A stretch of 64,000 bases of DNA. It comes from Synechococcus sp. KORDI-100. Its GTDB lineage: Bacteria > Cyanobacteriota > Cyanobacteriia > PCC-6307 > Cyanobiaceae. Below are positions 1 to 64,000 of this stretch, piece after piece (the stretch's first letter is position 1; each line of letters begins with the position of its first letter). The stretch lies in contig NZ_CP006269.1 of NCBI RefSeq assembly GCF_000737535.1, forward strand, positions 558,001 through 622,000, in the 5' to 3' direction. The translations under genes were made by a program, and so were the position numbers. Under the pieces are notes generated by a model. That model did no database searches, was not told the DNA's origin, and saw only the letters and a list, made by a program, of their open reading frames with translations.

Positions 1-75
1 GAACAGGTCGCAGGGCGCTGGTAGCTGCAGCGGCAGCTGAAAGAAGCGACTGAGCGGATTGACGTGCTGACGCAA
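1..75 (-). CDS. trmB: tRNA (guanine-N7-)-methyltransferase, N-terminal fragment
   Basis: Partial gene cut by the window's left edge. Reading leftwards from a TTG at 75, the peptide begins LRQHVNPLSRFFQLP, which I recognise as the conserved N-terminus of cyanobacterial TrmB, the SAM-dependent enzyme that makes m7G46 in tRNA. Only 25 codons are visible, so no SAM-binding motif can be checked. It lies 10 bases downstream of the FIST gene on the same strand and could be co-transcribed. The frame stays open upstream into the FIST gene, so the TTG start is the best choice rather than a certainty. Confidence 0.6.
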   Translation of the reverse strand, partial: MRQHVNPLSRFFQLPLQLPAPCDLF

Positions 76-85
76 GGCTTCTTGT

Positions 86-1342
86 TCAGGACGGATCGTG
101 CCGGAGCAGACCCCAGCAGGCTGTGTAGCCGTGCAGATGGGTTGCTCCGCCAACCGGTCCGATTTCGCCATTGCAGAAGGTTCCGGCAACCGGAAGTTCC
201 GGCATCACCTGCCTGGCCAGCGAGACATCACCGTTGGGGGCTCCGAACAGGCCGTTGCCTCGTCCGAGGCAGGCCATCAGCAAGCCGAACTGGGCCGGAG
301 CGGGGTGATCGGCCGCCGAACGCAGGAGCTGCAGGGCCTCCTGCCGGGAGGCATCGGCTTCCCGCAGATGGAACTGCACGTTCTGGCCCGGGCGAACCCG
401 TTCAGCCACGGCAACGGCGCCATTGCTGGGATCCACACCGATCAAATTGCGAACCAGAAACGCCCCTGTAGCTGTGTTGGTGCCGTCCGGACCGAGTTTG
501 AGTTCACGGCGTTCGATGCCGAGGAACAGCGAGTGGCGAACCTTCTCGCGCTCCTGTTCATTCAGATCTGCCAGCACCCGTTGCAGGCAGGCCACGGGGC
601 TCGCCCTGCGGTCGCCTTCGCTCAGTTCCAGCAGAACATTGCGCTGAACCTGCTCGATGGCGAACACCGGGCCGATTGGACGACACCCCTGGGCCACCAC
701 GGCATCCATCGTCCAGTCCCCTCCGATGGAGCAGACCACAGCGCCGGCGACGACACCATCATCGATGAGCAGTGATCCGTGGGGAGCGTTGTGTGGTCCT
801 GCGATCCCGCCGATGCGAACCGCATCGGGGTAGGCATAGTCCAGACCGCTGATCAGATCATTGATGCCGCTGCTGGTGGGATCAATCAGCACGATCTGGC
901 TGCGGCAATGGTCTGGATCAATCCCCGTCCATTCCTGCCACCGCAAAGCTGGTCCGTCCAGATCGGGGAGGGCGTTGGTGTTCAGGGCCTGCGTCTGGAT
1001 CTCAGCACCCGGCAGGTTGAGCAATGACACACTCAGGGCTGGGGTTTGCTCGAGCTCGGTGGCGACCCCGCGTTCAGTGGTGCCGATCACCCCGCCACCG
1101 GCGCATCCAAGCCACTTGCTGGCCTTCAGGCGCTGGCGAAGCAGCGGCAGCAAACGAGGAAGATCGCTGGCGTAGCTCGTGTCGACGAAAACCAGGGCAA
1201 GATCCGCTTCGCTGTGACGACCAAAACTGGTGACAACGTCCTGAACGGCCTCATCCAGGGAGGGTCTTGAGGACAGGGCGGTCCGACAGATCGGCGTCGC
1301 CGATGCCGCCCGGAACCAGTCGAGGGGGGAGAACGACGCCAT
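86..1342 (-). CDS. FIST-domain sensory protein
   Basis: 418 residues. It has the layout of FIST N plus FIST C proteins, a family proposed to sense small ligands such as amino acids. The N-terminal half has the ALVFVDTSY strand and the GCAGGGVIG turn near residue 80. The middle has the GGIAGP motif. The C-terminal half has LLMACLGRGNGLFG and ends in GEIGPVGG...LHGYTACWGLL, the usual FIST C signature. No transmembrane, kinase or cyclase domain is fused to it, so its output partner is unknown. It is transcribed divergently from the DUF3177 gene and lies just upstream of trmB. Family assignment is confident; ligand and role are not known. Confidence 0.8.
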   Translation of the reverse strand: MASFSPLDWFRAASATPICRTALSSRPSLDEAVQDVVTSFGRHSEADLALVFVDTSYASDLPRLLPLLRQRLKASKWLGCAGGGVIGTTERGVATELEQTPALSVSLLNLPGAEIQTQALNTNALPDLDGPALRWQEWTGIDPDHCRSQIVLIDPTSSGINDLISGLDYAYPDAVRIGGIAGPHNAPHGSLLIDDGVVAGAVVCSIGGDWTMDAVVAQGCRPIGPVFAIEQVQRNVLLELSEGDRRASPVACLQRVLADLNEQEREKVRHSLFLGIERRELKLGPDGTNTATGAFLVRNLIGVDPSNGAVAVAERVRPGQNVQFHLREADASRQEALQLLRSAADHPAPAQFGLLMACLGRGNGLFGAPNGDVSLARQVMPELPVAGTFCNGEIGPVGGATHLHGYTACWGLLRHDPS

Positions 1343-1409
1343 GAGTGGGACCCTATCAACCTTGACGGCGGAGGGGGCGTTGATAATGACGCCAACTTGT
1401 ACCGACTGA

Positions 1410-2021
1410 GTGAACGAGCTGTCCTATCGCGCGCTGGTCTGGTTGACCTATCGACTGGCAGCCGTCTTCGCGCTGGGACTTCCGCTTGTGCTCCTGATCT
1501 GGTCATCTATGCGCCGTGAGGCCTCGGTGGTGCGTCTGCTGTCGCTGTACTGGAAAGTGGCGAGCCTGATGGGGATCAGCATGCTGTTGCTGACCGATCA
1601 GCGGCCTCTGGGATACCTGACGGCAATGGTGGCTCCGCTGCTGATGCTCGTTTCGGTTTGGTTCTGGGTCGATCTCAACGAAGAACTGGAGGATCTGCCG
1701 CCCTGGCGGCCCCTCTCTCTCTGTGTGCGGTTGTGGCGATGGGCTCTGAGTGGGTTCGCCCTGGTGTGTGCCGCCATGAATGCCACGGCTCTTGGCTGCA
1801 TGCAGCAGGGCACGACGAGCGACTGCAAGGCCTGGTTGGAGGCTCCGCAGGGGGTTCACGGTGTGGTGGAAACAGTTTTTGACTTCGTGTTCGGCGGTCA
1901 GTGGACGGAGGCCGTTGCCGCCTTCATCGGCTATGTCGCACTAGTGGCGTATCTGGCGGGACTTCTTCAATGGCTGCTTGTGCGTCTGCCACGCCAGGGT
2001 CGGGTGGCCGGCGGGTTTTAA
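1410..2021 (+). CDS. DUF3177 family integral membrane protein
   Basis: 203 residues with about five hydrophobic segments (roughly 12-32, 48-60, 66-85, 108-128 and 165-190). The sequence matches the cyanobacterial DUF3177 family as I recall it, with conserved Trp/Arg-rich loops (SVWFWVDLNEELEDLPPWRP). The start is a GTG at 1410; the neighbouring FIST gene starts at 1342 on the other strand, so the two share a 67-base divergent promoter region. It is followed after 6 bases by the small gene at 2028, suggesting co-transcription. Function unknown; probably an inner or thylakoid membrane protein. Confidence 0.75.
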   Translation: MNELSYRALVWLTYRLAAVFALGLPLVLLIWSSMRREASVVRLLSLYWKVASLMGISMLLLTDQRPLGYLTAMVAPLLMLVSVWFWVDLNEELEDLPPWRPLSLCVRLWRWALSGFALVCAAMNATALGCMQQGTTSDCKAWLEAPQGVHGVVETVFDFVFGGQWTEAVAAFIGYVALVAYLAGLLQWLLVRLPRQGRVAGGF

Positions 2022-2027
2022 GAAGCG

Positions 2028-2327
2028 ATGACCACAACGCTGACGGATCTGCTGCGGGCGCTGGAGGAGCGCAGTCGTCAATCTCCCAATCGTGTCGTGC
2101 GTCTTACCGGCACGGTCGACGACGAACCGTGCGAACTACTGATTTTCCGGGGATTCAGCAGCAGCACCACCCATCCCACATCGTTTGATCCTGATGCGCC
2201 CGTGCTGCGGATGCCGGTGGTGCTCGACAACGCCGAGCTCCTTGAGGGACCGCTTCAGCCCTCTCAGGTCAAGGTTCTGCTCGGGCCGATGACGCCGGAG
2301 CAGTTGCTGGCTCAGGCCATCTGGTGA
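2028..2327 (+). CDS. conserved cyanobacterial small protein, unknown function
   Basis: 99 residues, soluble, acidic, no membrane segment. It starts with [15 protein letters not shown] and contains a compact core ([31 protein letters not shown]) that looks like a single beta-rich domain. The gene follows the DUF3177 gene by 6 bases. Its last 16 bases overlap the 3' end of ileS on the opposite strand. Codon use resembles its neighbours, and I recall similar proteins next to ileS in other marine Synechococcus. No function can be inferred from the sequence. Confidence 0.65.
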
Positions 2328-5233
2328 ACCCGGCGCTCCAGCACTGCAACACAGCGGCCACAGAGATGAGGATGTTCTGGATGCTGACCCAGATCATTCT
2401 CGTAGTGCCAGCAGCGTTCACATTTGCTGCCGCGGGCTCGGGCGACTTCGATCAGAGCGCTGTCCTCCTGGTCACTGGCCAGCACCTCCGCCCAGGGTTC
2501 ACCCCCCAGTTGCAGCTGGGACACCAGCAACCAGTCGCGCAGGCCATCCACATCGCTGTGGCCATGATCGCTCAGCCAGGCCAAGGCTGACTGAAGCCCT
2601 GGATCACGGGCTTCGATTCGCACCGCGGCCTCCAGGGAGGCTCCGAGTTCCTGTCGGCTACGGCAGCCTTCCATCACCCGGTTGACCGAGGTCCGAAGCA
2701 GTCGAAGTTGCTGCATCGGTTCGATCAGGCTGGGGTCGCGCCAGTTCTCCGGGACCGATGGCCAGCCGCGTCTGAACACGGACGTCTCCTCCACGGGGTA
2801 GGGAAGGTTCTGCCAGATGTCTTCTGCCATGTGGCAAAGCACCGGAGCGATCAGACCAGCGAGGCGCTCAATGATCAGGGCCATGACGGTCTGACAGCTG
2901 CGCCGCCGCGGATCTGCTGGTGCGCTGACGTAGAGACGATCCTTGGCAATGTCGAGATAAAAGTTCGACAGATCGGTGACGCAGAAGTTCTGCAGCAGCT
3001 GGAAGAAGCGGAAGAACTCGAAGCTTTCAAAGGCCTCTGTGATGTCGTCCATCACCTCGGCTGTTCGCTGCAGCATCCAGCGGTCGAGCAACGGCAGTTC
3101 CGCGACCTGGATGGCGTCGGTTGCAGGATTGAAGTCGTGCAGGTTGCCCAGCAGGTAGCGGCTGGTGTTGCGCACCTTGCGGTAGACATCCGCAAGCTGG
3201 CGCAGGATCCCTGCTCCGATCGGCACGTCGGCGGAGTAGTCCACCGAGCTCACCCAGAGCCGCAGCACATCGGCGCCGTAGGGCGGTTCCTGCTTCTGGT
3301 TCTTGCCCCCCTCGATGATCACCATCGGGTCGACCACGTTGCCGAGGGATTTACTCATCTTTCGGCCTTTTTCATCCAGGGCGAAGCCATGGGTGAGCAC
3401 CCGTTTGTAAGGGGCGTGGCCATTGACGGCGACCGAGGTGAGCAGGGAGCTCTGGAACCAGCCGCGGTGCTGGTCGGATCCCTCCAGGTAGAGGTCGGCG
3501 GGATAGCTGAGGTTGTCACGCTGACTGGCGACAGCGGCCCAGCTCGAGCCGGAGTCGAACCACACATCCATGGTGTCGGTGCCCTTGCGCCACTGGTCGG
3601 CCTGGTCGGCATAGGCGGGCGGCAGCAGATCCGTTTCGTCCTTTTCCCACCAGATGTCGGCACCGTGTTCGGCAATCAGTCCCTGGATGTGATCCAGGGT
3701 GTCGGCGTTCAGCAGCACCTCGCTGTTGCTGCGGTGATAGAAGACTGGGATCGGCACGCCCCAGGTGCGCTGACGGGAGATGCACCAGTCGCCGCGCTCC
3801 TTCACCATTGATTCGATCCGGTTGCGACCGGAGGCGGGGGTCCACTCCACCTGGCTGATTGCATCAAGTGCCTGTTGGCGGAACCCTTCCACGGAGGCGA
3901 ACCACTGCTCTGTGGCTCGGAAGATCGTGGGTTTCTTGGTGCGCCAGTCGTAGGGGTAGCGGTGGCCATAGGCCTCCTGCTTGAGCAAGGCACCGGCGGC
4001 AACGAGCGCCTCGATGATGGCGGGGTTGGCATCCTTGAGCACGTTCAGGCCGGCAAACGGCCCGGCTTCGTCGGTGAGGGTGCCGGCTTCGTCCACTGGG
4101 CAGAGCACCGGCAGGTCGTTCTTCTGGCCCGTATGGAAATCGTCGACGCCGTGGCCAGGCGCGGTGTGCACAAGGCCCGTGCCGGATTCGGTGGTGATGT
4201 AGTCACCGCCGATCACCACTGGACTGGTGCGATCCAGCAGCGGGTGGCGGTAGATCAGACCAGCCAGCAGGGCTCCTTTCACTGTTGTTCGAACGGTGAG
4301 TGGAAGGTTCAGCGTTGTGGTGAGTGCCTCGACCAGCTCAGCAGCAACCAGCAGGAGCCGACCGCTGCCGTCATCAGCAAAGGCGTACTCCAGGCGGTCG
4401 TTCACGGACACGGCCAGGTTGGCGGGCAGGGTCCAGGGTGTTGTCGTCCAGATCGCCACCTGCAGCGCTTCGCCGAGGGCGTCCGCCTCGGTGGGTAGCT
4501 CAAGGCCATCACTCTCGAGCGCATCCCTTAGGAGTGCCGGCAGCTCCACCGCCGGAAAGGCGGCGTAGACGCTTGGACTGGTGTGGCCGTCCGGGTACTC
4601 CAGTTCGGCCTCGGCCAGTGCTGTGCGTGAGCTGGGGCTCCAGTGCACCGGCTTCAGGCCCCGGTAGATGTGCCCCTTGAGCACCATGTCCCCGAATACC
4701 CGGATCTGGGCGGATTCGTACTCCTTCTGCAGGGTGAGATAGGGCTGCTCCCAGTCGGCCCAGATGCCCCAGCGCTGAAAGCCTTTCATCTGGCCATCCA
4801 CCTGCTTGCGCGCGTAGGCGGCAGCCTTTTTGCGCAGCTTGATCGGGGTCAGGGCCTTGCGCTGCTCCTGATCCATCGACTGCAGCACCTTCAGTTCGAT
4901 CGGCAGGCCGTGGCAGTCCCAGCCCGGCACATAGCGCACACGGCGTCCACGCAGCACCTGGAACTTGTTGATCACATCCTTCAGCACTTTGTTGAGTGCA
5001 TGGCCCATGTGCAGTGCCCCATTGGCGTAGGGCGGGCCGTCGTGCAGCGTAAACACCTCACCGCTGTTGTTCAGGCCCAGCCTGAAATCAAGTCCGTTGT
5101 CCTTCCAGAAGGACTGAAGTTCAGGTTCTCGTTTGATTGCGTTGGCACGCATGCCGAAGCCTGTCTGCAGCAGGTTGAGCGTGTCCTTGTAGGAGGGACG
5201 TTGCTCCGCGGCGTCTCGCGTCTGCTTGCTCAC
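2312..5233 (-). CDS. ileS: isoleucyl-tRNA synthetase
   Basis: 973 residues, normal for bacterial IleRS. Class I motifs are intact: the HIGH-type signature HMGH in [18 protein letters not shown] near residue 70, and KMSKS in [12 protein letters not shown] near residue 630. The CP1 editing domain lies between, with [13 protein letters not shown] and [12 protein letters not shown]. The anticodon-binding region is followed by a C-terminal zinc-finger-like part with CERCW and CGRC cysteine pairs. It charges tRNA-Ile and edits Val-tRNA-Ile in the cytoplasm. It lies 27 bases downstream of the Ycf66-like gene on the same strand, and its 3' end overlaps the small gene at 2028-2327 by 16 bases. Confidence 0.98.
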
Positions 5234-5260
5234 AGGGGCCTTGATGTGACTTGGGGATTA

Positions 5261-6067
5261 TCAGTCTTCAGGCCCAGCGACTGCTTTTGCGTCAGCCACT
5301 GATTCTGGATCTGCGATTGCGGTCGATTCAGCTGCAGGTTTTGGCTCCTCCGCTGTCTCTTGCTCAGCCACGGTTTCCGGCTCAGCCACGGTTTCCGGCT
5401 CAGCCACGGTTTCCGGCTCAGCCACGGTTTCCGGCTCAGCCACGGTTTCCGGCTCAGCCACGGTTTCCGGCTCAGCCACGGTTTCCGGCTCAGCCACGGT
5501 TTCCGGCTCAGCCACGGTTTCCGGCTCAGCCACTGGCATTGTCTCGGGGAGATTGGCCGCCTCGCTGTTCTGATCAGCCATGTCCGTTGCCGTGGCAATT
5601 GTTTCTGTTGCGTCGGACGACGGCAGCTCGTTGGCGGTGTTGGTGTCAGGACGCACCCATTTCTTCCCAGACACGCCTGTCTTGGCAGCGGGTTTGAGTT
5701 GTTTGGCGGCTCCGCTCAATCCCTGGGTCAGGCTCGTTACTGCAGCGCCCAGCTGCTTGAGACCTGTCAGCCAGTACTCAGGAGATCCAAGTCGCTGCCG
5801 CTCGTCATCGTCGAGAGCCCTCCAGCGGGCCTGGCCCACTTCGGCGCTGAGGCGGCTGACCAGCAGGCTTCCGCAGAGCACAGCCAGCATCGGAGCGCCC
5901 CGCAAACGGTCACTGCTTGTCACCAGCACGAGGCCGAGCAGCAGCACCACGGCACCCCAAACCCCATCGCGAGGACGACTCAGCTCGACCGCCAGCAGGG
6001 GTAACAACAGCAGCGCCAGGCCGAACAGCAGGCAGACATCGCCGCTAAGCGTGGCCAGCATCGCCAC
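5261..6067 (-). CDS. Ycf66-like membrane protein with a repetitive acidic C-terminal tail
   Basis: 268 residues. The first 75 hold two or three hydrophobic helices (LLFGLALLLLPLLAVEL; GAVVLLLGLVLVTSS; PMLAVLCGSLLVSRL), followed by the QARWRALDDDERQRLGSPEYW segment typical of cyanobacterial Ycf66-type proteins. From about residue 175 the protein becomes a low-complexity Glu/Pro/Val/Thr tail built mainly from nine VAEPET-type hexapeptides and ending AVAGPED. The tail is probably unstructured and highly negative. It sits 27 bases upstream of ileS on the same strand. Function unknown; the Ycf66 assignment rests on recall of the N-terminal half. Confidence 0.65.
   Translation of the reverse strand: MAMLATLSGDVCLLFGLALLLLPLLAVELSRPRDGVWGAVVLLLGLVLVTSSDRLRGAPMLAVLCGSLLVSRLSAEVGQARWRALDDDERQRLGSPEYWLTGLKQLGAAVTSLTQGLSGAAKQLKPAAKTGVSGKKWVRPDTNTANELPSSDATETIATATDMADQNSEAANLPETMPVAEPETVAEPETVAEPETVAEPETVAEPETVAEPETVAEPETVAEPETVAEPETVAEQETAEEPKPAAESTAIADPESVADAKAVAGPED
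5363..5524. repeat. nine tandem copies of an 18-bp coding repeat
   Basis: Nine perfect head-to-tail copies of CTCAGCCACGGTTTCCGG fill 5363-5524, with a partial tenth copy running to 5533. Read on the minus strand, in frame within the Ycf66-like gene, each unit encodes six residues of a VAEPET repeat. Because the unit is a multiple of three, copy-number change would lengthen or shorten the tail without breaking the frame. Identity at DNA level, including silent positions, points to recent expansion by slippage. Confidence 0.97.
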
Positions 6068-6116
6068 CTCCTCGAGATTGATTCCATTGTGATCCGATCC
6101 CTAAAGTCGGATCAGT

Positions 6117-6198
6117 GCCCACCTGGCGGAATTGGTAGACGCGCTGGTTTTAGGTACCAGTGGCCATGGCTGTGGGGGTTCAAGTCCCCCGGTGGGCA
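6117..6198 (+). tRNA. tRNA-Leu (anticodon TAG)
   Basis: An 82-base cloverleaf with a long variable arm. The acceptor stem GCCCACC pairs with GGTGGGC, followed by discriminator A. The anticodon stem CTGGT/ACCAG encloses loop TTTAGGT, giving anticodon TAG, which reads CUA leucine codons. The T-arm has GGTTCAAGTCC. No CCA is encoded. It lies between the Ycf66-like gene (opposite strand) and crtR. Confidence 0.95.
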
Positions 6199-6252
6199 TC
6201 TCCTTCCCTAACTTGGCAACGGATTGTTTCGGAATTGTTGGCTCCTGACCAG

Positions 6253-7275
6253 ATGACCCAGGCACCTGCATCGGCTCAGCAGCCGCGTCTGGCGATGGAG
6301 TCGCTGCGTTCTGTGCTGAGCGGTTTCATTGACCCCCCGGATGCATGGAATCCAACGGTTGGATTGTTCATCGGGGGATATGTCCTGGCCGGGGTCACCA
6401 TCTGGGGCTGGTTCGTTGGCGGTTGGCCCCTCCCCCTGCTTTTGGTCTCAGGCTTTTTGGCTCTGCATCTTGAGGGAACCGTCATCCACGACGCCTGCCA
6501 CAACGCTGCCCATCCCAACCGTTGGCTGAATCAGGCGATGGGCCATGGCTCCGCATTGTTGCTGGGATTCAGTTTTCCTGTGTTCACACGGGTGCATCTC
6601 CAGCACCACGCCAATGTGAATGATCCGAAAAACGATCCTGATCACATCGTCAGCACCTTCGGTCCCCTCTGGCTGATTGCGCCTCGATTTTTCTACCACG
6701 AGTGGTTTTTCTTTCAGCGACGGCTCTGGAAGCGCTGGGAATTGCTGCAATGGGGTTTTGAGCGCAGCGTTTTTGTGGCGATTGTTCTCGCTGCTGCGCG
6801 CTTTGATTTTCTCCCGTTCATTTTCAATTGCTGGTTTGCACCTGCTCTGATGGTGGGCGTCACTCTTGGTTTGTTTTTCGACTACCTCCCCCATCGTCCA
6901 TTTCTTTCAAGAAGCCGCTGGCGGAATGCTCGGGTTTATCCAGGCCGTGTGATGAATTGGTTGATCATGGGTCAGAATTATCACCTTGTGCATCACCTTT
7001 GGCCCTCGATTCCCTGGTTTGAGTACAAGCCAGCCTATGAAGCAACAAAGCCGTTGCTCGATTCCAAGGGATCGCCCCAACGTCTTGGAATTTTTGAAAC
7101 GCGCTCCGACGGCTTTAATTTTCTGTATGACATTCTTGTCGGGGTTCGCAGCCATAAAGCCCGGAGAAGTCGCATGCGACGGGTTGCCAAAGTGTTGCCT
7201 GGAGCGCGGCTGCGACGTGGCTGGATTGCTCTTTTGCAGCGAACGGCGGTCAGTCCCGCAAGGCTTAGATCCTGA
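6253..7275 (+). CDS. crtR: beta-carotene hydroxylase, membrane di-iron type
   Basis: 340 residues from the ATG at 6253; the frame is open further upstream but runs into tRNA-Leu, so this start is preferred. It is a fatty-acid-desaturase-superfamily membrane protein with the expected histidine clusters: HDACHNAAH, HLQHH and NYHLVHHLWP. Hydrophobic segments flank them. CrtR-type enzymes hydroxylate beta-ionone rings to make zeaxanthin, the main photoprotective carotenoid of marine Synechococcus. The C-terminal 40 residues are rich in Arg. A related ketolase or desaturase is possible in principle, but the three-box spacing and PWFEYKPAYEAT region fit CrtR. Confidence 0.88.
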   Translation: MTQAPASAQQPRLAMESLRSVLSGFIDPPDAWNPTVGLFIGGYVLAGVTIWGWFVGGWPLPLLLVSGFLALHLEGTVIHDACHNAAHPNRWLNQAMGHGSALLLGFSFPVFTRVHLQHHANVNDPKNDPDHIVSTFGPLWLIAPRFFYHEWFFFQRRLWKRWELLQWGFERSVFVAIVLAAARFDFLPFIFNCWFAPALMVGVTLGLFFDYLPHRPFLSRSRWRNARVYPGRVMNWLIMGQNYHLVHHLWPSIPWFEYKPAYEATKPLLDSKGSPQRLGIFETRSDGFNFLYDILVGVRSHKARRSRMRRVAKVLPGARLRRGWIALLQRTAVSPARLRS

Positions 7276-7613
7276 TCCAGAACGTTCAGAATGAAGGAGT
7301 ATGGCGTTAATCCGACCCAGTAAAAAGTTACCCCATCAGCAGGAACTTGATGCTAGCTGATATGCCAACTACTGATTGATCAAATTAAAGGTATTAATTG
7401 TCTATTTCATTCAATATCTTTAGACATTCTAGCTGTTCTTATAAGGCATTGAATTGTGCTCGTTTTGGGCAATCGTTTTTGTCTTGGTCGTCTCGGTCAA
7501 GGTGCTCATGGTGGTTTGATTGTCTTCTAAGGCCATCCACTGTTTGAAATGAGTCTGGGATTGATGATTGATTCTCTTCTCATCCGGCCAGACTTCATTG
7601 CTGATGGTCCTGC
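7276..7613. other. intergenic region, no gene recognised
   Basis: 338 bases between the convergent 3' ends of crtR and gatC, clearly AT-richer than its surroundings. I find no cloverleaf, no convincing terminator hairpin and no open frame with persuasive composition. One 21-codon hydrophobic frame starting with TTG was seen but has no ribosome site. It may be decayed sequence. Confidence 0.6.
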
Positions 7614-7910
7614 TTATTGATCGGCAAGGATCTTGGGAACGCGGTAGAAATCCTGCTCCCGTTGAGGGGCTTGATTGAGAATCTCTTCGCGCACTTGAGT
7701 CGGGGTGACGCCGTCTTCCCGGGTGACATTCACCACTTCCACAGCGCGGGTGGTGGCGGGCACATCGGTGGTGTCGACGGCCTCGAGCTGGCTGACGTAA
7801 TCCAGGATCGATTCCAGCTGCCCGGTGAAGGTGGTGATCTTCTCCTCCGGCAGGTCGAGGCGCGCCAGCTTCGCCACCTTGCGGACGTCATCGGCAGTGA
7901 TGCGGCTCAT
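7614..7910 (-). CDS. gatC: Asp-tRNA(Asn)/Glu-tRNA(Gln) amidotransferase subunit C
   Basis: 98 residues, the usual GatC length. It begins [20 protein letters not shown], the conserved GatC start, and continues with ...[16 protein letters not shown] and the closing YRVPKIL motif. GatC holds together the GatAB heterodimer, which converts Glu-tRNA(Gln) to Gln-tRNA(Gln); cyanobacteria use this route to charge tRNA-Gln. Its ATG overlaps the TGA of the creatininase-family gene by 4 bases, so the two are translationally coupled. gatA and gatB are not in this window. Confidence 0.95.
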
Positions 7911-8695
7911 GCCTCGCTGAGAAAACTGCAGAGATCCTCGCTCAAAGCCGAGGCGGCGGTCTCGATCAATGAGGCTCCCTGTTCCGCTGTCGCTAACGAG
8001 GGGTGTGATCCCATGCGTCCATCCGGATGTCGCCGGCGGAAATCGTCCGGGCCATGAATCGGTCCCGCGGGAGCTGGATCCGGTAAGGGACGCTGCTTGC
8101 TGATCAGAGTGGGCTCCAGCTGAAGAGTCACGGCGATCTCGCTGGGGGTGGCGTGATGGCCTTCCTTGTCGCCATAGAGATCGCGGGCTTCACGCATCAC
8201 CGGTCCGGCCATGAACCAGTTGGACAGACGGCAGCGCAGCTTTGAAGCCACGGGCAGGTCGCGGCTGGCGGCCGTGCCATGGGCCTGGGCGAACGCTGCT
8301 CGGGTGGTGGCGATGTTGCCGCCGTGACCGTTGATCACAAACACCCGCTCAAAGCCATGGCGGGCCAGGGAGAGAACAAGATCGTGCAGCACAGCCAGCA
8401 AGGTGGCGGGTTGAAGGCTCATGGTTCCCGCGAAGCCAAGGTGATGCTCAGCCATGCCGAAGGCTTGAGCTGGTGTCACAAGAACACCGGTCCGACGACC
8501 GACCTCAAGGGCGATGGCCTCGGCGGTGAGGGCGTCGGTGCCAATCGCCCCCGTTGGTCCGTGTTGTTCGGTGGATCCAAGCGGGATGATCACGCCTTTG
8601 CAGGTCTCGAGGTAGGCCTCCACCTCGGGCCAGCTGCGCAGGGCAAGCCGGATGTCTTCAGGTGTATTGGCGGGGCCTGGGTAGCTGGCGGTCAT
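7907..8695 (-). CDS. creatininase/creatinine amidohydrolase family protein
   Basis: 262 residues. It has the metal-binding pattern of the creatininase fold: [12 protein letters not shown] (Glu and His ligands), GTDALTAE (Asp ligand), a His in [11 protein letters not shown], and the hallmark VINGHGGN. The family includes creatininases, MftE and formamide hydrolases acting on small cyclic or linear amides. Nearly every cyanobacterium has one, and its substrate there is not established, so I do not assign creatinine. Its stop overlaps the gatC start by 4 bases, a stable arrangement that suggests co-expression but not a shared pathway. Confidence 0.85.
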
Positions 8696-8739
8696 CGCTG
8701 GCTTGGCATTGGTTTGATGATCGCTCGGCTCGGCCTCGA

Positions 8740-8883
8740 TCAGTGAGCCGTACCGTTGCCGTCGTATTGATCAGTGTTGTAGTAGCCGCCGCGTGTTCCG
8801 AAGAAGAGGCAGGCGAGTGGGAAGAGCACGATGCTGCCGAGCAGCACGGTTCCGAGATTGAAGCCGGAGAGAGCGGCGTCCAT
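8740..8883 (-). CDS. 47-residue single-helix membrane protein, cyanobacterial
   Basis: A short gene read from an ATG at 8883 to TGA at 8740. The peptide begins MDAALSGFNLG, has one hydrophobic helix (about 10-28, rich in Leu, Val and Phe) and a polar Gly/Tyr/Asp tail ending GNGTAH. A GTG three codons upstream (8892) is an alternative start. The pattern of one helix plus a short soluble tail resembles low-mass photosystem or cytochrome b6f subunits, but I cannot match it to a named one. It lies between the creatininase and transporter genes, all on the minus strand. I recall near-identical peptides in other marine Synechococcus. Confidence 0.65.
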   Translation of the reverse strand: MDAALSGFNLGTVLLGSIVLFPLACLFFGTRGGYYNTDQYDGNGTAH

Positions 8884-8937
8884 GCTGAGCACGTTGATGA
8901 CGTCAGCTTGGCGGACTTACAACCTTCTTGCAGCCCA

Positions 8938-9657
8938 TCAGGTGGATTCCGCTGACAGTTCCGCGCCATCTCCCGGGACATTCAGCCATCGACGCAACCA
9001 ACCTGTGAGCCAGATGAAGGGCAGGGTGTCAGCCAAGGCGGCCAGCACTTTGAACAGATAGCCGCTGGCGATGAAGCTGGCCAGCTGCGGAAGCACAGGA
9101 TCGTCGACTCGCACCGGCAGCACGTGGGCCCCGTAATGGCTGATCAGCACGACGGCGCTGGTGTCCACGAGCTGACTCACCAGCGTGGAGCCGTTGTTGC
9201 GCAGCCAGAGAGCCTCGCCGTTTGTGAGTGCTTTCCAGAAGTGGAACAGCCGCACATCGACGAACTGGGCGGTGAGATACGCCACCATTGAGGCTCCAAT
9301 CGATCCGAAGCTCAGAGCTTGAATCGTGCGGAAGGTGGTCTCTGAGCTCCCCGGCATGGCCGGCAGCAGTCCCCCTAACCACAGGATCAGAAACACCCAA
9401 CCATTGAGAAGAAGACCCACCCACACCAGTTGATTGGCTTTCTGTTCACCCCAGAGCTCACTGATCAGATCGGTGCACAAGAAGGTGATCGGATACGGGA
9501 GAGCTCCAACAGCGACAACGATCGGCCAACTTCCGATCGTCCCCAATTGCAGAAAGCGTGTCAGGCCAAGGATGTTGAGCATCCCCAGGGTGCCGAGAAA
9601 CAGGCCGGCAAGCACCAGGAACACTCCATCGCGCCGGGCCTGGAGGCTGCTGCTCAT
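8938..9657 (-). CDS. queuosine precursor transporter-like (DUF165/YhhQ family)
   Basis: 239 residues from the ATG at 9657; a TTG at 9684 would add nine residues. It has about six hydrophobic helices. Family motifs include GALPYPITFLCTDLISELWGEQKA near residue 60 and the conserved WLRNNGSTLVSQLVDT segment near residue 160. The DUF165/VUT family includes E. coli YhhQ, which imports preQ0/preQ1 for queuosine in tRNA. Substrate in cyanobacteria is inferred from the family only; no queuosine or riboswitch gene is next to it. It is an inner-membrane protein. Confidence 0.8.
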   Translation of the reverse strand: MSSSLQARRDGVFLVLAGLFLGTLGMLNILGLTRFLQLGTIGSWPIVVAVGALPYPITFLCTDLISELWGEQKANQLVWVGLLLNGWVFLILWLGGLLPAMPGSSETTFRTIQALSFGSIGASMVAYLTAQFVDVRLFHFWKALTNGEALWLRNNGSTLVSQLVDTSAVVLISHYGAHVLPVRVDDPVLPQLASFIASGYLFKVLAALADTLPFIWLTGWLRRWLNVPGDGAELSAEST

Positions 9658-9797
9658 GGCTGTGTCACATCCAGGCTGGTTCAAGCCTGGCCAAGCGACG
9701 ACGGACTGTCATCACCATGGGCTGTTGCGCCACTTCCGAAACAAATGTCCCCTGCAAGGTCAAAACATGAAATCAAAATCCAAGAGCCGCCTATGCC

Positions 9798-9911
9798 ATG
9801 CTCCGCTCACCACGCCAGCTTCCGCAGGGCTCTTCGTTTCACATCACGCTGAGGTGCAACAGCCGTCAGTCTTTGATTGCGAAAGGATTGAGCCGAAATG
9901 TGCTGTTGGTA
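9798..9911 (+). pseudogene. N-terminal remnant of a REP-associated tyrosine transposase (Y1_Tnp)
   Basis: About 38 codons in frame with, and directly ahead of, the mpg coding region. The peptide reads [20 protein letters not shown] followed by [20 protein letters not shown]. This matches my memory of the start of single-strand-specific IS200-like/REP-associated transposases ([24 protein letters not shown]). The rest of the transposase, including the HxH (NHVH) and catalytic Tyr, is absent; sequence passes straight into the glycosylase. It looks like a decayed transposase whose 5' end now abuts mpg. Assignment is from memory of the family. Confidence 0.5.
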
Positions 9912-10538
9912 GTGCTCGCCAAGGATTTCTCCGCTTTACCCAAATCCTTCTTCTGCCGTCCTGCAGAGGTGGTGGGACCAGACTTGGTGGGCTGCAGGTT
10001 GGTGAAACGTCAGGGCGATGGACGCCTGCTCTGGGGCGTGATTGTGGAAACGGAGGCGTATTCCCAGGACGAACCCGCCTGCCACGGTTACCGGCGCCGC
10101 TCACCGCAGAACGAAACCCTGTTCGGTGAACCAGGGCGCTTTTATGTGTATGTGAGCTATGGCATCCACCACTGCGTGAATGTGGTGACCGATCGAGAAA
10201 ACTGGGCCAATGGTGTGTTGCTCAGAGCAGTCGCCCTGCCTGAGGAACCGGAAAGGATCGCAGCAGGGCCTGGTTTGCTGGCGCGTCGTTTTGGTTTGGA
10301 CCGACAACATGACACTCTCGCCGTTACTGGTGAGAATGATGTGTGGCTGGCTCCTAGGCCGGCGTCCCTCGCCTGCCCCACACTTGTGACCACGACGCGG
10401 ATCGGAATCTCCCAGGGAGAAGAGTTGCCTCTGCGTTGGTATCTCAAGAGCAGCCGCAGTGTCAGCCGGCGCGCCAAAGGTGATCGCAAGCCAACCCCTG
10501 CAGATGCCTTGTGTCCAGCAGATCTTGAAGTGAAATGA
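9912..10538 (+). CDS. mpg: DNA-3-methyladenine glycosylase (AAG/MPG family)
   Basis: 208 residues from a GTG at 9912. Family motifs are clear: a [18 protein letters not shown] start, the catalytic Glu in [17 protein letters not shown], the [30 protein letters not shown] stretch, and AVALPEEP. It excises 3-methyladenine, hypoxanthine and other alkylated purines in base-excision repair. The frame is open further upstream, back to an ATG at 9798, but that part resembles a transposase remnant, so the start is uncertain and a fusion product of 246 residues is possible. Its TGA overlaps the pyrB ATG by 4 bases. Confidence 0.88.
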
Positions 10539-11584
10539 GCGGCTGGAATCATCGCCATATCCTTGATCTGGCCGCCTTCTCGTGGCAGGACTACGCCGCT
10601 GTGTTGGAGCTGGCGCAGCGTTTCCGCTCTCTTCCCGTCACCGGCGTGCGTCGACTACCTGCCTTGCAGGGACGATTGGTGGCCAACCTGTTCTTTGAGC
10701 CGAGTACACGAACCCGCAGCAGCTTTGAGCTGGCGGCCAAACGTCTGTCCGCGGATGTGCAGAGTTTCTCTCCGTCGAGCAGTTCCCTGAGCAAAGGGGA
10801 GAGTGTGCTCGATACGGCACGCACCTATGTCGCCATGGGGGCCGATGTGCTGGTGGTTCGGCACCGTTCCACAGGGGTGCCGCAGCAACTGGCGGCAGCA
10901 CTCGAGCAGTCCGGAGACCGCACAGTAATCCTCAATGGCGGTGACGGTTTGCACAGTCATCCCAGTCAGGGATTGCTCGATCTCTACACCCTGGCTCGCC
11001 AGTTCGACCCTGCCCAACCCCGACCTGGGGTCCTTGAGGGTAAAAGAATCGTGATTGTTGGAGACATCCTGCATTCGCGGGTGGCGCGTTCCAATCTCTG
11101 GGCCCTAACGGCCTGTGGTGCGGATGTTGTGCTTTGCGGCCCGCCGAGTTTGTTGCCGCAGGCTTTTGAGAGTTTCGTGGATGGGCCTCCACCGGGGCAG
11201 CCTTCCGATCCCATCGAGAAGCGTGGTCGGATCGTGGTGAAGAGACGGCTAGACAAGGCACTTCCCGGGGCGGACGCCGTGATGACCCTGCGCCTGCAGA
11301 AGGAACGCATGAGCCAGCAGCGGCTCACGGATCTCTATCGCTACCACCGCGACTACGGCCTGAGTCGGGACCGTCTGCAGCTCTGTGGCAAGAGCGTGCC
11401 GGTGTTGCACCCCGGCCCTGTGAACCGAGGTGTGGAAATGGCCAGTGATGTGCTCGATGATCCCTCGATCTGCCTTGTGGAAGAGCAGGTCCGCAACGGC
11501 GTCCCAATCAGGATGGCTCTTCTTTATTTGATGGCTGCTGCTGAATCAGCGGCTGAGCCATCGCTGGTGTCCAGTAGTTCCTGA
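10535..11584 (+). CDS. pyrB: aspartate carbamoyltransferase catalytic subunit
   Basis: 349 residues. It has the carbamoyl-phosphate loop [13 protein letters not shown], the domain-swapped SxxK-type segment (SSLSKGES), the [14 protein letters not shown] motif and [10 protein letters not shown] near the C-terminus. It catalyses the first committed step of pyrimidine synthesis, carbamoyl phosphate plus aspartate. Its ATG overlaps the mpg stop, so translation may be coupled. Its last 61 bases lie under the 3' end of the NADH dehydrogenase gene on the other strand. No regulatory pyrI is adjacent. Confidence 0.96.
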
Positions 11585-13041
11585 GGTTGCGGATGCCCCG
11601 TGAGTTGATGGGAGTAGTAGTCCATGGCTGCACTCAGAGCGGCATCGGGTGAAGCGATGGATGGTCCTTCTCCGGCCTGCATCGGGAAGTGGGCGTCGGC
11701 GGCGTCAAGGGCGAGATGCTGACTGGGCATGCCGGTCAGCAACATCGAGGCGCGTTGTTGGGTGAACAGCGCAAAGATCCATTTGATCGACAGGGAAATC
11801 CTGTTTTCCCATCCAGGAATCAGCACCAGGTGAACGAACGCCCAGAGCAGCCAGCCGATACCTCCGGCAAACTTCAAGCCCCGCAGATCGGCAATGGCCG
11901 TTGCTCGATCCAGAACCGCCATGCTGCCGAAATCGAAGTAATCGAAGGTTGGGCGTGAACGTTCAGCGACGATGGCGGCGATGTCCTTGCCGATGAAGGT
12001 CCCCGCTTGCTTGGCGGGTGCAGCCATGCCAGGCAGAGGTTTGCCGTTGCTGGTGTGGCTGTAGCTGCTCAGGTCCCCGGCGACGCGAATCTCAGGATGG
12101 TTTGGAATCGAGAAATCCGGTTCCACCACAACACGACCTCCCCGGTCCACCTCGCATCCGGTGGTTTCGCTGAGTTTTGTGCCCAGATGGGAAGCGCGCA
12201 CACCAGCTGTCCAGATCACCGTGGCTGCCTGGATTCGAACGTCTCCATCCGGGGTGCCAACGATCACCTCGCCGGGACGCATGGTCTGCACGCGACCCTT
12301 CGGCAGGAATTCGACGCCGTCGCTCTGCAGGGATTTCAGAGCTGCCTTGGAGAGCATCTCCGGCATGGCCCGCAGCACGCGGTCGCCAGGGTCCACCATC
12401 ACGATTCGAGTCTTGTTCGGATCGAGCTGCTTGAAGGCGTTCTCCATCGCCCAGCGCATGAGCTCCGAGACGGCTCCTGCCATTTCGCAGCCGCTCGGTC
12501 CAGCACCAACGATCACCACCGTCTGAAGAAATTCCCGCGCCTCTGGATCCGGAGTCTGTTCGGCTTGCTCCATCGCCATCAGCAGCCGGCGCCGGATCTC
12601 CTCGGCGTGTTCGAGAATCTTCATCGGCGGAGCGAAGGTCCGCCAGTCCTCATGGCCGAAGAAGGTGCTGCCTGATCCTGTGGCCAGCACGAGGTAGTCG
12701 TAGCTGAGCGCCTTGCCGTTAAAGACGATCTGTTTGCCTTCCGGATTCACCTGGGTCACTTCCCCCAGCAGCACCTGCACGTTGCGTTGAACACCAACCA
12801 GTTCCCGCAGAGGGGTGGCAACATCCCCGCGCGAGACCAAGCCTGTTGAAACCTGATAAAGCAGCGGTTGGAAGAGATTGAAGTTGCGTTTGTCGATCAG
12901 GCTGATGCGGACATTCGCTTTCTTGAGAGCCTTGCAGGCATGAACGCCGGCGAAACCGCCGCCGACGATCACCACGTGGGGGGCACGACGCAGATGCTCT
13001 TCAGGGGGTTCGAGCTCGAGAAAGAAATGGTCGCCGGCCAT
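11524..13041 (-). CDS. type II NAD(P)H dehydrogenase (NDH-2)
   Basis: 505 residues from the ATG at 13041; a TTG five codons upstream is also open. Two Rossmann folds are visible: [13 protein letters not shown] near residue 25 for FAD and [15 protein letters not shown] near residue 180 for NAD(P)H. They are followed by [20 protein letters not shown] and the C-terminal hydrophobic [15 protein letters not shown] membrane-anchoring region typical of cyanobacterial Ndb proteins. It oxidises NAD(P)H and reduces plastoquinone without proton pumping. The 70-residue C-terminal extension after [10 protein letters not shown] is Asp/Ala-rich and poorly conserved. Its 3' end overlaps pyrB by 61 bases. Confidence 0.9.
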
Positions 13042-13123
13042 GGCGCGTCCAATCAACGCAGTGTCTCAACAGGCTATGAATCACATTCCGATTTGTCTGT
13101 GTCCGGTGACGTTCAGAACGTGA

Positions 13124-13465
13124 TCAAATCAGCTTGAAGGCCTCAAGGAAGAGCCCGTAAAGAAAGCCGATTCTGCTCAGGTCCAGCAGATGAAGAACGA
13201 CAGGAACAGGCCCCCGTTTGGTCCAGCTTCGTCGCACGCGCACAGTGAGCTCGCAGCCCATCACCACAATCAGCGCTACAACCGGATCCATCTGCCCGAG
13301 AACGCCGGCAACGGATGTGATCACGCTTCCAATCAGAAAGCCGATCAGCAGGGCGATCAGTTGCAAGGAAAGTTTTCGCCAGGGATTGGTGATCCAGCGC
13401 TCAAGCCTGGAATTCGCTTCTCCGACGTTGGTTTGAAGACGCGTGGATTGAAGTCGGATCACCAT
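13124..13465 (-). CDS. Ycf20-like (DUF565) membrane protein
   Basis: 113 residues from ATG 13465 (a TTG directly upstream is also open). It has two hydrophobic stretches (LSLQLIALLIGFLIGSVITS, then DPVVALIVVMGCELTV), a basic loop RRSWTKR, and the conserved ending LSRIGFLYGLFLEAFKLI, all typical of Ycf20. In algae Ycf20 relatives influence non-photochemical quenching; in cyanobacteria the role is not fixed. It is followed on the same strand by the NDH-2 gene, with a gap of about 80 bases. Confidence 0.8.
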   Translation of the reverse strand: MVIRLQSTRLQTNVGEANSRLERWITNPWRKLSLQLIALLIGFLIGSVITSVAGVLGQMDPVVALIVVMGCELTVRVRRSWTKRGPVPVVLHLLDLSRIGFLYGLFLEAFKLI

Positions 13466-13603
13466 CAATCAGCGTCTTTTGATGGGAAAGAGGCAGGGAA
13501 GCTTTTCGGTGATCCCCATCACCCGGCCGTGCCCTGCCGAACCATGTTTACACCAGACTTGGTGGTTATGCAGGTTAGAAACCCTACAGATGGGGGATGC
13601 CAA

Positions 13604-13629
13604 TAAAAAAGCCCGGGATGATCCCGAGC
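13604..13629 (-). terminator. Rho-independent terminator
   Basis: Read on the minus strand, GCTCGGGAT pairs with ATCCCGGGC around a very short turn and is followed by six T's. It lies about 65 bases beyond the stop of the small gene at 13695-13895 and would terminate it before the Ycf20 gene. Confidence 0.8.
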
Positions 13630-13694
13630 CGGATGATGGGGACTGGCGAAGCAAAGCCTGCCTTGATTGGTTTGGCAACCCGCCCCGGGGGCAC

Positions 13695-13895
13695 TCAGCT
13701 CGATTCCGCTTTCGCCTTTCGGGACGACTTGCCCTCCAGGAGTTCCAGGAGGGCTTCCATCTGAGCCATCACGCCCCGAACTTCCCCAGCCTCGGGAAGG
13801 AGTCCGTCTTCCATGACGCCCTGGTGCATTTCACGCAGCTCCTGGCGGATGTAGCGCAGGTGGCTGACGACCTGCTCACGCTTCGACTGCGACAT
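13695..13895 (-). CDS. 66-residue helical protein, unknown function
   Basis: A highly charged small soluble protein. The first 30 residues (MSQSKREQVVSHLRYIRQEL) and residues 40-58 (GVMAQMEALLELLEGKS) look like two amphipathic helices joined by a Gly/Pro linker, possibly a helical hairpin. The C-terminus is KSSRKAKAESS. It starts at an ATG with GGGAAC upstream on the minus strand and has its own terminator at 13604-13629. I recall similar proteins in marine Synechococcus but no function. Confidence 0.65.
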   Translation of the reverse strand: MSQSKREQVVSHLRYIRQELREMHQGVMEDGLLPEAGEVRGVMAQMEALLELLEGKSSRKAKAESS

Positions 13896-13938
13896 CGATA
13901 ACAGGGAACTTCACTCTCCCCTTTTACCCCATGATGTG

Positions 13939-14097
13939 TCAGCGCTGCGGTGATTGCGGGATGGTGAGGCCACCGGCCAGGGCCACGAGGGCGAAGGTGA
14001 TCAGTGCAGCAGGTCGTGCCAAGACACTGAGCAGCACGACACCGGCAAGCATGACAAGCAAGGAGAGCCGTCTCCGAATCGGGGATCGAAATGTCAT
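13939..14097 (-). CDS. 52-residue membrane peptide, unknown function
   Basis: Short gene from ATG 14097 to TGA 13939. The peptide starts MTFRSPIRRRLSLL, with four Arg before a hydrophobic segment (LLVMLAGVVLLSVLA), a short turn, and a second hydrophobic segment (ALITFALVALAGGLTI), ending QSPQR. Positive-inside charge and two helices suggest a helical hairpin in the membrane. It lies between tRNA-Ala and the 66-residue gene, all on the minus strand. Support is composition and topology only. Confidence 0.5.
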   Translation of the reverse strand: MTFRSPIRRRLSLLVMLAGVVLLSVLARPAALITFALVALAGGLTIPQSPQR

Positions 14098-14121
14098 CTC
14101 CCGACCCGTTATCGATCGAGA

Positions 14122-14194
14122 TGGAGAATAGGGGAGTCGAACCCCTGACCTCTGCGGTGCGATCGCAGCGCTCTACCAGCTGAGCTAATTCCCC
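14122..14194 (-). tRNA. tRNA-Ala (anticodon CGC)
   Basis: A 73-base cloverleaf on the minus strand. Acceptor GGGGAAT pairs with ATTCTCC (one G-T pair), with discriminator A. The D-arm is AGCTCAGCTGGTAGAGC, anticodon stem CTGCG/CGCAG with loop ATCGCAC gives anticodon CGC, and the T-arm contains GGTTCGACTCC. CCA is not encoded. Confidence 0.95.
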
Positions 14195-14251
14195 TTGCCG
14201 GAAAACTAGCTGTCAGCGCCGCAGCGAGAATGGAGAGATTGGTTCCCGCTG

Positions 14252-14491
14252 ATGCAGACCAGCTCCCATCCATCGTCCGGTTCCAGCGATCCGATCACGC
14301 CCGAACGCCTGGCGGCTTTCGACGAAGACTCCATGGCTGAATTGGCCCGACGTCTTGATGACGACGACTACCCAACGCCGTTCGCCGGACTGTCTGACTG
14401 GCATCTGCTCAGAGCACTTGCCATTCATCGCCCCGAGCTGACCAGGCCCTACCTGCACCTTGTTGATCAGGAACCGTTTGATGAGGACTGA
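14252..14491 (+). CDS. DUF2555 family protein
   Basis: 79 residues, acidic. The core FDEDSMAELARRLDDDDYPTPFAGLSDWHLLRALAIHRPEL matches DUF2555, a cyanobacterium-specific family. The 3' end overlaps the proposed coaBC start (14481) by 11 bases in another frame, so the two genes are likely one transcript with coupled translation. No function is established for the family; the short Asp-rich stretch and hydrophobic Trp-Leu motif suggest a binding partner rather than an enzyme. Confidence 0.85.
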   Translation: MQTSSHPSSGSSDPITPERLAAFDEDSMAELARRLDDDDYPTPFAGLSDWHLLRALAIHRPELTRPYLHLVDQEPFDED

Positions 14492-15758
14492 TGACGGCGC
14501 TCTGAGGGGACGTCGCATTCTTGTGGCGGCCAGTGGCAGCATCGCTGCGGTCAAGACTCCCCTGCTGGTGAGCGGTCTGGTGCAAGCCGGTGCCGAGGTG
14601 CGCTGTCTTCTCACCCCGAGTGCCGAACACCTGGTGAGTCCTGTGGCGATGGCCACCCTCAGCCGACATCGCTGTTACCGGGACCAGGATCAATGGGACC
14701 CCGGCCGTTCCCGCCCGCTTCACATCGAACTCGCTGAATGGGCGGAGTTGATGGTGGTGGCACCTTTGAGTGCCACCACCCTTGGCCGCTGGTCGCTGGG
14801 TCTCGCGGATGGTCTGCTGGCCAGCACCCTGCTGGCCTGTGAACGGCCGGTGCTGGCAGCCGCCGCCATGAACACGGCGATGTGGAAGCACCCTGCCGTG
14901 CAGGCCAACTGGCAATCGATCCAACGGTTGCCGGGTGTCATCCCTCTCTCGCCGACGGCTGGACTGCTGGCCTGTGACAGACATGGCGATGGGCGTATGG
15001 CTGATCCGATTCAGATCGAACTCGCTGCCGCTGTCCTGTTCAGTCGTCACGAGGGTGAACTCAGCATCGATCGCAGCTGGTTGGGCCGCCGCCTGCTGGT
15101 CAGCGCCGGATCGACCCTTGAATCGATCGATCAAGCGCGCCTGATCAGCAATCGCAGCAGCGGGCGCATGGGTGTGCTGTTGGCCCAGGTCGCCCGGGTG
15201 CGCGGCGCCGAGGTTGAACTGATTCATGGACCTCTGCAGGTTCCTCAGGCCTGGCTGGAGGGTCTCGACTGTGAGTCTGTGGAATCGGCTGATCAGATGC
15301 AGCAGGCCCTTCACCGCAGGCAGGAGCAGGCGTCAGCCCTTGCCATGGTGGCGGCGGTGGCTGATCTCAGACGCTCAGGAGGAGGACTCCTGTCAAAACC
15401 GCCCAAGTCGGACCTGCCCCAGCTTCTGGAGCAAGGCTGGGAACCGGTGCCTGATCTCCTCGAGGGTCTGGTGAATCGCAGGCCTCCAGGACAGCGGATT
15501 CTCGGTTTTGCCGCACTGACGGGATCCGACGAGGAGTTGTTGCTGCGTGGAGGCGAGAAGCGTCTTCGCAAGGGATGCGATCTGCTGATGGTCAATCCGA
15601 TTGACCGCGTTGGAGAGGGTTTTGGTGAGGACAACGCCAGTGGTTGGCTCCTGGGTGATGGACTCCAGCAACGCGTGCCGCTGACGTCGAAATTGGCGTT
15701 GGCCCACGATCTCCTCGACGCCCTCGCAGAAGGTCTGGCAACGCCAACCAGTTGTTGA
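14481..15758 (+). CDS. coaBC: phosphopantothenoylcysteine decarboxylase / phosphopantothenate-cysteine ligase
   Basis: 425 residues from the ATG at 14481 (an earlier start at 14460 lies inside DUF2555). The N-terminal flavin-dependent decarboxylase part has ILVAASGSIAAVK, the PLHIELAEWAELMVVAPLSATT segment with the catalytic His, and AAAMNTAMW (the AMNxxMW-type motif). A cysteine-containing flap (GLLACDRHGDGRM) follows. The C-terminal ligase half has LLVSAGSTLESIDQARLISNRSSGRMG and a NPIDRVGEGFG segment. The protein makes 4'-phosphopantetheine in coenzyme A synthesis. It is probably co-transcribed with the DUF2555 gene. Confidence 0.93.
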   Translation: MRTDDGALRGRRILVAASGSIAAVKTPLLVSGLVQAGAEVRCLLTPSAEHLVSPVAMATLSRHRCYRDQDQWDPGRSRPLHIELAEWAELMVVAPLSATTLGRWSLGLADGLLASTLLACERPVLAAAAMNTAMWKHPAVQANWQSIQRLPGVIPLSPTAGLLACDRHGDGRMADPIQIELAAAVLFSRHEGELSIDRSWLGRRLLVSAGSTLESIDQARLISNRSSGRMGVLLAQVARVRGAEVELIHGPLQVPQAWLEGLDCESVESADQMQQALHRRQEQASALAMVAAVADLRRSGGGLLSKPPKSDLPQLLEQGWEPVPDLLEGLVNRRPPGQRILGFAALTGSDEELLLRGGEKRLRKGCDLLMVNPIDRVGEGFGEDNASGWLLGDGLQQRVPLTSKLALAHDLLDALAEGLATPTSC

Positions 15759-15855
15759 GAGCTGCAAAAGGCCAGCCGTGGAGACGGTTTAGCAGCTGTA
15801 GGATCCCACCTGGATCGGCACGATCGCCCTCAACAGCCTTCTGGCTCCTTAACTC

Positions 15856-16686
15856 ATGCGCATTCGCTCTCTGCTGGCCGCTGTGCTGGCTCTCTGCCTC
15901 GCTTTCGTTACCACCGCTTGCAGCGGCGACAGTGAAGCTGTTCAGCGTGCCGGGTCGAATGTGACCTACGACGACATTCGCAACACCGGCAAGGCCAATG
16001 ATTGCCCCACCATCGCTGACTCGGCACGGGGCTCCATTCCTCTCACCGTGGGTGGTCAGTACGAGCTGCGCGACCTCTGCATGCATCCGCTTCAGGTGTA
16101 CGCCAAGGAGGAACCCACCAATCGCCGCCAGGTCGCAGAGTTCGTTGAAGGCAAGATCCTGACGCGTTTCACCTCAAGCCTCGACGAGGTCTATGGCGAC
16201 CTGACGGTGACCGAAGAAGGTCTCCAGTTCAAGGAGAAGGGCGGTATCGACTTCCAGCCCATCACCGTTCTGGTGCCTGGTGGTGAGGAATTCCCCTTCA
16301 CCTTCTCAAGCAAATCGCTGGATGCCACGGCCGAGGGTGCTGCCATCACAACCAGTACCGATTTCGAAGGCAAGTACCGCACTCCGAGCTACCGCACCAG
16401 CAATTTCATCGACCCGAAGGGCCGCGCCCTCACCACAGGCGTTCAGTACGCCCAGGGCCTGGTGGCACTGGGCGGTGATGACGAGCAGCTCGAGAAGGAC
16501 AACAACAAGCGCTACATCGACGGTGTCGGCACCATGAGCCTGTCGATCACGAAGGTCGATCCGGAGACCGGTGAGTTCGCTGGCGTCTTCAGCGCTATCC
16601 AGCCCTCTGACTCCGACATGGGTGGCCGGGAAGTGGTCGACATCAAAATCAGCGGCGAGCTCTACGGACGTCTTGAAACCCTCTGA
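15856..16686 (+). CDS. psbO: photosystem II manganese-stabilising protein PsbO
   Basis: 276 residues. A signal peptide with a lipoprotein-like end (MRIRSLLAAVLALCLAFVTTACSG) targets it to the thylakoid lumen. The mature part begins with the YDDIRNTGKANDCPTI region, where two Cys (here in NDCPTI and LRDLCMHP) normally form the conserved disulfide. GGEEFPFTFSSKSLDATA and the GRALTTGVQYAQGLVALGG stretch are hallmark PsbO segments. It shields and stabilises the Mn4CaO5 cluster. It is monocistronic, ending at a strong terminator (16714-16737). Confidence 0.98.
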   Translation: MRIRSLLAAVLALCLAFVTTACSGDSEAVQRAGSNVTYDDIRNTGKANDCPTIADSARGSIPLTVGGQYELRDLCMHPLQVYAKEEPTNRRQVAEFVEGKILTRFTSSLDEVYGDLTVTEEGLQFKEKGGIDFQPITVLVPGGEEFPFTFSSKSLDATAEGAAITTSTDFEGKYRTPSYRTSNFIDPKGRALTTGVQYAQGLVALGGDDEQLEKDNNKRYIDGVGTMSLSITKVDPETGEFAGVFSAIQPSDSDMGGREVVDIKISGELYGRLETL

Positions 16687-16713
16687 CGGCTGCAGCCTGC
16701 CTCAACCCGATCC

Positions 16714-16737
16714 AGGGGCCTGCGGGCCCCTTTTTTT
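16714..16737 (+). terminator. Rho-independent terminator of psbO
   Basis: AGGGGCC pairs with GGGCCCCT around a TGC loop and is followed by seven T's, 28 bases after the psbO stop codon. Confidence 0.92.
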
Positions 16738-16787
16738 GTGCTCGATTACTTCATCTGGGAGAATCTCGCCCCAACGATCCCCACGCC

Positions 16788-17960
16788 ATGACCGTCAGCG
16801 CTACTCCGTCCACGCAGGACTCAGGCGTGATCGCTCCGTACGGAGGCACTCTTGTGGATCTGATGGTGTCTCCATCGGAACGCGAGGCGGTCAAATCGAG
16901 CGCCACCACGACCCTTGAATGTTCCGACCGCAACGCCTGTGACGTCGAGCTGCTCGTGATTGGCGGCTTCTCGCCGCTGCGCGGCTTCATGCATCAGGAG
17001 GATTACGACGCCGTCGTTGCTGGGCATCGCACGGCGGCCGGTCAGCTGTTCGGTCTGCCGATCGTGATGGACACCGATCGAGAGGATGTGTCGGTTGGCG
17101 ATCGGATTCTGCTCACCTACAAGGGCCAGGATCTGGCTGTCCTCGACGTTGAGGACAAGTGGGAACCGAACAAGGTGCTGGAAGCCAAGGGCTGCTACGG
17201 CACCACATCGCTGGAACACCCCGCGGTGCGCATGATCTCAATGGAGCGAAAGCGCTTCTACCTGGGCGGCAGTCTCCAGGGCCTGGAGCTCCCTGAGCGG
17301 GTGTTCCCATGCAAAACCCCTGCTGAGGTGCGCGCAGGTCTCCCTGCCGGTGAGGATGTCGTGGCGTTCCAGTGCCGTAACCCGATTCATCGGGCGCACT
17401 ACGAGCTGTTCACCCGGGCATTGCATGCCCAGAACGTGAGCGAGAACGCTGTGGTTCTCGTCCATCCAACCTGCGGACCGACCCAGCAGGACGACATTCC
17501 CGGATCCGTTCGCTTCCAGACCTATGAGCGTCTGGCTGGCGAGGTCAACAACGATCGGATTCGCTGGGCTTACCTGCCATATGCCATGCACATGGCAGGT
17601 CCCCGTGAGGCCCTGCAGCACATGATCATTCGCCGGAACTACGGCTGCACCCACTTCATCATCGGCCGGGACATGGCCGGCTGTAAGTCATCTCTCAGCG
17701 GCGACGACTTCTACGGTCCCTACGACGCTCAGAACTTCGCCAAGGAGTGCGCTCCGGAGCTCACGATGGAGACCGTGCCGTCACTCAATCTCGTCTACAC
17801 GGAAGAGGAGGGTTACGTCACGGCGGAACATGCCGAGGCTCGTGGGTTGCATGTGAAGAAACTCAGCGGCACTCAATTCCGCAAAATGCTGCGCAACGGG
17901 GAGGAGATTCCTGAATGGTTCGCCTTCCGAAGCGTTGTGGATGTCCTTCGTTCCGCATGA
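16788..17960 (+). CDS. sat: sulfate adenylyltransferase (ATP sulfurylase)
   Basis: 390 residues, the homo-oligomeric single-domain type. Active-site motifs are intact: FQCRNPIHRAHYELF with the QxNPxHxxH pattern, VLVHPTCGPTQQDDIP, and HFIIGRDMAGCK. It activates sulfate to APS as the first step of assimilatory sulfate reduction. A conserved ending HVKKLSGTQFRKML supports completeness. It stands alone between psbO and ftsH, with no cysN/cysD or APS kinase nearby. Confidence 0.97.
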   Translation: MTVSATPSTQDSGVIAPYGGTLVDLMVSPSEREAVKSSATTTLECSDRNACDVELLVIGGFSPLRGFMHQEDYDAVVAGHRTAAGQLFGLPIVMDTDREDVSVGDRILLTYKGQDLAVLDVEDKWEPNKVLEAKGCYGTTSLEHPAVRMISMERKRFYLGGSLQGLELPERVFPCKTPAEVRAGLPAGEDVVAFQCRNPIHRAHYELFTRALHAQNVSENAVVLVHPTCGPTQQDDIPGSVRFQTYERLAGEVNNDRIRWAYLPYAMHMAGPREALQHMIIRRNYGCTHFIIGRDMAGCKSSLSGDDFYGPYDAQNFAKECAPELTMETVPSLNLVYTEEEGYVTAEHAEARGLHVKKLSGTQFRKMLRNGEEIPEWFAFRSVVDVLRSA

Positions 17961-18006
17961 TCTCTCAGGAGAGCATTAACATTCCTTCACTTCTGACGGG
18001 ATTGCC

Positions 18007-19854
18007 TTGAACAAGCGCTGGCGGAACATTGGCCTCTACGTCCTACTCGTGGTGGTTGTGGTCGTTGTCGGGACGGCCTTCCTGGATCGTCCCAACCCTG
18101 CGACAACAGCTCGTACCCTGCGTTACAGCGACTTTGTCGAGGCCGTCCAGGAGGATCAGGTCAGTCGGGTGCTGATCTCGCCGGATCGCGGGACTGCCCA
18201 GGTGGTCGAGAACGACGGACGGCGTGCCGAAGTCAACCTCGCACCGGACAAGGAGCTGCTCGGGCTGCTCACCCAGCACAACGTTGACATTGCCGTTCAG
18301 CCCACCCGTCAGCCCAGCGCCTGGCAACAAGCAGCAAGCAGCCTGATCTTCCCCCTGCTTCTGCTTGGCGGATTGTTCTTCCTGTTCCGCCGTGCCCAGG
18401 GCGGCGGCGGCGGCAACCCGGCCATGAATTTCGGCAAAAGCAAAGCCAGAGTTCAGATGGAGCCATCGACCCAGGTCACGTTTACGGATGTCGCCGGGAT
18501 TGAAGGAGCCAAGCTCGAACTCACTGAGGTGGTCGACTTCCTCAAGAACCCGGATCGTTTCACGGCCGTCGGCGCCAAGATTCCGAAAGGCTGTCTGCTT
18601 GTTGGTCCTCCAGGAACGGGCAAAACTCTCCTCGCCAAGGCTGTTGCCGGCGAGGCTGGAGTCCCTTTCTTCTCGATTTCAGGTTCTGAATTCGTCGAGA
18701 TGTTCGTGGGCGTCGGAGCCAGCAGGGTTCGTGACCTGTTCGAGCAGGCCAAGAAGAACGCCCCCTGCATCATCTTCATCGACGAGATCGATGCCGTTGG
18801 ACGCCAGCGGGGTGCTGGCCTCGGTGGTGGAAATGATGAGCGGGAGCAGACCCTCAACCAGTTGCTCACCGAAATGGACGGTTTCGAGGGCAATACCGGC
18901 ATCATCATCATTGCGGCCACGAACCGGCCTGATGTTCTTGATGCAGCCCTGTTGCGTCCCGGCCGCTTCGACCGTCAGGTGACCGTTGACCGTCCTGATT
19001 ACGCCGGTCGTCTTCAGATCCTTGGAGTTCATGCCCGTGGCAAGACCCTTGCCAAGGATGTCGACCTCGACAAGGTGGCCCGCCGGACACCGGGTTATAC
19101 CGGAGCAGACCTTGCCAACCTTCTGAATGAAGCTGCCATTCTTGCGGCGCGTCGTGAACTCACCGAGGTGAGTAACGACGAGATCAGCGATGCGATCGAG
19201 CGGATCATGGTGGGTCCTGAGAAAAAGGACGCGGTAATCAGCGAGCGCAAGAAGCGTCTCGTGGCTTACCACGAAGCAGGCCATGCCCTCGTGGGTGCCC
19301 TGATGCCCGACTACGACCCCGTCCAGAAGATCTCGATCATTCCCCGCGGCAATGCCGGAGGTCTCACGTTCTTCACCCCCAGTGAGGAAAGGATGGAGTC
19401 GGGTCTGTACTCACGTGCCTACCTCCAGAACCAGATGGCGGTAGCCCTTGGTGGCCGTGTCGCCGAGGAAATCATCTACGGCGAGGACGAAGTGACGACC
19501 GGGGCCTCCAATGACCTCCAGCAGGTTGCCCAGGTGGCGCGTCAGATGATTACGCGATTCGGCATGAGTGACAAACTCGGTCCTGTGGCTCTCGGCAGAT
19601 CCCAAGGTGGAATGTTCCTCGGTCGGGATATTGCCGCCGAGCGCGATTTCTCCGAGGACACAGCTTCAACGATTGATCAGGAGGTCTACGACCTCGTTGA
19701 TGTGGCTTACAAGCGTGCCACCAAGGTTCTTGTCGACAATCGTCTGGTTCTTGATGAGCTCGCGGACCTTCTGGTTGAGAAGGAAACGGTGGACGCTGAA
19801 GAGCTGCAGGAATTGCTGATCAACCGCGACGTTCGCGTTGCCGAGTACGTCTGA
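18007..19854 (+). CDS. ftsH: membrane-bound ATP-dependent zinc metalloprotease FtsH
   Basis: 615 residues. N-terminal helix ([19 protein letters not shown]), lumenal/periplasmic domain, second helix ([18 protein letters not shown]), then the AAA module with Walker A GPPGTGKT, Walker [14 protein letters not shown], and [20 protein letters not shown]. The protease domain has the zinc site HEAGH near residue 423. The start is TTG at 18007, giving MNKRWRN, which matches the FtsH3/Slr1604-like group as I recall it. Such FtsH proteins degrade damaged or unassembled membrane proteins, including photosystem II D1 in some complexes. Which of the several cyanobacterial paralogues this is remains uncertain. 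Confidence 0.95.
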
Positions 19855-19907
19855 CAGTCCCAGCTGACAAGCACTGGCGGCACCAACAGGACAACCTGAT
19901 TGCAACG

Positions 19908-20525
19908 TTGTCCTCCCAGCCAGTGCTTCTGGTGGTGCGACCTCAGGACATTGATCTCAGTGCTGCTTCTGGTGACAGCACGTTGATTCAATGTCTCGAA
20001 CCCCTCCACGCCTCGGGACTACGGCATGTTGAGGTGGCCTGGAGTGAACACCCGGGCTGGATGGGATTCATCAAATCCCTGAAGCAGCGATGTCCCAATT
20101 TTTTGCTCGGTGCCGCTTCAGTTGTCCATCCGGAGGCTCTCGACCAGATCCGTTCGCTTGACCTGTCCTATTCAATGGCTCCGGTGTGGAATCCGGAGCT
20201 CCAGCAGACCGCCAGGCGCCAGGGCCAGTTGCTGGTCCCCGGCGTGTTCAGTCCAAGCGAAGTGATGCAGGCGATCGGTGCTGGATACCGGATCGTGAAG
20301 TTGTTTCCTGCTGCCGATCTGGGCTGTCACTACTGGGGTCGACTGCGGGCCCCGCTCGGGACGCTTCCCTTTGTGATCGCCGCTGGAGGCCTTGCGTTCA
20401 AGGACGTCTCCGCCTGGTTGTCCAGCGGCCATGGTGCCGTGGCCCTTGGCCGCAGTGCCATGAAATCCGAAGGCGTTGATCCTGCTTTGGTCCACTGGCT
20501 GAGACAGTTGACATCCAAAACCTGA
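19908..20525 (+). CDS. KDPG/KHG aldolase-like protein
   Basis: 205 residues, TIM-barrel type. The Schiff-base lysine is visible in GYRIVKLFPAADLG near residue 128 (the KFFPA-type motif), and the catalytic Glu lies in LRHVEVAWSEHP. LGAASVVHPEAL and the glycine-rich VIAAGGLAF phosphate-binding loop also fit. Eda enzymes split 2-keto-3-deoxy-6-phosphogluconate into pyruvate and glyceraldehyde 3-phosphate. The start is TTG at 19908 and could lie elsewhere. It follows ftsH by 53 bases. No edd is visible, so whether it works in an Entner-Doudoroff route or as a general oxaloacetate or keto-acid aldolase is open. Confidence 0.82.
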   Translation: MSSQPVLLVVRPQDIDLSAASGDSTLIQCLEPLHASGLRHVEVAWSEHPGWMGFIKSLKQRCPNFLLGAASVVHPEALDQIRSLDLSYSMAPVWNPELQQTARRQGQLLVPGVFSPSEVMQAIGAGYRIVKLFPAADLGCHYWGRLRAPLGTLPFVIAAGGLAFKDVSAWLSSGHGAVALGRSAMKSEGVDPALVHWLRQLTSKT

Positions 20526-20586
20526 CGACGCTCACTGGTTGCCGTGAGACCAAAGTGCTACAGATGAGATAGCTATTGCCGACACC

Positions 20587-21078
20587 ATGTCGCAGCTCAC
20601 CATCAAGCTCAGCGATAAAGCTGATGCTCTCATCGCCCAGCTGCAGAAGGAGATCTTCAATCGACGTCGCAAGAAAGTGTCGGCATCCGGCGTGGTGGAA
20701 ACACTCGTTGAAAGTGGTGCCAAATCCCAGTCCGACAAACGCTTCGCGACGTCCTGGACCAATCTGATCAAGGACATCGAAAAAGCAGCCAAGCTGGCCT
20801 ATGCCCACGGCAGCAAGCCGTCGACGTTGTCAGACGAGGAATGGGCACTGGTCCTCAGCCATCGCAGCCGCAGCAGCAGCCGGTCCAGCAGCAAGGCCAG
20901 CAGCAAGGCCACCAATGGCAATCGTGTTGCAGGAACGCGGGCCCGTCGCACCGTGAAGAAAAAGGTGGCGGCTCAGAAACCAGCACGTCGCACCCGGACG
21001 CGCAGCTCCGTGTCCGCTGCTGCAACGGAGGCGGCTACGGCCAGCAGCAATGGCAAAGCGCCGGCAGCCATCAGCTGA
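20587..21078 (+). CDS. small protein with helical N-domain and histone-H1-like basic tail
   Basis: 163 residues in two parts. The first ~95 (MSQLTIKLSDKADALIAQLQ through DEEWALVLSHRS) begin with a beta strand plus helix arrangement reminiscent of ribbon-helix-helix DNA-binding proteins and are conserved-looking. The remaining ~68 residues are almost entirely Ser, Lys, Arg, Ala and Thr, with stretches such as RTVKKKVAAQKPARRTRTRS. The tail should be disordered, strongly positive and nucleic-acid binding. I recall homologues in marine picocyanobacteria annotated only as hypothetical. It stands alone, converging on aroC with a 3-base gap. Confidence 0.7.
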   Translation: MSQLTIKLSDKADALIAQLQKEIFNRRRKKVSASGVVETLVESGAKSQSDKRFATSWTNLIKDIEKAAKLAYAHGSKPSTLSDEEWALVLSHRSRSSSRSSSKASSKATNGNRVAGTRARRTVKKKVAAQKPARRTRTRSSVSAAATEAATASSNGKAPAAIS

Positions 21079-21081
21079 GGC

Positions 21082-22170
21082 TTACCAGAGACTGCACTGC
21101 CCCTGCTGTTTCAGCAGGTGGTCGGCCAGAACAAGGGCGACCATCGCCTCCACCATCGGCACGGCTCTCGGTAAAACGCAGGGGTCGTGCCGCCCCTTGG
21201 CAGCGAGGGTTGTGGCGTTTCCATCAGAGTCGATGGTCTGTTGCTCTTTGCGAATCGTCGCTGTTGGTTTGAATGCCACGCGCAGCACGATCGGCTCACC
21301 GTTGCTGATTCCTCCCTGGATGCCTCCGGAGTTGTTGGTCGCCGTGCGCAACCGTCCGTCTTCACTGGGAAGGAAGGCGTCATTGTGTTCGCTGCCTCTG
21401 AGCAACGTGCCATCGAACCCGGATCCGATTTCGAAGCCCTTGGTCGCGGGCAACGACATCACGGCCTTGGCCAGATCCGCCTCCAGCTTGTCGAACACCG
21501 GCATGCCCAATCCGATGGCAGGGTGACGGACGACGCACTCAATCACCCCACCGCAGGAATCGCCATCGCGTCCGATCGACTCGATGCGCTCGATCATCTG
21601 CTGAGCCATGCCTGCATCCGGGCAACGAACGATGTTCGACTCGATCGCCTCTGGTGTGACGGTTGCAGCATCGATGGAGGCCTCAAGCGTGTGGATCCGT
21701 TTCACCCAGGCCAGAACCGCGGTGCCGGAAGCTTTGTGCAACAGCTGCTTGGCGATGGCCCCTGCCGCCACACGTCCGATCGTCTCTCGGGCTGAGGCGC
21801 GGCCGCCACCACTTCTGGCCTGGATGCCGTACTTGGCCTGGTAGGTGGCGTCCGCATGGGATGGCCGGAAGGCCACGGCCATCTCCTTGTAGTCGCCGGG
21901 ACGTTGGTCCTTGTTGCGGACCAGCATCGCGATCGGCGTACCGAGCGTGGTGTCGTCAATCAGTCCGCTCAACACCTCCACCCGATCCGCCTCCTTGCGC
22001 GGAGTGGTGATGTGGCTTTGTCCTGGCCGTCGTCGATCGAGGTCCGCCTGCACCGCATCGAGATCCAGAGTCAGCCGAGGCGGACACCCTTCGACGATCA
22101 CGCCGACACCACCGCCGTGGGATTCGCCGAAGGTGCTGACCCGGAAGAGATCACCGAAGCTGCTGCCCAT
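21082..22170 (-). CDS. aroC: chorismate synthase
   Basis: 362 residues. FMN-binding and active-site signatures are present: [18 protein letters not shown] at the N-terminus, [14 protein letters not shown] and [21 protein letters not shown] near residues 105-140, and [15 protein letters not shown] with [13 protein letters not shown] near the C-terminus. It converts EPSP to chorismate, feeding aromatic amino acids and the quinone pathways that other genes here belong to (pheA, MPBQ methyltransferase). It is likely the last gene of a minus-strand set after the glycan pair, with a 39-base gap. Confidence 0.98.
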
Positions 22171-22209
22171 GACCGTCCTTCGCTCGTTGGAGCCTACGTA
22201 GCCGAGCTG

Positions 22210-22860
22210 TCAGGCGTCTTCAACAATGAAGGACTGACCCGCCAGTCCGAAGGGCCGATAAGGATCAAATCCAAGGTCCGGCCGCAGGGACTGCAGATCC
22301 TTCAAGGCGTTGCGGGCACCGGAGCAATCGAAGCGTGTTCCGCAGTGGTAGTACTCGAAGGCCAGGAGCAAACCGCAGGAAAGCTGGGGCTGCAGCCAGC
22401 GCAGGATGGCTCGAACATCACTGAAGGAGTGGCTGCTGATGAAGGCAAAGGCAAGCCGCTCCGGGACGGGGTGCATCGTCTCAGGCTCCTGCGGGCTCCA
22501 CCTCACCACGTCGCGTTGCCCGCGACCGATTCCCGCCCAGTTGCAGCGTTTCTCGAAGGATTTTTTCGACAGCACGGGCGTGTCTGGCTGCCAGCGGGGA
22601 TGAAGATCCCGCGCTGTCTCTGCTGCAGCGATGCGATCGAAGCGTCCGAAGGCCCAGATCCTGCGTTCCTTCGGTTGGGCCTGCAGGGCTCTCCAGGCCA
22701 TCCAAAAGGTGAGAAAGCGCTGGCATCCAAACTCCGCGTAGTCGCCCTCGATTCGATTGAAATGCAGCAGGCGCATGGCTTGCCGGAGAAACAAGGCCGT
22801 GTCTCTGTCATTGCGGCGGCGTTGCTGCAGGCCTGCCAAACCATGGCGCAGTCGTTTCAT
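22210..22860 (-). CDS. TylF/MycF-like methyltransferase, probable surface-glycan modification
   Basis: 216 residues. The segment FNRIEGDYAEFGCQRFLTFWMAWRAL near residues 35-60 resembles the GxYxEFGV start of TylF/MycF-type SAM methyltransferases, followed by RRIWAFGRFDRI in place of the usual FGFDSFEGLP. Later parts (LLLAFEYYHCG near 165) fit an acidic metal/SAM site loosely. The alignment is from memory and the key glycines are partly changed, so activity is uncertain. Its ATG overlaps the stop of the glycosyltransferase-like gene (22857) by 4 bases, making a tight pair. Enzymes of this kind often sit in capsule or O-antigen loci. Confidence 0.45.
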   Translation of the reverse strand: MKRLRHGLAGLQQRRRNDRDTALFLRQAMRLLHFNRIEGDYAEFGCQRFLTFWMAWRALQAQPKERRIWAFGRFDRIAAAETARDLHPRWQPDTPVLSKKSFEKRCNWAGIGRGQRDVVRWSPQEPETMHPVPERLAFAFISSHSFSDVRAILRWLQPQLSCGLLLAFEYYHCGTRFDCSGARNALKDLQSLRPDLGFDPYRPFGLAGQSFIVEDA

Positions 22861-23876
22861 CGCATGGCCGTGCTTGCCGGGACCTGAGCCTGATCGGCAC
22901 GGATCTGCAACAGCAGTTCCAGAGCCTTTTCAAGGGTGGGAGCCCAACCATCGGAGCAGCGCCGGATCAGCCGGGTGTTGGGATAGAAAGGCGACCGATC
23001 GCCATGGTCTGGCCAGGTCGTGACGCTCTCCTTATCCAGCACGACGACACAGGGAATTCCAAGGGCTCCCGCCATGTGTGCCGTCGTGTTGCTGATCGTC
23101 AGCACACGTCGAACAGAGAACACCTGGCCGGCGAAGCCATCCAGGTCCTTGAACTGATCCACCCGGCGAGCCGCCTTCACCGGACGTCCACTGGCCTTGA
23201 CCAACTCGGCCAGCCCGGCACGCCCCTCCTGATACTGCAAGGACTGCACCCGTCCCTGGACGCCCCTGAGAAGCCCCGCCCAGTCCTCGAGCGATGGAAG
23301 ACATTTGTACATCGCTTTCGAGTACCAGGAAATCCCAAGTCCGCCTCGGGGTTTGTCCGATGGGGGCGGCGCTTTTAGCGGCAGGAAGCCGCTGCTGATC
23401 ATCTCCTCGTGTCGGGCATAGAAAAAGGCCAGTTGCTCGTAGGTGGTCCAGGCGGATTCGTTGCCCTGGGGCACCACGTCCGCTGTGCTGATGAAATGCA
23501 CGGCCGGATAACTGCGCTGGAACAACGGAACCAGGCGCGCCTCGGTTTGAACGATCAGCTGGCCGACATCCTCGGCGGCTCTGGCCACGAGGTGGACCAG
23601 TCGCAGCTCATCGCCGAGATCGCGTCTGCGCCCCTCGAGCACAAGGAATTTGACGTGATCGCGCGGCCCTCTCCACGGTCGTCTGCCTGTCGGGCCCTGC
23701 AGTGCGGCGATGCTGTGGAAGGTCTTCCAGGCCTCCTTGTAGTAACCGCATCGCTCCATCTTGTTGGCGGCCTCGGTCATGCTGCGCAGATCCCCTGCGG
23801 CACTGGCCAGGCGGGCTTTCTCCGCCTGCCAGGACAGATTGGCGTAGCGCATGGGATCAAACCCTGTCTGACGCAA
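22857..23876 (-). CDS. heptosyltransferase-like (GT9 superfamily) protein
   Basis: 339 residues. The N-terminal part (SWQAEKARLASAAGDLRSMT, followed by CGYYKEAWKTFHSI) resembles one or two TPR-like helical hairpins. The C-terminal half has the pattern of ADP-heptose/GT9-like domains: GLGISWYS, PSLEDWAGLL, VQSLQYQEG, and the acceptor/donor motif DLDGFAGQVFSVRRVLTISNTTAHMAGALGIPCVVVLD. In many picocyanobacterial TPR-GT proteins this last motif reads D(x)DGFAxLIAxxDLVISVDNTTAHLAGALG. Probably adds a sugar to a surface polysaccharide. It is translationally coupled to the next gene. Confidence 0.6.
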   Translation of the reverse strand: MRQTGFDPMRYANLSWQAEKARLASAAGDLRSMTEAANKMERCGYYKEAWKTFHSIAALQGPTGRRPWRGPRDHVKFLVLEGRRRDLGDELRLVHLVARAAEDVGQLIVQTEARLVPLFQRSYPAVHFISTADVVPQGNESAWTTYEQLAFFYARHEEMISSGFLPLKAPPPSDKPRGGLGISWYSKAMYKCLPSLEDWAGLLRGVQGRVQSLQYQEGRAGLAELVKASGRPVKAARRVDQFKDLDGFAGQVFSVRRVLTISNTTAHMAGALGIPCVVVLDKESVTTWPDHGDRSPFYPNTRLIRRCSDGWAPTLEKALELLLQIRADQAQVPASTAMR

Positions 23877-23942
23877 GGTCCGACGGACGGATCTCAGCCT
23901 TGCATGACGAGTCCTGAATCAGCGTCACGGTGAAGGGATGAA

Positions 23943-25589
23943 TCAGTGGATGAACGACTGATGGATGTTCTGCATCAATTTGATGTTGTCCGAGTAGTCA
24001 ATGGGGATCTGAATCACCGCTGGAACCGTCTGTTGCAGGGCGTCCTGCAAGACCTCTCTGAACGTTTCTGAATCCGTCACGACGTACCCCTTGCAGCCGA
24101 AGGATTCAGCGAATTTCACGGCGTCGTAATAGCTCAGTTTGATGCCGGAAACGCGTCCGTAGTGAGCCTGCTCCTGAAATTCCACCATGTCGTACGACTG
24201 GCTGTCCCAGATCAGCAGAACGAATCTGCAGCCGATACGGACCGCGGTTTCAAGCTCCGTGGCCGTGAACAGGAATCCCCCGTCGCCACAGACGGCGATC
24301 ACAGGTTGATTGGGGTGAGCCAGATTGGCGGCGATGGCCCATGGAAGGGCAACGCCAAGGGTCTGCTGGCCGTTGCTCACCAGCACCTGCCTGGCGTGCT
24401 CCGTGGGCAGGTAGCGATTCATCCAGATGTAGTGGGAACCAACGTCGAGAGCCACCGTCGTTTCCGGCGTCACCAGTTGATGCAGCTCATGCACCACGCG
24501 AAGGGGATGCATCGGCATGCCCGTCATGCTGGCGCCTTCGGCAGCGGTGCTGGTGAGCTCTGCCGCCGATGCAGTTGCCAGGGCCAGGAATTCAGGGTTG
24601 ATATCTGCAGCACCGGCGGCGCTCAATGCCTGAAGGGTGTCCGACAGATCTCCCACCAGCTCGACGTCGGGCAGAAAGGCGCGGTCCTGATCGGGTGGCG
24701 CGACATCAACGCTGATCAAGGAGCGGTTGTTGTCGCTGTTCCAGATGGACGCGTCGTACTCAACGGGATCGAATCCGATGCAGATCACCCCGTCTGATGC
24801 GTCCAGAAGCCGATCCGCCGGTTGATTGCGAAACAGGCCAAGACGTCCGACAAACTGCTCCGGAGCCACCCAGCGACCGGCGGCCTGGAACGTGCTGGCA
24901 TAGGGAAGACCGCTGTTGCGCACGAAGCGCATCAACGCCTCGGAGCAGGAAGGATCGGATGTCTGCAGTCCGAGCAGCAGCATCGGCTGTTTCAGCTGCC
25001 TGATTCGCCTGTTGGCTTCGGCGATGAGGTCGGAGGAGGCTGATCCCAGGCGAATCGACTGTCCCCAGCGAGCGGAGGGTTCGCAGTCGCTGATTTCACC
25101 CAGGCCGATGTCCTTGGGCAATCCCAGAAAGGCGGCGCCGCGTCGACCGCATTCAGCGGCCCTGATGGCATTGCCGAGCACCTCGGGCAGATCGTGGGCA
25201 TTCAGCGCCGTTTTGGCGTATTTGGTCACTGGCTCCATCAGCGAGATGGCATCCAGTGATTGATGGCAGTGCTTGTAACGGTCGTCTGTGGAGACTTCCC
25301 CTCCAATCGCGAGGACTGGATCGCCTTCCGTTGTCGCGGTTGCGAGCCCCGTCACGAGATTGGTGACGCCGGGCCCTGATGTGGCGATGCAGACGCCGAT
25401 CGTCCCGGTCATGCGCCCCATCGCCTGTGCCATGAATGCCGCGTTCTGCTCATGTCTGCAGAGAACAAGCTCGATCGGCGAATCGAGAAGGGCGATGAAA
25501 ACGCTGTCGACCTTGGCTCCTGGAATCCCGAACACGTGGGTGATCCCGTGGGCTTCAAGGGTTTTCACGATGAACTCTGCGCCGTTCAT
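23943..25589 (-). CDS. acetolactate synthase, catabolic (AlsS-like) type
   Basis: 548 residues, full three-domain ThDP enzyme. The catalytic Glu is in LCRHEQNAAFMAQAMGR near residue 48, and the ThDP/Mg motif is CGDGGFLF...LIWDSQSYDMVEFQE near 425-455. The ending of that motif (YDMVEFQ) is like FAD-independent AlsS/BudB enzymes rather than biosynthetic IlvB. No small regulatory subunit (ilvN) is adjacent. It condenses two pyruvates to 2-acetolactate, but a related ThDP enzyme (for example oxo-acid decarboxylase or glyoxylate carboligase) cannot be excluded. A DUF985 cupin gene lies 87 bases upstream on the same strand. No acetolactate decarboxylase gene is visible. Confidence 0.75.
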   Translation of the reverse strand: MNGAEFIVKTLEAHGITHVFGIPGAKVDSVFIALLDSPIELVLCRHEQNAAFMAQAMGRMTGTIGVCIATSGPGVTNLVTGLATATTEGDPVLAIGGEVSTDDRYKHCHQSLDAISLMEPVTKYAKTALNAHDLPEVLGNAIRAAECGRRGAAFLGLPKDIGLGEISDCEPSARWGQSIRLGSASSDLIAEANRRIRQLKQPMLLLGLQTSDPSCSEALMRFVRNSGLPYASTFQAAGRWVAPEQFVGRLGLFRNQPADRLLDASDGVICIGFDPVEYDASIWNSDNNRSLISVDVAPPDQDRAFLPDVELVGDLSDTLQALSAAGAADINPEFLALATASAAELTSTAAEGASMTGMPMHPLRVVHELHQLVTPETTVALDVGSHYIWMNRYLPTEHARQVLVSNGQQTLGVALPWAIAANLAHPNQPVIAVCGDGGFLFTATELETAVRIGCRFVLLIWDSQSYDMVEFQEQAHYGRVSGIKLSYYDAVKFAESFGCKGYVVTDSETFREVLQDALQQTVPAVIQIPIDYSDNIKLMQNIHQSFIH

Positions 25590-25676
25590 CCATGGACGTC
25601 GAAGAGCCCACGTTCTGACAGCGCTCTGTCGCTCCGCCTGTTACGAAGAGCACAGTTTTGTGGGTGACTTGGTTCG

Positions 25677-26138
25677 TCAGAGCAGGTCCTCACGGATGCC
25701 TTTCGGACGACTCGCAATGGGTCGGTCCTGCAGCATTTCAAAATCCTCGAAGCTGAAACCCGGTCCGACACAACAGCTCACCAGGCTGTGGCTCCCCTGG
25801 CTGCGTGCGGCCATCCAGACACCGGCCTCAACGACAACCACCGGATTGTTGAGGCCCACGGTGATTTCACGCGAGATGGTGTCCTGGTCGCCGTGCAGGA
25901 AAAGGCTCAGTGGGGCCCCGCTGATGAAGGTCCAGATTTCGTCGCCTCCATGCACACAGTGCCAGCGACTGAGATCCTCCGGTCCAAGCAGGAACAACAC
26001 GGTGGTGATGGCGCTTCGCTGTTCTCCGTCGGGGCGCCGGACGGAGATGCCGCTGCGCTGAACTTCTCGACACCAACCACCCTCTGGATGAGGGGAAAGG
26101 TTCCACGTGGCGATCAGCGTCGTCAGGTTGTCGGTCAT
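25677..26138 (-). CDS. cupin, DUF985 family
   Basis: 153 residues. The DUF985 signature is evident: LIATWNLSPHPEGGWCREVQRS at the start, AITTVLFLLGPEDLSRWHCVHGGDEIWTFISGAPLSLFL in the middle with cupin His and Glu ligands, and SLVSCCVGPGFSFEDFEML at the end. Proteins of this family bind metal or sugar-like ligands in a double-stranded beta-helix; no specific reaction is known. It lies upstream of the acetolactate synthase-like gene and may share its transcript. Confidence 0.82.
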   Translation of the reverse strand: MTDNLTTLIATWNLSPHPEGGWCREVQRSGISVRRPDGEQRSAITTVLFLLGPEDLSRWHCVHGGDEIWTFISGAPLSLFLHGDQDTISREITVGLNNPVVVVEAGVWMAARSQGSHSLVSCCVGPGFSFEDFEMLQDRPIASRPKGIREDLL

Positions 26139-26241
26139 GTGACGAGGTTCCTGAGCAGAGCCTGCCTGAGCAGAGCCTGGATGGCTGGATCAACGATTGA
26201 TCGTCATGATCCAAGGGAGGAACAGGTCAGCTCCTGATCTG

Positions 26242-26835
26242 CTATGGATTGTCATCCTCCACGGCTTTCAGCAAGACATCGCACATCCAGTTGGCAGGTT
26301 TCGTGGGTCCTATCGATTCAATGAGCAGACAAAGCCGTACAACTAAAAAATTGCCAGGGAAGTTGAGGAACATATCGGGATGTCGATTCGCGAAATACTG
26401 AGGAATGAGTTGGGCTGTCCAAAGGACAGGAAGGGCACCTAGGAATCCAAATTGAAAGCAAATCAAGTTGATCCAATCTGGCAATTGTGATACTGGATAA
26501 TTTGTAAACGGTAGGGCTTCCATACGAGGGAACGACGTCATTTGTGCAATGACAAAGACGGTTAAAATGACAAAAAACTGACGACCGGCAAGATATTGTT
26601 GCGATCGAATTTTGCTGCAGATCAAACGCATCCTGGAACAAGCTTTTGGAGACTCATTCTTCACACCTATTAATTGATCAGTATTTCGATCGGACAAGCT
26701 GATGATCGCGATTTGTGATCCTTCGAGACTACTTAAAAGCAAGAGCGTCAAAACCAGGAGTAGAAATGTGTGCCACAAAGGGCTGCCAAAGACAAGCGTC
26801 AGCGATGACTCGCCAGATAGAATTTCAAACAACAC
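26242..26835 (-). CDS. silicon-transporter-like (SIT-L) membrane protein
   Basis: 197 residues from a GTG at 26835. It has four clear hydrophobic helices (about 20-37, 86-103, 122-146, 161-177). An EGSQ motif lies at 38-41 at the end of the first of these, and a GRQ motif at 84-86 opens the next (GRQFFVILTVFVIAQ). The EGxQ plus GRQ pair in consecutive helices is the defining signature of eukaryotic SIT silicon transporters and five-helix SIT-Ls. The last helix (FLVVRLCLLIESIG) also resembles the SIT pattern as I recall it. A fifth helix is encoded in frame upstream but lacks a standard start (see findings). It flanks modABC divergently in an AT-rich stretch. Substrate is inferred, not shown. 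Confidence 0.6.
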   Translation of the reverse strand: MLFEILSGESSLTLVFGSPLWHTFLLLVLTLLLLSSLEGSQIAIISLSDRNTDQLIGVKNESPKACSRMRLICSKIRSQQYLAGRQFFVILTVFVIAQMTSFPRMEALPFTNYPVSQLPDWINLICFQFGFLGALPVLWTAQLIPQYFANRHPDMFLNFPGNFLVVRLCLLIESIGPTKPANWMCDVLLKAVEDDNP

Positions 26836-27077
26836 AATGTAGACCGTTGCGACAGGTAAAAAGATGCTAAATGCGAATGAAGAAAGTTTTTCATGGTTTT
26901 TTTATGTAGCATAGCTATTTGTTTGCGGCCTGCAATTTTAAATGAATAGCGAAATCGAATCGTTCGCATCCAGTAGAGCTACATTTCAATGAAGTCAAGC
27001 GTTCATCGCATTGTCGCTGATGTCAATCAGTTTTTATTGGCTTGCTTGGAAGAGTTTAAGTCTCCGGAGAATCTGAA

Positions 27078-27884
27078 ATGGTAAAATATTTCACGGCTCA
27101 TTGGCAGTCGTCCCCATATGTTCTGCGGTTCTTGATCGTGGCGACGCTGGCTTTTGTCAGCACCGGAAGTGTTATAGCCACCGACGCGGGGCAGGTTAAT
27201 TTACTTATTTTTGCTGCTTCAAGTTTAACCAACTCGCTTTCGGAGATTGAAGAGAAATTTGAGCGGGATAACGGCGTTGAACTAACCATTAATTACGCAG
27301 GATCGTCAACGCTTGCCAGGCAGATCATCCACGGAGCAGAGGCTGATCTGTTTATTTCTGCCAATCAAGATTGGGCCAACGCTGTTGAGCAACGTCAAGC
27401 GGTTCTGCAGCGACGGGACTGGCTCGGTAATCAATTGGTTGTGATCACGCATCGTGATGCATCGAATCCGCCCCTCAGACTGGCGGATCTTCTGGATCCG
27501 AGTATTCAACGGATTGCGATCGCAGACCCTGAGGGTGTGCCCGCGGGAATCTACGCGAAGGAAATCCTGGTTGCCAAGGGCTTATGGGACCAACTCAAGC
27601 ACAAATTTATTTTTGGTAGCGACGTTCGCCATACCTTGGCCCACGTTGAGAATGGGGGAGCTGATGTTGGTTTTGTGTATTCAACAGATGAACTGATTTC
27701 ACCTGACACGCAAATCAGTTTTGAGATTGAGCATGCGTCGTTGAGTCCGATTAGCTATCCAATGCTTCTTTTGGATCGCTCAGACAGCAAGTTATATTCG
27801 AACCTTTTTTATGATTATTTAAGGTCCGATGCTGCCCTTGAAGTTTTTGAAAAACATGGCTTCTTGGTGAAAGGAAAGTCATGA
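27078..27884 (+). CDS. modA: molybdate ABC transporter, periplasmic binding protein
   Basis: 268 residues. A signal-peptide-like start (VLRFLIVATLAFVSTGSVIATDA) leads into the ModA fold: LLIFAASSLTNSLSEIEEKFE (oxyanion-contacting Ser in AASSL), TINYAGSSTLARQIIHGAEADLFISAN, VVITHRD, IAIADPEGVPAGIYAKE and ADVGFVYSTDE. These are the usual molybdate/tungstate contact regions. It captures molybdate for molybdenum-cofactor enzymes such as nitrate reductase. A GGAGAA ribosome site lies before the ATG. Its TGA overlaps the modB start by 4 bases. Codon use and base composition are visibly AT-richer than flanking core genes. Confidence 0.93.
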   Translation: MVKYFTAHWQSSPYVLRFLIVATLAFVSTGSVIATDAGQVNLLIFAASSLTNSLSEIEEKFERDNGVELTINYAGSSTLARQIIHGAEADLFISANQDWANAVEQRQAVLQRRDWLGNQLVVITHRDASNPPLRLADLLDPSIQRIAIADPEGVPAGIYAKEILVAKGLWDQLKHKFIFGSDVRHTLAHVENGGADVGFVYSTDELISPDTQISFEIEHASLSPISYPMLLLDRSDSKLYSNLFYDYLRSDAALEVFEKHGFLVKGKS

Positions 27885-28570
27885 TTATCTTGGCCATCGA
27901 TGTCACAGCAGTCCGTCTCAGTCTGCAGGTGGCGCTGACAGCAGTTCTTGTCAGCCTTCCCAGTGCCATTGCATTCGGTTATCTCCTGGCTAAACATCGT
28001 TTCAGGGGAAAATTTATTTTGCAAAATCTCATTGATCTCCCCCTGGTCCTTCCTCCTGTGGTGACTGGATATTGTCTGCTGGTTGTTCTGGGGCCCAAAG
28101 GGCCGGTTGGTTCTTTCCTTGAAACAACATTCCACCTCAGGCTCTCGTTCAACTGGTTTGGAGCTGCTCTGGCCTCAGCAGTGGTCAGCTATCCCTTGAT
28201 GGTTCGGTCGATCCGTAGTGCCTTCCTCTCCATTGATCCACGCCTGGAACTGGTGTCTCAGACCCTTGGAGTTCCACCCTGGAGAACATTCCTCCGTATT
28301 TCGTTGCCTCTTTCTGCCAATGGCATCATTGCTGGCTGCCTCTTGGCATTTGCTCGAAGTATTGGTGAGTTTGGTGCGACGATCATGATTGCAGGAGATA
28401 TTCCAGGACAAACAAGAACCATTCCCCTGGCGATTTATAGCTTGTCGAACACCATTGGTGGTATTGAAAGTGGTTGGCCTCTTGTGTTGATTGCTGTTTT
28501 GCTGTCATCGCTATCCTTGATTTTAGGAGAGCTGCTTGAGCGACAAAGCGGGAAATATGAGCATACTTGA
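27881..28570 (+). CDS. modB: molybdate ABC transporter, permease
   Basis: 229 residues, with about five or six hydrophobic helices. The EAA-loop region that contacts the ATPase is evident in SQTLGVPPWRTFLRISLPLSANGIIAGCLLAFARSIGEFGATIM, near residues 125-170, which is the ModB/CysT signature. LPLVLPPVVTGYCLLVVLG near residue 50 is also typical. The start overlaps modA and its 3' end overlaps modC by 14 bases, so the three form one translationally coupled operon. Confidence 0.92.
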   Translation: MIILAIDVTAVRLSLQVALTAVLVSLPSAIAFGYLLAKHRFRGKFILQNLIDLPLVLPPVVTGYCLLVVLGPKGPVGSFLETTFHLRLSFNWFGAALASAVVSYPLMVRSIRSAFLSIDPRLELVSQTLGVPPWRTFLRISLPLSANGIIAGCLLAFARSIGEFGATIMIAGDIPGQTRTIPLAIYSLSNTIGGIESGWPLVLIAVLLSSLSLILGELLERQSGKYEHT

Positions 28571-29630
28571 GGTCAGCTTTAAGCATCGCTACGCATCAGG
28601 TTTTACCCTTGATGTTGATTTTGCTATCGACAGTAAAATCACATCTATTTTTGGCTCCTCTGGAAGTGGAAAGACAACAATTTTGGCGATGATTGCGGGG
28701 CTCAGGGTTCCTGAGCAGGGGACGATTGTTTTGAATGATCGCGTTCTATTTGATCACTCTTCGAGGATTAATGTGCCAATTCATCAAAGAAGGATTGGTG
28801 TTATTTTTCAGGATCATCTACTGTTTCCGCATTTGAATGTCGAGAATAATTTGTTGTATGGATTTCATGGTGGCAGGACTGCCTCGGTGCGCTCTGATGT
28901 CGAGCGTGTCTGTGATGTGCTGGAAATTGGTCATCTCTTAGGGCGTTATCCCAAGACGTTGTCTGGTGGTGAGTGCCAGAGGGTTGCCATCGGTCGAACG
29001 TTGCTCAGCGGTCCGGAAGCCCTGTTGATGGATGAACCCTTGGCCAGTCTTGATGATCGATTGAGGGATTCGATTCTCAAGTATCTGGACAGAATTATTG
29101 AAGAGTGGAATATTCCGGCAATCTTTATCAGCCATAACCAGTCATTGGTTCAGCGCTTTTCGAGCCACACAATTGTTGTAGACCAAGGTCGAGTGTTGTC
29201 TTCGGGGTTAACGTCCAGCACGATTGAAGCCTATGGCCCTGACATTTGGAAGTCGGCTAAGGGGCCGATGAATTGGCTCAAAATTGATTCTTTTGAAAAG
29301 CATGATGGTTTTATGTTTGCGATCGTTTTTGGTCAAAAAATTCAATTACCAGGCTTCCATGATCATCTTGGCGATAAAATGTATATCCAATTTTTTGCTA
29401 ACGATGTTGTTCTCGCTAAAGATCCTTTGATGAATATCAGCACAAGAAATCACCTCCATGGTGATGTTGTGCGCTTCGTTGAACAAGCGTCCCATGTGCT
29501 TGTCGGCGTTGATATCGGCAGCATTGTCTGGGCAAAAATAACCCTGGAAGCGAAGCGGGAACTCAACCTGGAGATAGGCGTCCCCATCGTTCTTCTTGTC
29601 AAGACACAGGCCTTGGACTGTGTGGGATAA
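28557..29630 (+). CDS. modC: molybdate ABC transporter, ATP-binding protein
   Basis: 357 residues from the ATG at 28557, which lies inside the end of modB. Walker A is GSSGSGKTTI, the Q-loop IFQDHLLFPH, the ABC signature LSGGECQRVAIGRTLL, Walker B ALLMDEPLASLDD and the H-loop ISHN. After residue 230 a TOBE/Mop-like domain (GDVVRFVEQASHVLVGVDIGSIVWAKIT) binds molybdate and may damp transport. It powers uptake through ModB. Gene order modABC with overlaps is standard for ModABC importers. Confidence 0.93.
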   Translation: MSILEVSFKHRYASGFTLDVDFAIDSKITSIFGSSGSGKTTILAMIAGLRVPEQGTIVLNDRVLFDHSSRINVPIHQRRIGVIFQDHLLFPHLNVENNLLYGFHGGRTASVRSDVERVCDVLEIGHLLGRYPKTLSGGECQRVAIGRTLLSGPEALLMDEPLASLDDRLRDSILKYLDRIIEEWNIPAIFISHNQSLVQRFSSHTIVVDQGRVLSSGLTSSTIEAYGPDIWKSAKGPMNWLKIDSFEKHDGFMFAIVFGQKIQLPGFHDHLGDKMYIQFFANDVVLAKDPLMNISTRNHLHGDVVRFVEQASHVLVGVDIGSIVWAKITLEAKRELNLEIGVPIVLLVKTQALDCVG

Positions 29631-29714
29631 GTCCACTTGTCTGCTCTGTTGGCTGGAGTGACTGATGTGCCGGTGAACCCTGAGTGATGGCGCCGCCGAG
29701 AGCAGACCAACAAA

Positions 29715-29740
29715 AAGCCCTCGCCGTGAGGCGAGGGCTT
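29715..29740 (-). terminator. bidirectional Rho-independent terminator, psbA and modC side
   Basis: AGCCCTCGCC pairs with GGCGAGGGCT around a GTGA loop. On the minus strand the stem is followed by five T's, ending psbA 60 bases past its stop. A weaker T-run on the plus strand could serve modC. Confidence 0.85.
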
Positions 29741-29799
29741 TCCGATTCAGTTGATCTGAATCGTTTTTGCTGTTCTAAAGCGAACAGGTTGATTCCAGA

Positions 29800-30879
29800 T
29801 CAACCGATTGCAGGTGCCTGCAGAGCCACAGGGGTGGACTCAGCGGCAGCCAGGTCGAGGGGGAAGTTGTGAGCGTTGCGCTCGTGCATCACTTCCATGC
29901 CGAGGTTGGCGCGGTTCAGCACATCAGCCCAGGTGTTCAGGACGCGGCCCTGACCATCAAGGATGGACTGGTTGAAGTTGAAACCGTTCAGGTTGAAGGC
30001 CATGGTGGACACGCCGAGGGCGGTGAACCAGATGCCCACAACCGGCCAGGCAGCCAGGAAGAAGTGGAGGCTGCGGCTGTTGTTGAAGGATGCGTATTGG
30101 AAGATCAGGCGACCGAAGTAACCGTGGGCAGCCACGATGTTGTAGGTCTCTTCCTCTTGGCCGAACTTGTAGCCGTAGTTCTGGGACTCGGTCTCGGTGG
30201 TTTCACGCACCAGGGATGAGGTCACCAGTGAACCGTGCATGGCGGAGAACAGGGATCCACCGAAGACACCTGCGACGCCCATCATGTGGAAGGGGTGCAT
30301 CAGGATGTTGTGCTCGGCCTGGAACACCAGCATGAAGTTGAAGGTGCCAGAGATGCCCAGGGGCATGCCGTCAGAGAAGGAACCCTGACCGAAGGGGTAC
30401 ACCAGGAACACGGCGGAGGCAGCAGCCACAGGAGCGCTGTAGGCAACGCAGATCCAGGGGCGCATGCCGAGGCGGTAGGAGAGTTCCCACTCGCGGCCCA
30501 TGTAGCAGAAGATGCCGATCAGGAAGTGGAAGACAACCAGCTGGTAGGGGCCGCCGTTGTACAGCCACTCATCGAGGGAAGCAGCTTCCCAGATGGGGTA
30601 GAAGTGCAGGCCGATGGCGTTGGAGGACGGAACAACAGCACCGGAGATGATGTTGTTGCCGTAGATCAGAGAACCAGCGACAGGCTCACGGATGCCGTCA
30701 ATGTCGACCGGAGGTGCGGCGACGAAGGCAACGATGAAGCAGATGGTGGCAGCCAGCAGGGTGGGAATCATCAGCACACCGAACCAACCGACGTACAGAC
30801 GGTTGTTGGTGGAGGTGACCCACTCGCAGAAGGCTTGCCAGCTGGTAGCGCCGGAGCGCTGCTGGAGGGTGGTGGTCAT
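29800..30879 (-). CDS. psbA: photosystem II D1 protein, high-light (D1:2) type
   Basis: 359 residues with the five-helix D1 core. Tyr-Z and His ligands are in the conserved region and the C-terminus ends [22 protein letters not shown], where processing after Ala344 releases the mature end. Residue 130 is Glu (CYMGREWE), the D1:2 form that cyanobacteria express under high light, rather than Gln of D1:1. It carries the reaction-centre chlorophylls and the manganese ligands and is the fastest-turning-over photosystem II subunit. It converges on modC across a terminator and is preceded by a short palindromic leader at 30922-30938. Confidence 0.99.
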
Positions 30880-30921
30880 GAGAACGGAAAGAAATGTTCC
30901 CGGAGGAACGGTTTAAGGAAG

Positions 30922-30938
30922 GGCAGGGATGCCCTGCC
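30922..30938 (-). promoter_or_regulatory. palindrome in the psbA leader/promoter region
   Basis: GGCAGGG and its complement CCCTGCC face each other across a few bases, about 45 bases upstream of the psbA ATG. It probably lies in the mRNA leader or at the transcription start; a TACATT box lies a few bases further upstream on the minus strand. An RNA hairpin or protein site is possible. Confidence 0.4.
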
Positions 30939-31049
30939 TCGTGCCAATGTAAAGGAAGTTTGCGCTGTGTGACCTTTGCTTTATGAAGCTGTTGTGAAGA
31001 AGGATTGAGCACTGTGTGCCGGTGAGCTTGTTAGCGTCTCGCAAGCCCT

Positions 31050-32639
31050 GTGGCCGTTGCCTTGTCACCAGATCAGGAACGGGTGCTGTTTGTGCGGTTG
31101 CCCTGCAACCCAATCTTTCCGATTGGTCCGATTTATTTGGCGGACCATCTCCATAAATGTTTCCCGGGACTGCCACAGCGCATCCTCGATCTGGCTGCCT
31201 TGCCCATGCTTGACGTGCAGCGTGTGCTACTCGACACGATCGACCAGTTCCGCCCCACGCTGCTGGTGTTTTCCTGGCGCGATATCCAGATTTATGCGCC
31301 CGTGGACGGGCGCGGTGGCAATCCTCTTCAGAACTCCTTTGAGGTTTTTTATTCAGCCAACCCCCTGAAGCGTCTTCACGGAGCGCTTGGTGGTCTCCGC
31401 CTGATGACCAGTCACTACGGCGAACTGCGACGCAATCAACGGCTGGTGCGCCAGGGTCTCAAACGGGCGCGCATTTTTCAATCTCAGGCTCGCGCTGTCC
31501 TGGGTGGTGGTGCCGTCAGTGTCTTTTACGAACAACTCGGCCGTTCGCTGCCGAAGGGGACCATCGTCTCCGTCGGTGAGGGTGAGCCGCTGCTGGAGAA
31601 GTTGCTGCAGGGTCAGTCTCTCGAGAGTGAACGTTGTTTTGTTGTCGGAGAGCCGCCACGCCCAGGCCTGATCCATGAGCAGCCAGAAAGTCGCCCGAAA
31701 ACCGCCTGTAATTACTCATATATCTCCTCGATCTGGCCCCAGCTTGACTGGTACCTCGAAGGTGGCGATTTCTATGTGGGGGTTCAGACCAAGCGAGGTT
31801 GCCCTCACAACTGTTGTTACTGCGTCTACACGGTGGTGGAGGGCAAACAGGTTCGCCTCAATCCCGTGCAGGAGGTGGTCAAGGAGATGCGTCAGCTCTA
31901 CGACCGCGGCGTGCGTGGCTTCTGGTTCACGGATGCCCAGTTCATCCCCGCCCGTCGATACATCGAGGACGCCAAGGAGCTGCTTCGAGCGATCAAGGCC
32001 GAGGGGCTGACCGGAATTCGATGGGCTGCCTACATCCGAGCCGACAACCTCGATCCGGAACTCGCGCAGCTCATGGTCGACACCGGTATGAGCTATTTCG
32101 AAATCGGCATCACCTCAGGCTCTCAGGAGTTGGTTCGGAAGATGCGCATGGGCTACAACCTGCGCACGGTTCTCGACAGCTGCCGCATGCTTGCCGAGGC
32201 GGGCTTCCGCGATCACGTCTCAGTCAACTACTCCTTCAACGTGATCGATGAGCGGCCAGAAACGATCCGCCAGACCGTGGCCTATCACCGCGAATTGGAG
32301 ACGATCTTCGGCGCCGATTTGGTTGAGCCGGCCATCTTCTTCATCGGTCTGCAACCCCATACCCATCTCGAGCAGTACGGATTCGACCAGGGGTTGATCA
32401 AGCCCGGATACAACCCGATGAGCATGATGCCCTGGACCGCACGCAAGCTTCTGTGGAATCCCGAGCCCATGGGCAGCACCTTTGGTCGGGTCTGCCTTGA
32501 GGCCTTTGATCGGAACCCCGCTGACTTCGGCAGGACGGTGATGGCTTTGCTGGAGAGGGATTACGGCGTTGCCCCTCTTCAGGAATCCCTGCGGGCTCCG
32601 GTGTCAGGTCGTGCTGCACTGGCGACCGCAGTGCATTGA
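31050..32639 (+). CDS. B12-binding-domain radical SAM protein, unknown substrate
   Basis: 529 residues from a GTG at 31050. The N-terminal ~200 residues look like a cobalamin-binding-like Rossmann domain (LFVRLPCNPIFPIGPIYLADHL, VLGGGAVSVF). The radical-SAM cluster motif is GCPHNCCYCVY, i.e. CxxxCxxC, near residue 253. Later come GVRGFWFTDAQFIPARRYIEDA, IRWAAYIRADNLD and YFEIGITSGSQELVRKMRMGY, the TIM-barrel motifs of this class. The C-terminal helix region is unique. Related proteins occur across cyanobacteria, and I cannot name the reaction. Its last 61 bases overlap the CPBP gene. Confidence 0.8.
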   Translation: MAVALSPDQERVLFVRLPCNPIFPIGPIYLADHLHKCFPGLPQRILDLAALPMLDVQRVLLDTIDQFRPTLLVFSWRDIQIYAPVDGRGGNPLQNSFEVFYSANPLKRLHGALGGLRLMTSHYGELRRNQRLVRQGLKRARIFQSQARAVLGGGAVSVFYEQLGRSLPKGTIVSVGEGEPLLEKLLQGQSLESERCFVVGEPPRPGLIHEQPESRPKTACNYSYISSIWPQLDWYLEGGDFYVGVQTKRGCPHNCCYCVYTVVEGKQVRLNPVQEVVKEMRQLYDRGVRGFWFTDAQFIPARRYIEDAKELLRAIKAEGLTGIRWAAYIRADNLDPELAQLMVDTGMSYFEIGITSGSQELVRKMRMGYNLRTVLDSCRMLAEAGFRDHVSVNYSFNVIDERPETIRQTVAYHRELETIFGADLVEPAIFFIGLQPHTHLEQYGFDQGLIKPGYNPMSMMPWTARKLLWNPEPMGSTFGRVCLEAFDRNPADFGRTVMALLERDYGVAPLQESLRAPVSGRAALATAVH

Positions 32640-33415
32640 TTGACCGGTCGAGCTCTCAAGACAGCCAGCAGCAGGCCCAGCCCAGCCCAGCCCATCAGCC
32701 CACCGATCGGATTGGCGGTGTTCAGCAACCAGGCAGGACCTGTGCCGCTGAGGTTGAGAAGTCCCTGGCTGAGCAGGAACCAGCCGCCGACGGCTCCGCC
32801 ATGAAGCCCGATCGCCCCCCAGAGCACTCCATGATCGCCCTGTCGCAGTTGTGCGAGAACCACGCCGAATAACAGCAGTCCTCCCAACAGCGGCAGGAGT
32901 TCAGCGGGCGGCAAATCAAAGCGTGTGTGCACCAGGCTGAACAGGAGCGCCTGCAGCCAGAGCGCGCGGCCATGCCCGAGCAGCAGGGTCAGCTCCCCGA
33001 GCAACCAGCCGCGGAAGAGCAGTTCTTCAGTGAAGCCAACGCCAAGGCCGAGAGCCAGGCCATTCAGCAGCAGAGGCGGCGTCAGTTGCCATTCCCACTG
33101 GGCTCCAGCGACCAGCAGTGTCACCACGATGAGCAACAGCAAGGCTGCAGCCAGCAGCAGGCCCTGCAGCAAACTCGTCAGCAATGCCGGCCAGCTGGCC
33201 CGCACACCCAGGCGCCGCCAGGGTCTGGCTTCCCCCCATGCGCGCCTCAAGCGCCAGGGCAAACTGAGCATCAGGGCCGCCAGGCTGGGAACAGCGGCAA
33301 TGGCCGGCTGTTGGTTGAGGGGAACACCGGCAAGGCCGAGGATCCCCTGCAGCCCCAGAAACAGCCCTACGAGAACGGTCGGATAGAGGAATGCGCCGCG
33401 CCAGCGAGGCTTCAT
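32579..33415 (-). CDS. CPBP-family intramembrane metalloprotease-like protein
   Basis: 278 residues with about seven to eight hydrophobic segments. The three motifs of Abi/CPBP proteins are visible: GFTEELLFRGWLLGEL (EExxxR), ALLFSLVHTRFD (FxxxH) and GLHGGAVGGWF (HxxxN/G region). Such proteins include eukaryotic Rce1 and bacterial bacteriocin-maturation or immunity proteins. The ATG overlaps the clpS TGA by 4 bases, suggesting a clpS-CPBP operon, and the 3' end overlaps the radical-SAM gene by 61 bases. Its substrate is unknown. Confidence 0.85.
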   Translation of the reverse strand: MKPRWRGAFLYPTVLVGLFLGLQGILGLAGVPLNQQPAIAAVPSLAALMLSLPWRLRRAWGEARPWRRLGVRASWPALLTSLLQGLLLAAALLLLIVVTLLVAGAQWEWQLTPPLLLNGLALGLGVGFTEELLFRGWLLGELTLLLGHGRALWLQALLFSLVHTRFDLPPAELLPLLGGLLLFGVVLAQLRQGDHGVLWGAIGLHGGAVGGWFLLSQGLLNLSGTGPAWLLNTANPIGGLMGWAGLGLLLAVLRARPVNQCTAVASAARPDTGARRDS

Positions 33416-33732
33416 TCCTCAGGTTCAATCGTGCTGGTGAGCCCTTTGGATTTGAGGGTTTCGCAGTAAAACTCGGCCGGCTCCAGATCACAAACGATCA
33501 CGAGGCCGACGCCGGTGTTGTGGGCTTCCAGCATCACGGCCATCGCATCCTGCTCGGACAGCTGAGGCACCACTTCGCAGAGGGTGCCCACCACATATTC
33601 CATGGTGTTCACAGGATCGTTATGAAGCAGCACCTTGTAACGCGGTGACCGCTTGCGCACCCGCTCGGGCGCTTTCTCCAGCACCGCAGCGCCACCCGGG
33701 TTGCGGACGGGAGTGTCAACCGCCATGGCCAT
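33412..33732 (-). CDS. clpS: ATP-dependent Clp protease adaptor ClpS
   Basis: 106 residues from the ATG at 33732; an open frame continues upstream but would run into dapL and lacks family similarity. The ClpS core starts RSPRYKVLLHNDPVNTMEYVV, with the N-degron pocket Asn-Asp (HNDP), followed by VMLEAHNTGVGLVIVCDLEPAEFYCETLKSKGL. ClpS delivers proteins bearing N-terminal Leu, Phe, Tyr or Trp to ClpAP/ClpCP. Its C-terminal TGA overlaps the CPBP gene start, so the two are translationally coupled. Confidence 0.92.
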   Translation of the reverse strand: MAMAVDTPVRNPGGAAVLEKAPERVRKRSPRYKVLLHNDPVNTMEYVVGTLCEVVPQLSEQDAMAVMLEAHNTGVGLVIVCDLEPAEFYCETLKSKGLTSTIEPEE

Positions 33733-33778
33733 GGAACAGTTCTGTAGCAAATCTAAAGGCTGCTGGGTCTGGTCCGGT

Positions 33779-35005
33779 TCAGAGCTCCAGGATCCTTGCC
33801 ATGGCGTCGTCAACATTGGCACGGCTGTTGAACGCGGACAGTCGGAAGTAGCCCTCACCTGCGGCCCCGAATCCGCTGCCCGGGGTGCCGACGACATTGG
33901 CCTTGTTGAGCAGATGATCGAAGAATCCCCAGGAGTCCATGCCGTCCGGAGTCTTGATCCAGACGTAAGGAGCGTGTTCGCCGCCGTAGACGGTGAGTCC
34001 GGCGCTGCTGAGTTGCTTGCGAATGATGGCGGCGTTCTCCATGTAGAAGCTCACCAGCCCTTTGACCTCCTGCTGTCCGGCAGCGGAGTACACCGCTTCG
34101 GCGCCGCGCTGGATGATGTAACTGACGCCGTTGAATTTTGTGCTCTGGCGGCGGTTCCAGAGACCCCAGAGTCCCACCTCCTCCGCGTTGGCTGCCTTTC
34201 CTTTCAGCCCCTTGGGCACCACGGTGAAGGCGCAGCGGGTGCCTGTGAATCCTGCGTTCTTGGAGAAGGAGCGGAATTCGATGGCGCAATCACGCGCTCC
34301 ATCGATCTCATAGATCGAGCGAGGAAGCTCCGGATCCTGAATGAACGCCTCGTAGGCGGCATCGAAGAGAATTAAAGAGCCGTTCCTGCGGGCGTAATCC
34401 ACCCAGGCTGTCAGTTGCTGCTTCGAGGCAACGGCACCCGTTGGGTTGTTCGGGAAGCAGAGGTAGATCAGATCCACAGGCTCACTGGGGATCTCGGCGG
34501 TGAAGCCGTTGTCGGCACTGATCGGCAGATAACTCAGACCGGCGTAGCGGCCCTCGCCGCCGGCCTGGCCGGTCCGGCCGGCCATCACATTGCTGTCGAC
34601 GTACACCGGATAAACGGGGTCAGTGACGGCGATTCGGTTGCCCTCTCCAAGGATGTCGAGGATGTTGCTGCTGTCGCACTTGGAGCCATCAGAGACGAAG
34701 ATCTCATCGGCGCTGATCTCGCAACCGCGGGACTGGAAGTCATGCGTGGCAATCGCCTCTCTCAGCCAGGCGTAACCCTGCTCCGGGCCATAGCCGTGGA
34801 AGCCTTCGGCCGTCCCCATCGCGTCGATCGCGAGCTTCATGGCATCACGACACGCCTGCGGCAGTGGTTCAGTCACGTCACCGATGCCCAGCCGGATCAG
34901 GGCGGCGTCGGGGTGGGCCGTGCTGAAGGCTTTCACCCGTCTGCCGATTTCAGGGAACAGATAGCCAGCTTTGAGTTTGAGGTAATTGCCGTTGACCTGA
35001 ACCAC
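33779..35005 (-). CDS. dapL: LL-diaminopimelate aminotransferase
   Basis: 408 residues from a GTG at 35005, giving [20 protein letters not shown], the usual DapL beginning and length; a longer open frame upstream is not conserved. The class I/II aminotransferase fold is clear: [39 protein letters not shown], and the PLP-lysine region [14 protein letters not shown]. It converts tetrahydrodipicolinate directly to LL-DAP, the lysine/peptidoglycan route of cyanobacteria and plants. It is divergent from the radical-SAM gene at 35058 with a 52-base shared upstream region. Confidence 0.95.
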
Positions 35006-35057
35006 GGAACCGAAGGGTTTCTGCCCATGCATCCTGGCGCGCCGGCCGCTCCATACG

Positions 35058-37712
35058 ATGCAGAAATGCGCCGTCTCGCCTGCCGTGATCGCTAACGCCA
35101 TCGATGCACCCATCGATTTCGATGAGCTGGTGGACGTTGGCATCAAGAAACCAGCTCGCTACATGGGCCACGAACTCGGTGTTGTCCCGAGAGACTGGTT
35201 GCGCTCCAAGGTGCGCTGGGCCCTCACCTATCCCGAGATCTACGAGGTCGGCTCCAGCAACCTCGGCCACATCATCCTTTACTCGATCCTCAATGCCGTG
35301 CCGGGGCAGTTGTGTGATCGTGCCTATCTGCCTGGCTCCGATCTCGCGTCCCGGCTTCGGGAGCGGCAACAGCCGCTGTTCGCTGTGGAAAGCCGTCGCC
35401 CACTTCCATCCTTTGATCTCCTCGGCTTCAGCCTCAGCTACGAGCTCGGTGCCACCAACATCCTCGAGATGCTGGATCTCTGTCGTGTTCGGATCTTGGC
35501 GGCCGATCGTGGAGATCTGCCTCTGGTTGATCCGGCAGCTCCACCGTTGATCTTTGCGGGTGGCCCCACCGCCACGAGCAATCCGGAACCCTATGCCGCG
35601 TTCTTCGATTTCATCGCCCTCGGTGATGGTGAGGAGCTGCTGCCTGAGATTGGATTGGTGGTGGCGCAGGCCAAGGCCGATGCCCTGAGTCGATCAGAGC
35701 TGCTGCGGGATCTGGCCCATGTCCCTGGGGTGTATGTGCCGTCTCTGTATGCCCCCGGGGAGGACGGTGTCACGCTCCGGCCGATGCATCCTGAGCTTCC
35801 CCCACGGGTGTTGCGCCGGGTGGCCACGCCAATGCCCCATTACGCCATGGGATTGGTGCCCCATGTGGAAACCGTGCATGACCGGCTCACGGTGGAAATC
35901 CGACGTGGCTGTACCCGTGGTTGTCGGTTCTGCCAGCCCGGCATGCTCACCCGTCCAGCCCGGGACGTGGAGCCGGAAGCGGTGATCGAGGCCGTGGAGG
36001 CCGGCATGAAGCAAACCGGCTACAGCGATTTCTCACTTCTTTCACTGAGTTGCAGCGACTATCTGGCCCTGCCGGCCGTTGGGGTTGAACTGCGCAACCG
36101 TCTGGCCGATCAGAACGTCACGCTGCAGCTTCCCAGCCAGCGGGTGGATCGCTTCGACGATGACATTGCCCACATCCTCGGCGGTACCCGTCAGGCGGGT
36201 CTCACCTTTGCGCCTGAAGCTGGGACCCAGCGTCTGCGAGACATCGTCAACAAGGGGCTGACCGATGACGATCTCCTGAACGGCATCCGTACGGCCATGC
36301 AGAACGGCTACCGCAAGGTGAAGCTCTACTTCATGATCGGTCTGCCGGGAGAGACCGATGCCGATGTGCTCGGCATCGTCGAGACCTGCGTGATGTTGCA
36401 GCAGCGCTGCCGCGACCTGGGGCGGCTGAATCTGAACATCACGATCAGCAATTTCACGCCCAAACCCCACACGCCCTTTCAATGGCACAGCGTCTCCACC
36501 GATGAATTTGTGAGACGCCAGGGCCTGCTGCGCCATGCCTTCAAGGCACTGCGAGGACTGAAGGTGAATTTCACCGATGTCCGCCTCTCGGCCATGGAGG
36601 ACTTCGTCGGTCGCAGCGACCGACGACTGGCGCCGGTGATCGAGGCGGCCTGGCGGGCCGGTGCGGGCATGGATGCCTGGTTTGAAGCACTCGATCGAAC
36701 CTATGAAGCATGGACCGGGGCGATCGCTGAGGCAGGGCTTGAAGGCCGCTACCGCCAGATGGAATTGGGGGGCTGGAGCGCGGTGGCAGCTCTTGACCGG
36801 GAGGATCTCGAGGCGTTCTGCCGCCAACCTCTCCCCTGGGATCACATCGACACCGGCATCGACAAACGCTGGCTGGCGGATGATCTCAAGCGGGCACTGG
36901 CGGCAGCCGTGGTGCCTGACTGTTCCTTTGATGGATGCAGCAGTTGCGGGGTCTGTGGTCCGGATCTTGGCCACAACGTGGTGGTTCCCGCTCCTCCGAT
37001 TCCAACCCAGGTGGCGACGAAGGCGCCTCCGAGTCTGCGTGCTTGTCGGGTGAGAATCCGTTTCGCCAAGGTCGGTTCGATGCCCCTGCTCAGCCATCTG
37101 GATCTTGTGAGGATGCTGGAGCGAGCGCTGCGGCGCAGTGGTCTGCCGATCAGCTTCACCGGCGGCTTTCATCCGCTGCCAAGGATTCAGATCGCGCTGG
37201 CTCTGCCTCTTGGGGCCAACGCCCATGGTGAATGGATGGATCTGGAATTCAGCCAACCGCTGAATCCCGATCACCTGCTTCAGACACTGCAGCCACTGCT
37301 TCCAACCGACATGCATCTGCTCCAGGTCGAGCTGGTGCCGGTCAACGGCCGCAGTCTGTCCCAGGAGATTGAGGCAGCGGTCTGGACCTTCGACCTGGTT
37401 GCCGAGGGTGGCATCTCTCCGGACTGGTCCGCTGCTGTTGCGGCGATCAATGCTGCCCCGACGTTGATCTGGCATGACACCGATAAGAAGGGACGCCCCC
37501 GCGAGAGGGATTGCCGCCCATTGCTGATCAGCCTGCGCCCGTCTTCAGAGCCAAAGGGCCCTTCCATCAGCCTTCGCCTGGAGGCGGAGGTAGATCCCAT
37601 GGGACGCAGTCTGCGCCCCATGCAGATCCAGCACTGGCTGACTGAAGAGATCGGTGATCCTCTGAGCCTTCAAGGGCTGTGCCGCGAGGAGCTGCGGCTG
37701 GCCCGGTGCTAG
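35058..37712 (+). CDS. TIGR03960-like radical SAM protein fused to a DUF2344 domain
   Basis: 884 residues. Residues 1-240 form a B12-binding-like Rossmann domain. The radical-SAM motif CTRGCRFC near residue 288 and [29 protein letters not shown] follow. The last ~230 residues, after a Cys-rich linker ([14 protein letters not shown]), form the DUF2344/TIGR03936 domain ([54 protein letters not shown]). The two domains are often separate neighbouring genes in other bacteria; here they are one protein. Its substrate is unknown. The start ATG at 35058 is chosen for lack of an earlier one. Confidence 0.85.
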
Positions 37713-37961
37713 GGTCCTCGTCGGACATCAGGAAACGGTTCAGTCGTTCCTGAAACTCCCATCCGTTCCGAATCAACAACGGAACCTGCGACAAAACCGT
37801 GCGGCTGACTGATCTCAGCAGAGCCCCGGCTTCAAAGGAGTTTTTCACTCCGCACTCTTTCGGTCCTCAAGACCTCTGTTCGTTCAACCAACACCCGAGG
37901 CGGAAGGCCGGAAGGTCTCCGATCGGATCTGAGCTCATTTGGGCTCCAGTCCTGACATTCC

Positions 37962-39923
37962 ATGCCCCAACACATCGTCATCGCGGAGCAGTTGCGAATC
38001 GCAGCGGTGCTCTCCGATGACCGCGTCGATGAGCTGATTGTTGCCCAGGGTCGTTATCAGATTGGCGACGTCTATCTCGGGACCGTTGAGAACGTTCTCC
38101 CTGGAATCGACGCCGCCTTCGTCAACATCGGTGAAAGCGAAAAAAACGGCTTTATCCATGTCACGGATCTAGGCCCACTGCGGCTCAAGAAGGCGTCGGC
38201 GGGCATCACGGAACTCCTCGAGCCTCGTCAGAAGGTTCTGGTTCAGGTGATGAAGGAGCCCACCGGGACCAAGGGGCCACGCCTCACTGGGAACCTGGCC
38301 TTGCCTGGTCGCTACCTGGTGCTGCAGCCCCATGGCCAGGGGGTGAATATCTCGCGGCGGATTGCTTCGGAGGCTGAGCGCAACAGGCTCCGGGCTCTCG
38401 GTGTTCTGATTAAGCCTCCCGCTGCCGGTCTGCTGATCCGTACGGAAGCGGACGGGATCAGTGAGGATCTTTTGATTGATGATCTCGAAGCACTGCTGCG
38501 CCAGTGGGAGGGCATTCAGCAGGCTGCGGACACGGCGGTTCCTCCGGTTCTGCTCAATCGCGATGAGGATTTCATCCATCGGGTCCTCAGGGACCACATG
38601 GGCCCTGATCTGGCCCGGGTCATCGTTGATGATCCCGCTGCAACGGCCAGGGTTACAGGTTTTCTTGGCCCTGATGGAGCCGATGTGCAGGTGGAGGCTC
38701 ACAACGAGTCCGACGAAGTGCTGGAGCACTTCAAGATCAACGACGCCATCCGCAATGCCCTGAAGCCCAGGGTTGATCTGCCTTCCGGCGGCTACGTGAT
38801 CATCGAGCCCACTGAGGCTCTAACGGTCATCGATGTCAATTCAGGGTCGTTCACGCGTTCGGCCAATGCCCGGGAAACAGTTCTCTGGACCAACTGCGAA
38901 GCCGCGATTGAAATCGCTCGCCAGCTGAAGCTTCGCAACATCGGTGGAGTGATCATCATCGATTTCATCGATATGGACTCCCGTCGGGATCAGCTGCAGG
39001 TGCTGGAGCACTTCACCAGTGCTGTTCGAGATGACGCGGCTCGGCCCCAGATTGCCCAACTCACCGAGCTTGGCTTGGTTGAACTCACGCGCAAACGCCA
39101 GGGACAGAACATCTACGAGTTGTTCGGTCGTGCCTGCCCGAGCTGTGGTGGTCTTGGACATGTGGCTGTTCTGCCCGGGAAGGATCTGCTGCAGCCGCTG
39201 GCGACGGCTGCGGGGCTGGTGCGTTCCGTGGCGTCTGCACGGGCTGAGGTTCTCTCCCCTGCCGAGGCAACGAATGGCAGTCGCCGCCGCCGTGGTGGTC
39301 GCGGTCGTGGTGGGGCTGAGCCGGTCATCGCCGCTTCCGGCACATCGACGGGAGTCGCTCCGGTCGAGGCCAACGGCTCTGACGACACGCAGGAGGAGGC
39401 CACGGCGGCCGTGCCCTCGCGACGCTCCGATCCTGAGCTTGTGGCGGTGTCGATGACACCAGAGCAGCAGGAGCTCTATGGCTGGCTGGGTCTCAACCCC
39501 TCCCTGCTGCTGGAGACGCCTCCGGAGTCGGACAACGTCATGGTTCGGGTGGTGCGGCCAGGAGAGGATGCCGAGGCCGTCCTCGACGAAGCCAGACAAC
39601 AACTTGCCGCGAGCGCTGGCCGCCGGCGGCGGCGTGGACGGGGCGGCCGCGGTGCTGGCCGCAATGGATCGGGACAGGGAGCCTCCGGTCTTGGCTCGGC
39701 TGAGTCCTCGGCAGCAACGGTGGAAGAGGCTGAGTCGGACACGCCGTTGATGGTGGAAATCACACCGCTCCCACTCACGCCCGTGGACTCCGACACGACT
39801 GTGACCGATCCAGCCCCCTCGGCCAGTGGCGCTGAGCCATCCCTGGCGGTTCAAACCCCCCCAGAGGAGCCCGATGAGCCGCGCCGCCGCCGCCGCCGCT
39901 CATCAGCGGTGGTGTCCAGCTGA
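37962..39923 (+). CDS. rne: ribonuclease E/G
   Basis: 653 residues. The catalytic half matches RNase E/G: S1-like RNA-binding domain ([32 protein letters not shown]), the metal-site region [12 protein letters not shown] and IIIDFIDMD, and the Zn-link CPSCGG near residue 390. The C-terminal ~230 residues are disordered, rich in Arg, Gly, Ala and Pro, with two arginine-rich clusters ([25 protein letters not shown]) that likely bind RNA or partners, and end in [13 protein letters not shown]. It starts mRNA decay. rnhB follows 8 bases later, the usual cyanobacterial rne-rnhB operon. A 249-base leader without genes precedes it; RNase E autoregulation through such leaders is known in other bacteria. 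Confidence 0.95.
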
Positions 39924-39931
39924 TCAAAACA

Positions 39932-40537
39932 ATGTCCATGGAGGGAGTGCCGGCAGGCCCTGGTGTCGCCGGTGTGGATGAAGTGGGACGGGGGAGTCTT
40001 TTTGGTCCTGTGTTTGCGGCGGCAGTCGTGCTGGACCATCCCTCCGCCGAGCGCCTGCTCAAGGCTGGTCTGACCGACAGCAAGAAGCTGAGTGCCAAGC
40101 GGCGCGAGCAGTTGCTCCCCCTGATCAACGAGGTCTGCATGGACGCGGCCCTCGGCCAGGCATCGGCCCGTGAAATCGATCGCCAGGGGATCCGTTGCGC
40201 AACCGAATTGGCCATGCTGCGAGCCCTGCAGCGACTGGATCGACCGCCTGAACTGGTGCTCGTCGACGGTTCCTTGCCCTTGCGTCTCTGGCCTGGCTCA
40301 CAGGAAACACTGGTGGCAGGGGATTCCCGCTCAGCAGCGATTGCGGCGGCAAGCGTGATGGCCAAGCAGGCAAGGGATGCTCTGATTCGGCGCCTGTCGC
40401 AGCGATTTCCCGGCTACGGACTGGAGCGTCATGCTGGCTACGGCACGGTTGTTCATCGCCAGGCGCTGTTGGCCTCAGGCCCCACTGCTCTGCACCGCTG
40501 TAGTTTCCTCAAGCGCCTGCTGATCGGGCCTTGCTGA
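39932..40537 (+). CDS. rnhB: ribonuclease HII
   Basis: 201 residues. The catalytic acids are in [14 protein letters not shown] (Asp-Glu) and VDGS (Asp); [13 protein letters not shown], the [22 protein letters not shown] segment and RHAGYGT complete the RNase HII pattern. It removes ribonucleotides and RNA-DNA hybrids from DNA. It lies directly downstream of rne, and its 3' end overlaps the DUF1997 gene on the other strand by 63 bases. Confidence 0.95.
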
Positions 40538-41062
40538 TCGGCACCAGCGGCGGAAATCGGTCATCAGCTGCTGCCCGACACGGGCCTTGATGCCGACCAG
40601 GATTCCGCTCAGAAGGGACTCACCGGTGGTTTCCAGCATGCGTTTCGGGATCAGCCGGAGCAGCGGCGGCTGACTGACGCGCACCGCCAGGTTGGCATCG
40701 CCGACGAGGCCACGATCGGTGGCGTTCAGGTTGGCTTCGAGCGTCAGTTGGAAATCATCAACCAGTCCGAGACCTTCGAGCTCACAATCCACAGCACGCA
40801 TCAGCAGCGACCTGTCGCCGTGCTCGATCTGCAATGACACGATCGGTTTGACCTGCAACTGAAAGACCTGCAGGTTGGTGACGAGGTAGCGGTATTCACC
40901 AGGCCCCAGCCGCGTCAGCTGCCGCTCGTCGAGCAGGGCTGCCAGGAGCCTCTCCTCCTGCCTCAGATAGTCGGCCAGTCGCTCGGCATGCCGCTGCACA
41001 GGCAGATCAAGATGCTGACTGGCATCGAAAGCCAGAGGCATGGACATCGCCTGACGGGGCAT
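40475..41062 (-). CDS. DUF1997 family protein
   Basis: 195 residues from the ATG at 41062, which has a GGATAGGATC ribosome site on the minus strand; a GTG at 41101 and ATGs at 41047/41041 are alternatives. The DUF1997 pattern is present: [30 protein letters not shown], the [27 protein letters not shown] strand set, and [25 protein letters not shown] (here NLAVR). The family is cyanobacterial and plant, likely a lipid- or pigment-binding START-like fold, of unknown role. Its 5' region faces pheA divergently; its 3' end overlaps rnhB by 63 bases. Confidence 0.78.
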
Positions 41063-41091
41063 GATCCTATCCAGTCCAGGTCCCACCTCTG

Positions 41092-41934
41092 ATGCCGACA
41101 CGCATCGCCTTTCTTGGTCCGGCGGGGACCTATGGAGAACAGGCCGCCGCCGCTCTCATCGAGCTTGAGCGGATCTCAGAACCTGAGTTCGTTCCCTGCA
41201 AAGGACTGCGCTCCGTTGTGGATCAGTTGGCGTCCGGAGACTGCAGCGCTGCTGTGGTTCCTGTTGAGAATTCCGTTGAAGGGGGTGTCACGGCGATCCT
41301 TGATGCCCTCTGGACCCATCGTGAACTCTGCATCCGACGGGCCCTTGTGCTGCCGATTCGCCATGCCCTGCTGAGTCATGGAACTTTGAGTGGGATCACG
41401 GAGGTGCTGTCACACCCTCAGGCCCTTGCGCAATGCAGTGGCTGGCTGGCGGACCATCTGCCAGCAGCGCTTCAGTTGCCGACATCGTCAACGGCAGAAG
41501 CCGCCAGGATGGTGGCTGGAAGCCGCTTCCGAGCCGCAATCGCGTCTCGACAGGCAGGAGCGGAGCATGACCTTGACGAGCTGGCGTTTCCTGTGAACGA
41601 CGTGCCTGGCAATCGCACCCGTTTTCTGTTGCTGCAACGCGGTGAACGTCGTCACAGCGGGGACGTGGCGAGCCTGGCGTTCTCTCTGCGGCGCAACGCA
41701 CCGGGGGCTCTTCTGGAAGCCCTCGGCTGTCTGGCGCGTCAGAGCCTGAACATGAGCAGGATTGAATCGCGGCCTTCCAAACGCGAACTCGGTGAATACG
41801 TTTTCTTTGTGGATGTGGATCTCATCGCGGAGCCCTCGTCCGCGCTGCAGGATTTGTTGACGGATCTGAAACCGATTTGTGAGCATCTGGCCCATTTCGG
41901 TGCTTATCCGAGCAGCACGTTGAACGACGCCTGA
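41092..41934 (+). CDS. pheA: prephenate dehydratase
   Basis: 280 residues. It begins RIAFLGPAGTYGEQAA, the family start. VPVENSVEGGVTAILDALW and the catalytic Thr in NRTRFLLL near residue 170 (NDVPGNRTRFLLLQRGE) are intact. A C-terminal ACT domain (SLAFSLRRNAPGALLEALGCLARQSLNMSRIESRPSK, then YVFFVDVD) binds phenylalanine for feedback control. There is no fused chorismate mutase, as usual in cyanobacteria. It makes phenylpyruvate. It is divergent from the DUF1997 gene and converges with the MPBQ methyltransferase, 4 bases apart. Confidence 0.95.
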   Translation: MPTRIAFLGPAGTYGEQAAAALIELERISEPEFVPCKGLRSVVDQLASGDCSAAVVPVENSVEGGVTAILDALWTHRELCIRRALVLPIRHALLSHGTLSGITEVLSHPQALAQCSGWLADHLPAALQLPTSSTAEAARMVAGSRFRAAIASRQAGAEHDLDELAFPVNDVPGNRTRFLLLQRGERRHSGDVASLAFSLRRNAPGALLEALGCLARQSLNMSRIESRPSKRELGEYVFFVDVDLIAEPSSALQDLLTDLKPICEHLAHFGAYPSSTLNDA

Positions 41935-41938
41935 GGAT

Positions 41939-42868
41939 TCAGCGTTTCAGTCGGAACACACCGAATTGCATCAACCCAGATGCGAACGCCCAATGCATCA
42001 GAAGCAGGGTAGGCGTCTCCCGCAGACCTTGAAGCACAGCGAACGGTCCAAGCCCGAGAACGGCCCCAGGTCGCTTGATCCCCTCGGCGATCGATTCGAT
42101 CCATGACGGCAGGGTGGACTCGGTCCAGTCAGCTGTCTCGACAGCCGACAGGTGGTAAGTGCTGACGTCGAGATTGGTTTGAAACCCCTTGATGCTGGCG
42201 AATTCAGGATGGGCCCATTGGTTGAGAAGCTGGCGCATCACCCAACGCTCCTTGCGACTCATCGCGCCATCGCTGGGATCGCGTCGATTCCAATCCGCAA
42301 CGGCGAGACACCCTCCTGGGCGCAGCACCCTGAGCAATTCATCGGCATAGCGTTGCTTGTCGGGCATGTGCGGTCCCGCTTCGACGCTCCAGACAGCATC
42401 GAAGCTCCGGTCCTGGCAATCGAGAGCCAGGGCATCCATCACTGCGAAACGACAGGTCAGTCCGTCCGGTGTGAGCTCCGTGGCTCGCTGCACCTGAGCA
42501 GGACTGATGCTGATGCCCAGGACATCAAAGCCGTAGTCGCGAGCCAGGATGCGAGCGCTTCCTCCGATCCCGCAGCCGACATCAAGCAATGTCGAGCCTG
42601 CCGGCAGCTGGTCCAGACCGCTCCAGCGAACCAGTTCGTGGACGAATGCTTCCTTGGCGCGGCGAAAATCGCGAGCGCCTGGAGGGTTTCCGTAGTGGCC
42701 GAGATGGACGTGTTCACCCCAGAGGCGCTCGAGCAGCCGGTCATCGGTCCAGGCGTCGTAGGCCTCCGCAACGCTCTCGGACGACTGATAACGCCGGTCC
42801 CGCCGCAACCAGAGCAAGGCTGCTGCGACCAGGAGGCCGCCTGCCACAAGAACAGCACCCAGAATCAT
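41939..42868 (-). CDS. MPBQ/MSBQ methyltransferase (plastoquinone/tocopherol synthesis)
   Basis: 309 residues, resembling Synechocystis Sll0418. An N-terminal hydrophobic anchor (GAVLVAGGLLVAAALLWLRR) is followed by YQSSESVAEAYDAWT, the SAM-binding LLDVGCGIGGSARILARDYG near residue 93, FDAVWSVEAGPHMPDK, and VADWNRRD with VMRQLLNQWAHPEFASIKGF. It methylates 2-methyl-6-phytyl- and 2-methyl-6-solanyl-benzoquinol on the way to tocopherol and plastoquinone. Gamma-tocopherol methyltransferase is a close relative, but the Sll0418-type ASIKGF and VWSVEAGPHMPDK features favour this call. Its 3' end is 4 bases from pheA. Its ATG touches the TGA of the upstream Lon-domain gene. Confidence 0.85.
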   Translation of the reverse strand: MILGAVLVAGGLLVAAALLWLRRDRRYQSSESVAEAYDAWTDDRLLERLWGEHVHLGHYGNPPGARDFRRAKEAFVHELVRWSGLDQLPAGSTLLDVGCGIGGSARILARDYGFDVLGISISPAQVQRATELTPDGLTCRFAVMDALALDCQDRSFDAVWSVEAGPHMPDKQRYADELLRVLRPGGCLAVADWNRRDPSDGAMSRKERWVMRQLLNQWAHPEFASIKGFQTNLDVSTYHLSAVETADWTESTLPSWIESIAEGIKRPGAVLGLGPFAVLQGLRETPTLLLMHWAFASGLMQFGVFRLKR

Positions 42869-43548
42869 CAGTTATCCCGGCTGTCGCTGGCGTCCCGGCC
42901 ATCAACGTTGCCGAAGGTGTCCTTCAGCACCGTTCGGGCCGCCAGTTGACGACGTGTGTTGTCGAGCATGTCGAACTGGCGTTGCAGACGCTCGAAGGTG
43001 TCGGTGAGTTCGAGCAGGGCCTGCTGTTCAGATGCGGCGTTGTGATCGAGATGGGCTCCGATCCAGAAGGACAGTTCCCTCGGTAGATCAGGGAGATCCT
43101 CAGGCAGGGTCACCTCGCGACCCTGCAGTTTTGAGGTCAATGTGACCACATCCTTCAAGACATCGCGAACGGTGTCGCGCAGGTCATTGAGGCCCTCGTG
43201 ATGGCTGACCTGGTCGTCTTCCAGCCAACTCACCATGGCACTGCGAAACGGCGCTTCTCGAGTGACATTGAGCACGCGGAAGCGCTGCTGCCCCAGGGTG
43301 ACGATGTAACTGCGCCCGTCTTCGGTGGTTTGGTGCTGCAGGACTTCAGCACAGCATCCAATCTCTGCCATTTCACGGGTTTCCGGGTCGACGCGCACGA
43401 CTCCGAAGCGTTTGTCGGACTCCAGAACCGTCTGGAGCATCATCCGATAACGCGATTCAAAGATGTGAAGCGGCAGGAGTTGTTGCGGGAAAAGAACGAC
43501 GTCCGGCAGGGGAAAGAGAGGCAATTCCCTGACGGAGTAATCGATCAC
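42868..43548 (-). CDS. Lon N-terminal (LON substrate-binding) domain protein
   Basis: 226 residues. It is a stand-alone LON domain: VRELPLFPLPDVVLFPQQLLPLHIFESRYRMML at the start, GVVRVDPETREMAEIGCCAEVLQ, and GQQRFRVLNV. The C-terminal part is helical, with an RLQRQFDMLDNTRRQLAAR coiled-coil-like helix. There is no ATPase or protease. Such LON proteins are encoded in most cyanobacteria; their role is unclear, possibly substrate binding. It overlaps the MPBQ methyltransferase start by 1 base, so they form a pair upstream of rpsJ's end. Confidence 0.88.
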   Translation of the reverse strand: MIDYSVRELPLFPLPDVVLFPQQLLPLHIFESRYRMMLQTVLESDKRFGVVRVDPETREMAEIGCCAEVLQHQTTEDGRSYIVTLGQQRFRVLNVTREAPFRSAMVSWLEDDQVSHHEGLNDLRDTVRDVLKDVVTLTSKLQGREVTLPEDLPDLPRELSFWIGAHLDHNAASEQQALLELTDTFERLQRQFDMLDNTRRQLAARTVLKDTFGNVDGRDASDSRDN

Positions 43549-43606
43549 GGACGCCTGCCAGGACTATTGCTTAGATCCTAGGAACGCAGAACGTGTTCCG
43601 ACGGGA

Positions 43607-43927
43607 TCAAAGCTTCACCTCGATGTCCACACCACTTGGGAGATCCAGCTTCATCAGTGCGTCGATGGTTTTCGCCGACGGGCTGTAGATATCGATGATG
43701 CGACGGTGGGTCCGGGTTTCAAAGTGCTCCCTGGAGTCCTTGTCCACGTGGGGTGAGCGCAGAACGCAGTAGATCTTGCGTTTCGTGGGGAGGGGGATCG
43801 GACCGATCGCCGTTGCAGCGGTGTTGTCGGCCGTTTCGATGATTTTTTCGCAGGAAAGATCCAGCATGCGGCGATCAAACGCCTTGAGGCGAATGCGGAT
43901 TTTCTGCTGAGCGATTGCAGTGGACAT
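43607..43927 (-). CDS. rpsJ: ribosomal protein S10
   Basis: 106 residues. It starts [23 protein letters not shown] and has the S10 core [28 protein letters not shown] with the [15 protein letters not shown] segment. S10 is a 30S subunit protein and the antitermination factor NusE. It is the last gene of the str operon here, 117 bases after tufA, with a strong hairpin in the gap. In many bacteria S10 instead heads the S10 operon; linkage to tufA is common in cyanobacteria. Confidence 0.98.
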
Positions 43928-43990
43928 GGGGATGCAGGTTCAGGCCCTGAAGGGCGCGGAAACGGTTGTCGAGGTTCTGAAAGAAATTTA

Positions 43991-44025
43991 AGGGATGGTG
44001 TGGCCGCAGCCCGCACCATCCCTTG
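43991..44025 (-). terminator. 11-bp hairpin between tufA and rpsJ
   Basis: AAGGGATGGTG and CACCATCCCTT are perfect complements separated by a 13-base loop, 20 bases beyond the tufA stop. On the minus strand the stem is followed by AAATTTCTTT, a weak T-run. It may be an attenuator that lowers rpsJ relative to tufA, an RNA-processing site, or a partial terminator. Confidence 0.6.
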
Positions 44026-44044
44026 AACGATCACGTTCGGGGGA

Positions 44045-45244
44045 TCATTCGACGATTTTGGTCACCACGCCGGCACCGATGGTGCGACCGCCCTCACGGA
44101 TGGCAAAACGCATGCCCTGCTCGATGGCGACGGGGCAGATCAATTCGCCGGACATCTTGATGCGGTCTCCGGGCATCACCATTTCCACTGAGGAGCCATC
44201 GTCGGCGGTGAAGGCGGTGATCTGGCCGGTCACATCCGTCGTGCGGATGTAGAACTGCGGCCGATAGCCGGCGAAGAAGGGGGTGTGACGTCCGCCTTCC
44301 TCCTTCTTGAGCACGTACACCTCACCTTCGAACTTGGTGTGTGGGGTGATGGAGCCTGGCTTCACCAGGACCATGCCACGCTCGATCTCTTCCTTCTGGA
44401 TGCCGCGCAGCAGCAGACCAACGTTGTCGCCAGCCATGCCCTCGTCGAGCAGCTTGCGGAACATTTCCACACCGGTGACGGTGGTTTTGCGGGTGTCCTT
44501 GATGCCGACGATTTCGATCTCCTCGCCAACTTTGACGATGCCGCGCTCGATTCGGCCGGTGGCCACTGTGCCGCGTCCGGTGATGGAGAAGACATCCTCG
44601 ACGGCCATGAGGAAAGGCTTGTCGACCTCGCGCTCAGGCTCGGGGATGTTGGAGTCGACAGCAGCCATCAACTCTTCGATCTTCGCTTCCCAGGCGGCCT
44701 CACCTTCCAGCGCCTTGAGGCCGGAGACCTGAACCACGGGGATCTCATCGCCAGGGAAGTCGTAGCTGTCGAGCAGCTCACGCACCTCCATCTCCACCAA
44801 TTCGATGATCTCCTCGTCGTCCACCATGTCGCACTTGTTCAGTGCGACAACCAGGGCGGGAACGCCGACCTGCTTGGCCAGCAGGATATGCTCCTTGGTC
44901 TGGGCCATCGGTCCGTCGGTGGCTGCGCAGACCAGGATGGCTCCGTCCATCTGGGCGGCACCGGTGATCATGTTTTTCACGTAGTCCGCGTGGCCGGGGC
45001 AGTCCACGTGGGCATAGTGACGGTTATCGGTCTCGTATTCAACGTGGGCCGTGTTGATGGTGATCCCGCGCTCGCGCTCCTCGGGAGCACCGTCGATGTC
45101 GCCGTAATCCTGGGCCTGGGCCTGACCTTTCTTGGCGAGCACGTTGGTGATCGCGGCGGTGAGGGTGGTTTTGCCGTGGTCAACGTGACCGATTGTGCCG
45201 ATGTTGACGTGGGGCTTGTTCCTTTCGAACTTCTCGCGTGCCAT
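44045..45244 (-). CDS. tufA: elongation factor Tu
   Basis: 399 residues. It starts [33 protein letters not shown] with the GHVDHGKT P-loop, [23 protein letters not shown] (switch II), NKCDMVD (NKxD), and the C-terminal beta-barrel domains, ending KIVE. It delivers aminoacyl-tRNA to the ribosome. The cyanobacterial insertion [20 protein letters not shown] is present. It follows fusA by 44 bases on the same strand, inside the str operon. Confidence 0.99.
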
Positions 45245-45288
45245 TGGTGGTTAAAGAATCGAGGGTGAAATTTGGAAGAGTTTAGAGA

Positions 45289-47364
45289 TCAGGAATTGCC
45301 CTGATTCTTGGAGATGATGGCTTCAGCCACATTGCGAGGAACTTCGGCGTAGTTGTCGAATTCCATTGAGAAAATGCCCCGGCCCTGGGTCATGGAACGG
45401 AGCTCGGTGGCGTAACCGAACATCTCAGCCAGGGGCACCTTGGCTGAGATTTTTGAGGTGCCGTCTTCAACAGACTGCCCCTCAACCTGTCCCCGTCGGG
45501 ACGACAGGTCGCCGATGATCGAACCGAGGAAATCCTCGGGGACCTCGACTTCGACTTTCATCATCGGCTCGAGCAGCACTGGATTGCACTTCTTGACGCC
45601 GTCCTTGAAGGCCATGGAGCCAGCGATCTTGAACGCCATCTCCGAGGAGTCCACATCGTGGTAGGAGCCATCAACCATCGTGCACTTGACATCGATGAGA
45701 GGGAACCCAGCGATCACGCCGGATTCGCAGGTCTCCTTCATGCCCTGTTCAGCAGGCTTGATGTATTCCTTCGGAACAACACCGCCAACGATTTTGTTGA
45801 CGAATTCGAAACCTGAGCCCGGTTCACCGGGCTCCATCTCGATGACCACGTGGCCGTACTGGCCCTTGCCTCCCGTCTGACGGGAGAATTTTCCTTCACC
45901 ACCGGCGGAACCACGGATGGTTTCCCTGTAGGACACCTGAGGTGCGCCGATGTTGGCTTCCACCTTGAACTCTCGGAGCATTCGGTCCACGAGGATTTCG
46001 AGGTGAAGTTCCCCCATGCCGGCAATCACGGTCTGGCCGGTCTCTTGGTCGGTGCGCACCCGGAATGTGGGATCCTCTTCAGCTAGAGACACCAGGGCTT
46101 TGGAGAGTTTCTCCATGTCCCCTTTGGTCTTTGGCTCCACAGCCACAGAGATCACCGGCTCCGGAACGAACAGGGTCTCGAGGACGATCGGGTCGTCCGG
46201 TGTGCAGAGCGTGTCACCTGTGGTGGTGTTCTTCAGACCCAGTACGGCTCCGAGATCTCCGGCGCGCAGGGCATCGACTTCCTCGCGATCATCGGCCTTG
46301 AGCACCACAAGACGGGAAATGCGCTCCTTGGCATCCTTGGTGGAGTTGAGGACGTAGCTGCCTTTTTCGAGCACACCCGAGTACATGCGGACGAAGGTGA
46401 GTTTTCCGTAGGGGTCAGCCATCACCTTGAACGCCAGTGCACTGAAAGGAGCGCTGTCGTCGGAGGGGCGGACCGCTTCCTTGCCATTCGGCAGAACACC
46501 CTGAATCGGGGGAACATCAACGGGCGCCGGCAGGTAGTCAATCACCGCATCAAGAACCAGTTGAACACCTTTGTTCTTGAAGGCTGAGCCGCAGAGCATG
46601 GGAACAAGGCCGTGCTTGAGAACGCCTTCACGGATCCCGTCCTTGAGCTCCTGCACAGAGAGTTCACCACACTCGAGAAACTTTTCAATCAGCTCCTCGT
46701 CGGTTTCTGCGACAGCCTCCATCAACTTGCCGCGCCATTCGGCCGCTTCATCTGCCATGTCTGCTGGGATATCGGTTTCCTCGATATCCGTGCCGAGATC
46801 ATTTTTATAGATGTAGGCCTTGTTGCCGACGAGATCGATGATGCCGCTGAGTTCACCCTCTGCTCCAATGGGGAGCTGGATCGGTACGGCGTTGGCCTTG
46901 AGACGACTGGTGATCTGCTCGTGAACCTTGAGGAAATCGGCTCCGGTGCGGTCCATCTTGTTGACGAACACCATGCGCGGCACTGAGTACCGATCGGCCT
47001 GACGCCAGACGGTCTCCGACTGAGGCTGCACACCACCCACAGCGCAGAACACAGCAATTACGCCGTCGAGCACACGCATGGAACGCTCCACCTCGATGGT
47101 GAAGTCCACGTGACCGGGGGTATCAATGATGTTGATCCGATGGTCTTCCCAGCTCGTGGAAATGGCCGCAGCAGTGATGGTGATGCCGCGCTCGCGTTCC
47201 TGGGCCATCCAGTCGGTTACAGCCGCACCGTCGTGGACTTCACCGATCTTGTGAACCACGCCCGAGTAGAACAGAATCCGTTCGGTCGTGGTGGTTTTGC
47301 CGGCATCGATATGAGCGGCGATTCCGATATTTCTGACGCGTTCCAGGGGAAAGGCGCGGTCCAC
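45289..47364 (-). CDS. fusA: elongation factor G
   Basis: 691 residues. GTPase motifs: [19 protein letters not shown] (P-loop), DTPGHVDFT and [10 protein letters not shown]. Domains II-V follow, with the [29 protein letters not shown] and the C-terminal [28 protein letters not shown] region. It drives translocation and ribosome recycling. It is the third gene of the str operon, 90 bases after rpsG. The start is consistent with [20 protein letters not shown]. Confidence 0.99.
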
Positions 47365-47454
47365 AGGAAAATCTCCGGGGTGGGGCGTTAAAAGGCGGGT
47401 GAGACTCTACAGGCCAGACGTGTCTTTCAGACGTGTCGCGCTGGTATTCGATCT

Positions 47455-47925
47455 CTAATAGCGGTAATGGGCGAACGCCTTGTTGGCTTCGGCCATCTTG
47501 TGCGTTTCCTCGCGCTTGCGGACAGCGCTGCCGGACTCGTTGGCGGCATCCATCAGTTCACCAGCGAGCTTGTGAGCCATGCTGCGACCGTTGCGTGAGC
47601 GGGAGAAACTGACGAGCCAGCGCAGTGCCATGGCGGTGCCGCGTTCCTGACGCACTTCCATCGGAACCTGATAAGTCGCGCCACCCACACGGCGGGCGCG
47701 CACCTCGACGAGGGGTGTGGCGTTTTTGACGGCGGTTTCAAACAGCTCGAGAGGATCACCTCCCGTGCGCTCGTTGATCAGTCCGAAGGCATCCGAAAGG
47801 ATCCGCTGGGCCGTGGATTTCTTTCCGTGCTTCATCAACCGGGCCACCATCATCGTGGCGAGTCGGCTGTTGAACTGGGGATCGGGCAGAACCGGGCGTT
47901 TTTCAGCGGCGTTGCGGCGGGACAT
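47455..47925 (-). CDS. rpsG: ribosomal protein S7
   Basis: 156 residues. It begins [42 protein letters not shown] and includes [19 protein letters not shown] and the closing [14 protein letters not shown], all typical S7. It nucleates the 30S head on 16S rRNA. It lies between rpsL (57 bases upstream) and fusA. Confidence 0.99.
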
Positions 47926-47982
47926 GGAGGGTCAGGTCTTTGTGAGCGGAATGGATGGTGAAGGTCTTATTGGCTGCGGAAA

Positions 47983-48357
47983 TTACTCCTTCGGAGCTTT
48001 GGCACCGTATTTGGAGCGGGACTGACGACGGTCCTTGACGCCAGCGGTGTCCAGGGTGCCGCGAATGATGTGATATCGAACGCCGGGAAGATCCTTGACA
48101 CGTCCACCACGGATCAGCACGACGGAGTGTTCCTGCAGGTTGTGGCCGATGCCGCCGATGTATGCGGTGACCTCGAAGCCGGAGGTGAGTCGCACACGAG
48201 CCACTTTGCGCAACGCCGAGTTGGGTTTCTTCGGCGTGGAGGTGTAAACGCGGGTGCAAACACCGCGTCGCTCCGGACAGGCCTTCAGGGCAGGGGACTT
48301 GGTCTTGGCCTTGAGGCGTGAGCGCTCCGAGCGGATCAGCTGTTGGATGGTTGGCAT
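47983..48357 (-). CDS. rpsL: ribosomal protein S12
   Basis: 124 residues from the ATG at 48357 ([12 protein letters not shown]); a longer open frame is upstream but not part of the protein. The decoding-centre loops [27 protein letters not shown] and [21 protein letters not shown] are intact; the lysines at the streptomycin-resistance positions are in TPKKPNSA and GGRVKDLPG. It is the first gene of the str operon (rpsL-rpsG-fusA-tufA-rpsJ). Confidence 0.99.
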
Positions 48358-48428
48358 CGAGGGTCGGTAAGCGGTCGGACGCCCCGACCAGATTCGACAA
48401 TCCGTCACTTTACTGGGTCGCTGACCCC

Positions 48429-48755
48429 TCAGGTTCGACTGAAGGCGCTTCCGCAGGCACAGGGTTCGATCCCAGCTCCACTTCGGATCAGAAAGCCACC
48501 GCCGCTGAGATCGCCGCGGTAGTCGAGGCAGAGGCCCTGCAGCTGACCCAGCTGATTTTCAGGAGCATGCAGCGTGACACCGTCAGCCCTCGCGATGGCG
48601 ATGCCGGCCAGATGCCCGGGTCGGATGCGAATCACGTGCTCAGCACAGTCCCCCGGAGTCAGATCCAGATGCATCTGGCCAGGCGTGCCGGCCACGGCAG
48701 CCTGACGAGCCAACTCCGCCGCTGCGCTTGCGGTCAGACGCAGATTGGCAGCCAT
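48429..48755 (-). CDS. HesB/IscA-family iron-sulfur cluster carrier-like protein
   Basis: 108 residues from ATG 48755. The fold matches A-type carriers: [14 protein letters not shown], then strands and the C-terminal [21 protein letters not shown]. Cysteines are at 37, 99 and 101, the same positions as the Fe-S ligands of E. coli IscA (35, 99, 101), with CAC in place of the usual CGC. The gap between the first and second Cys is filled by a less conserved sequence than in SufA. It starts 20 bases after the NAGPA-type gene's stop on the same strand, so they may be co-transcribed, and ends 72 bases before rpsL. Confidence 0.82.
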
Positions 48756-48774
48756 CAGATTCTGCAGGGACCGT

Positions 48775-50481
48775 TCACCACAATGGCAGGGCTCTCTGCG
48801 GCACCAGTCCCAGCCCGTTGTGGATCCTGGGCGGGCTGCCACTTCCGTTGATCAACGAGCGGCCCGCCGCGACGAGGGTCGTCGAGCTTCCACCGTCGAG
48901 GTTGAGAGCATCACGCATGCCGAGTTGCTGCATGGCGAGGCTTGTCTCAAGCAGGGTGGGACTGCTGCCAACGCCTCGGATGGCCAGCATCCAGATTCCC
49001 CCTTTCCCCTGGCCGATCACGGTGCGTGGTGCTGTCTGGCTCAGGAAGCCAGGGCTGAATCCTTCGGCTCGACCGTTGAGAACAACCTGCCCGCCTTGGA
49101 TCAGAAGGGGTCCGCCGCCGAGCACATTCGGCATCTCGCCGAGCTTGTTGCTCGAGCGCATCTCCACCCTTGCCCGTTCTCCTGTCCCTGCCGGCAAGGG
49201 TGCTCCGCCACGGGCAACAACGAGATCTGATCCCTGAGGTAATGGAACCCCACGGCTGAGCTGATTGTTGTCGTACTGAGCGATCACGCGGCCTGCGCGA
49301 ATCAGGATCGCCTGTTCCCGGCCGCTGAGTGAGCGATAGAACGGGCCCCAGGCCGATGTGTAGCGGCTCAGACCTTTCTGGACGTAGCCGCTGTTGAGGA
49401 ACCCGAGCCCCCAGCGGCGACCGTTGTCGACCTGGAGTGCCTGATCCAGTCGCAGACGTCCGAAAGCCAGTGGGTGGTTGGCGCCCCAGGCGATCACACC
49501 CCGGTTCAGGATCGGACCCGACAGCCACAGCCCATTCCGACGCAAGGCGCCAAGCGGAAGCTGTTTGATGCGGTTGAAAAATCCACCATTGACGGCCACC
49601 AGTGCCCCTGCGGGCTGTGAGAGCTGGGGCAGGAAACGCAGGCCCTGCTGGCTGCCTGCCATCGCGAGGGGCGTCAGGCTCAGACCCAGCCGTGGCAGAT
49701 CTCCCCCGGCCCGCAGGATCTCGAGAGGTTTCACGCCAACACGGATGGTGCGGCGTTCGACGATGAGGCCGCGACGGATCAGGGCCGTGATCGCCGGGTC
49801 CGAGAGGGCCAAACCCTGGCTTCGCGTGGGTCGTCCAGAGGCAGTCGCCGGCTTGATCCCGTCCAGCACGACGCGCCAGGGACCGGCCAGGGTCAGGCTT
49901 TGAAGGTTGGTGGCCTGTCCGCGCAGCGTCAGCACAGAGCCGACCTGCCTCGGCATCAGCCCGAGACTGCGCAGCGTGTTCTGCTGACGTCGATCACTGC
50001 GCAGATTCAGCAGCAGATCGTTGCCACGGCGCTGCACGAAGACCGGTTGATCGATGTCCAGCACCAACCGTGCGGCCATGCTGCCTTTGCCCTGCCTCAG
50101 TTGCTGCAGCCGTGCTGTCGGCAGCTCCAGGCTGAGATTGTCCCTCTGACGCCGCAGGGTCACGCCGAGGCTGTTCAGCCATGACGCAACCTCCAGCCCA
50201 ACTTCATCCCCGAGTGTTCTGGCTGGGAACGACTGAAGTTCCTGGCGTTGTCCGTACCACTCCAGCTGCTCATTGCCGCCAGCTCTGCTGCGCCGGAAGC
50301 CCAGACGGGCTTCCAAAACGTTCAGTGGCAACCAGAGGCGATCCGGTCGCGACGAACTGCGCCCCTGCCAGGCCCAGGATGCATCGAGACGTTGCCCCTC
50401 GATCGACATGCGATCACCGCTGATCACCTCGCTGGAACGAAGCTCGGGCAGCGGTGGAGGCAGCTGAGCGATCAGAAGCAT
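48775..50481 (-). CDS. phosphodiester glycosidase (NAGPA domain) protein
   Basis: 568 residues. The C-terminal ~290 residues match the NAGPA/DUF2233 domain: ALVAVNGGFFNRIKQLPLGALRRNG near residue 295, GGGPLLIQGGQVVLNG, RTVIGQGKGGIWMLAIRG and the closing DALNLDGGSSTTLVAAG. The N-terminal half has repeated beta-strand-rich segments (LRLRRQRDNLSLELPTARLQQL-like), perhaps AMIN-like cell-wall-binding folds. A hydrophobic N-terminus (MLLIAQLPPPL) is short and does not make a clear signal peptide; the start may be further upstream. Such enzymes cleave sugar-phosphodiester bonds and may act on envelope polymers. Confidence 0.78.
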   Translation of the reverse strand: MLLIAQLPPPLPELRSSEVISGDRMSIEGQRLDASWAWQGRSSSRPDRLWLPLNVLEARLGFRRSRAGGNEQLEWYGQRQELQSFPARTLGDEVGLEVASWLNSLGVTLRRQRDNLSLELPTARLQQLRQGKGSMAARLVLDIDQPVFVQRRGNDLLLNLRSDRRQQNTLRSLGLMPRQVGSVLTLRGQATNLQSLTLAGPWRVVLDGIKPATASGRPTRSQGLALSDPAITALIRRGLIVERRTIRVGVKPLEILRAGGDLPRLGLSLTPLAMAGSQQGLRFLPQLSQPAGALVAVNGGFFNRIKQLPLGALRRNGLWLSGPILNRGVIAWGANHPLAFGRLRLDQALQVDNGRRWGLGFLNSGYVQKGLSRYTSAWGPFYRSLSGREQAILIRAGRVIAQYDNNQLSRGVPLPQGSDLVVARGGAPLPAGTGERARVEMRSSNKLGEMPNVLGGGPLLIQGGQVVLNGRAEGFSPGFLSQTAPRTVIGQGKGGIWMLAIRGVGSSPTLLETSLAMQQLGMRDALNLDGGSSTTLVAAGRSLINGSGSPPRIHNGLGLVPQRALPLW

Positions 50482-50586
50482 GATGAAAGTCGATAAGGGA
50501 GTGCCGCCTGCCTAGGATTGGGAAGAGAGATGATTTCTGCAGGCGCTGACGCTGCAGCTCATGCGTCCGTCCGGTTGATGTTCATG

Positions 50587-53500
50587 CCCGACTCCATCCA
50601 TTCCGTTGCTGCATCGTGGCCTCTTTGCGACTCCGTCGCACCGGAGTCTGTCGCGGGTGAGAAGGATGCCTGTGGAGTCGGGTTTCTGGCGCAGTTGTCA
50701 GGCGAAGCCAGCCATTGGGTTCTGAGCCAGGCGCTGCGGGGGCTTGGCTGCATGGAGCACCGCGGTGGATGCGGAGGGGATGGCGACTCCGGAGATGGAG
50801 CCGGTGTGCTCTGCGAAATACCCTGGTCTTACCTCAAATCCATCTGGCCGGAAGCCAATGCCGCCCGCGGCCTTGGCATGATTTTTCTACCTGCTGAAGC
50901 AGAGCGTCGCGATGAAGCCCGCCGGTTCTGTGAGGAGGAGGCCCGCAGCCTTGGTCTGACGTCGGAAGGCTGGCGTGTGGTCCCCGTGGATCCCGATGTG
51001 CTGGGACCACTGGCACGCGAGACCGCTCCAGTCATCGAGCAATGGCTCGTCGGTGGCGGCCAGGAAGGAGATGCATTCGAAGCTGCGCTGCTGCGTCTTC
51101 GCCGCAGGATTGGCTCCAGGGCAAGGCACGCCTGGGGCTTTGAGGCATCCAGGAACTTCTACGTGGCGTCGCTCAGCAGTCGCACGGTTGTCTACAAGGG
51201 CATGGTGCGGTCCGAGGTGCTCGCCCGCTACTACGCCGATCTTCGTGACCCTCGCTTTGAAGTGAGTTTTGCGGTGTATCACCGTCGCTTCAGCACGAAC
51301 ACGTTGCCCCGATGGCCTCTGGCACAGCCGATGCGGATGCTCGGTCACAACGGAGAGATCAACACGCTCCTCGGCAATCTCAACTGGGCGAAGGCGTCTG
51401 AAGCCAGTCTCGAGGAGGTCTGGGGTGATGCAGCCGGCGATCTCAATCCGGTGGTCAACGAAGCCTTCAGCGATTCCGCCAACCTCGACGCCACCCTGGA
51501 ATTGATGGTGAGGAGTGGTCGATCGATCACCGACAGCCTGATCACCCTGGTGCCTGAGGCATTTCGCAACCAGCCCGAACTTGACAATCGCCCTGATGTG
51601 ACGGCGATGTACGAGTTCAACGCCGGTATCCAGGAACCCTGGGACGGTCCTGCGCTCCTGGTCTTCGCCGATGGCAAGCGTGTCGGAGCCACGCTCGATC
51701 GCAATGGACTGCGTCCGGCTCGCTGGTGTGCCACGTCTGACGGCTTCGTGATCATGGGCTCTGAGACGGGCGTCGTTGATCTCAGCGGGAAGACCGTTGT
51801 CCGCAAAGGCCGGCTTGGACCTGGGCAGATGTTGGCTGTCGATCTGGAGAGTGGTCAGCTGCTCGATAACTGGGCGGTCAAAGAGGATGCCGCCGCGCGC
51901 TTTCCTTACAGCGACTGGCTTGCGCAGCATCGACGTTCCGTGGCGGCGCAACCCTGGAATCAGGAGTGTGCCCTCAGCGAATTCGATCTGCTCAGGCTGC
52001 AGACCGCCATGGGATTCACGGCCGAGGACCTCGATCTTGTGATCGAGGACATGGCTGGGCTTGGCAAGGAGCCCACCTACTGCATGGGGGATGACATCCC
52101 CCTGGCGGTTCTTTCGGATCGTCCGCATCTCCTCTACGACTACTTCAAGCAGCGCTTCGCTCAGGTCACCAACCCGCCCATCGATCCCTTGCGGGAGAAG
52201 CTGGTGATGAGCCTGGAGATGCATCTGGGAGAGCGCCGCCCTGCCCTGAAGCCGCAGGCGGCAGCTGCGGCCTTGATCCATCTGGACAGCCCGGTGATGA
52301 ATGAGGCCGAGCTGGCGGCGATCCGCCAGCAGGGTCTGCCCGTGCGAACGCTGTCCACACAGGTTGCTGTCGAAGCCTGCGCGGGGGGCCTGCAGTCAGC
52401 CCTTCAAGCGCTGTGCGACATGGCGGAGCAGGCGGTGCGCAACGGTGTTCAGGTGCTGGTGCTCTCCGATCGCGTCGATCAGGCCGGTCAGCCATCGGAC
52501 TTGAATGCCACCACCGTGGCGATGCCGGCGTTGCTGTCGGTGGGCGCTGTTCATCACCATCTGCTGCGTCAGAGACTGCGGCTGCACTGTTCACTCGTCC
52601 TCGAGACCGCCCAGTGCTGGAGCACCCACCATGTCGCCTGCCTGATTGGCTACGGCGCCAGCGCTGTCTGCCCCTGGCTCACCTGGGAAACCACTCGGCA
52701 CTGGTTGTCCCATCCCAAGACCCAGAAGCGGATCGAGCAGGGCAAGCTGCCGCAGCTAGACGCAGACAAGGTCCAGGCGAATGTGCGCCTCTCATTGGAG
52801 AACGGACTGCGCAAGATTCTTTCGAAGATCGGCATCTCTCTGCTCGCCAGCTATCACGGAGCCCAGATCTTCGAAGCGATCGGTCTGGGTGCGGATGTCA
52901 TCGACATCGCCTTTACCGGAACCACCAGCCGTGTGGCGGGTATGACCCTGGTTGAGCTTGCCAACGAGACCCTCACCCTGCATGCCAAGGCTTTCCCCGA
53001 GTTGAACCGCAGCAAACTCGAGTTCATGGGATTTGTGCAGTACCGCACCGGTGGCGAGTTCCATCTCAACAGCCCGGAGATGGCCAAGGCCCTGCATGCG
53101 GCTGTCAAATCCGGCCCCGGTTACGACCACTTCTCCACCTACAAAATTCTGTTGAAGAACCGGCCGGTCACCGCCCTGCGGGACCTGTTGGAGTTCAAGC
53201 TTGCCGCCTCCCCACTGCCGCTGGATCAGGTGGAGTCCGTCGAGAGCCTCTGCCGGCGCTTCTGCACCGGTGGCATGAGCCTCGGGGCCCTGTCGAGGGA
53301 AGCCCATGAGGTGCTGGCGGTGGCGATGAATCGCATCGGCGGCAAGAGCAACAGCGGCGAGGGCGGTGAGGATCCCGCACGATTCCAGACCCTGGACGAT
53401 GTCGATGCCGATGGGCGTTCATCGTCATTCCCCAGCATCGGCGGCCTCCGCAATGGAGATACGGCCTGTTCAGCGATCAAGCAGGTGGCGTCGGGACGCT

Positions 53501-55191
53501 TCGGCGTCACAGCCGAGTACTTGCGCAGCGGCAGACAGCTGGAGATCAAGGTGGCCCAGGGGGCCAAGCCTGGAGAGGGCGGGCAGCTGCCGGGGCCGAA
53601 GGTGGATGAGTACATCGCCTGGCTTCGCAACAGCAAGCCCGGCGTGGCGCTGATTTCGCCTCCGCCTCATCACGACATCTATTCCATCGAGGATCTGGCG
53701 CAATTGATCCACGATCTGCACCAGGTGCATCCCAAGGCTCCTGTGAGTGTGAAGCTGGTGGCCGAGATCGGGATCGGCACGATCGCTGCCGGTGTCGCCA
53801 AGGCCAATGCCGATGTGATCCAGATCTCCGGTCATGACGGCGGTACCGGTGCGTCTCCGCTGAGTTCGATCAAGCATGCCGGCAGTCCCTGGGAGCTGGG
53901 GCTGACGGAAGTGCACCGCAGCCTGGTGGAGAACGGGCTGCGGAACCGGGTGCTGCTGCGCGCTGATGGCGGCCTCAAGACGGGCTGGGACGTGGTCATC
54001 GCCGCTTTGCTCGGCGCCGAGGAATACGGGTTCGGTTCCGTCGCGATGATCGCCGAGGGTTGCATCATGGCCCGCGTTTGCCACACCAACAATTGCCCAG
54101 TTGGGGTGGCGACCCAGAAGGAAGCGTTGCGCAAGCGCTTCACCGGAGTCCCCGACCACGTGGTGAATTTTTTCTGGTACATCGCTGAGGAAGTGCGCCA
54201 GCTGCTCAGCCTGCTGGGGGTGGCTCGACTGGAGGATCTCATCGGTCGCAGCGAGCTGCTGCAGCCCCGCAGCGTCGAGCTGGCCAAAACCAGATGTGTT
54301 GATCTGTCGAGTCTGCTGGCGCCGATCGAGGGGGCCGAGGATCGTTCCTGGCTGCGTCACGCTGCCGATGCCCATAGCAATGGGCCGATCCTTGAGGACG
54401 GGCTGCTGGCGGATGCCGAGCTGATCCATGCGGTTGACACCCATGGCCGCCACAGCCGCACGATCGAGATCATCAACACCGACCGCAGTGTCTGTGCCCG
54501 GCTTGCCGGAGAGATCGCGCAGCGTCACGGCAATCGTGGATTTGCCGGACAGCTGGATCTCACCTTCCTCGGTGCGGCAGGACAGAGCTTCGGTGCATTC
54601 CTGGTCCAGGGAATGAATGTGCGACTCGAAGGCGAGGCCAACGACTACGTCGGTAAAGGCATGAACAGCGGTCGCATCAGCGTTGTGCCATCGGATCAGT
54701 GCGTTGATCCCGGCGAGCAGGTAATTCTGGGCAACACCTGCCTTTATGGCGCGACCGGAGGTGAGCTCTTCGCCCTTGGCCGTGCCGGTGAACGCTTCGG
54801 TGTCCGCAACAGCGGCGCCAGGGCTGTTGTTGAAGGTGCCGGCGACCATTGCTGCGAATACATGACCGGTGGTGTGGTGGTGGTTCTGGGCAGTACGGGT
54901 CGCAATATCGGCGCCGGCATGACGGGTGGTGTCACCTTCCTGCTGGATGAAGGCGATCGCGTGCAGCCGCGCGTGAATCCAGAGATCGTCGAGGTCTGCT
55001 GCATCACCACGGCTGAGCAGGAAGCCCTGCTCAAAGGTCTGCTCGAATCCCATCTGGCGGCGACAGGCAGTAGCAAGGCATCGGCTTTGCTGGCTGACTG
55101 GGCCGCGGCGAAGGGACGCTTCAAACTGCTGGTTCCCCCGAGCGAACGGGAGGCCATGGGCCTCACCGAAAAGCTGGCGGTTGCTGCCTGA
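50587..55191 (+). CDS. gltB: ferredoxin-dependent glutamate synthase
   Basis: 1534 residues from the ATG at 50587 (an earlier ATG at 50518 would give 1557). The N-terminal Ntn amidotransferase nucleophile is Cys30 in EKDACGVGF. RFSTNTLPRWPLAQPMRMLGHNGEINTLLGN follows, then the FMN/TIM-barrel synthase domain with GEGGEDPARF, PGEGGQLPGPKV, VSVKLVAEIGIGTIAAGVAKA, HDGGTGASPLSSIKHAG, and the 3Fe-4S cluster CHTNNCPVGVATQ, then the gltB C-terminal beta-helix (ANDYVGKGMNSGRI). It makes glutamate from glutamine and 2-oxoglutarate using reduced ferredoxin, the main nitrogen-assimilating step. No gltD is needed. YciI follows 33 bases later. Confidence 0.98.
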   Translation, partial: PDSIHSVAASWPLCDSVAPESVAGEKDACGVGFLAQLSGEASHWVLSQALRGLGCMEHRGGCGGDGDSGDGAGVLCEIPWSYLKSIWPEANAARGLGMIFLPAEAERRDEARRFCEEEARSLGLTSEGWRVVPVDPDVLGPLARETAPVIEQWLVGGGQEGDAFEAALLRLRRRIGSRARHAWGFEASRNFYVASLSSRTVVYKGMVRSEVLARYYADLRDPRFEVSFAVYHRRFSTNTLPRWPLAQPMRMLGHNGEINTLLGNLNWAKASEASLEEVWGDAAGDLNPVVNEAFSDSANLDATLELMVRSGRSITDSLITLVPEAFRNQPELDNRPDVTAMYEFNAGIQEPWDGPALLVFADGKRVGATLDRNGLRPARWCATSDGFVIMGSETGVVDLSGKTVVRKGRLGPGQMLAVDLESGQLLDNWAVKEDAAARFPYSDWLAQHRRSVAAQPWNQECALSEFDLLRLQTAMGFTAEDLDLVIEDMAGLGKEPTYCMGDDIPLAVLSDRPHLLYDYFKQRFAQVTNPPIDPLREKLVMSLEMHLGERRPALKPQAAAAALIHLDSPVMNEAELAAIRQQGLPVRTLSTQVAVEACAGGLQSALQALCDMAEQAVRNGVQVLVLSDRVDQAGQPSDLNATTVAMPALLSVGAVHHHLLRQRLRLHCSLVLETAQCWSTHHVACLIGYGASAVCPWLTWETTRHWLSHPKTQKRIEQGKLPQLDADKVQANVRLSLENGLRKILSKIGISLLASYHGAQIFEAIGLGADVIDIAFTGTTSRVAGMTLVELANETLTLHAKAFPELNRSKLEFMGFVQYRTGGEFHLNSPEMAKALHAAVKSGPGYDHFSTYKILLKNRPVTALRDLLEFKLAASPLPLDQVESVESLCRRFCTGGMSLGALSREAHEVLAVAMNRIGGKSNSGEGGEDPARFQTLDDVDADGRSSSFPSIGGLRNGDTACSAIKQVASGRFGVTAEYLRSGRQLEIKVAQGAKPGEGGQLPGPKVDEYIAWLRNSKPGVALISPPPHHDIYSIEDLAQLIHDLHQVHPKAPVSVKLVAEIGIGTIAAGVAKANADVIQISGHDGGTGASPLSSIKHAGSPWELGLTEVHRSLVENGLRNRVLLRADGGLKTGWDVVIAALLGAEEYGFGSVAMIAEGCIMARVCHTNNCPVGVATQKEALRKRFTGVPDHVVNFFWYIAEEVRQLLSLLGVARLEDLIGRSELLQPRSVELAKTRCVDLSSLLAPIEGAEDRSWLRHAADAHSNGPILEDGLLADAELIHAVDTHGRHSRTIEIINTDRSVCARLAGEIAQRHGNRGFAGQLDLTFLGAAGQSFGAFLVQGMNVRLEGEANDYVGKGMNSGRISVVPSDQCVDPGEQVILGNTCLYGATGGELFALGRAGERFGVRNSGARAVVEGAGDHCCEYMTGGVVVVLGSTGRNIGAGMTGGVTFLLDEGDRVQPRVNPEIVEVCCITTAEQEALLKGLLESHLAATGSSKASALLADWAAAKGRFKLLVPPSEREAMGLTEKLAVAA

Positions 55192-55224
55192 TCCGGTCCG
55201 CCTCAACGGTTCTGCACTGATCTG

Positions 55225-55533
55225 GTGGCCTGGTTCGTCAAGCACGAAACGTTCACATCTGAAACGGCTTCTCTGCCCATGGCCCAGCGGCGCCCATGTC
55301 TCGAGGCGCACCGGGCCTGGGTCGAGCAGCAGGTTGCTGCGGGACGGAAGATCCGCAGCGGATACCTGGTGGATGCAGAGCATCGGCCTGGTGGCGGTGG
55401 CCTGCTGATCTTCGAGGCGGATTCCTACGCCGAGGCGCTGGCGTGGGTGGAGCAGGACCCGATGATTCAGTCCGAGCTGGTGAGCTGGACGTTGCAGGAA
55501 TGGATCCCTGTCAGCGGGGATGGCTGGCCATGA
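55225..55533 (+). CDS. YciI-like protein
   Basis: 102 residues from a GTG at 55225. It has the YciI/ferredoxin-like fold pattern: [36 protein letters not shown] and [27 protein letters not shown] with the conserved aspartate of EQDP. YciI proteins are small dimeric ferredoxin-like-fold proteins of mostly unknown reaction; some act with dehalogenases or peroxidases. It follows gltB by 33 bases and could share its transcript. Its end overlaps lipA by 23 bases. Confidence 0.8.
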
Positions 55534-56380
55534 GTCGTTGCACCTCGCCGGCGTGATAACTGCTGCGGGTTAGGGGAGTGCTCACCACCTGCAGGAAGTT
55601 CAGGTCTTGTTCGCCGATGTGGCGGTAGTGGTCGAATTGTCCGGGTGTGACGAAACGATCCACGGCCAGGTGCTTCGGGCCAGGGGAGAGGTACTGACCG
55701 ATGGTCACGATGTCCACCTGATGGGCGCGCAGATCGTGCAGCACCTCGATCACCTCCTCGTCGGTTTCGCCGAGCCCCACCATCAGTCCTGATTTGCTGT
55801 AAGCCTTCGGCCAGCCCTGACGGACCCGATGCAGCAGCTCCAGGGATCGCTTGTAGATGCCTTGGGGCCGTGCCAGCCGATACAGGCGCGGCACCGTTTC
55901 GATGTTGTGGTTAAGCACATGGGGGGCGGCGTCCATCACGGTGGTCAGGGCCTCCCAGTTGCCGCAGAAGTCAGGAATCAGCAGCTCGATCGTCGTCAGT
56001 GGTGAACGCTGCTTCACCTGCTCGATGCAGGCCACGAACTGGGAGGCTCCGCCGTCCTCAAGGTCATCGCGGTTCACCGAGGTGATCACCACATGCTTCA
56101 GGCCAAGGCGCGCCACCGCCTCTCCAACACGTATGGGTTCCGTCGGGTCCAGCGCCCGAACGCTCTTGTCGAAATCGATATCGCAGTAGGGGCAGGCGCG
56201 GGTGCAGCCGGGCCCCATGATCAGAAAGGTGGCGGTTCCTCCGGCGAAGCATTCACCGATGTTGGGACAACTGGCCTCCTGGCAGACCGTGTTGAGATTC
56301 AGGTCGAGCAGCAGATCGGAGACTGCACCGATACGTTCCCGCTGCGGGGCTTTGACGCGCAACCACTCGGGTTTGAGCAC
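55511..56380 (-). CDS. lipA: lipoyl synthase
   Basis: 289 residues. It has both Fe-S motifs: the auxiliary cluster set [17 protein letters not shown] (CxxxxCxxxxxC) and the radical-SAM set [14 protein letters not shown] (CxxxCxxC). [32 protein letters not shown] and [16 protein letters not shown]-like segments follow. It inserts sulfur into octanoyl groups to make lipoate for pyruvate dehydrogenase and the glycine cleavage system. It is convergent with yciI. Cyanobacteria often carry two lipA genes; which paralogue this is cannot be told. Confidence 0.95.
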
Positions 56381-56462
56381 GGCAGAACCGAATCAATGCT
56401 TGACCCTAGGTGTTGCAAGGGATTCATCGCCCGTTGTGGGTTGTCTCCTACGATGAATTCAA

Positions 56463-56536
56463 CGGGATGTAGCGCAGCTTGGTAGCGCACTTCGTTCGGG
56501 ACGAAGGGGCCGCAGGTTCGAATCCTGTCATCCCGA
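56463..56536 (+). tRNA. tRNA-Pro (anticodon CGG)
   Basis: A 74-base cloverleaf with acceptor CGGGATG pairing with CATCCCG and discriminator A. The anticodon stem CTTCG/CGAAG encloses loop TTCGGGA, giving CGG, which reads CCG codons. The D-arm contains GTAGCGCAGCTTGGTAGCGC and the T-arm GGTTCGAATCC. CCA is not encoded. Confidence 0.95.
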
Positions 56537-56829
56537 TTGATGGTCTTGGCTCGTCAATCGTTCAAAGGATTGGTCTGGACATCTTTGTTTGAATCCTTGA
56601 AACGAACTCCTTGGTTTGATTGATCGCTCGCTTCTCTGCAGCTCCCCTGCTTCGAAAGACCGGCTCAATCCGTGTTGTCGAGTGATCAACTGTTTTGGAT
56701 CGATCCATCTGTCAGCTGATCAGCAACTTTGATGGCCTGAATGAAGAGGAGTGGTCGGGAAACAACGCCACCCGAGGCTCGGGTTCTTCCAGTTCGATTG
56801 GCACCGCTTCGATCGAGACCTCTGCGAAC
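56537..56829. other. intergenic region after tRNA-Pro
   Basis: 293 bases between tRNA-Pro and the porin 3' end, with no convincing gene. One short palindrome (ACCCGAGGCTCGGGT at 56771-56785) lies past the porin stop and might contribute to its termination, but has no T-run. Confidence 0.5.
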
Positions 56830-58356
56830 TCAGAAACTGAAGGAGGTCATCACCAGTCCGCCCAGTTGCTGAAAACGTCGTCCACCAGGAGTTTCCTGGC
56901 CAAGCGGACGTGAGAGGTAAAACAGCGCCGGTGTGATGCTGATGTTGTCTGTCACCTGAAACTGATACCACCATTCCCACACGTAATTGCCATCGTCCGG
57001 GGTGTCATCTCCATAAAGGCTGGTGGCGAACACCGGCTGCCCCACAGCCATGCCTGCCTTGTTGCCCTGAAGAAACACTTCATCCCACTGCAGTGCCACG
57101 GTCCATGACTGGCTGATCTCCGCCAGGCCGTCCCGCTGCACGCCTGGGTCATAGGAGGTTGAGTTGATCCCCCAGCCGGCACTGATCGAGGGAATCCAAC
57201 CGCTGTCTGCTGGCTGCCAGGAGCCCCCCAGCCCTAAAGCATGGGTAAAGCCGCTGTTGTTTTGCAGGCTGTCGTTCAGTAGGGGTGTGCCGTAGGGCTC
57301 GAGCCAGTTGCCGTTCTGCAGTCCTGAGTACACGACAGCCAAGGCCCAGGGCCCGTTCTGATAACCCGCCTGAACGGTGGCCGTCCCTCCGGCTGAGGAT
57401 GTGGCGATGCCACCCTGCTGAGTGTTGTCGCTGTTGCCGTTGATGGCGACATAGCTGGCCGTCAGGCTGAAGCCACCTTCCCCGGACCAGATGATTCCGG
57501 CGCCGGCCCCTTGGTTCTGGTTGTAAGCCAGGGGGGCACCAGCCAGTGCCGAGACGTTCAGGATTGCGTCATCGCCATACAGGCTTGGGTACATCCCGAA
57601 CATGTCGTCCTGACCCACGTTGGGGCCCACTGTGAAGCTGAGGCTTGATCCAAGCGGAAACTGATAGAAGAGCTTGTCGACGGAGAGGACCGGGGTGCCT
57701 GCATCGTTGGAGGAATATGCGATGTTCAGCGCCGACTGATTGGTGGGGACACCACTGAGGCTGTTGTTGGCGCTGAAGCTGCCGGTGCGCAGCTTGGTCA
57801 GCAGCAGGTCTTTTCCGCTGAAGCTGGTCGCGAGATCCAGTTCAAGATCAAACAGCACATTGGCGGAGCCGAGAATCCTGTTGGCCTCACGTCTGAGCGT
57901 CCCCGCCGAGCCCTTGAAGGCATTGGCGTTGACCACCACATAGGCCTGCCCACGCAAGGTGGTGGTGGTGGAGAACTGACTGGCTTCCAGTTCCTCCAGG
58001 TCAGCTTCCAAACCATCCACGCGTCCGCGAATCAGAGCGAGCTCGTTTTCAAATTCCTTGATCAGACTCTGCAGCTCGTCGGTGACCAGGCTGATCTCGT
58101 TCAGGCAGGCGTTCAGCAGTGCGGCGGCTTCGTAGCGCGTGATTGCATGCTCACCCAGAAAACGGCCATCGCTGAAGCCCGCGACGCAGCAATAGCGATC
58201 AACCAGTTGGCTGAGGGCTTGGTAGGCCCAGTCCGTCGGCCTGACATCACTGAATTGATGCAGTCCTGTGATCGGTTCGACCGCAACGACGGGCCCTGCA
58301 GCAAGGAGAGCGCAGGCCGCGGATGCACCCAACAGTGAGGCGATGCCTTTCCGCAC
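56830..58356 (-). CDS. SLH-domain outer-membrane porin (OprB type), probable iron-related porin
   Basis: About 508 residues from a GTG at 58356, giving VRKGIASLLGASAACALLAA, a good signal peptide; an ATG at 58458 would add 34 residues. The mature N-terminus holds an SLH domain (FSDVRPTDWAYQALSQLVDR, GFSDGRFLGEHAITRYEAAALLNACL) for binding peptidoglycan polymers. A coiled-coil linker follows (LQSLIKEFENELALIRGRVDGLEADLEELEA), then a beta-barrel ending VMTSFSF. This is the SomA/OprB cyanobacterial porin layout. Its divergent promoter region carries Fur-like elements and it neighbours iron-stress genes, so it may admit iron or iron chelates. That function is inference. Confidence 0.85.
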   Translation of the reverse strand: MRKGIASLLGASAACALLAAGPVVAVEPITGLHQFSDVRPTDWAYQALSQLVDRYCCVAGFSDGRFLGEHAITRYEAAALLNACLNEISLVTDELQSLIKEFENELALIRGRVDGLEADLEELEASQFSTTTTLRGQAYVVVNANAFKGSAGTLRREANRILGSANVLFDLELDLATSFSGKDLLLTKLRTGSFSANNSLSGVPTNQSALNIAYSSNDAGTPVLSVDKLFYQFPLGSSLSFTVGPNVGQDDMFGMYPSLYGDDAILNVSALAGAPLAYNQNQGAGAGIIWSGEGGFSLTASYVAINGNSDNTQQGGIATSSAGGTATVQAGYQNGPWALAVVYSGLQNGNWLEPYGTPLLNDSLQNNSGFTHALGLGGSWQPADSGWIPSISAGWGINSTSYDPGVQRDGLAEISQSWTVALQWDEVFLQGNKAGMAVGQPVFATSLYGDDTPDDGNYVWEWWYQFQVTDNISITPALFYLSRPLGQETPGGRRFQQLGGLVMTSFSF

Positions 58357-58533
58357 AACTGGTCTCAGAGGTTTTGAAAATGTAGTGATTTTTCCTTGCA
58401 GAAACCAACAGGCGGGCAGCCCGGAGAGCCGTCCCACCAGATGGTCGACATCGCACACCGATGACGCCCAGCCACAACAGGTCGAGGTGATGGTTTGACA
58501 CCGAAATCAGACGTTGTACGACCCGTTATTGCT

Positions 58534-58591
58534 ATTGAGAATGACTTGCATTTTTAGGAGCAACTCAGTACTCTTGCAAGTAATTCTCAAT
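58534..58591. promoter_or_regulatory. mirrored Fur-like operator pair between porin and Crp-family regulator
   Basis: A 17-base element, ATTGAGAATGACTTGCA at 58534-58550, recurs in inverted orientation at 58575-58591 as TGCAAGTAATTCTCAAT with one mismatch, separated by 24 bases. Each half matches about 10 of 14 informative positions of TGATAATNATTATCA, the Fur 7-1-7 core. The spacer holds no other obvious motif. The element is 10 bases before the regulator's start. It likely controls one or both divergent genes. Confidence 0.55.
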
Positions 58592-58601
58592 TTCAGGTGT
58601 C

Positions 58602-59204
58602 GTGACCGTGTCCGCCTATCGCTTCCTGCCGGATGATCCGGTTGCGCCGATGGCGATGCCGAGGCTGCAAACCGTTCTTCTCGACCCGGCTGGTCGTGGC
58701 CAGGCAACCGTTCTGGAAGTGATGGAGGGCATCTGCAGGGTTTACTGCCCCTGTGAGGAGACCGAGGGGATGACGTTGGCGTTCCTGCAGTCGGGAGATC
58801 GGTTGCGGACCGATCGGTTATGCAGTGATGGCGCTTGTGTTGAAGCACTGACGGCTCTCAAGTTCCGGCGTGATGCCGTCGGCGCCGATGAGCTGGGGAT
58901 GGATGCTGTGAACGAATGGACCCTTCAGCTGCTGCGCGTTCGTCATCTCGGTCAGGCGGAGCAACGTCTGCACGCCTTGCTGGCGCTTTTGGTGAATCGC
59001 CTGGGTCTTCGTTGCAGCGATGCCTTCCAGTTGCCCTTTCGTCTGACCCATGATCGCTTCGGGGAACTGATTGGAGCCACTCGGGTCACCACAACACGAT
59101 TGCTCTCGAAATGGCGTCAGGCAGATCTGCTCGAGATGAGTGGTGCCGATCTCACGATGCGCTTTTCTCCTGAGCTGATCGACAGTTCTCCGCTGAGTTT
59201 CTGA
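58602..59204 (+). CDS. Crp/Fnr-family transcriptional regulator
   Basis: 200 residues from a GTG at 58602. It has a cyclic-nucleotide-binding-like N-domain (GQATVLEVMEGICRVYCPC, EGMTLAFLQSGDRLRTDRLC) and a C-terminal Crp-type winged helix: LPFRLTHDRFGELIGATRVTTTRLLSKWRQADLLEMSG. The effector pocket lacks the cAMP-type signature, so the ligand is unknown. In Synechococcus elongatus the Crp-family IdiB controls iron-stress genes; this gene's position opposite an SLH porin, with Fur-like elements in between, makes an iron-response role plausible. Not otherwise identified. Confidence 0.85.
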   Translation: MTVSAYRFLPDDPVAPMAMPRLQTVLLDPAGRGQATVLEVMEGICRVYCPCEETEGMTLAFLQSGDRLRTDRLCSDGACVEALTALKFRRDAVGADELGMDAVNEWTLQLLRVRHLGQAEQRLHALLALLVNRLGLRCSDAFQLPFRLTHDRFGELIGATRVTTTRLLSKWRQADLLEMSGADLTMRFSPELIDSSPLSF

Positions 59205-59209
59205 CCAGG

Positions 59210-59509
59210 GTGAAGACCATGTCGGACACCGTTGTTGGAACGCTTCTTCGAGAGGTTGCCTGGATTCGCCGTCGCCTTGATGCATTGCATCGGGCATATC
59301 CACGCTGCGGAAGTCGGTCATTGCGTCAGCGGCTCCACCATGAGCAGCAGATCTGGCAACGTCGTTGTCAGAAGATTGAGCGCATCCATACAAGACTTGA
59401 AGTCGAGGTTTGCTGTCATTCTGTACAACTACAATTGCTCAAGGAGCAACTCAACAGAGCACGAACGCTCACGTCTCGTGCACCTGTTCTTCAAGTGCCG
59501 TTCTCCTGA
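59210..59509 (+). CDS. small basic helical protein, unknown function
   Basis: 99 residues from a GTG at 59210 (ATG at 59219 gives 96). It is rich in Arg, Gln and Leu and mostly helical: LLREVAWIRRRLDALHRAYP, CGSRSLRQRLHHEQQIWQRRC, QLQLLKEQLNRARTL. It starts 5 bases after the Crp-family regulator, so the two are one transcript. No recognisable domain; the C-terminal LKEQLNRARTL is coiled-coil-like. Function unknown. Confidence 0.6.
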   Translation: MKTMSDTVVGTLLREVAWIRRRLDALHRAYPRCGSRSLRQRLHHEQQIWQRRCQKIERIHTRLEVEVCCHSVQLQLLKEQLNRARTLTSRAPVLQVPFS

Positions 59510-59772
59510 TTAAATCAACAACATTGATGTGAAACATCAGTGCTTTGGGTGGAGACCAGATCGTACGCATCATTCGAAGATTCTCATCAATAATTGAATT
59601 GGTTCACATCCGGGAACCAATTCGAGAGAAGGAGCGACAACCGATCTCTCGGAGGCGATCATCCTTAAATCTCAGCTTTCTATGCCTCACAGAATGCTGA
59701 GAGATCGTCTTATCAAGAAGAATTTGAAATGGTCATTGGATCTAGCTTCGTTGTTCATTGGATACACGAAAA
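59510..59772. other. AT-rich intergenic stretch
   Basis: Between the small basic-protein gene and the 44-residue reading frame on the opposite strand, I see no further gene or structured RNA. Confidence 0.45.
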
Positions 59773-59907
59773 TTACTCATTCAATTCTTCTTTTTGAACG
59801 GGCTTGCCGATAATACTGAAGTCGTCCTTGGACGGGATCGGCAGCCCCATGACCAGCCACCTTTTGTCGTGATGGTCGACAGAGGGTGGAGGGGTTTTGA
59901 TAACCAT
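59773..59907 (-). CDS. possible 44-residue peptide
   Basis: Short frame from ATG 59907 to TAA 59773. The peptide (MVIKTPPPSVDHHDKRWLVM, followed by GLPIPSKDDFSIIGKPVQKE) has balanced composition with no low complexity, and a GAGAG ribosome-like stretch precedes the ATG. It sits in an otherwise empty AT-rich gap in the iron-stress region. Nothing about it is recognised. It may be a chance frame; no homology check could be made. Confidence 0.4.
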   Translation of the reverse strand: MVIKTPPPSVDHHDKRWLVMGLPIPSKDDFSIIGKPVQKEELNE

Positions 59908-59966
59908 CTGCTCTCACATCAATTTAAATTTGGTTAGATTCGAAACGTCCCGTCCAAGGCTCAAGA

Positions 59967-59995
59967 ACCCTCTCTAATGTTATGAGAGGGTTTTT
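59967..59995 (+). terminator. Rho-independent terminator
   Basis: ACCCTCTC pairs with GAGAGGGT around a 9-base loop and is followed by five T's on the plus strand. The nearest upstream plus-strand gene ends 457 bases before it, so it may end a long 3' region or a small RNA that I cannot otherwise define. Confidence 0.7.
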
Positions 59996-60146
59996 ATCTG
60001 TTGTTTGTAGATTAAAGGATATGATCTTATTAACCACACTTTGTATCTGTGATAACAAGGGCTGGTCTCTTTCTTTGCCAAGTTTATGGTGACTGTTCTA
60101 TCGTTCATTTGAATAGACGTGGACAGTGGTGTTAGCAGGCAAAAAA

Positions 60147-60323
60147 ATGTTGGAACGGTTTGTTGAACATATTGAATCCAACTCTGATGAACGACAAAGA
60201 TGGTTGGCGCGTGTTAGGGAAGCAGGCTTTGATCAGGCCTTATCCGAGTTTCGGCAAACCTTCGAGTGCTGTACTCAGATCTGCAACCATCCTGGACTCA
60301 TCAGTGGCAAGCGAACGGACTAA
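60147..60323 (+). CDS. 58-residue small protein, unknown function
   Basis: From ATG 60147 (a GTG at 60126 would add seven residues). The peptide MLERFVEHIESNSDERQRWL, then ARVREAGFDQALSEFRQTFECCTQICNHPGLISGKRTD, has a helical N-terminal part and a Cys-rich segment (CCTQIC) that might bind metal or form a disulfide. It lies 160 bases upstream of isiB on the same strand. It may belong to the iron-response set. Not recognised. Confidence 0.5.
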   Translation: MLERFVEHIESNSDERQRWLARVREAGFDQALSEFRQTFECCTQICNHPGLISGKRTD

Positions 60324-60375
60324 CCATGATTACTAAGTAGCAAAAATCACTCCAGATCAATCAAATAATCTTGAA

Positions 60376-60392
60376 TGAAAACCATATTTTCA
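60376..60392. promoter_or_regulatory. dyad upstream of isiB, possible Fur site
   Basis: TGAAAACCATATTTTCA has perfect TGAAAA/TTTTCA arms around five bases, about 90 bases before the isiB start codon. It resembles a Fur box only loosely. Confidence 0.3.
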
Positions 60393-60483
60393 AGCAGAAT
60401 AGATAAGAGCTACAGGCCTCTTGATCATGGATCAGGATATTCGCGATTGATGGAGAGAAAATTTATTAGGTAACAGCATTGCC

Positions 60484-60993
60484 ATGGCCTTCACCATTTT
60501 CTTTGCAACGTCTACAGGAAAAACTGAGGATGTTGCTGATCGTCTTAAGGAGCTTCTACCAGGAGTAGAAGCAAAAGATGTCGACAACATTGGCTCAGCC
60601 GATGAGCTCGCAGCGGCAGAGGGATTGATCTGCTGCATTCCAACCTGGAATACTGGAGCTGATGAAGCTCGTTCTGGAACTGCATGGGACGACTATGTTC
60701 AAGAGATCCCCAGCCTTGATTTTGCAGGTAAGCCTGTAGCGATCGTTGGCCTTGGTGATTCTTCTGGGTATTCAGATTATTTCTGCGACGCAATGGAAGA
60801 GCTTTACACGGCTTTCCTGCAGTCAGGTGCAAAGCTGATCGGCAAAGTCTCAACCGAGGGCTATGATTTTGATGAATCAAAGAGTGTCATTGATGGAAAA
60901 TTTTGTGGTCTCGCGATTGATGAGGATAATGAATCGGAATTAACCGATCAACGGTTAAAAGCTTGGGTTCAACAAATTAGTTCTGAGGCTTGA
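60484..60993 (+). CDS. isiB: flavodoxin
   Basis: 169 residues. The FMN phosphate loop FFATSTGKTEDVADRL is at the N-terminus (Ser/Thr-rich T-x-T-G-x-T pattern), PTWNTGADEARSGTAWDDY contains the Trp near FMN, and GLGDSSGYSDYFCDAM provides the Tyr-bearing 90s loop. Flavodoxin replaces ferredoxin in photosynthetic electron transfer when iron is short; it is the classic isiB product. A short dyad and a 58-residue gene precede it. It converges on the TrxR-like gene with a shared hairpin after its stop. Confidence 0.95.
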   Translation: MAFTIFFATSTGKTEDVADRLKELLPGVEAKDVDNIGSADELAAAEGLICCIPTWNTGADEARSGTAWDDYVQEIPSLDFAGKPVAIVGLGDSSGYSDYFCDAMEELYTAFLQSGAKLIGKVSTEGYDFDESKSVIDGKFCGLAIDEDNESELTDQRLKAWVQQISSEA

Positions 60994-60999
60994 TTTCAG

Positions 61000-61035
61000 A
61001 ATAGAGAAAGCGCCAGAATTGGTGCTTTCTCTATT
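61000..61035. terminator. bidirectional hairpin between isiB and the TrxR-like gene
   Basis: AATAGAGAAAGC and GCTTTCTCTATT form a perfect 12-bp stem with a 12-base interior that can also pair (CCA/TGG). It begins 6 bases after the isiB stop and overlaps the stop codon of the TrxR-like gene. There is no long T-run. It is likely a shared terminator or transcript-end structure for both convergent genes. Confidence 0.65.
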
Positions 61036-61990
61036 GATGCACCCAGTCCACACGAATGTCTTTGCGTTGATTCAGAAATTTATCGATGGACATTGCAGCA
61101 ATACAGCCGTCCGAGCAAGCAACGACGGCTTGTTTATACGGTGTGTTTCGGATATCACCGATCGCCCAAACCCCCTGAGCTTCTGTTTCCATATTGTCGC
61201 TGACCTTGATACCTCCATCGGAATTCACAGGCACTTGACCGTGAAGGAAATCAGTAATGGGGAGTGTGCCAGTTGCGTAGACAAATATTCCCGAAATATT
61301 TAAGTGGATAGGGTTGTTCTCCGACGCTGACTTAATTTCAATCTTTTCAACACCTTCTACGTTCCCGCAAATCGAAATGAGGCGTGTTCGTTCCCAATGT
61401 CTGACATTGGAAGAGGTTAATAACTTTTCAGCTCCAATGATCGATTTTTTGGGCTTTGTGTTGGTGATCCAATGAACTGTTGTTGCAAATTTAGTAAGGA
61501 CGAGAGCTTCGTCTACAGCCTCTTGGTTTGAGCCATAGACAGCAACATCTTCCCCCTTATAAAAAGCAGCATCGCAGGTTGCGCAATAACTGACCCCGCG
61601 ACCAAGGAATTCCGATTCGCCGGGGAGAGTTGACGTACGGCCCATCGCACCGGTAGCCAAAACCAGTGTTCTTCCCCGAAACTCTCCTTCAGGTGTGTAA
61701 ACAGTTTTAATCTCACTTGTAAGGTCAACACCGTAAACCTGAGCTTGAAGATAGTCGCAACCATAGGAAATTGCCTGTTCTCTCATCGCTTTAAGTAGAT
61801 CAAAACCTGACACGTCTTGATGAAAGCCTGGATAGTTTGCAATTTTGTGCGTGATTGCTAATGCGCCCACATTTGGATTTTTATCTAAGATACAAGTCTT
61901 TAAAGATGACCTTGATGTATAGAGAGCACAACTGCATCCTGCAGGACCGCCGCCAATAATTACAACGTCGTAAATTGAAGAGTCTGCCAT
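61031..61990 (-). CDS. thioredoxin-reductase-like flavoprotein with altered NADPH site
   Basis: 319 residues. FAD motif GGGPAG at 13-18, the redox CATC at 136-139, and the closing GVWAIGDI with KQAVVACSDGCIAAMSI are typical NTR features. The expected NADPH site is degenerate: the GxGxxA region is VYGSNQEA (151-158) and the following HRRxxxR 2'-phosphate motif is absent (VHWITNTKPKKS). Cyanobacteria have ferredoxin- or diflavin-linked relatives of thioredoxin reductase, which this may be. It overlaps the alpha/beta-hydrolase-like gene upstream by 1 base, forming a pair. It probably reduces a disulfide partner, but the electron donor is unsure. Confidence 0.75.
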   Translation of the reverse strand: MADSSIYDVVIIGGGPAGCSCALYTSRSSLKTCILDKNPNVGALAITHKIANYPGFHQDVSGFDLLKAMREQAISYGCDYLQAQVYGVDLTSEIKTVYTPEGEFRGRTLVLATGAMGRTSTLPGESEFLGRGVSYCATCDAAFYKGEDVAVYGSNQEAVDEALVLTKFATTVHWITNTKPKKSIIGAEKLLTSSNVRHWERTRLISICGNVEGVEKIEIKSASENNPIHLNISGIFVYATGTLPITDFLHGQVPVNSDGGIKVSDNMETEAQGVWAIGDIRNTPYKQAVVACSDGCIAAMSIDKFLNQRKDIRVDWVHQ

Positions 61991-62754
61991 TATGAATGAT
62001 TGGATTGATTAGAAATAAGATGTTTAGACGACCATTCGAGGCTTGACGTTATTGGGACCATATCCAGAAATGCATCTATCCCCTGAACAACAGTTTCTGG
62101 ATGATGGAAGTGAAAAAAGTGGCGACTGTTGGGAACTGACAAATAACGGTCGCCAGGTTTCAGTTTTGATGTCCAACGCTCTTGGGCATGGCGGTCTACA
62201 ACAAAGTCGTTTTCTCCATTGATGACTAATGTTGGAACAGAAGAGATCGTCAGTGAGCGATTCAGTTCATGGGTGACTAAGGAGCTAGTCACAAAGTTCG
62301 TATCAAGACATTTGGCCATGATTTTGGCCAACGCGGAATAAATTCGTGGTTCTTCACTTTCAAAAAGGAGAGAGGTTAAATGTTCTAAGAGTCGAGATCG
62401 AGAGCATGGCAGTTGATTTCGCATCGCATGGTAATGAGATGTCCATTGATTGGCCGTTGTTGTGTCAACGGAAAGCAATGTCAAGGATTGAATAAGCTCT
62501 GGATGTTGGCTTGCAAATAGAGATGCAACGATGCCACTGAATCCATGTGCAACGAGGTGAGGATATTGGCCTGAGTTGATAATCGTTTGGCGCAGAAGAT
62601 CGTGAACCAGTGAGATGGTGCAGGCTTCATCAGGATCATGTTGAAACGACCAACGCCTTACAGTCCTACGTTCTGTTAACAAGCGACTGAGTCTGCAGTT
62701 GAAGCAATAGAGGCTTGGTTGGAGATCAAGCCATAAAATTTCAGGTGCAAGCAT
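61990..62754 (-). CDS. alpha/beta-hydrolase-fold protein, IsiC-like position, nucleophile Ser apparently lost
   Basis: 254 residues with alpha/beta-hydrolase character: HLVAHGFSGIVASLFASQHPELIQSLTLLS near residues 66-95, the VPTLVINGENDFVVD strand with the Asp near 200, and NSRHFFHFHHPETVV with the final His. In relatives the elbow reads LVGHSFGG, with Ser as nucleophile; here it reads LVAHGFSG, so that Ser position (residue 71) is Gly and a Ser sits two residues later. It could be inactive or use a shifted Ser. Known isi operons encode an alpha/beta hydrolase, IsiC, beside flavodoxin. It is coupled to the TrxR-like gene downstream. Confidence 0.7.
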   Translation of the reverse strand: MLAPEILWLDLQPSLYCFNCRLSRLLTERRTVRRWSFQHDPDEACTISLVHDLLRQTIINSGQYPHLVAHGFSGIVASLFASQHPELIQSLTLLSVDTTTANQWTSHYHAMRNQLPCSRSRLLEHLTSLLFESEEPRIYSALAKIMAKCLDTNFVTSSLVTHELNRSLTISSVPTLVINGENDFVVDRHAQERWTSKLKPGDRYLSVPNSRHFFHFHHPETVVQGIDAFLDMVPITSSLEWSSKHLISNQSNHS

Positions 62755-62824
62755 CTGGAGAGGATTTTCTTAATTCTCCGCTGGCGGCGAACCGATATGT
62801 CTCCACTTGAGACATGAATAGGCA

Positions 62825-63061
62825 TTAAATGCTACACGTCGGAGTCTGCTGATTTGATGATTCCAATGCTACAAGCGTGATGCTTTTAGCCTTCACCATG
62901 CGATCGATGCTTTGAATCAAGCGTTTGTCACAATCATCTGCAGCCGCTTTTAAAGCCTCAAGTTGTTGTAGGGCAAGGATTGATATTCTTCTGAAAGTTA
63001 CAGCATTTAGATAAATTGAAACAACGTCTGAAACACTTTCCTCTGCGCTGGCCTGTGCCAT
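62825..63061 (-). CDS. 78-residue helical protein, unknown function
   Basis: The peptide begins MAQASAEESVSDVVSIYLNA and is predicted largely alpha-helical (FRRISILALQQLEALKAAAD; LIQSIDRMVKAKSITLVALE). It sits 70 bases upstream of the alpha/beta-hydrolase-like gene on the same strand and could be the first gene of that transcript. It lies in the AT-rich iron-stress region. No family was recognised. Confidence 0.55.
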   Translation of the reverse strand: MAQASAEESVSDVVSIYLNAVTFRRISILALQQLEALKAAADDCDKRLIQSIDRMVKAKSITLVALESSNQQTPTCSI

Positions 63062-63193
63062 CAGCTTTTAATTGATTGTCAATCTTACTTTTGCATTGAC
63101 ACTCCCGTACAAGGGTAAAAAATGTTGCCTAAAGCTGTTCGTTGACGAGTGCTTTTGTGTGTTTTTTTAACTCATATAGTTTGAGGCTTGTCT

Positions 63194-63394
63194 ATGCTGA
63201 AAAAAATTAGCCATCGAATGACATCACTGTCAGGTCAGATCCAATATCGTTCTGAAGGAGCATCGACATGGGATCATTGGTTTGAGAAGCTAGATCAGCT
63301 TCATCTGGTCACCATTCATCATTTTAAACTTCAATCCGCCACCGTCGATCTTCGTGGCCCCGTTGCAGGCAAGCAGGATCATCTTCAGGATTGA
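63194..63394 (+). CDS. 66-residue small protein, unknown function
   Basis: From ATG 63194 (TTG 63188 also open). The peptide MLKKISHRMTSLSGQIQYRS, then EGASTWDHWFEKLDQLHLVT and a short C-terminal tail, is soluble with Trp/His-rich middle. It is divergent from the 62825 gene and converges with isiA, ending 108 bases before it. Not recognised; coding status rests on composition and position. Confidence 0.45.
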   Translation: MLKKISHRMTSLSGQIQYRSEGASTWDHWFEKLDQLHLVTIHHFKLQSATVDLRGPVAGKQDHLQD

Positions 63395-63454
63395 ATTTGA
63401 ATTAGAATTTGATTGAAGATTCGATGAGCCTGTTCTTTTGGTATTGATATGCAT

Positions 63455-63480
63455 CAAAAGCCCCCCTCAAGAGGGGGGCG
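63455..63480 (-). terminator. Rho-independent terminator of isiA
   Basis: Read on the minus strand, CGCCCCCCTC pairs with GAGGGGGGC around a TT turn and is followed by four T's, 23 bases past the isiA stop. Confidence 0.88.
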
Positions 63481-63502
63481 TCAACGAGCTTCAACTTGGA
63501 CC

Positions 63503-64000
63503 TCAGCTAATTTTTGCTGTATCCATGGATTCGAACGCCTGGGAGACGCTTTTGAAGTTGAAGCCCATGCTTCTCAGTGCGTGCCAGAAATGACCTTGAA
63601 GGAAGAAGAAGGCTAAGTAAAAGTGTGTGTTGGCAAGCCATGCCCTTGCCGTATGACCACCACCAATAACCGATGCGGTGTCACTGAAATAGGGTGAAAA
63701 AGCAAAATTGAGTTTGAGTGCCTCCCCATAAAATTCAACTGGATAAATCGTTGTATTTTGTGCACACCAAATACTCGTCACAAAGCCCATCAGGGCGATT
63801 CCAGCGAGGGAATAGGACAGGATGGCCTCACCAGAATAAATCAACACCTTTTTGAAGGGTCCAAAGGGTGTCGTGACAATGTGCCAGACGCCGCCGATGG
63901 TGAGAATGAATGCCAGAACGGCATGGCCGCCCATCACATCTTCCAGACTGTTGATCGTGAGGAAATGGGTCTGATAACCCCAGACCATGCCCAAATCTAT
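63503..64000 (-). CDS. isiA: iron-stress chlorophyll-binding protein IsiA (CP43'), C-terminal part
   Basis: Partial gene: the frame is open to the right edge, so only the last ~165 residues are seen. The sequence has Pcb/CP43-type helices with chlorophyll-ligand histidines: QTHFLTINSLEDVMGGHAVLAFILTIGGVWHIVTTPFGPFKKVLIYSGEAILSYSLAGIALMGFV, then ANTHFYLAFFFLQGHFWHALRSMGFNFK. A Pcb/IsiA identity is sure; the company of flavodoxin favours IsiA over a constitutive Pcb. IsiA forms antenna rings around photosystem I under iron limitation. The terminator at 63455-63480 ends the gene. Confidence 0.85.
   Translation of the reverse strand: MDLGMVWGYQTHFLTINSLEDVMGGHAVLAFILTIGGVWHIVTTPFGPFKKVLIYSGEAILSYSLAGIALMGFVTSIWCAQNTTIYPVEFYGEALKLNFAFSPYFSDTASVIGGGHTARAWLANTHFYLAFFFLQGHFWHALRSMGFNFKSVSQAFESMDTAKIS

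Follow-up and report, generated by a model that had tools for sequence, protein, structure and literature searches.

SITs are described as Na+-coupled transporters of silicic acid (PMC5100055, PMC4742977), and a full SIT has ten helices with two EGxQ-GRQ motif pairs. A further SIT motif, xQxxxQx, lies in helix 4, and a glutamate in the last helix is conserved in eukaryotic SITs (PMC5100055). For the shorter SIT-Ls, Marron et al. (2016, PMC5100055) state five helices. An earlier proposal gave SITs a LeuT-like inverted repeat and had the SIT-L act as a homodimer (PMC4742977).

Two Synechococcus strains were reported to have SIT-Ls by Marron et al. (2016, PMC5100055), who took the KORDI-100 protein as a query; later work identifies the strains as CC9616 and KORDI-100 (PMC10316375, PMC12016540). 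A SIT-L of Prochlorococcus AG-412-I05 has also been reported (PMC12016540). Since marine Synechococcus strains lacking a SIT-L accumulate silicon too (PMC12016540, PMC10316375), the SIT-L can be at most one of the silicon routes.

A Synechococcus PCC 7002 protein called SySIT-L shares the name and the proposed role with these proteins, and cells deleted for it contained less silicon (PMC12506029). By its own results it is aquaporin-like and similar to soybean GmNIP2-2 and, going by the text of that report, it belongs to a different protein family; it is therefore uninformative on the SIT family. The same report calls it “highly similar” to diatom SITs in its discussion and aquaporin-like in its results (PMC12506029). 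With an aquaporin relative carrying it, the family name SIT-L needs to be used with care.

Results

A SIT-L gene in Synechococcus sp. KORDI-100

We analyzed a stretch of 64,000 nucleotides of the KORDI-100 genome, called the window below. The SIT-L gene and its motifs are located as follows:

26242..26835, minus strand: SIT-L ORF, 197 aa, GTG start, four predicted helices, Pfam match
26713..26724, minus strand: EGSQ motif, residues 38-41 of the ORF translation
26578..26586, minus strand: GRQ motif, residues 84-86 of the ORF translation
26398..26412, minus strand: QLIPQ, residues 142-146, the SIT xQxxxQx motif, which aligns with the CNNM/CorB GExxPK signature

The initial annotation had read this ORF as a bacterial SIT-L with EGSQ and GRQ in consecutive hydrophobic helices. 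The ORF is real, and both motifs occur once each at the residues given: on a Kyte-Doolittle scale, EGSQ lies just after a hydrophobic segment (residues 19-37) and GRQ opens another (82-100). Searching with SIT-family profiles, a check named in that annotation, confirmed the identity: the ORF matches the Pfam family Silic_transp (PF03842) at 44.1 bits (cut-off 26.8; E 1.2e-11); the sole other row of the Pfam search had E 2.6. In NCBIfam only TIGR00811 (“sit”) was found, at residues 24-190 and with 37.1 bits against a cut-off of 1047.6. The window protein thus matches one part of the diatom SIT profiles PF03842 and TIGR00811, and it has at most five hydrophobic segments and one motif pair where the full SIT has ten helices and two. 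The suggestion that its final helix also resembles SITs holds in part: the best Pfam stretch stops at residue 149, and the TIGR00811 match that runs on to residue 190 is far below its cut-off.

Motif pairs as short as these could arise by chance in a membrane protein unrelated to SITs, and a looser version of the pair is indeed seen in some unrelated frames of the relatives' loci. The strict pair, defined as EGxQ followed by GRQ 20-80 residues on, occurs in one of the 244 stop-to-stop frames of at least 100 aa in the window. The profile match already refutes a chance origin, and with GRQ conserved in all six and EGxQ in five of the six aligned sequences we regard such an origin as hardly credible. 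Membership of the ORF in the SIT-L family is, at the level of sequence, supported.

The gene is very probably the KORDI-100 SIT-L of Marron et al. (2016, PMC5100055), which belongs to the same family and likewise has one EGxQ-GRQ pair. In the window's genus, 2 of 34 genomes carry a SIT-L, namely the window's own (G000) and G267. This fits the two published strains, and we therefore treat the gene as already known; the novelty implied by the initial annotation is not upheld, since the protein has been in print since 2016 (PMC5100055). G267 may be strain CC9616. What the present analysis adds is the shifted start, the mod island and the possible CNNM resemblance described below. The text of PMC5100055 does not mention molybdate (search term “molybd”), and the sections of it that we drew on contain no mention of an out-of-frame start.

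Relatives of the KORDI-100 SIT-L

We searched genomes of the window's family and of its phylum, two samples that overlap. PF03842 was matched in 3 of 400 family genomes and in 1 of 386 phylum genomes, the latter being the window's own. A search with the SIT-L alignment found a member in one of five genomes of the genus of G120, whose SIT-L translation is identical to that of Prochlorococcus AG-412-I05. Outside the cyanobacteria, 2 of 201 genomes from the family of a Methylococcaceae bin matched PF03842; these two Methylococcaceae-family members have 514 and 511 aa. A further member, of 529 aa, is on a plasmid of Rhodococcus opacus B4. Identity to the window protein is 88% for G267, 70% for Prochlorococcus and 40% for Methylococcaceae.

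All six aligned SIT-Ls match PF03842. EGxQ and GRQ are exact in four of the five relatives, while the one from Rhodococcus has EAAH with GRQ and, in the alignment, lacks the glutamate of the last helix. The SIT-Ls at L022:985-2529 and L056:1147-2682 are extended at the N terminus and have a further ∼210 aa at the C terminus; for L022, the C-terminal part matched no Pfam family above cut-off, and the Rhodococcus protein is similar in length.

A contig search with a single SIT-L protein as query confirmed no relative, whereas two were found when it was repeated with the SIT-L alignment. No relative was confirmed on viral contigs in three scans or found in phage records, and a sequence search of the PDB with the window protein gave no match up to E 1.

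The start of the gene is shifted

Upstream of the annotated GTG, two features bear on where translation starts:

26836..26901, minus strand: in-frame open stretch with no standard start codon; encodes the helix that comes first in the relatives
26892..26894, minus strand: ATG aligned with the G267 start, out of frame with the SIT-L; its own frame has 31 codons

The reading frame is open from 26901 and, taken from there, comprises 219 residues with five hydrophobic segments. The five helices that Marron et al. state (PMC5100055) would be reached only in this open frame; the 197-aa ORF with its standard start has four predicted ones. No in-frame ATG, GTG or TTG was found upstream of the GTG within the open frame. 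Compared with G267, a single base is lacking from the window a little way past the ATG, so that the frame of this ATG stops after 31 codons. In G120, an ATG near the corresponding place is likewise out of frame, and an in-frame GTG is present upstream.

Because no in-frame standard start includes helix 1, the gene may be impaired. It could be a SIT-L by descent that has been damaged in KORDI-100, the loss of one base after the ATG having removed helix 1 and left either a short protein made from the GTG or none; the frameshift against the intact G267 gene, the 31-codon frame and the four-helix ORF are as one would expect of such a lesion. Set against this, the remaining frame of 219 codons is uninterrupted and shares 88% identity with the G267 relative. 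Moreover, 454 sequencing tends to produce length errors of one base. It is the method by which KORDI-100 was sequenced (PMC7522525). The out-of-frame start may thus be either a sequencing error or a real lesion, and we consider damage a serious possibility that we nonetheless doubt on balance.

The SIT-L gene lies in a low-GC island with modABC

The neighborhood of the gene contains a molybdate transport system between flanks of different base composition:

25677..26138, minus strand: Cupin_5 protein, island flank
27078..27884, plus strand: modA, molybdate-binding protein, NCBIfam cut-off passed, in the same low-GC island as the SIT-L
27881..28570, plus strand: modB, molybdate permease, NCBIfam cut-off passed
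28560..29630, plus strand: modC, molybdate ATPase, NCBIfam cut-off passed
29800..30879, minus strand: psbA (photosystem II D1), second flank, identified by eye

GC content is 0.44 for the SIT-L gene, 0.38 for the gap, 0.48 for modA, 0.50 for modB and 0.46 for modC, against 0.60-0.61 for the flanking cupin gene, psbA and an acetolactate-synthase-like gene (named by eye). The last of these adjoins a 339-aa ORF (22857-23876, minus strand) for which Pfam gave nothing up to E 1.

Of the 400 family genomes, 34 have a ModA match, and G000 and G267 are the only members of the window's genus among them; the 34 genus genomes are seemingly drawn from the same 400, with 20 named as lacking a ModA match and the full 34 likely covered. 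The ModA of G267 is 76% identical to the query, compared with 29-37% for the other 32 matches. The G267 island keeps the same gene order, with a methyltransferase, two molybdenum-storage-like proteins and an ABC-2 system in between. The two storage-like proteins are adjacent (L004:11053-12728) and match PDB chains of the molybdenum storage protein with best E values of 6.6e-86 and 1.8e-64. In the open-licence papers searched, this protein and cyanobacteria came up together in a single paper, each mentioned once. No match to this protein was found in the window's genome, and among the 34 genus genomes it was found in two, G267 and, at only 1.1e-4, G261.

The Prochlorococcus AG-412-I05 SIT-L (PMC12016540), 70% identical to that of the window, also adjoins psbA and a mod gene, but its locus lacks modA, modB and the beginning of modC, whereas the window has the full modABC. 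The modC remnant of G120 (L005:6541-7371) begins at position 63 of the 137-position ABC profile, lacks the first part of the ATPase domain and overlaps with its start the SIT-L ORF at the 5′ end of the latter. It seems that a deletion took out modA, modB and part of modC. We read SIT-L and modABC as having been acquired together in a single island, parts of which decay while the SIT-L is kept.

This linkage invites another explanation, in which the protein is a SIT-family member that transports some other substrate, either small and neutral or an oxyanion, or else works for the adjacent molybdate system. The two genus genomes with a SIT-L are the same two that have modA, and in G267 the two molybdenum-storage-like proteins sit between the SIT-L and the mod genes. 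Against this stands the Prochlorococcus locus, where the SIT-L is retained beside a modC whose ATPase domain lacks its first part and where the genome (G120, 74% complete) is not among the modA matches listed, in a search that names only some of the genomes covered. Furthermore, the SIT-L neighborhoods of Rhodococcus and Methylococcaceae contain no molybdate genes by deposited annotation or by eye, one of these distant neighborhoods ending at a contig end ∼1 kb from the gene. The co-occurrence of SIT-L and modA may also reflect a single event, because it involves only two genomes of one genus. Since the SIT-L outlasts most of modABC in Prochlorococcus and the distant neighborhoods are free of mod genes, we set aside a working part in molybdate uptake, and consider this explanation as a whole improbable.

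A possible relationship to the CNNM/CorB magnesium transporters

In the Pfam search with the Rhodococcus SIT-L, CNNM (PF01595) appeared as the second family, with E 5.9e-4 when the full-length protein was the query and 8.1e-5 when its membrane domain was. Weak Pfam matches of the same domain reach E 0.002 (PRRSV_2b), and the CNNM match is therefore not overwhelming. Two of the six SIT-Ls match CNNM up to E 10, the second being that of Prochlorococcus (E ∼7); the window protein gave no match to PF01595 up to E 10, and the best SIT-L score of 22.8 bits is below the Pfam cut-off of 28.4. In the reverse direction, none of 12 CNNM proteins matched PF03842, even at E 10.

Profile-profile comparison with hhalign was performed against 30 CNNM domains taken from the window's relatives. 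With five SIT-Ls, we obtained a local P of 5.1e-4 (probability 31%), with another setting 4.6e-4 (14%), and after removal of gap columns 1.7e-3 (score 27.8, probability 15%). In the controls for this last comparison, none of 300 block shuffles reached 27.8 (maximum 23.8), reversed profiles scored 13.1 and 13.6, and 37 reversed and rotated profiles at most 13.9. With six SIT-Ls, P was 3.3e-4 (score 33.3, probability 38%); 200 shuffles of the SIT-L profile gave a maximum of 24.9, and the decoys, drawn from two unrelated membrane families only, scored 13.9 (30 BPD permease domains) and 9.9 (30 EamA domains).

The resulting alignment of 117 columns keeps three motif regions in order along three helices: LEGSQIAI is paired with FSGSEIAV, the GRQ region lies against the presumed start of CNNM helix 2, and AQLIPQYFANRHP is paired with GELVPKRIALNHP. 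In MtCorB, serines, Gly110 and Glu111 are Mg2+ ligands, and in the surroundings of the pi-helix Glu111, Ile112 and Pro114 are invariant and Lys115 is conserved (PMC8242095). In the hhalign register, all six SIT-Ls have Gln where CNNM has the Glu, share the Pro and again have Gln in place of the Lys, so that the Mg-binding Glu and the Lys of the following Pro-Lys are absent from every one of them. The CBS and CorC_HlyC domains of CNNM/CorB proteins are unmatched in the SIT-L.

A PDB search with a five-sequence SIT-L profile found nothing up to E 10. For the Rhodococcus domain, no CNNM/CorB protein was among the 30 PDB matches listed; its matches to cytochrome oxidase and DegS (best E 0.053) were judged to be chance. 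AlphaFold2 models from three sequences had mean pLDDT values of 46.2 and 39.2, too low for a comparison of folds. A link between silicon transporters and CNNM was not found in the open-licence papers searched; for DUF21 and silicon, we found only open-licence papers that, judged by titles and the openings of their abstracts, seem unrelated.

The resemblance of SIT-L helices 2-4 to the CNNM/CorB (DUF21) Mg2+ transporter domain is suggestive only. We give nearly even chances to the wider idea that the whole SIT/SIT-L family descends from CNNM/CorB or shares its core. SIT helices 2-4 would then correspond to CNNM helices 1-3 and xQxxxQx to the pi-helix GExxPK, its Glu and Lys both replaced by Gln, a cation site would have become a site for uncharged Si(OH)4, and the LeuT-like model would be replaced.

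Discussion

We favor, with some but by no means full confidence, the view that this is the gene of a five-helix bacterial SIT-L and that its product is most likely a membrane transporter of silicic acid, with two copies per pathway and a CNNM/CorB-like polar site. According to this model, the SIT-L gene would arrive together with modABC as one low-GC island, and two copies of the protein would form a dimeric pathway for uncharged silicic acid. The polar site between the helices would be lined by EGxQ, which closes helix 2, by GRQ, which opens helix 3, and by QxxPQ of helix 4; it may be built like the CNNM/CorB ion site, with glutamine in place of the charged residues suiting an uncharged substrate. 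Coupling to Na+ would be carried over from the diatom SITs. Family membership, motifs, island and altered start can be read directly from the DNA, while we infer silicic acid transport, its direction, the dimer, the coupling and the fold.

Because of the start problem, KORDI-100 is perhaps the wrong strain in which to test the SIT-L, and the strain represented by G267 would be the better choice. If the link to CNNM holds, it would provide a structural template for silicon transporters and name residues to mutate. For silicon uptake by picocyanobacteria, the strains with a SIT-L offer a natural test case.
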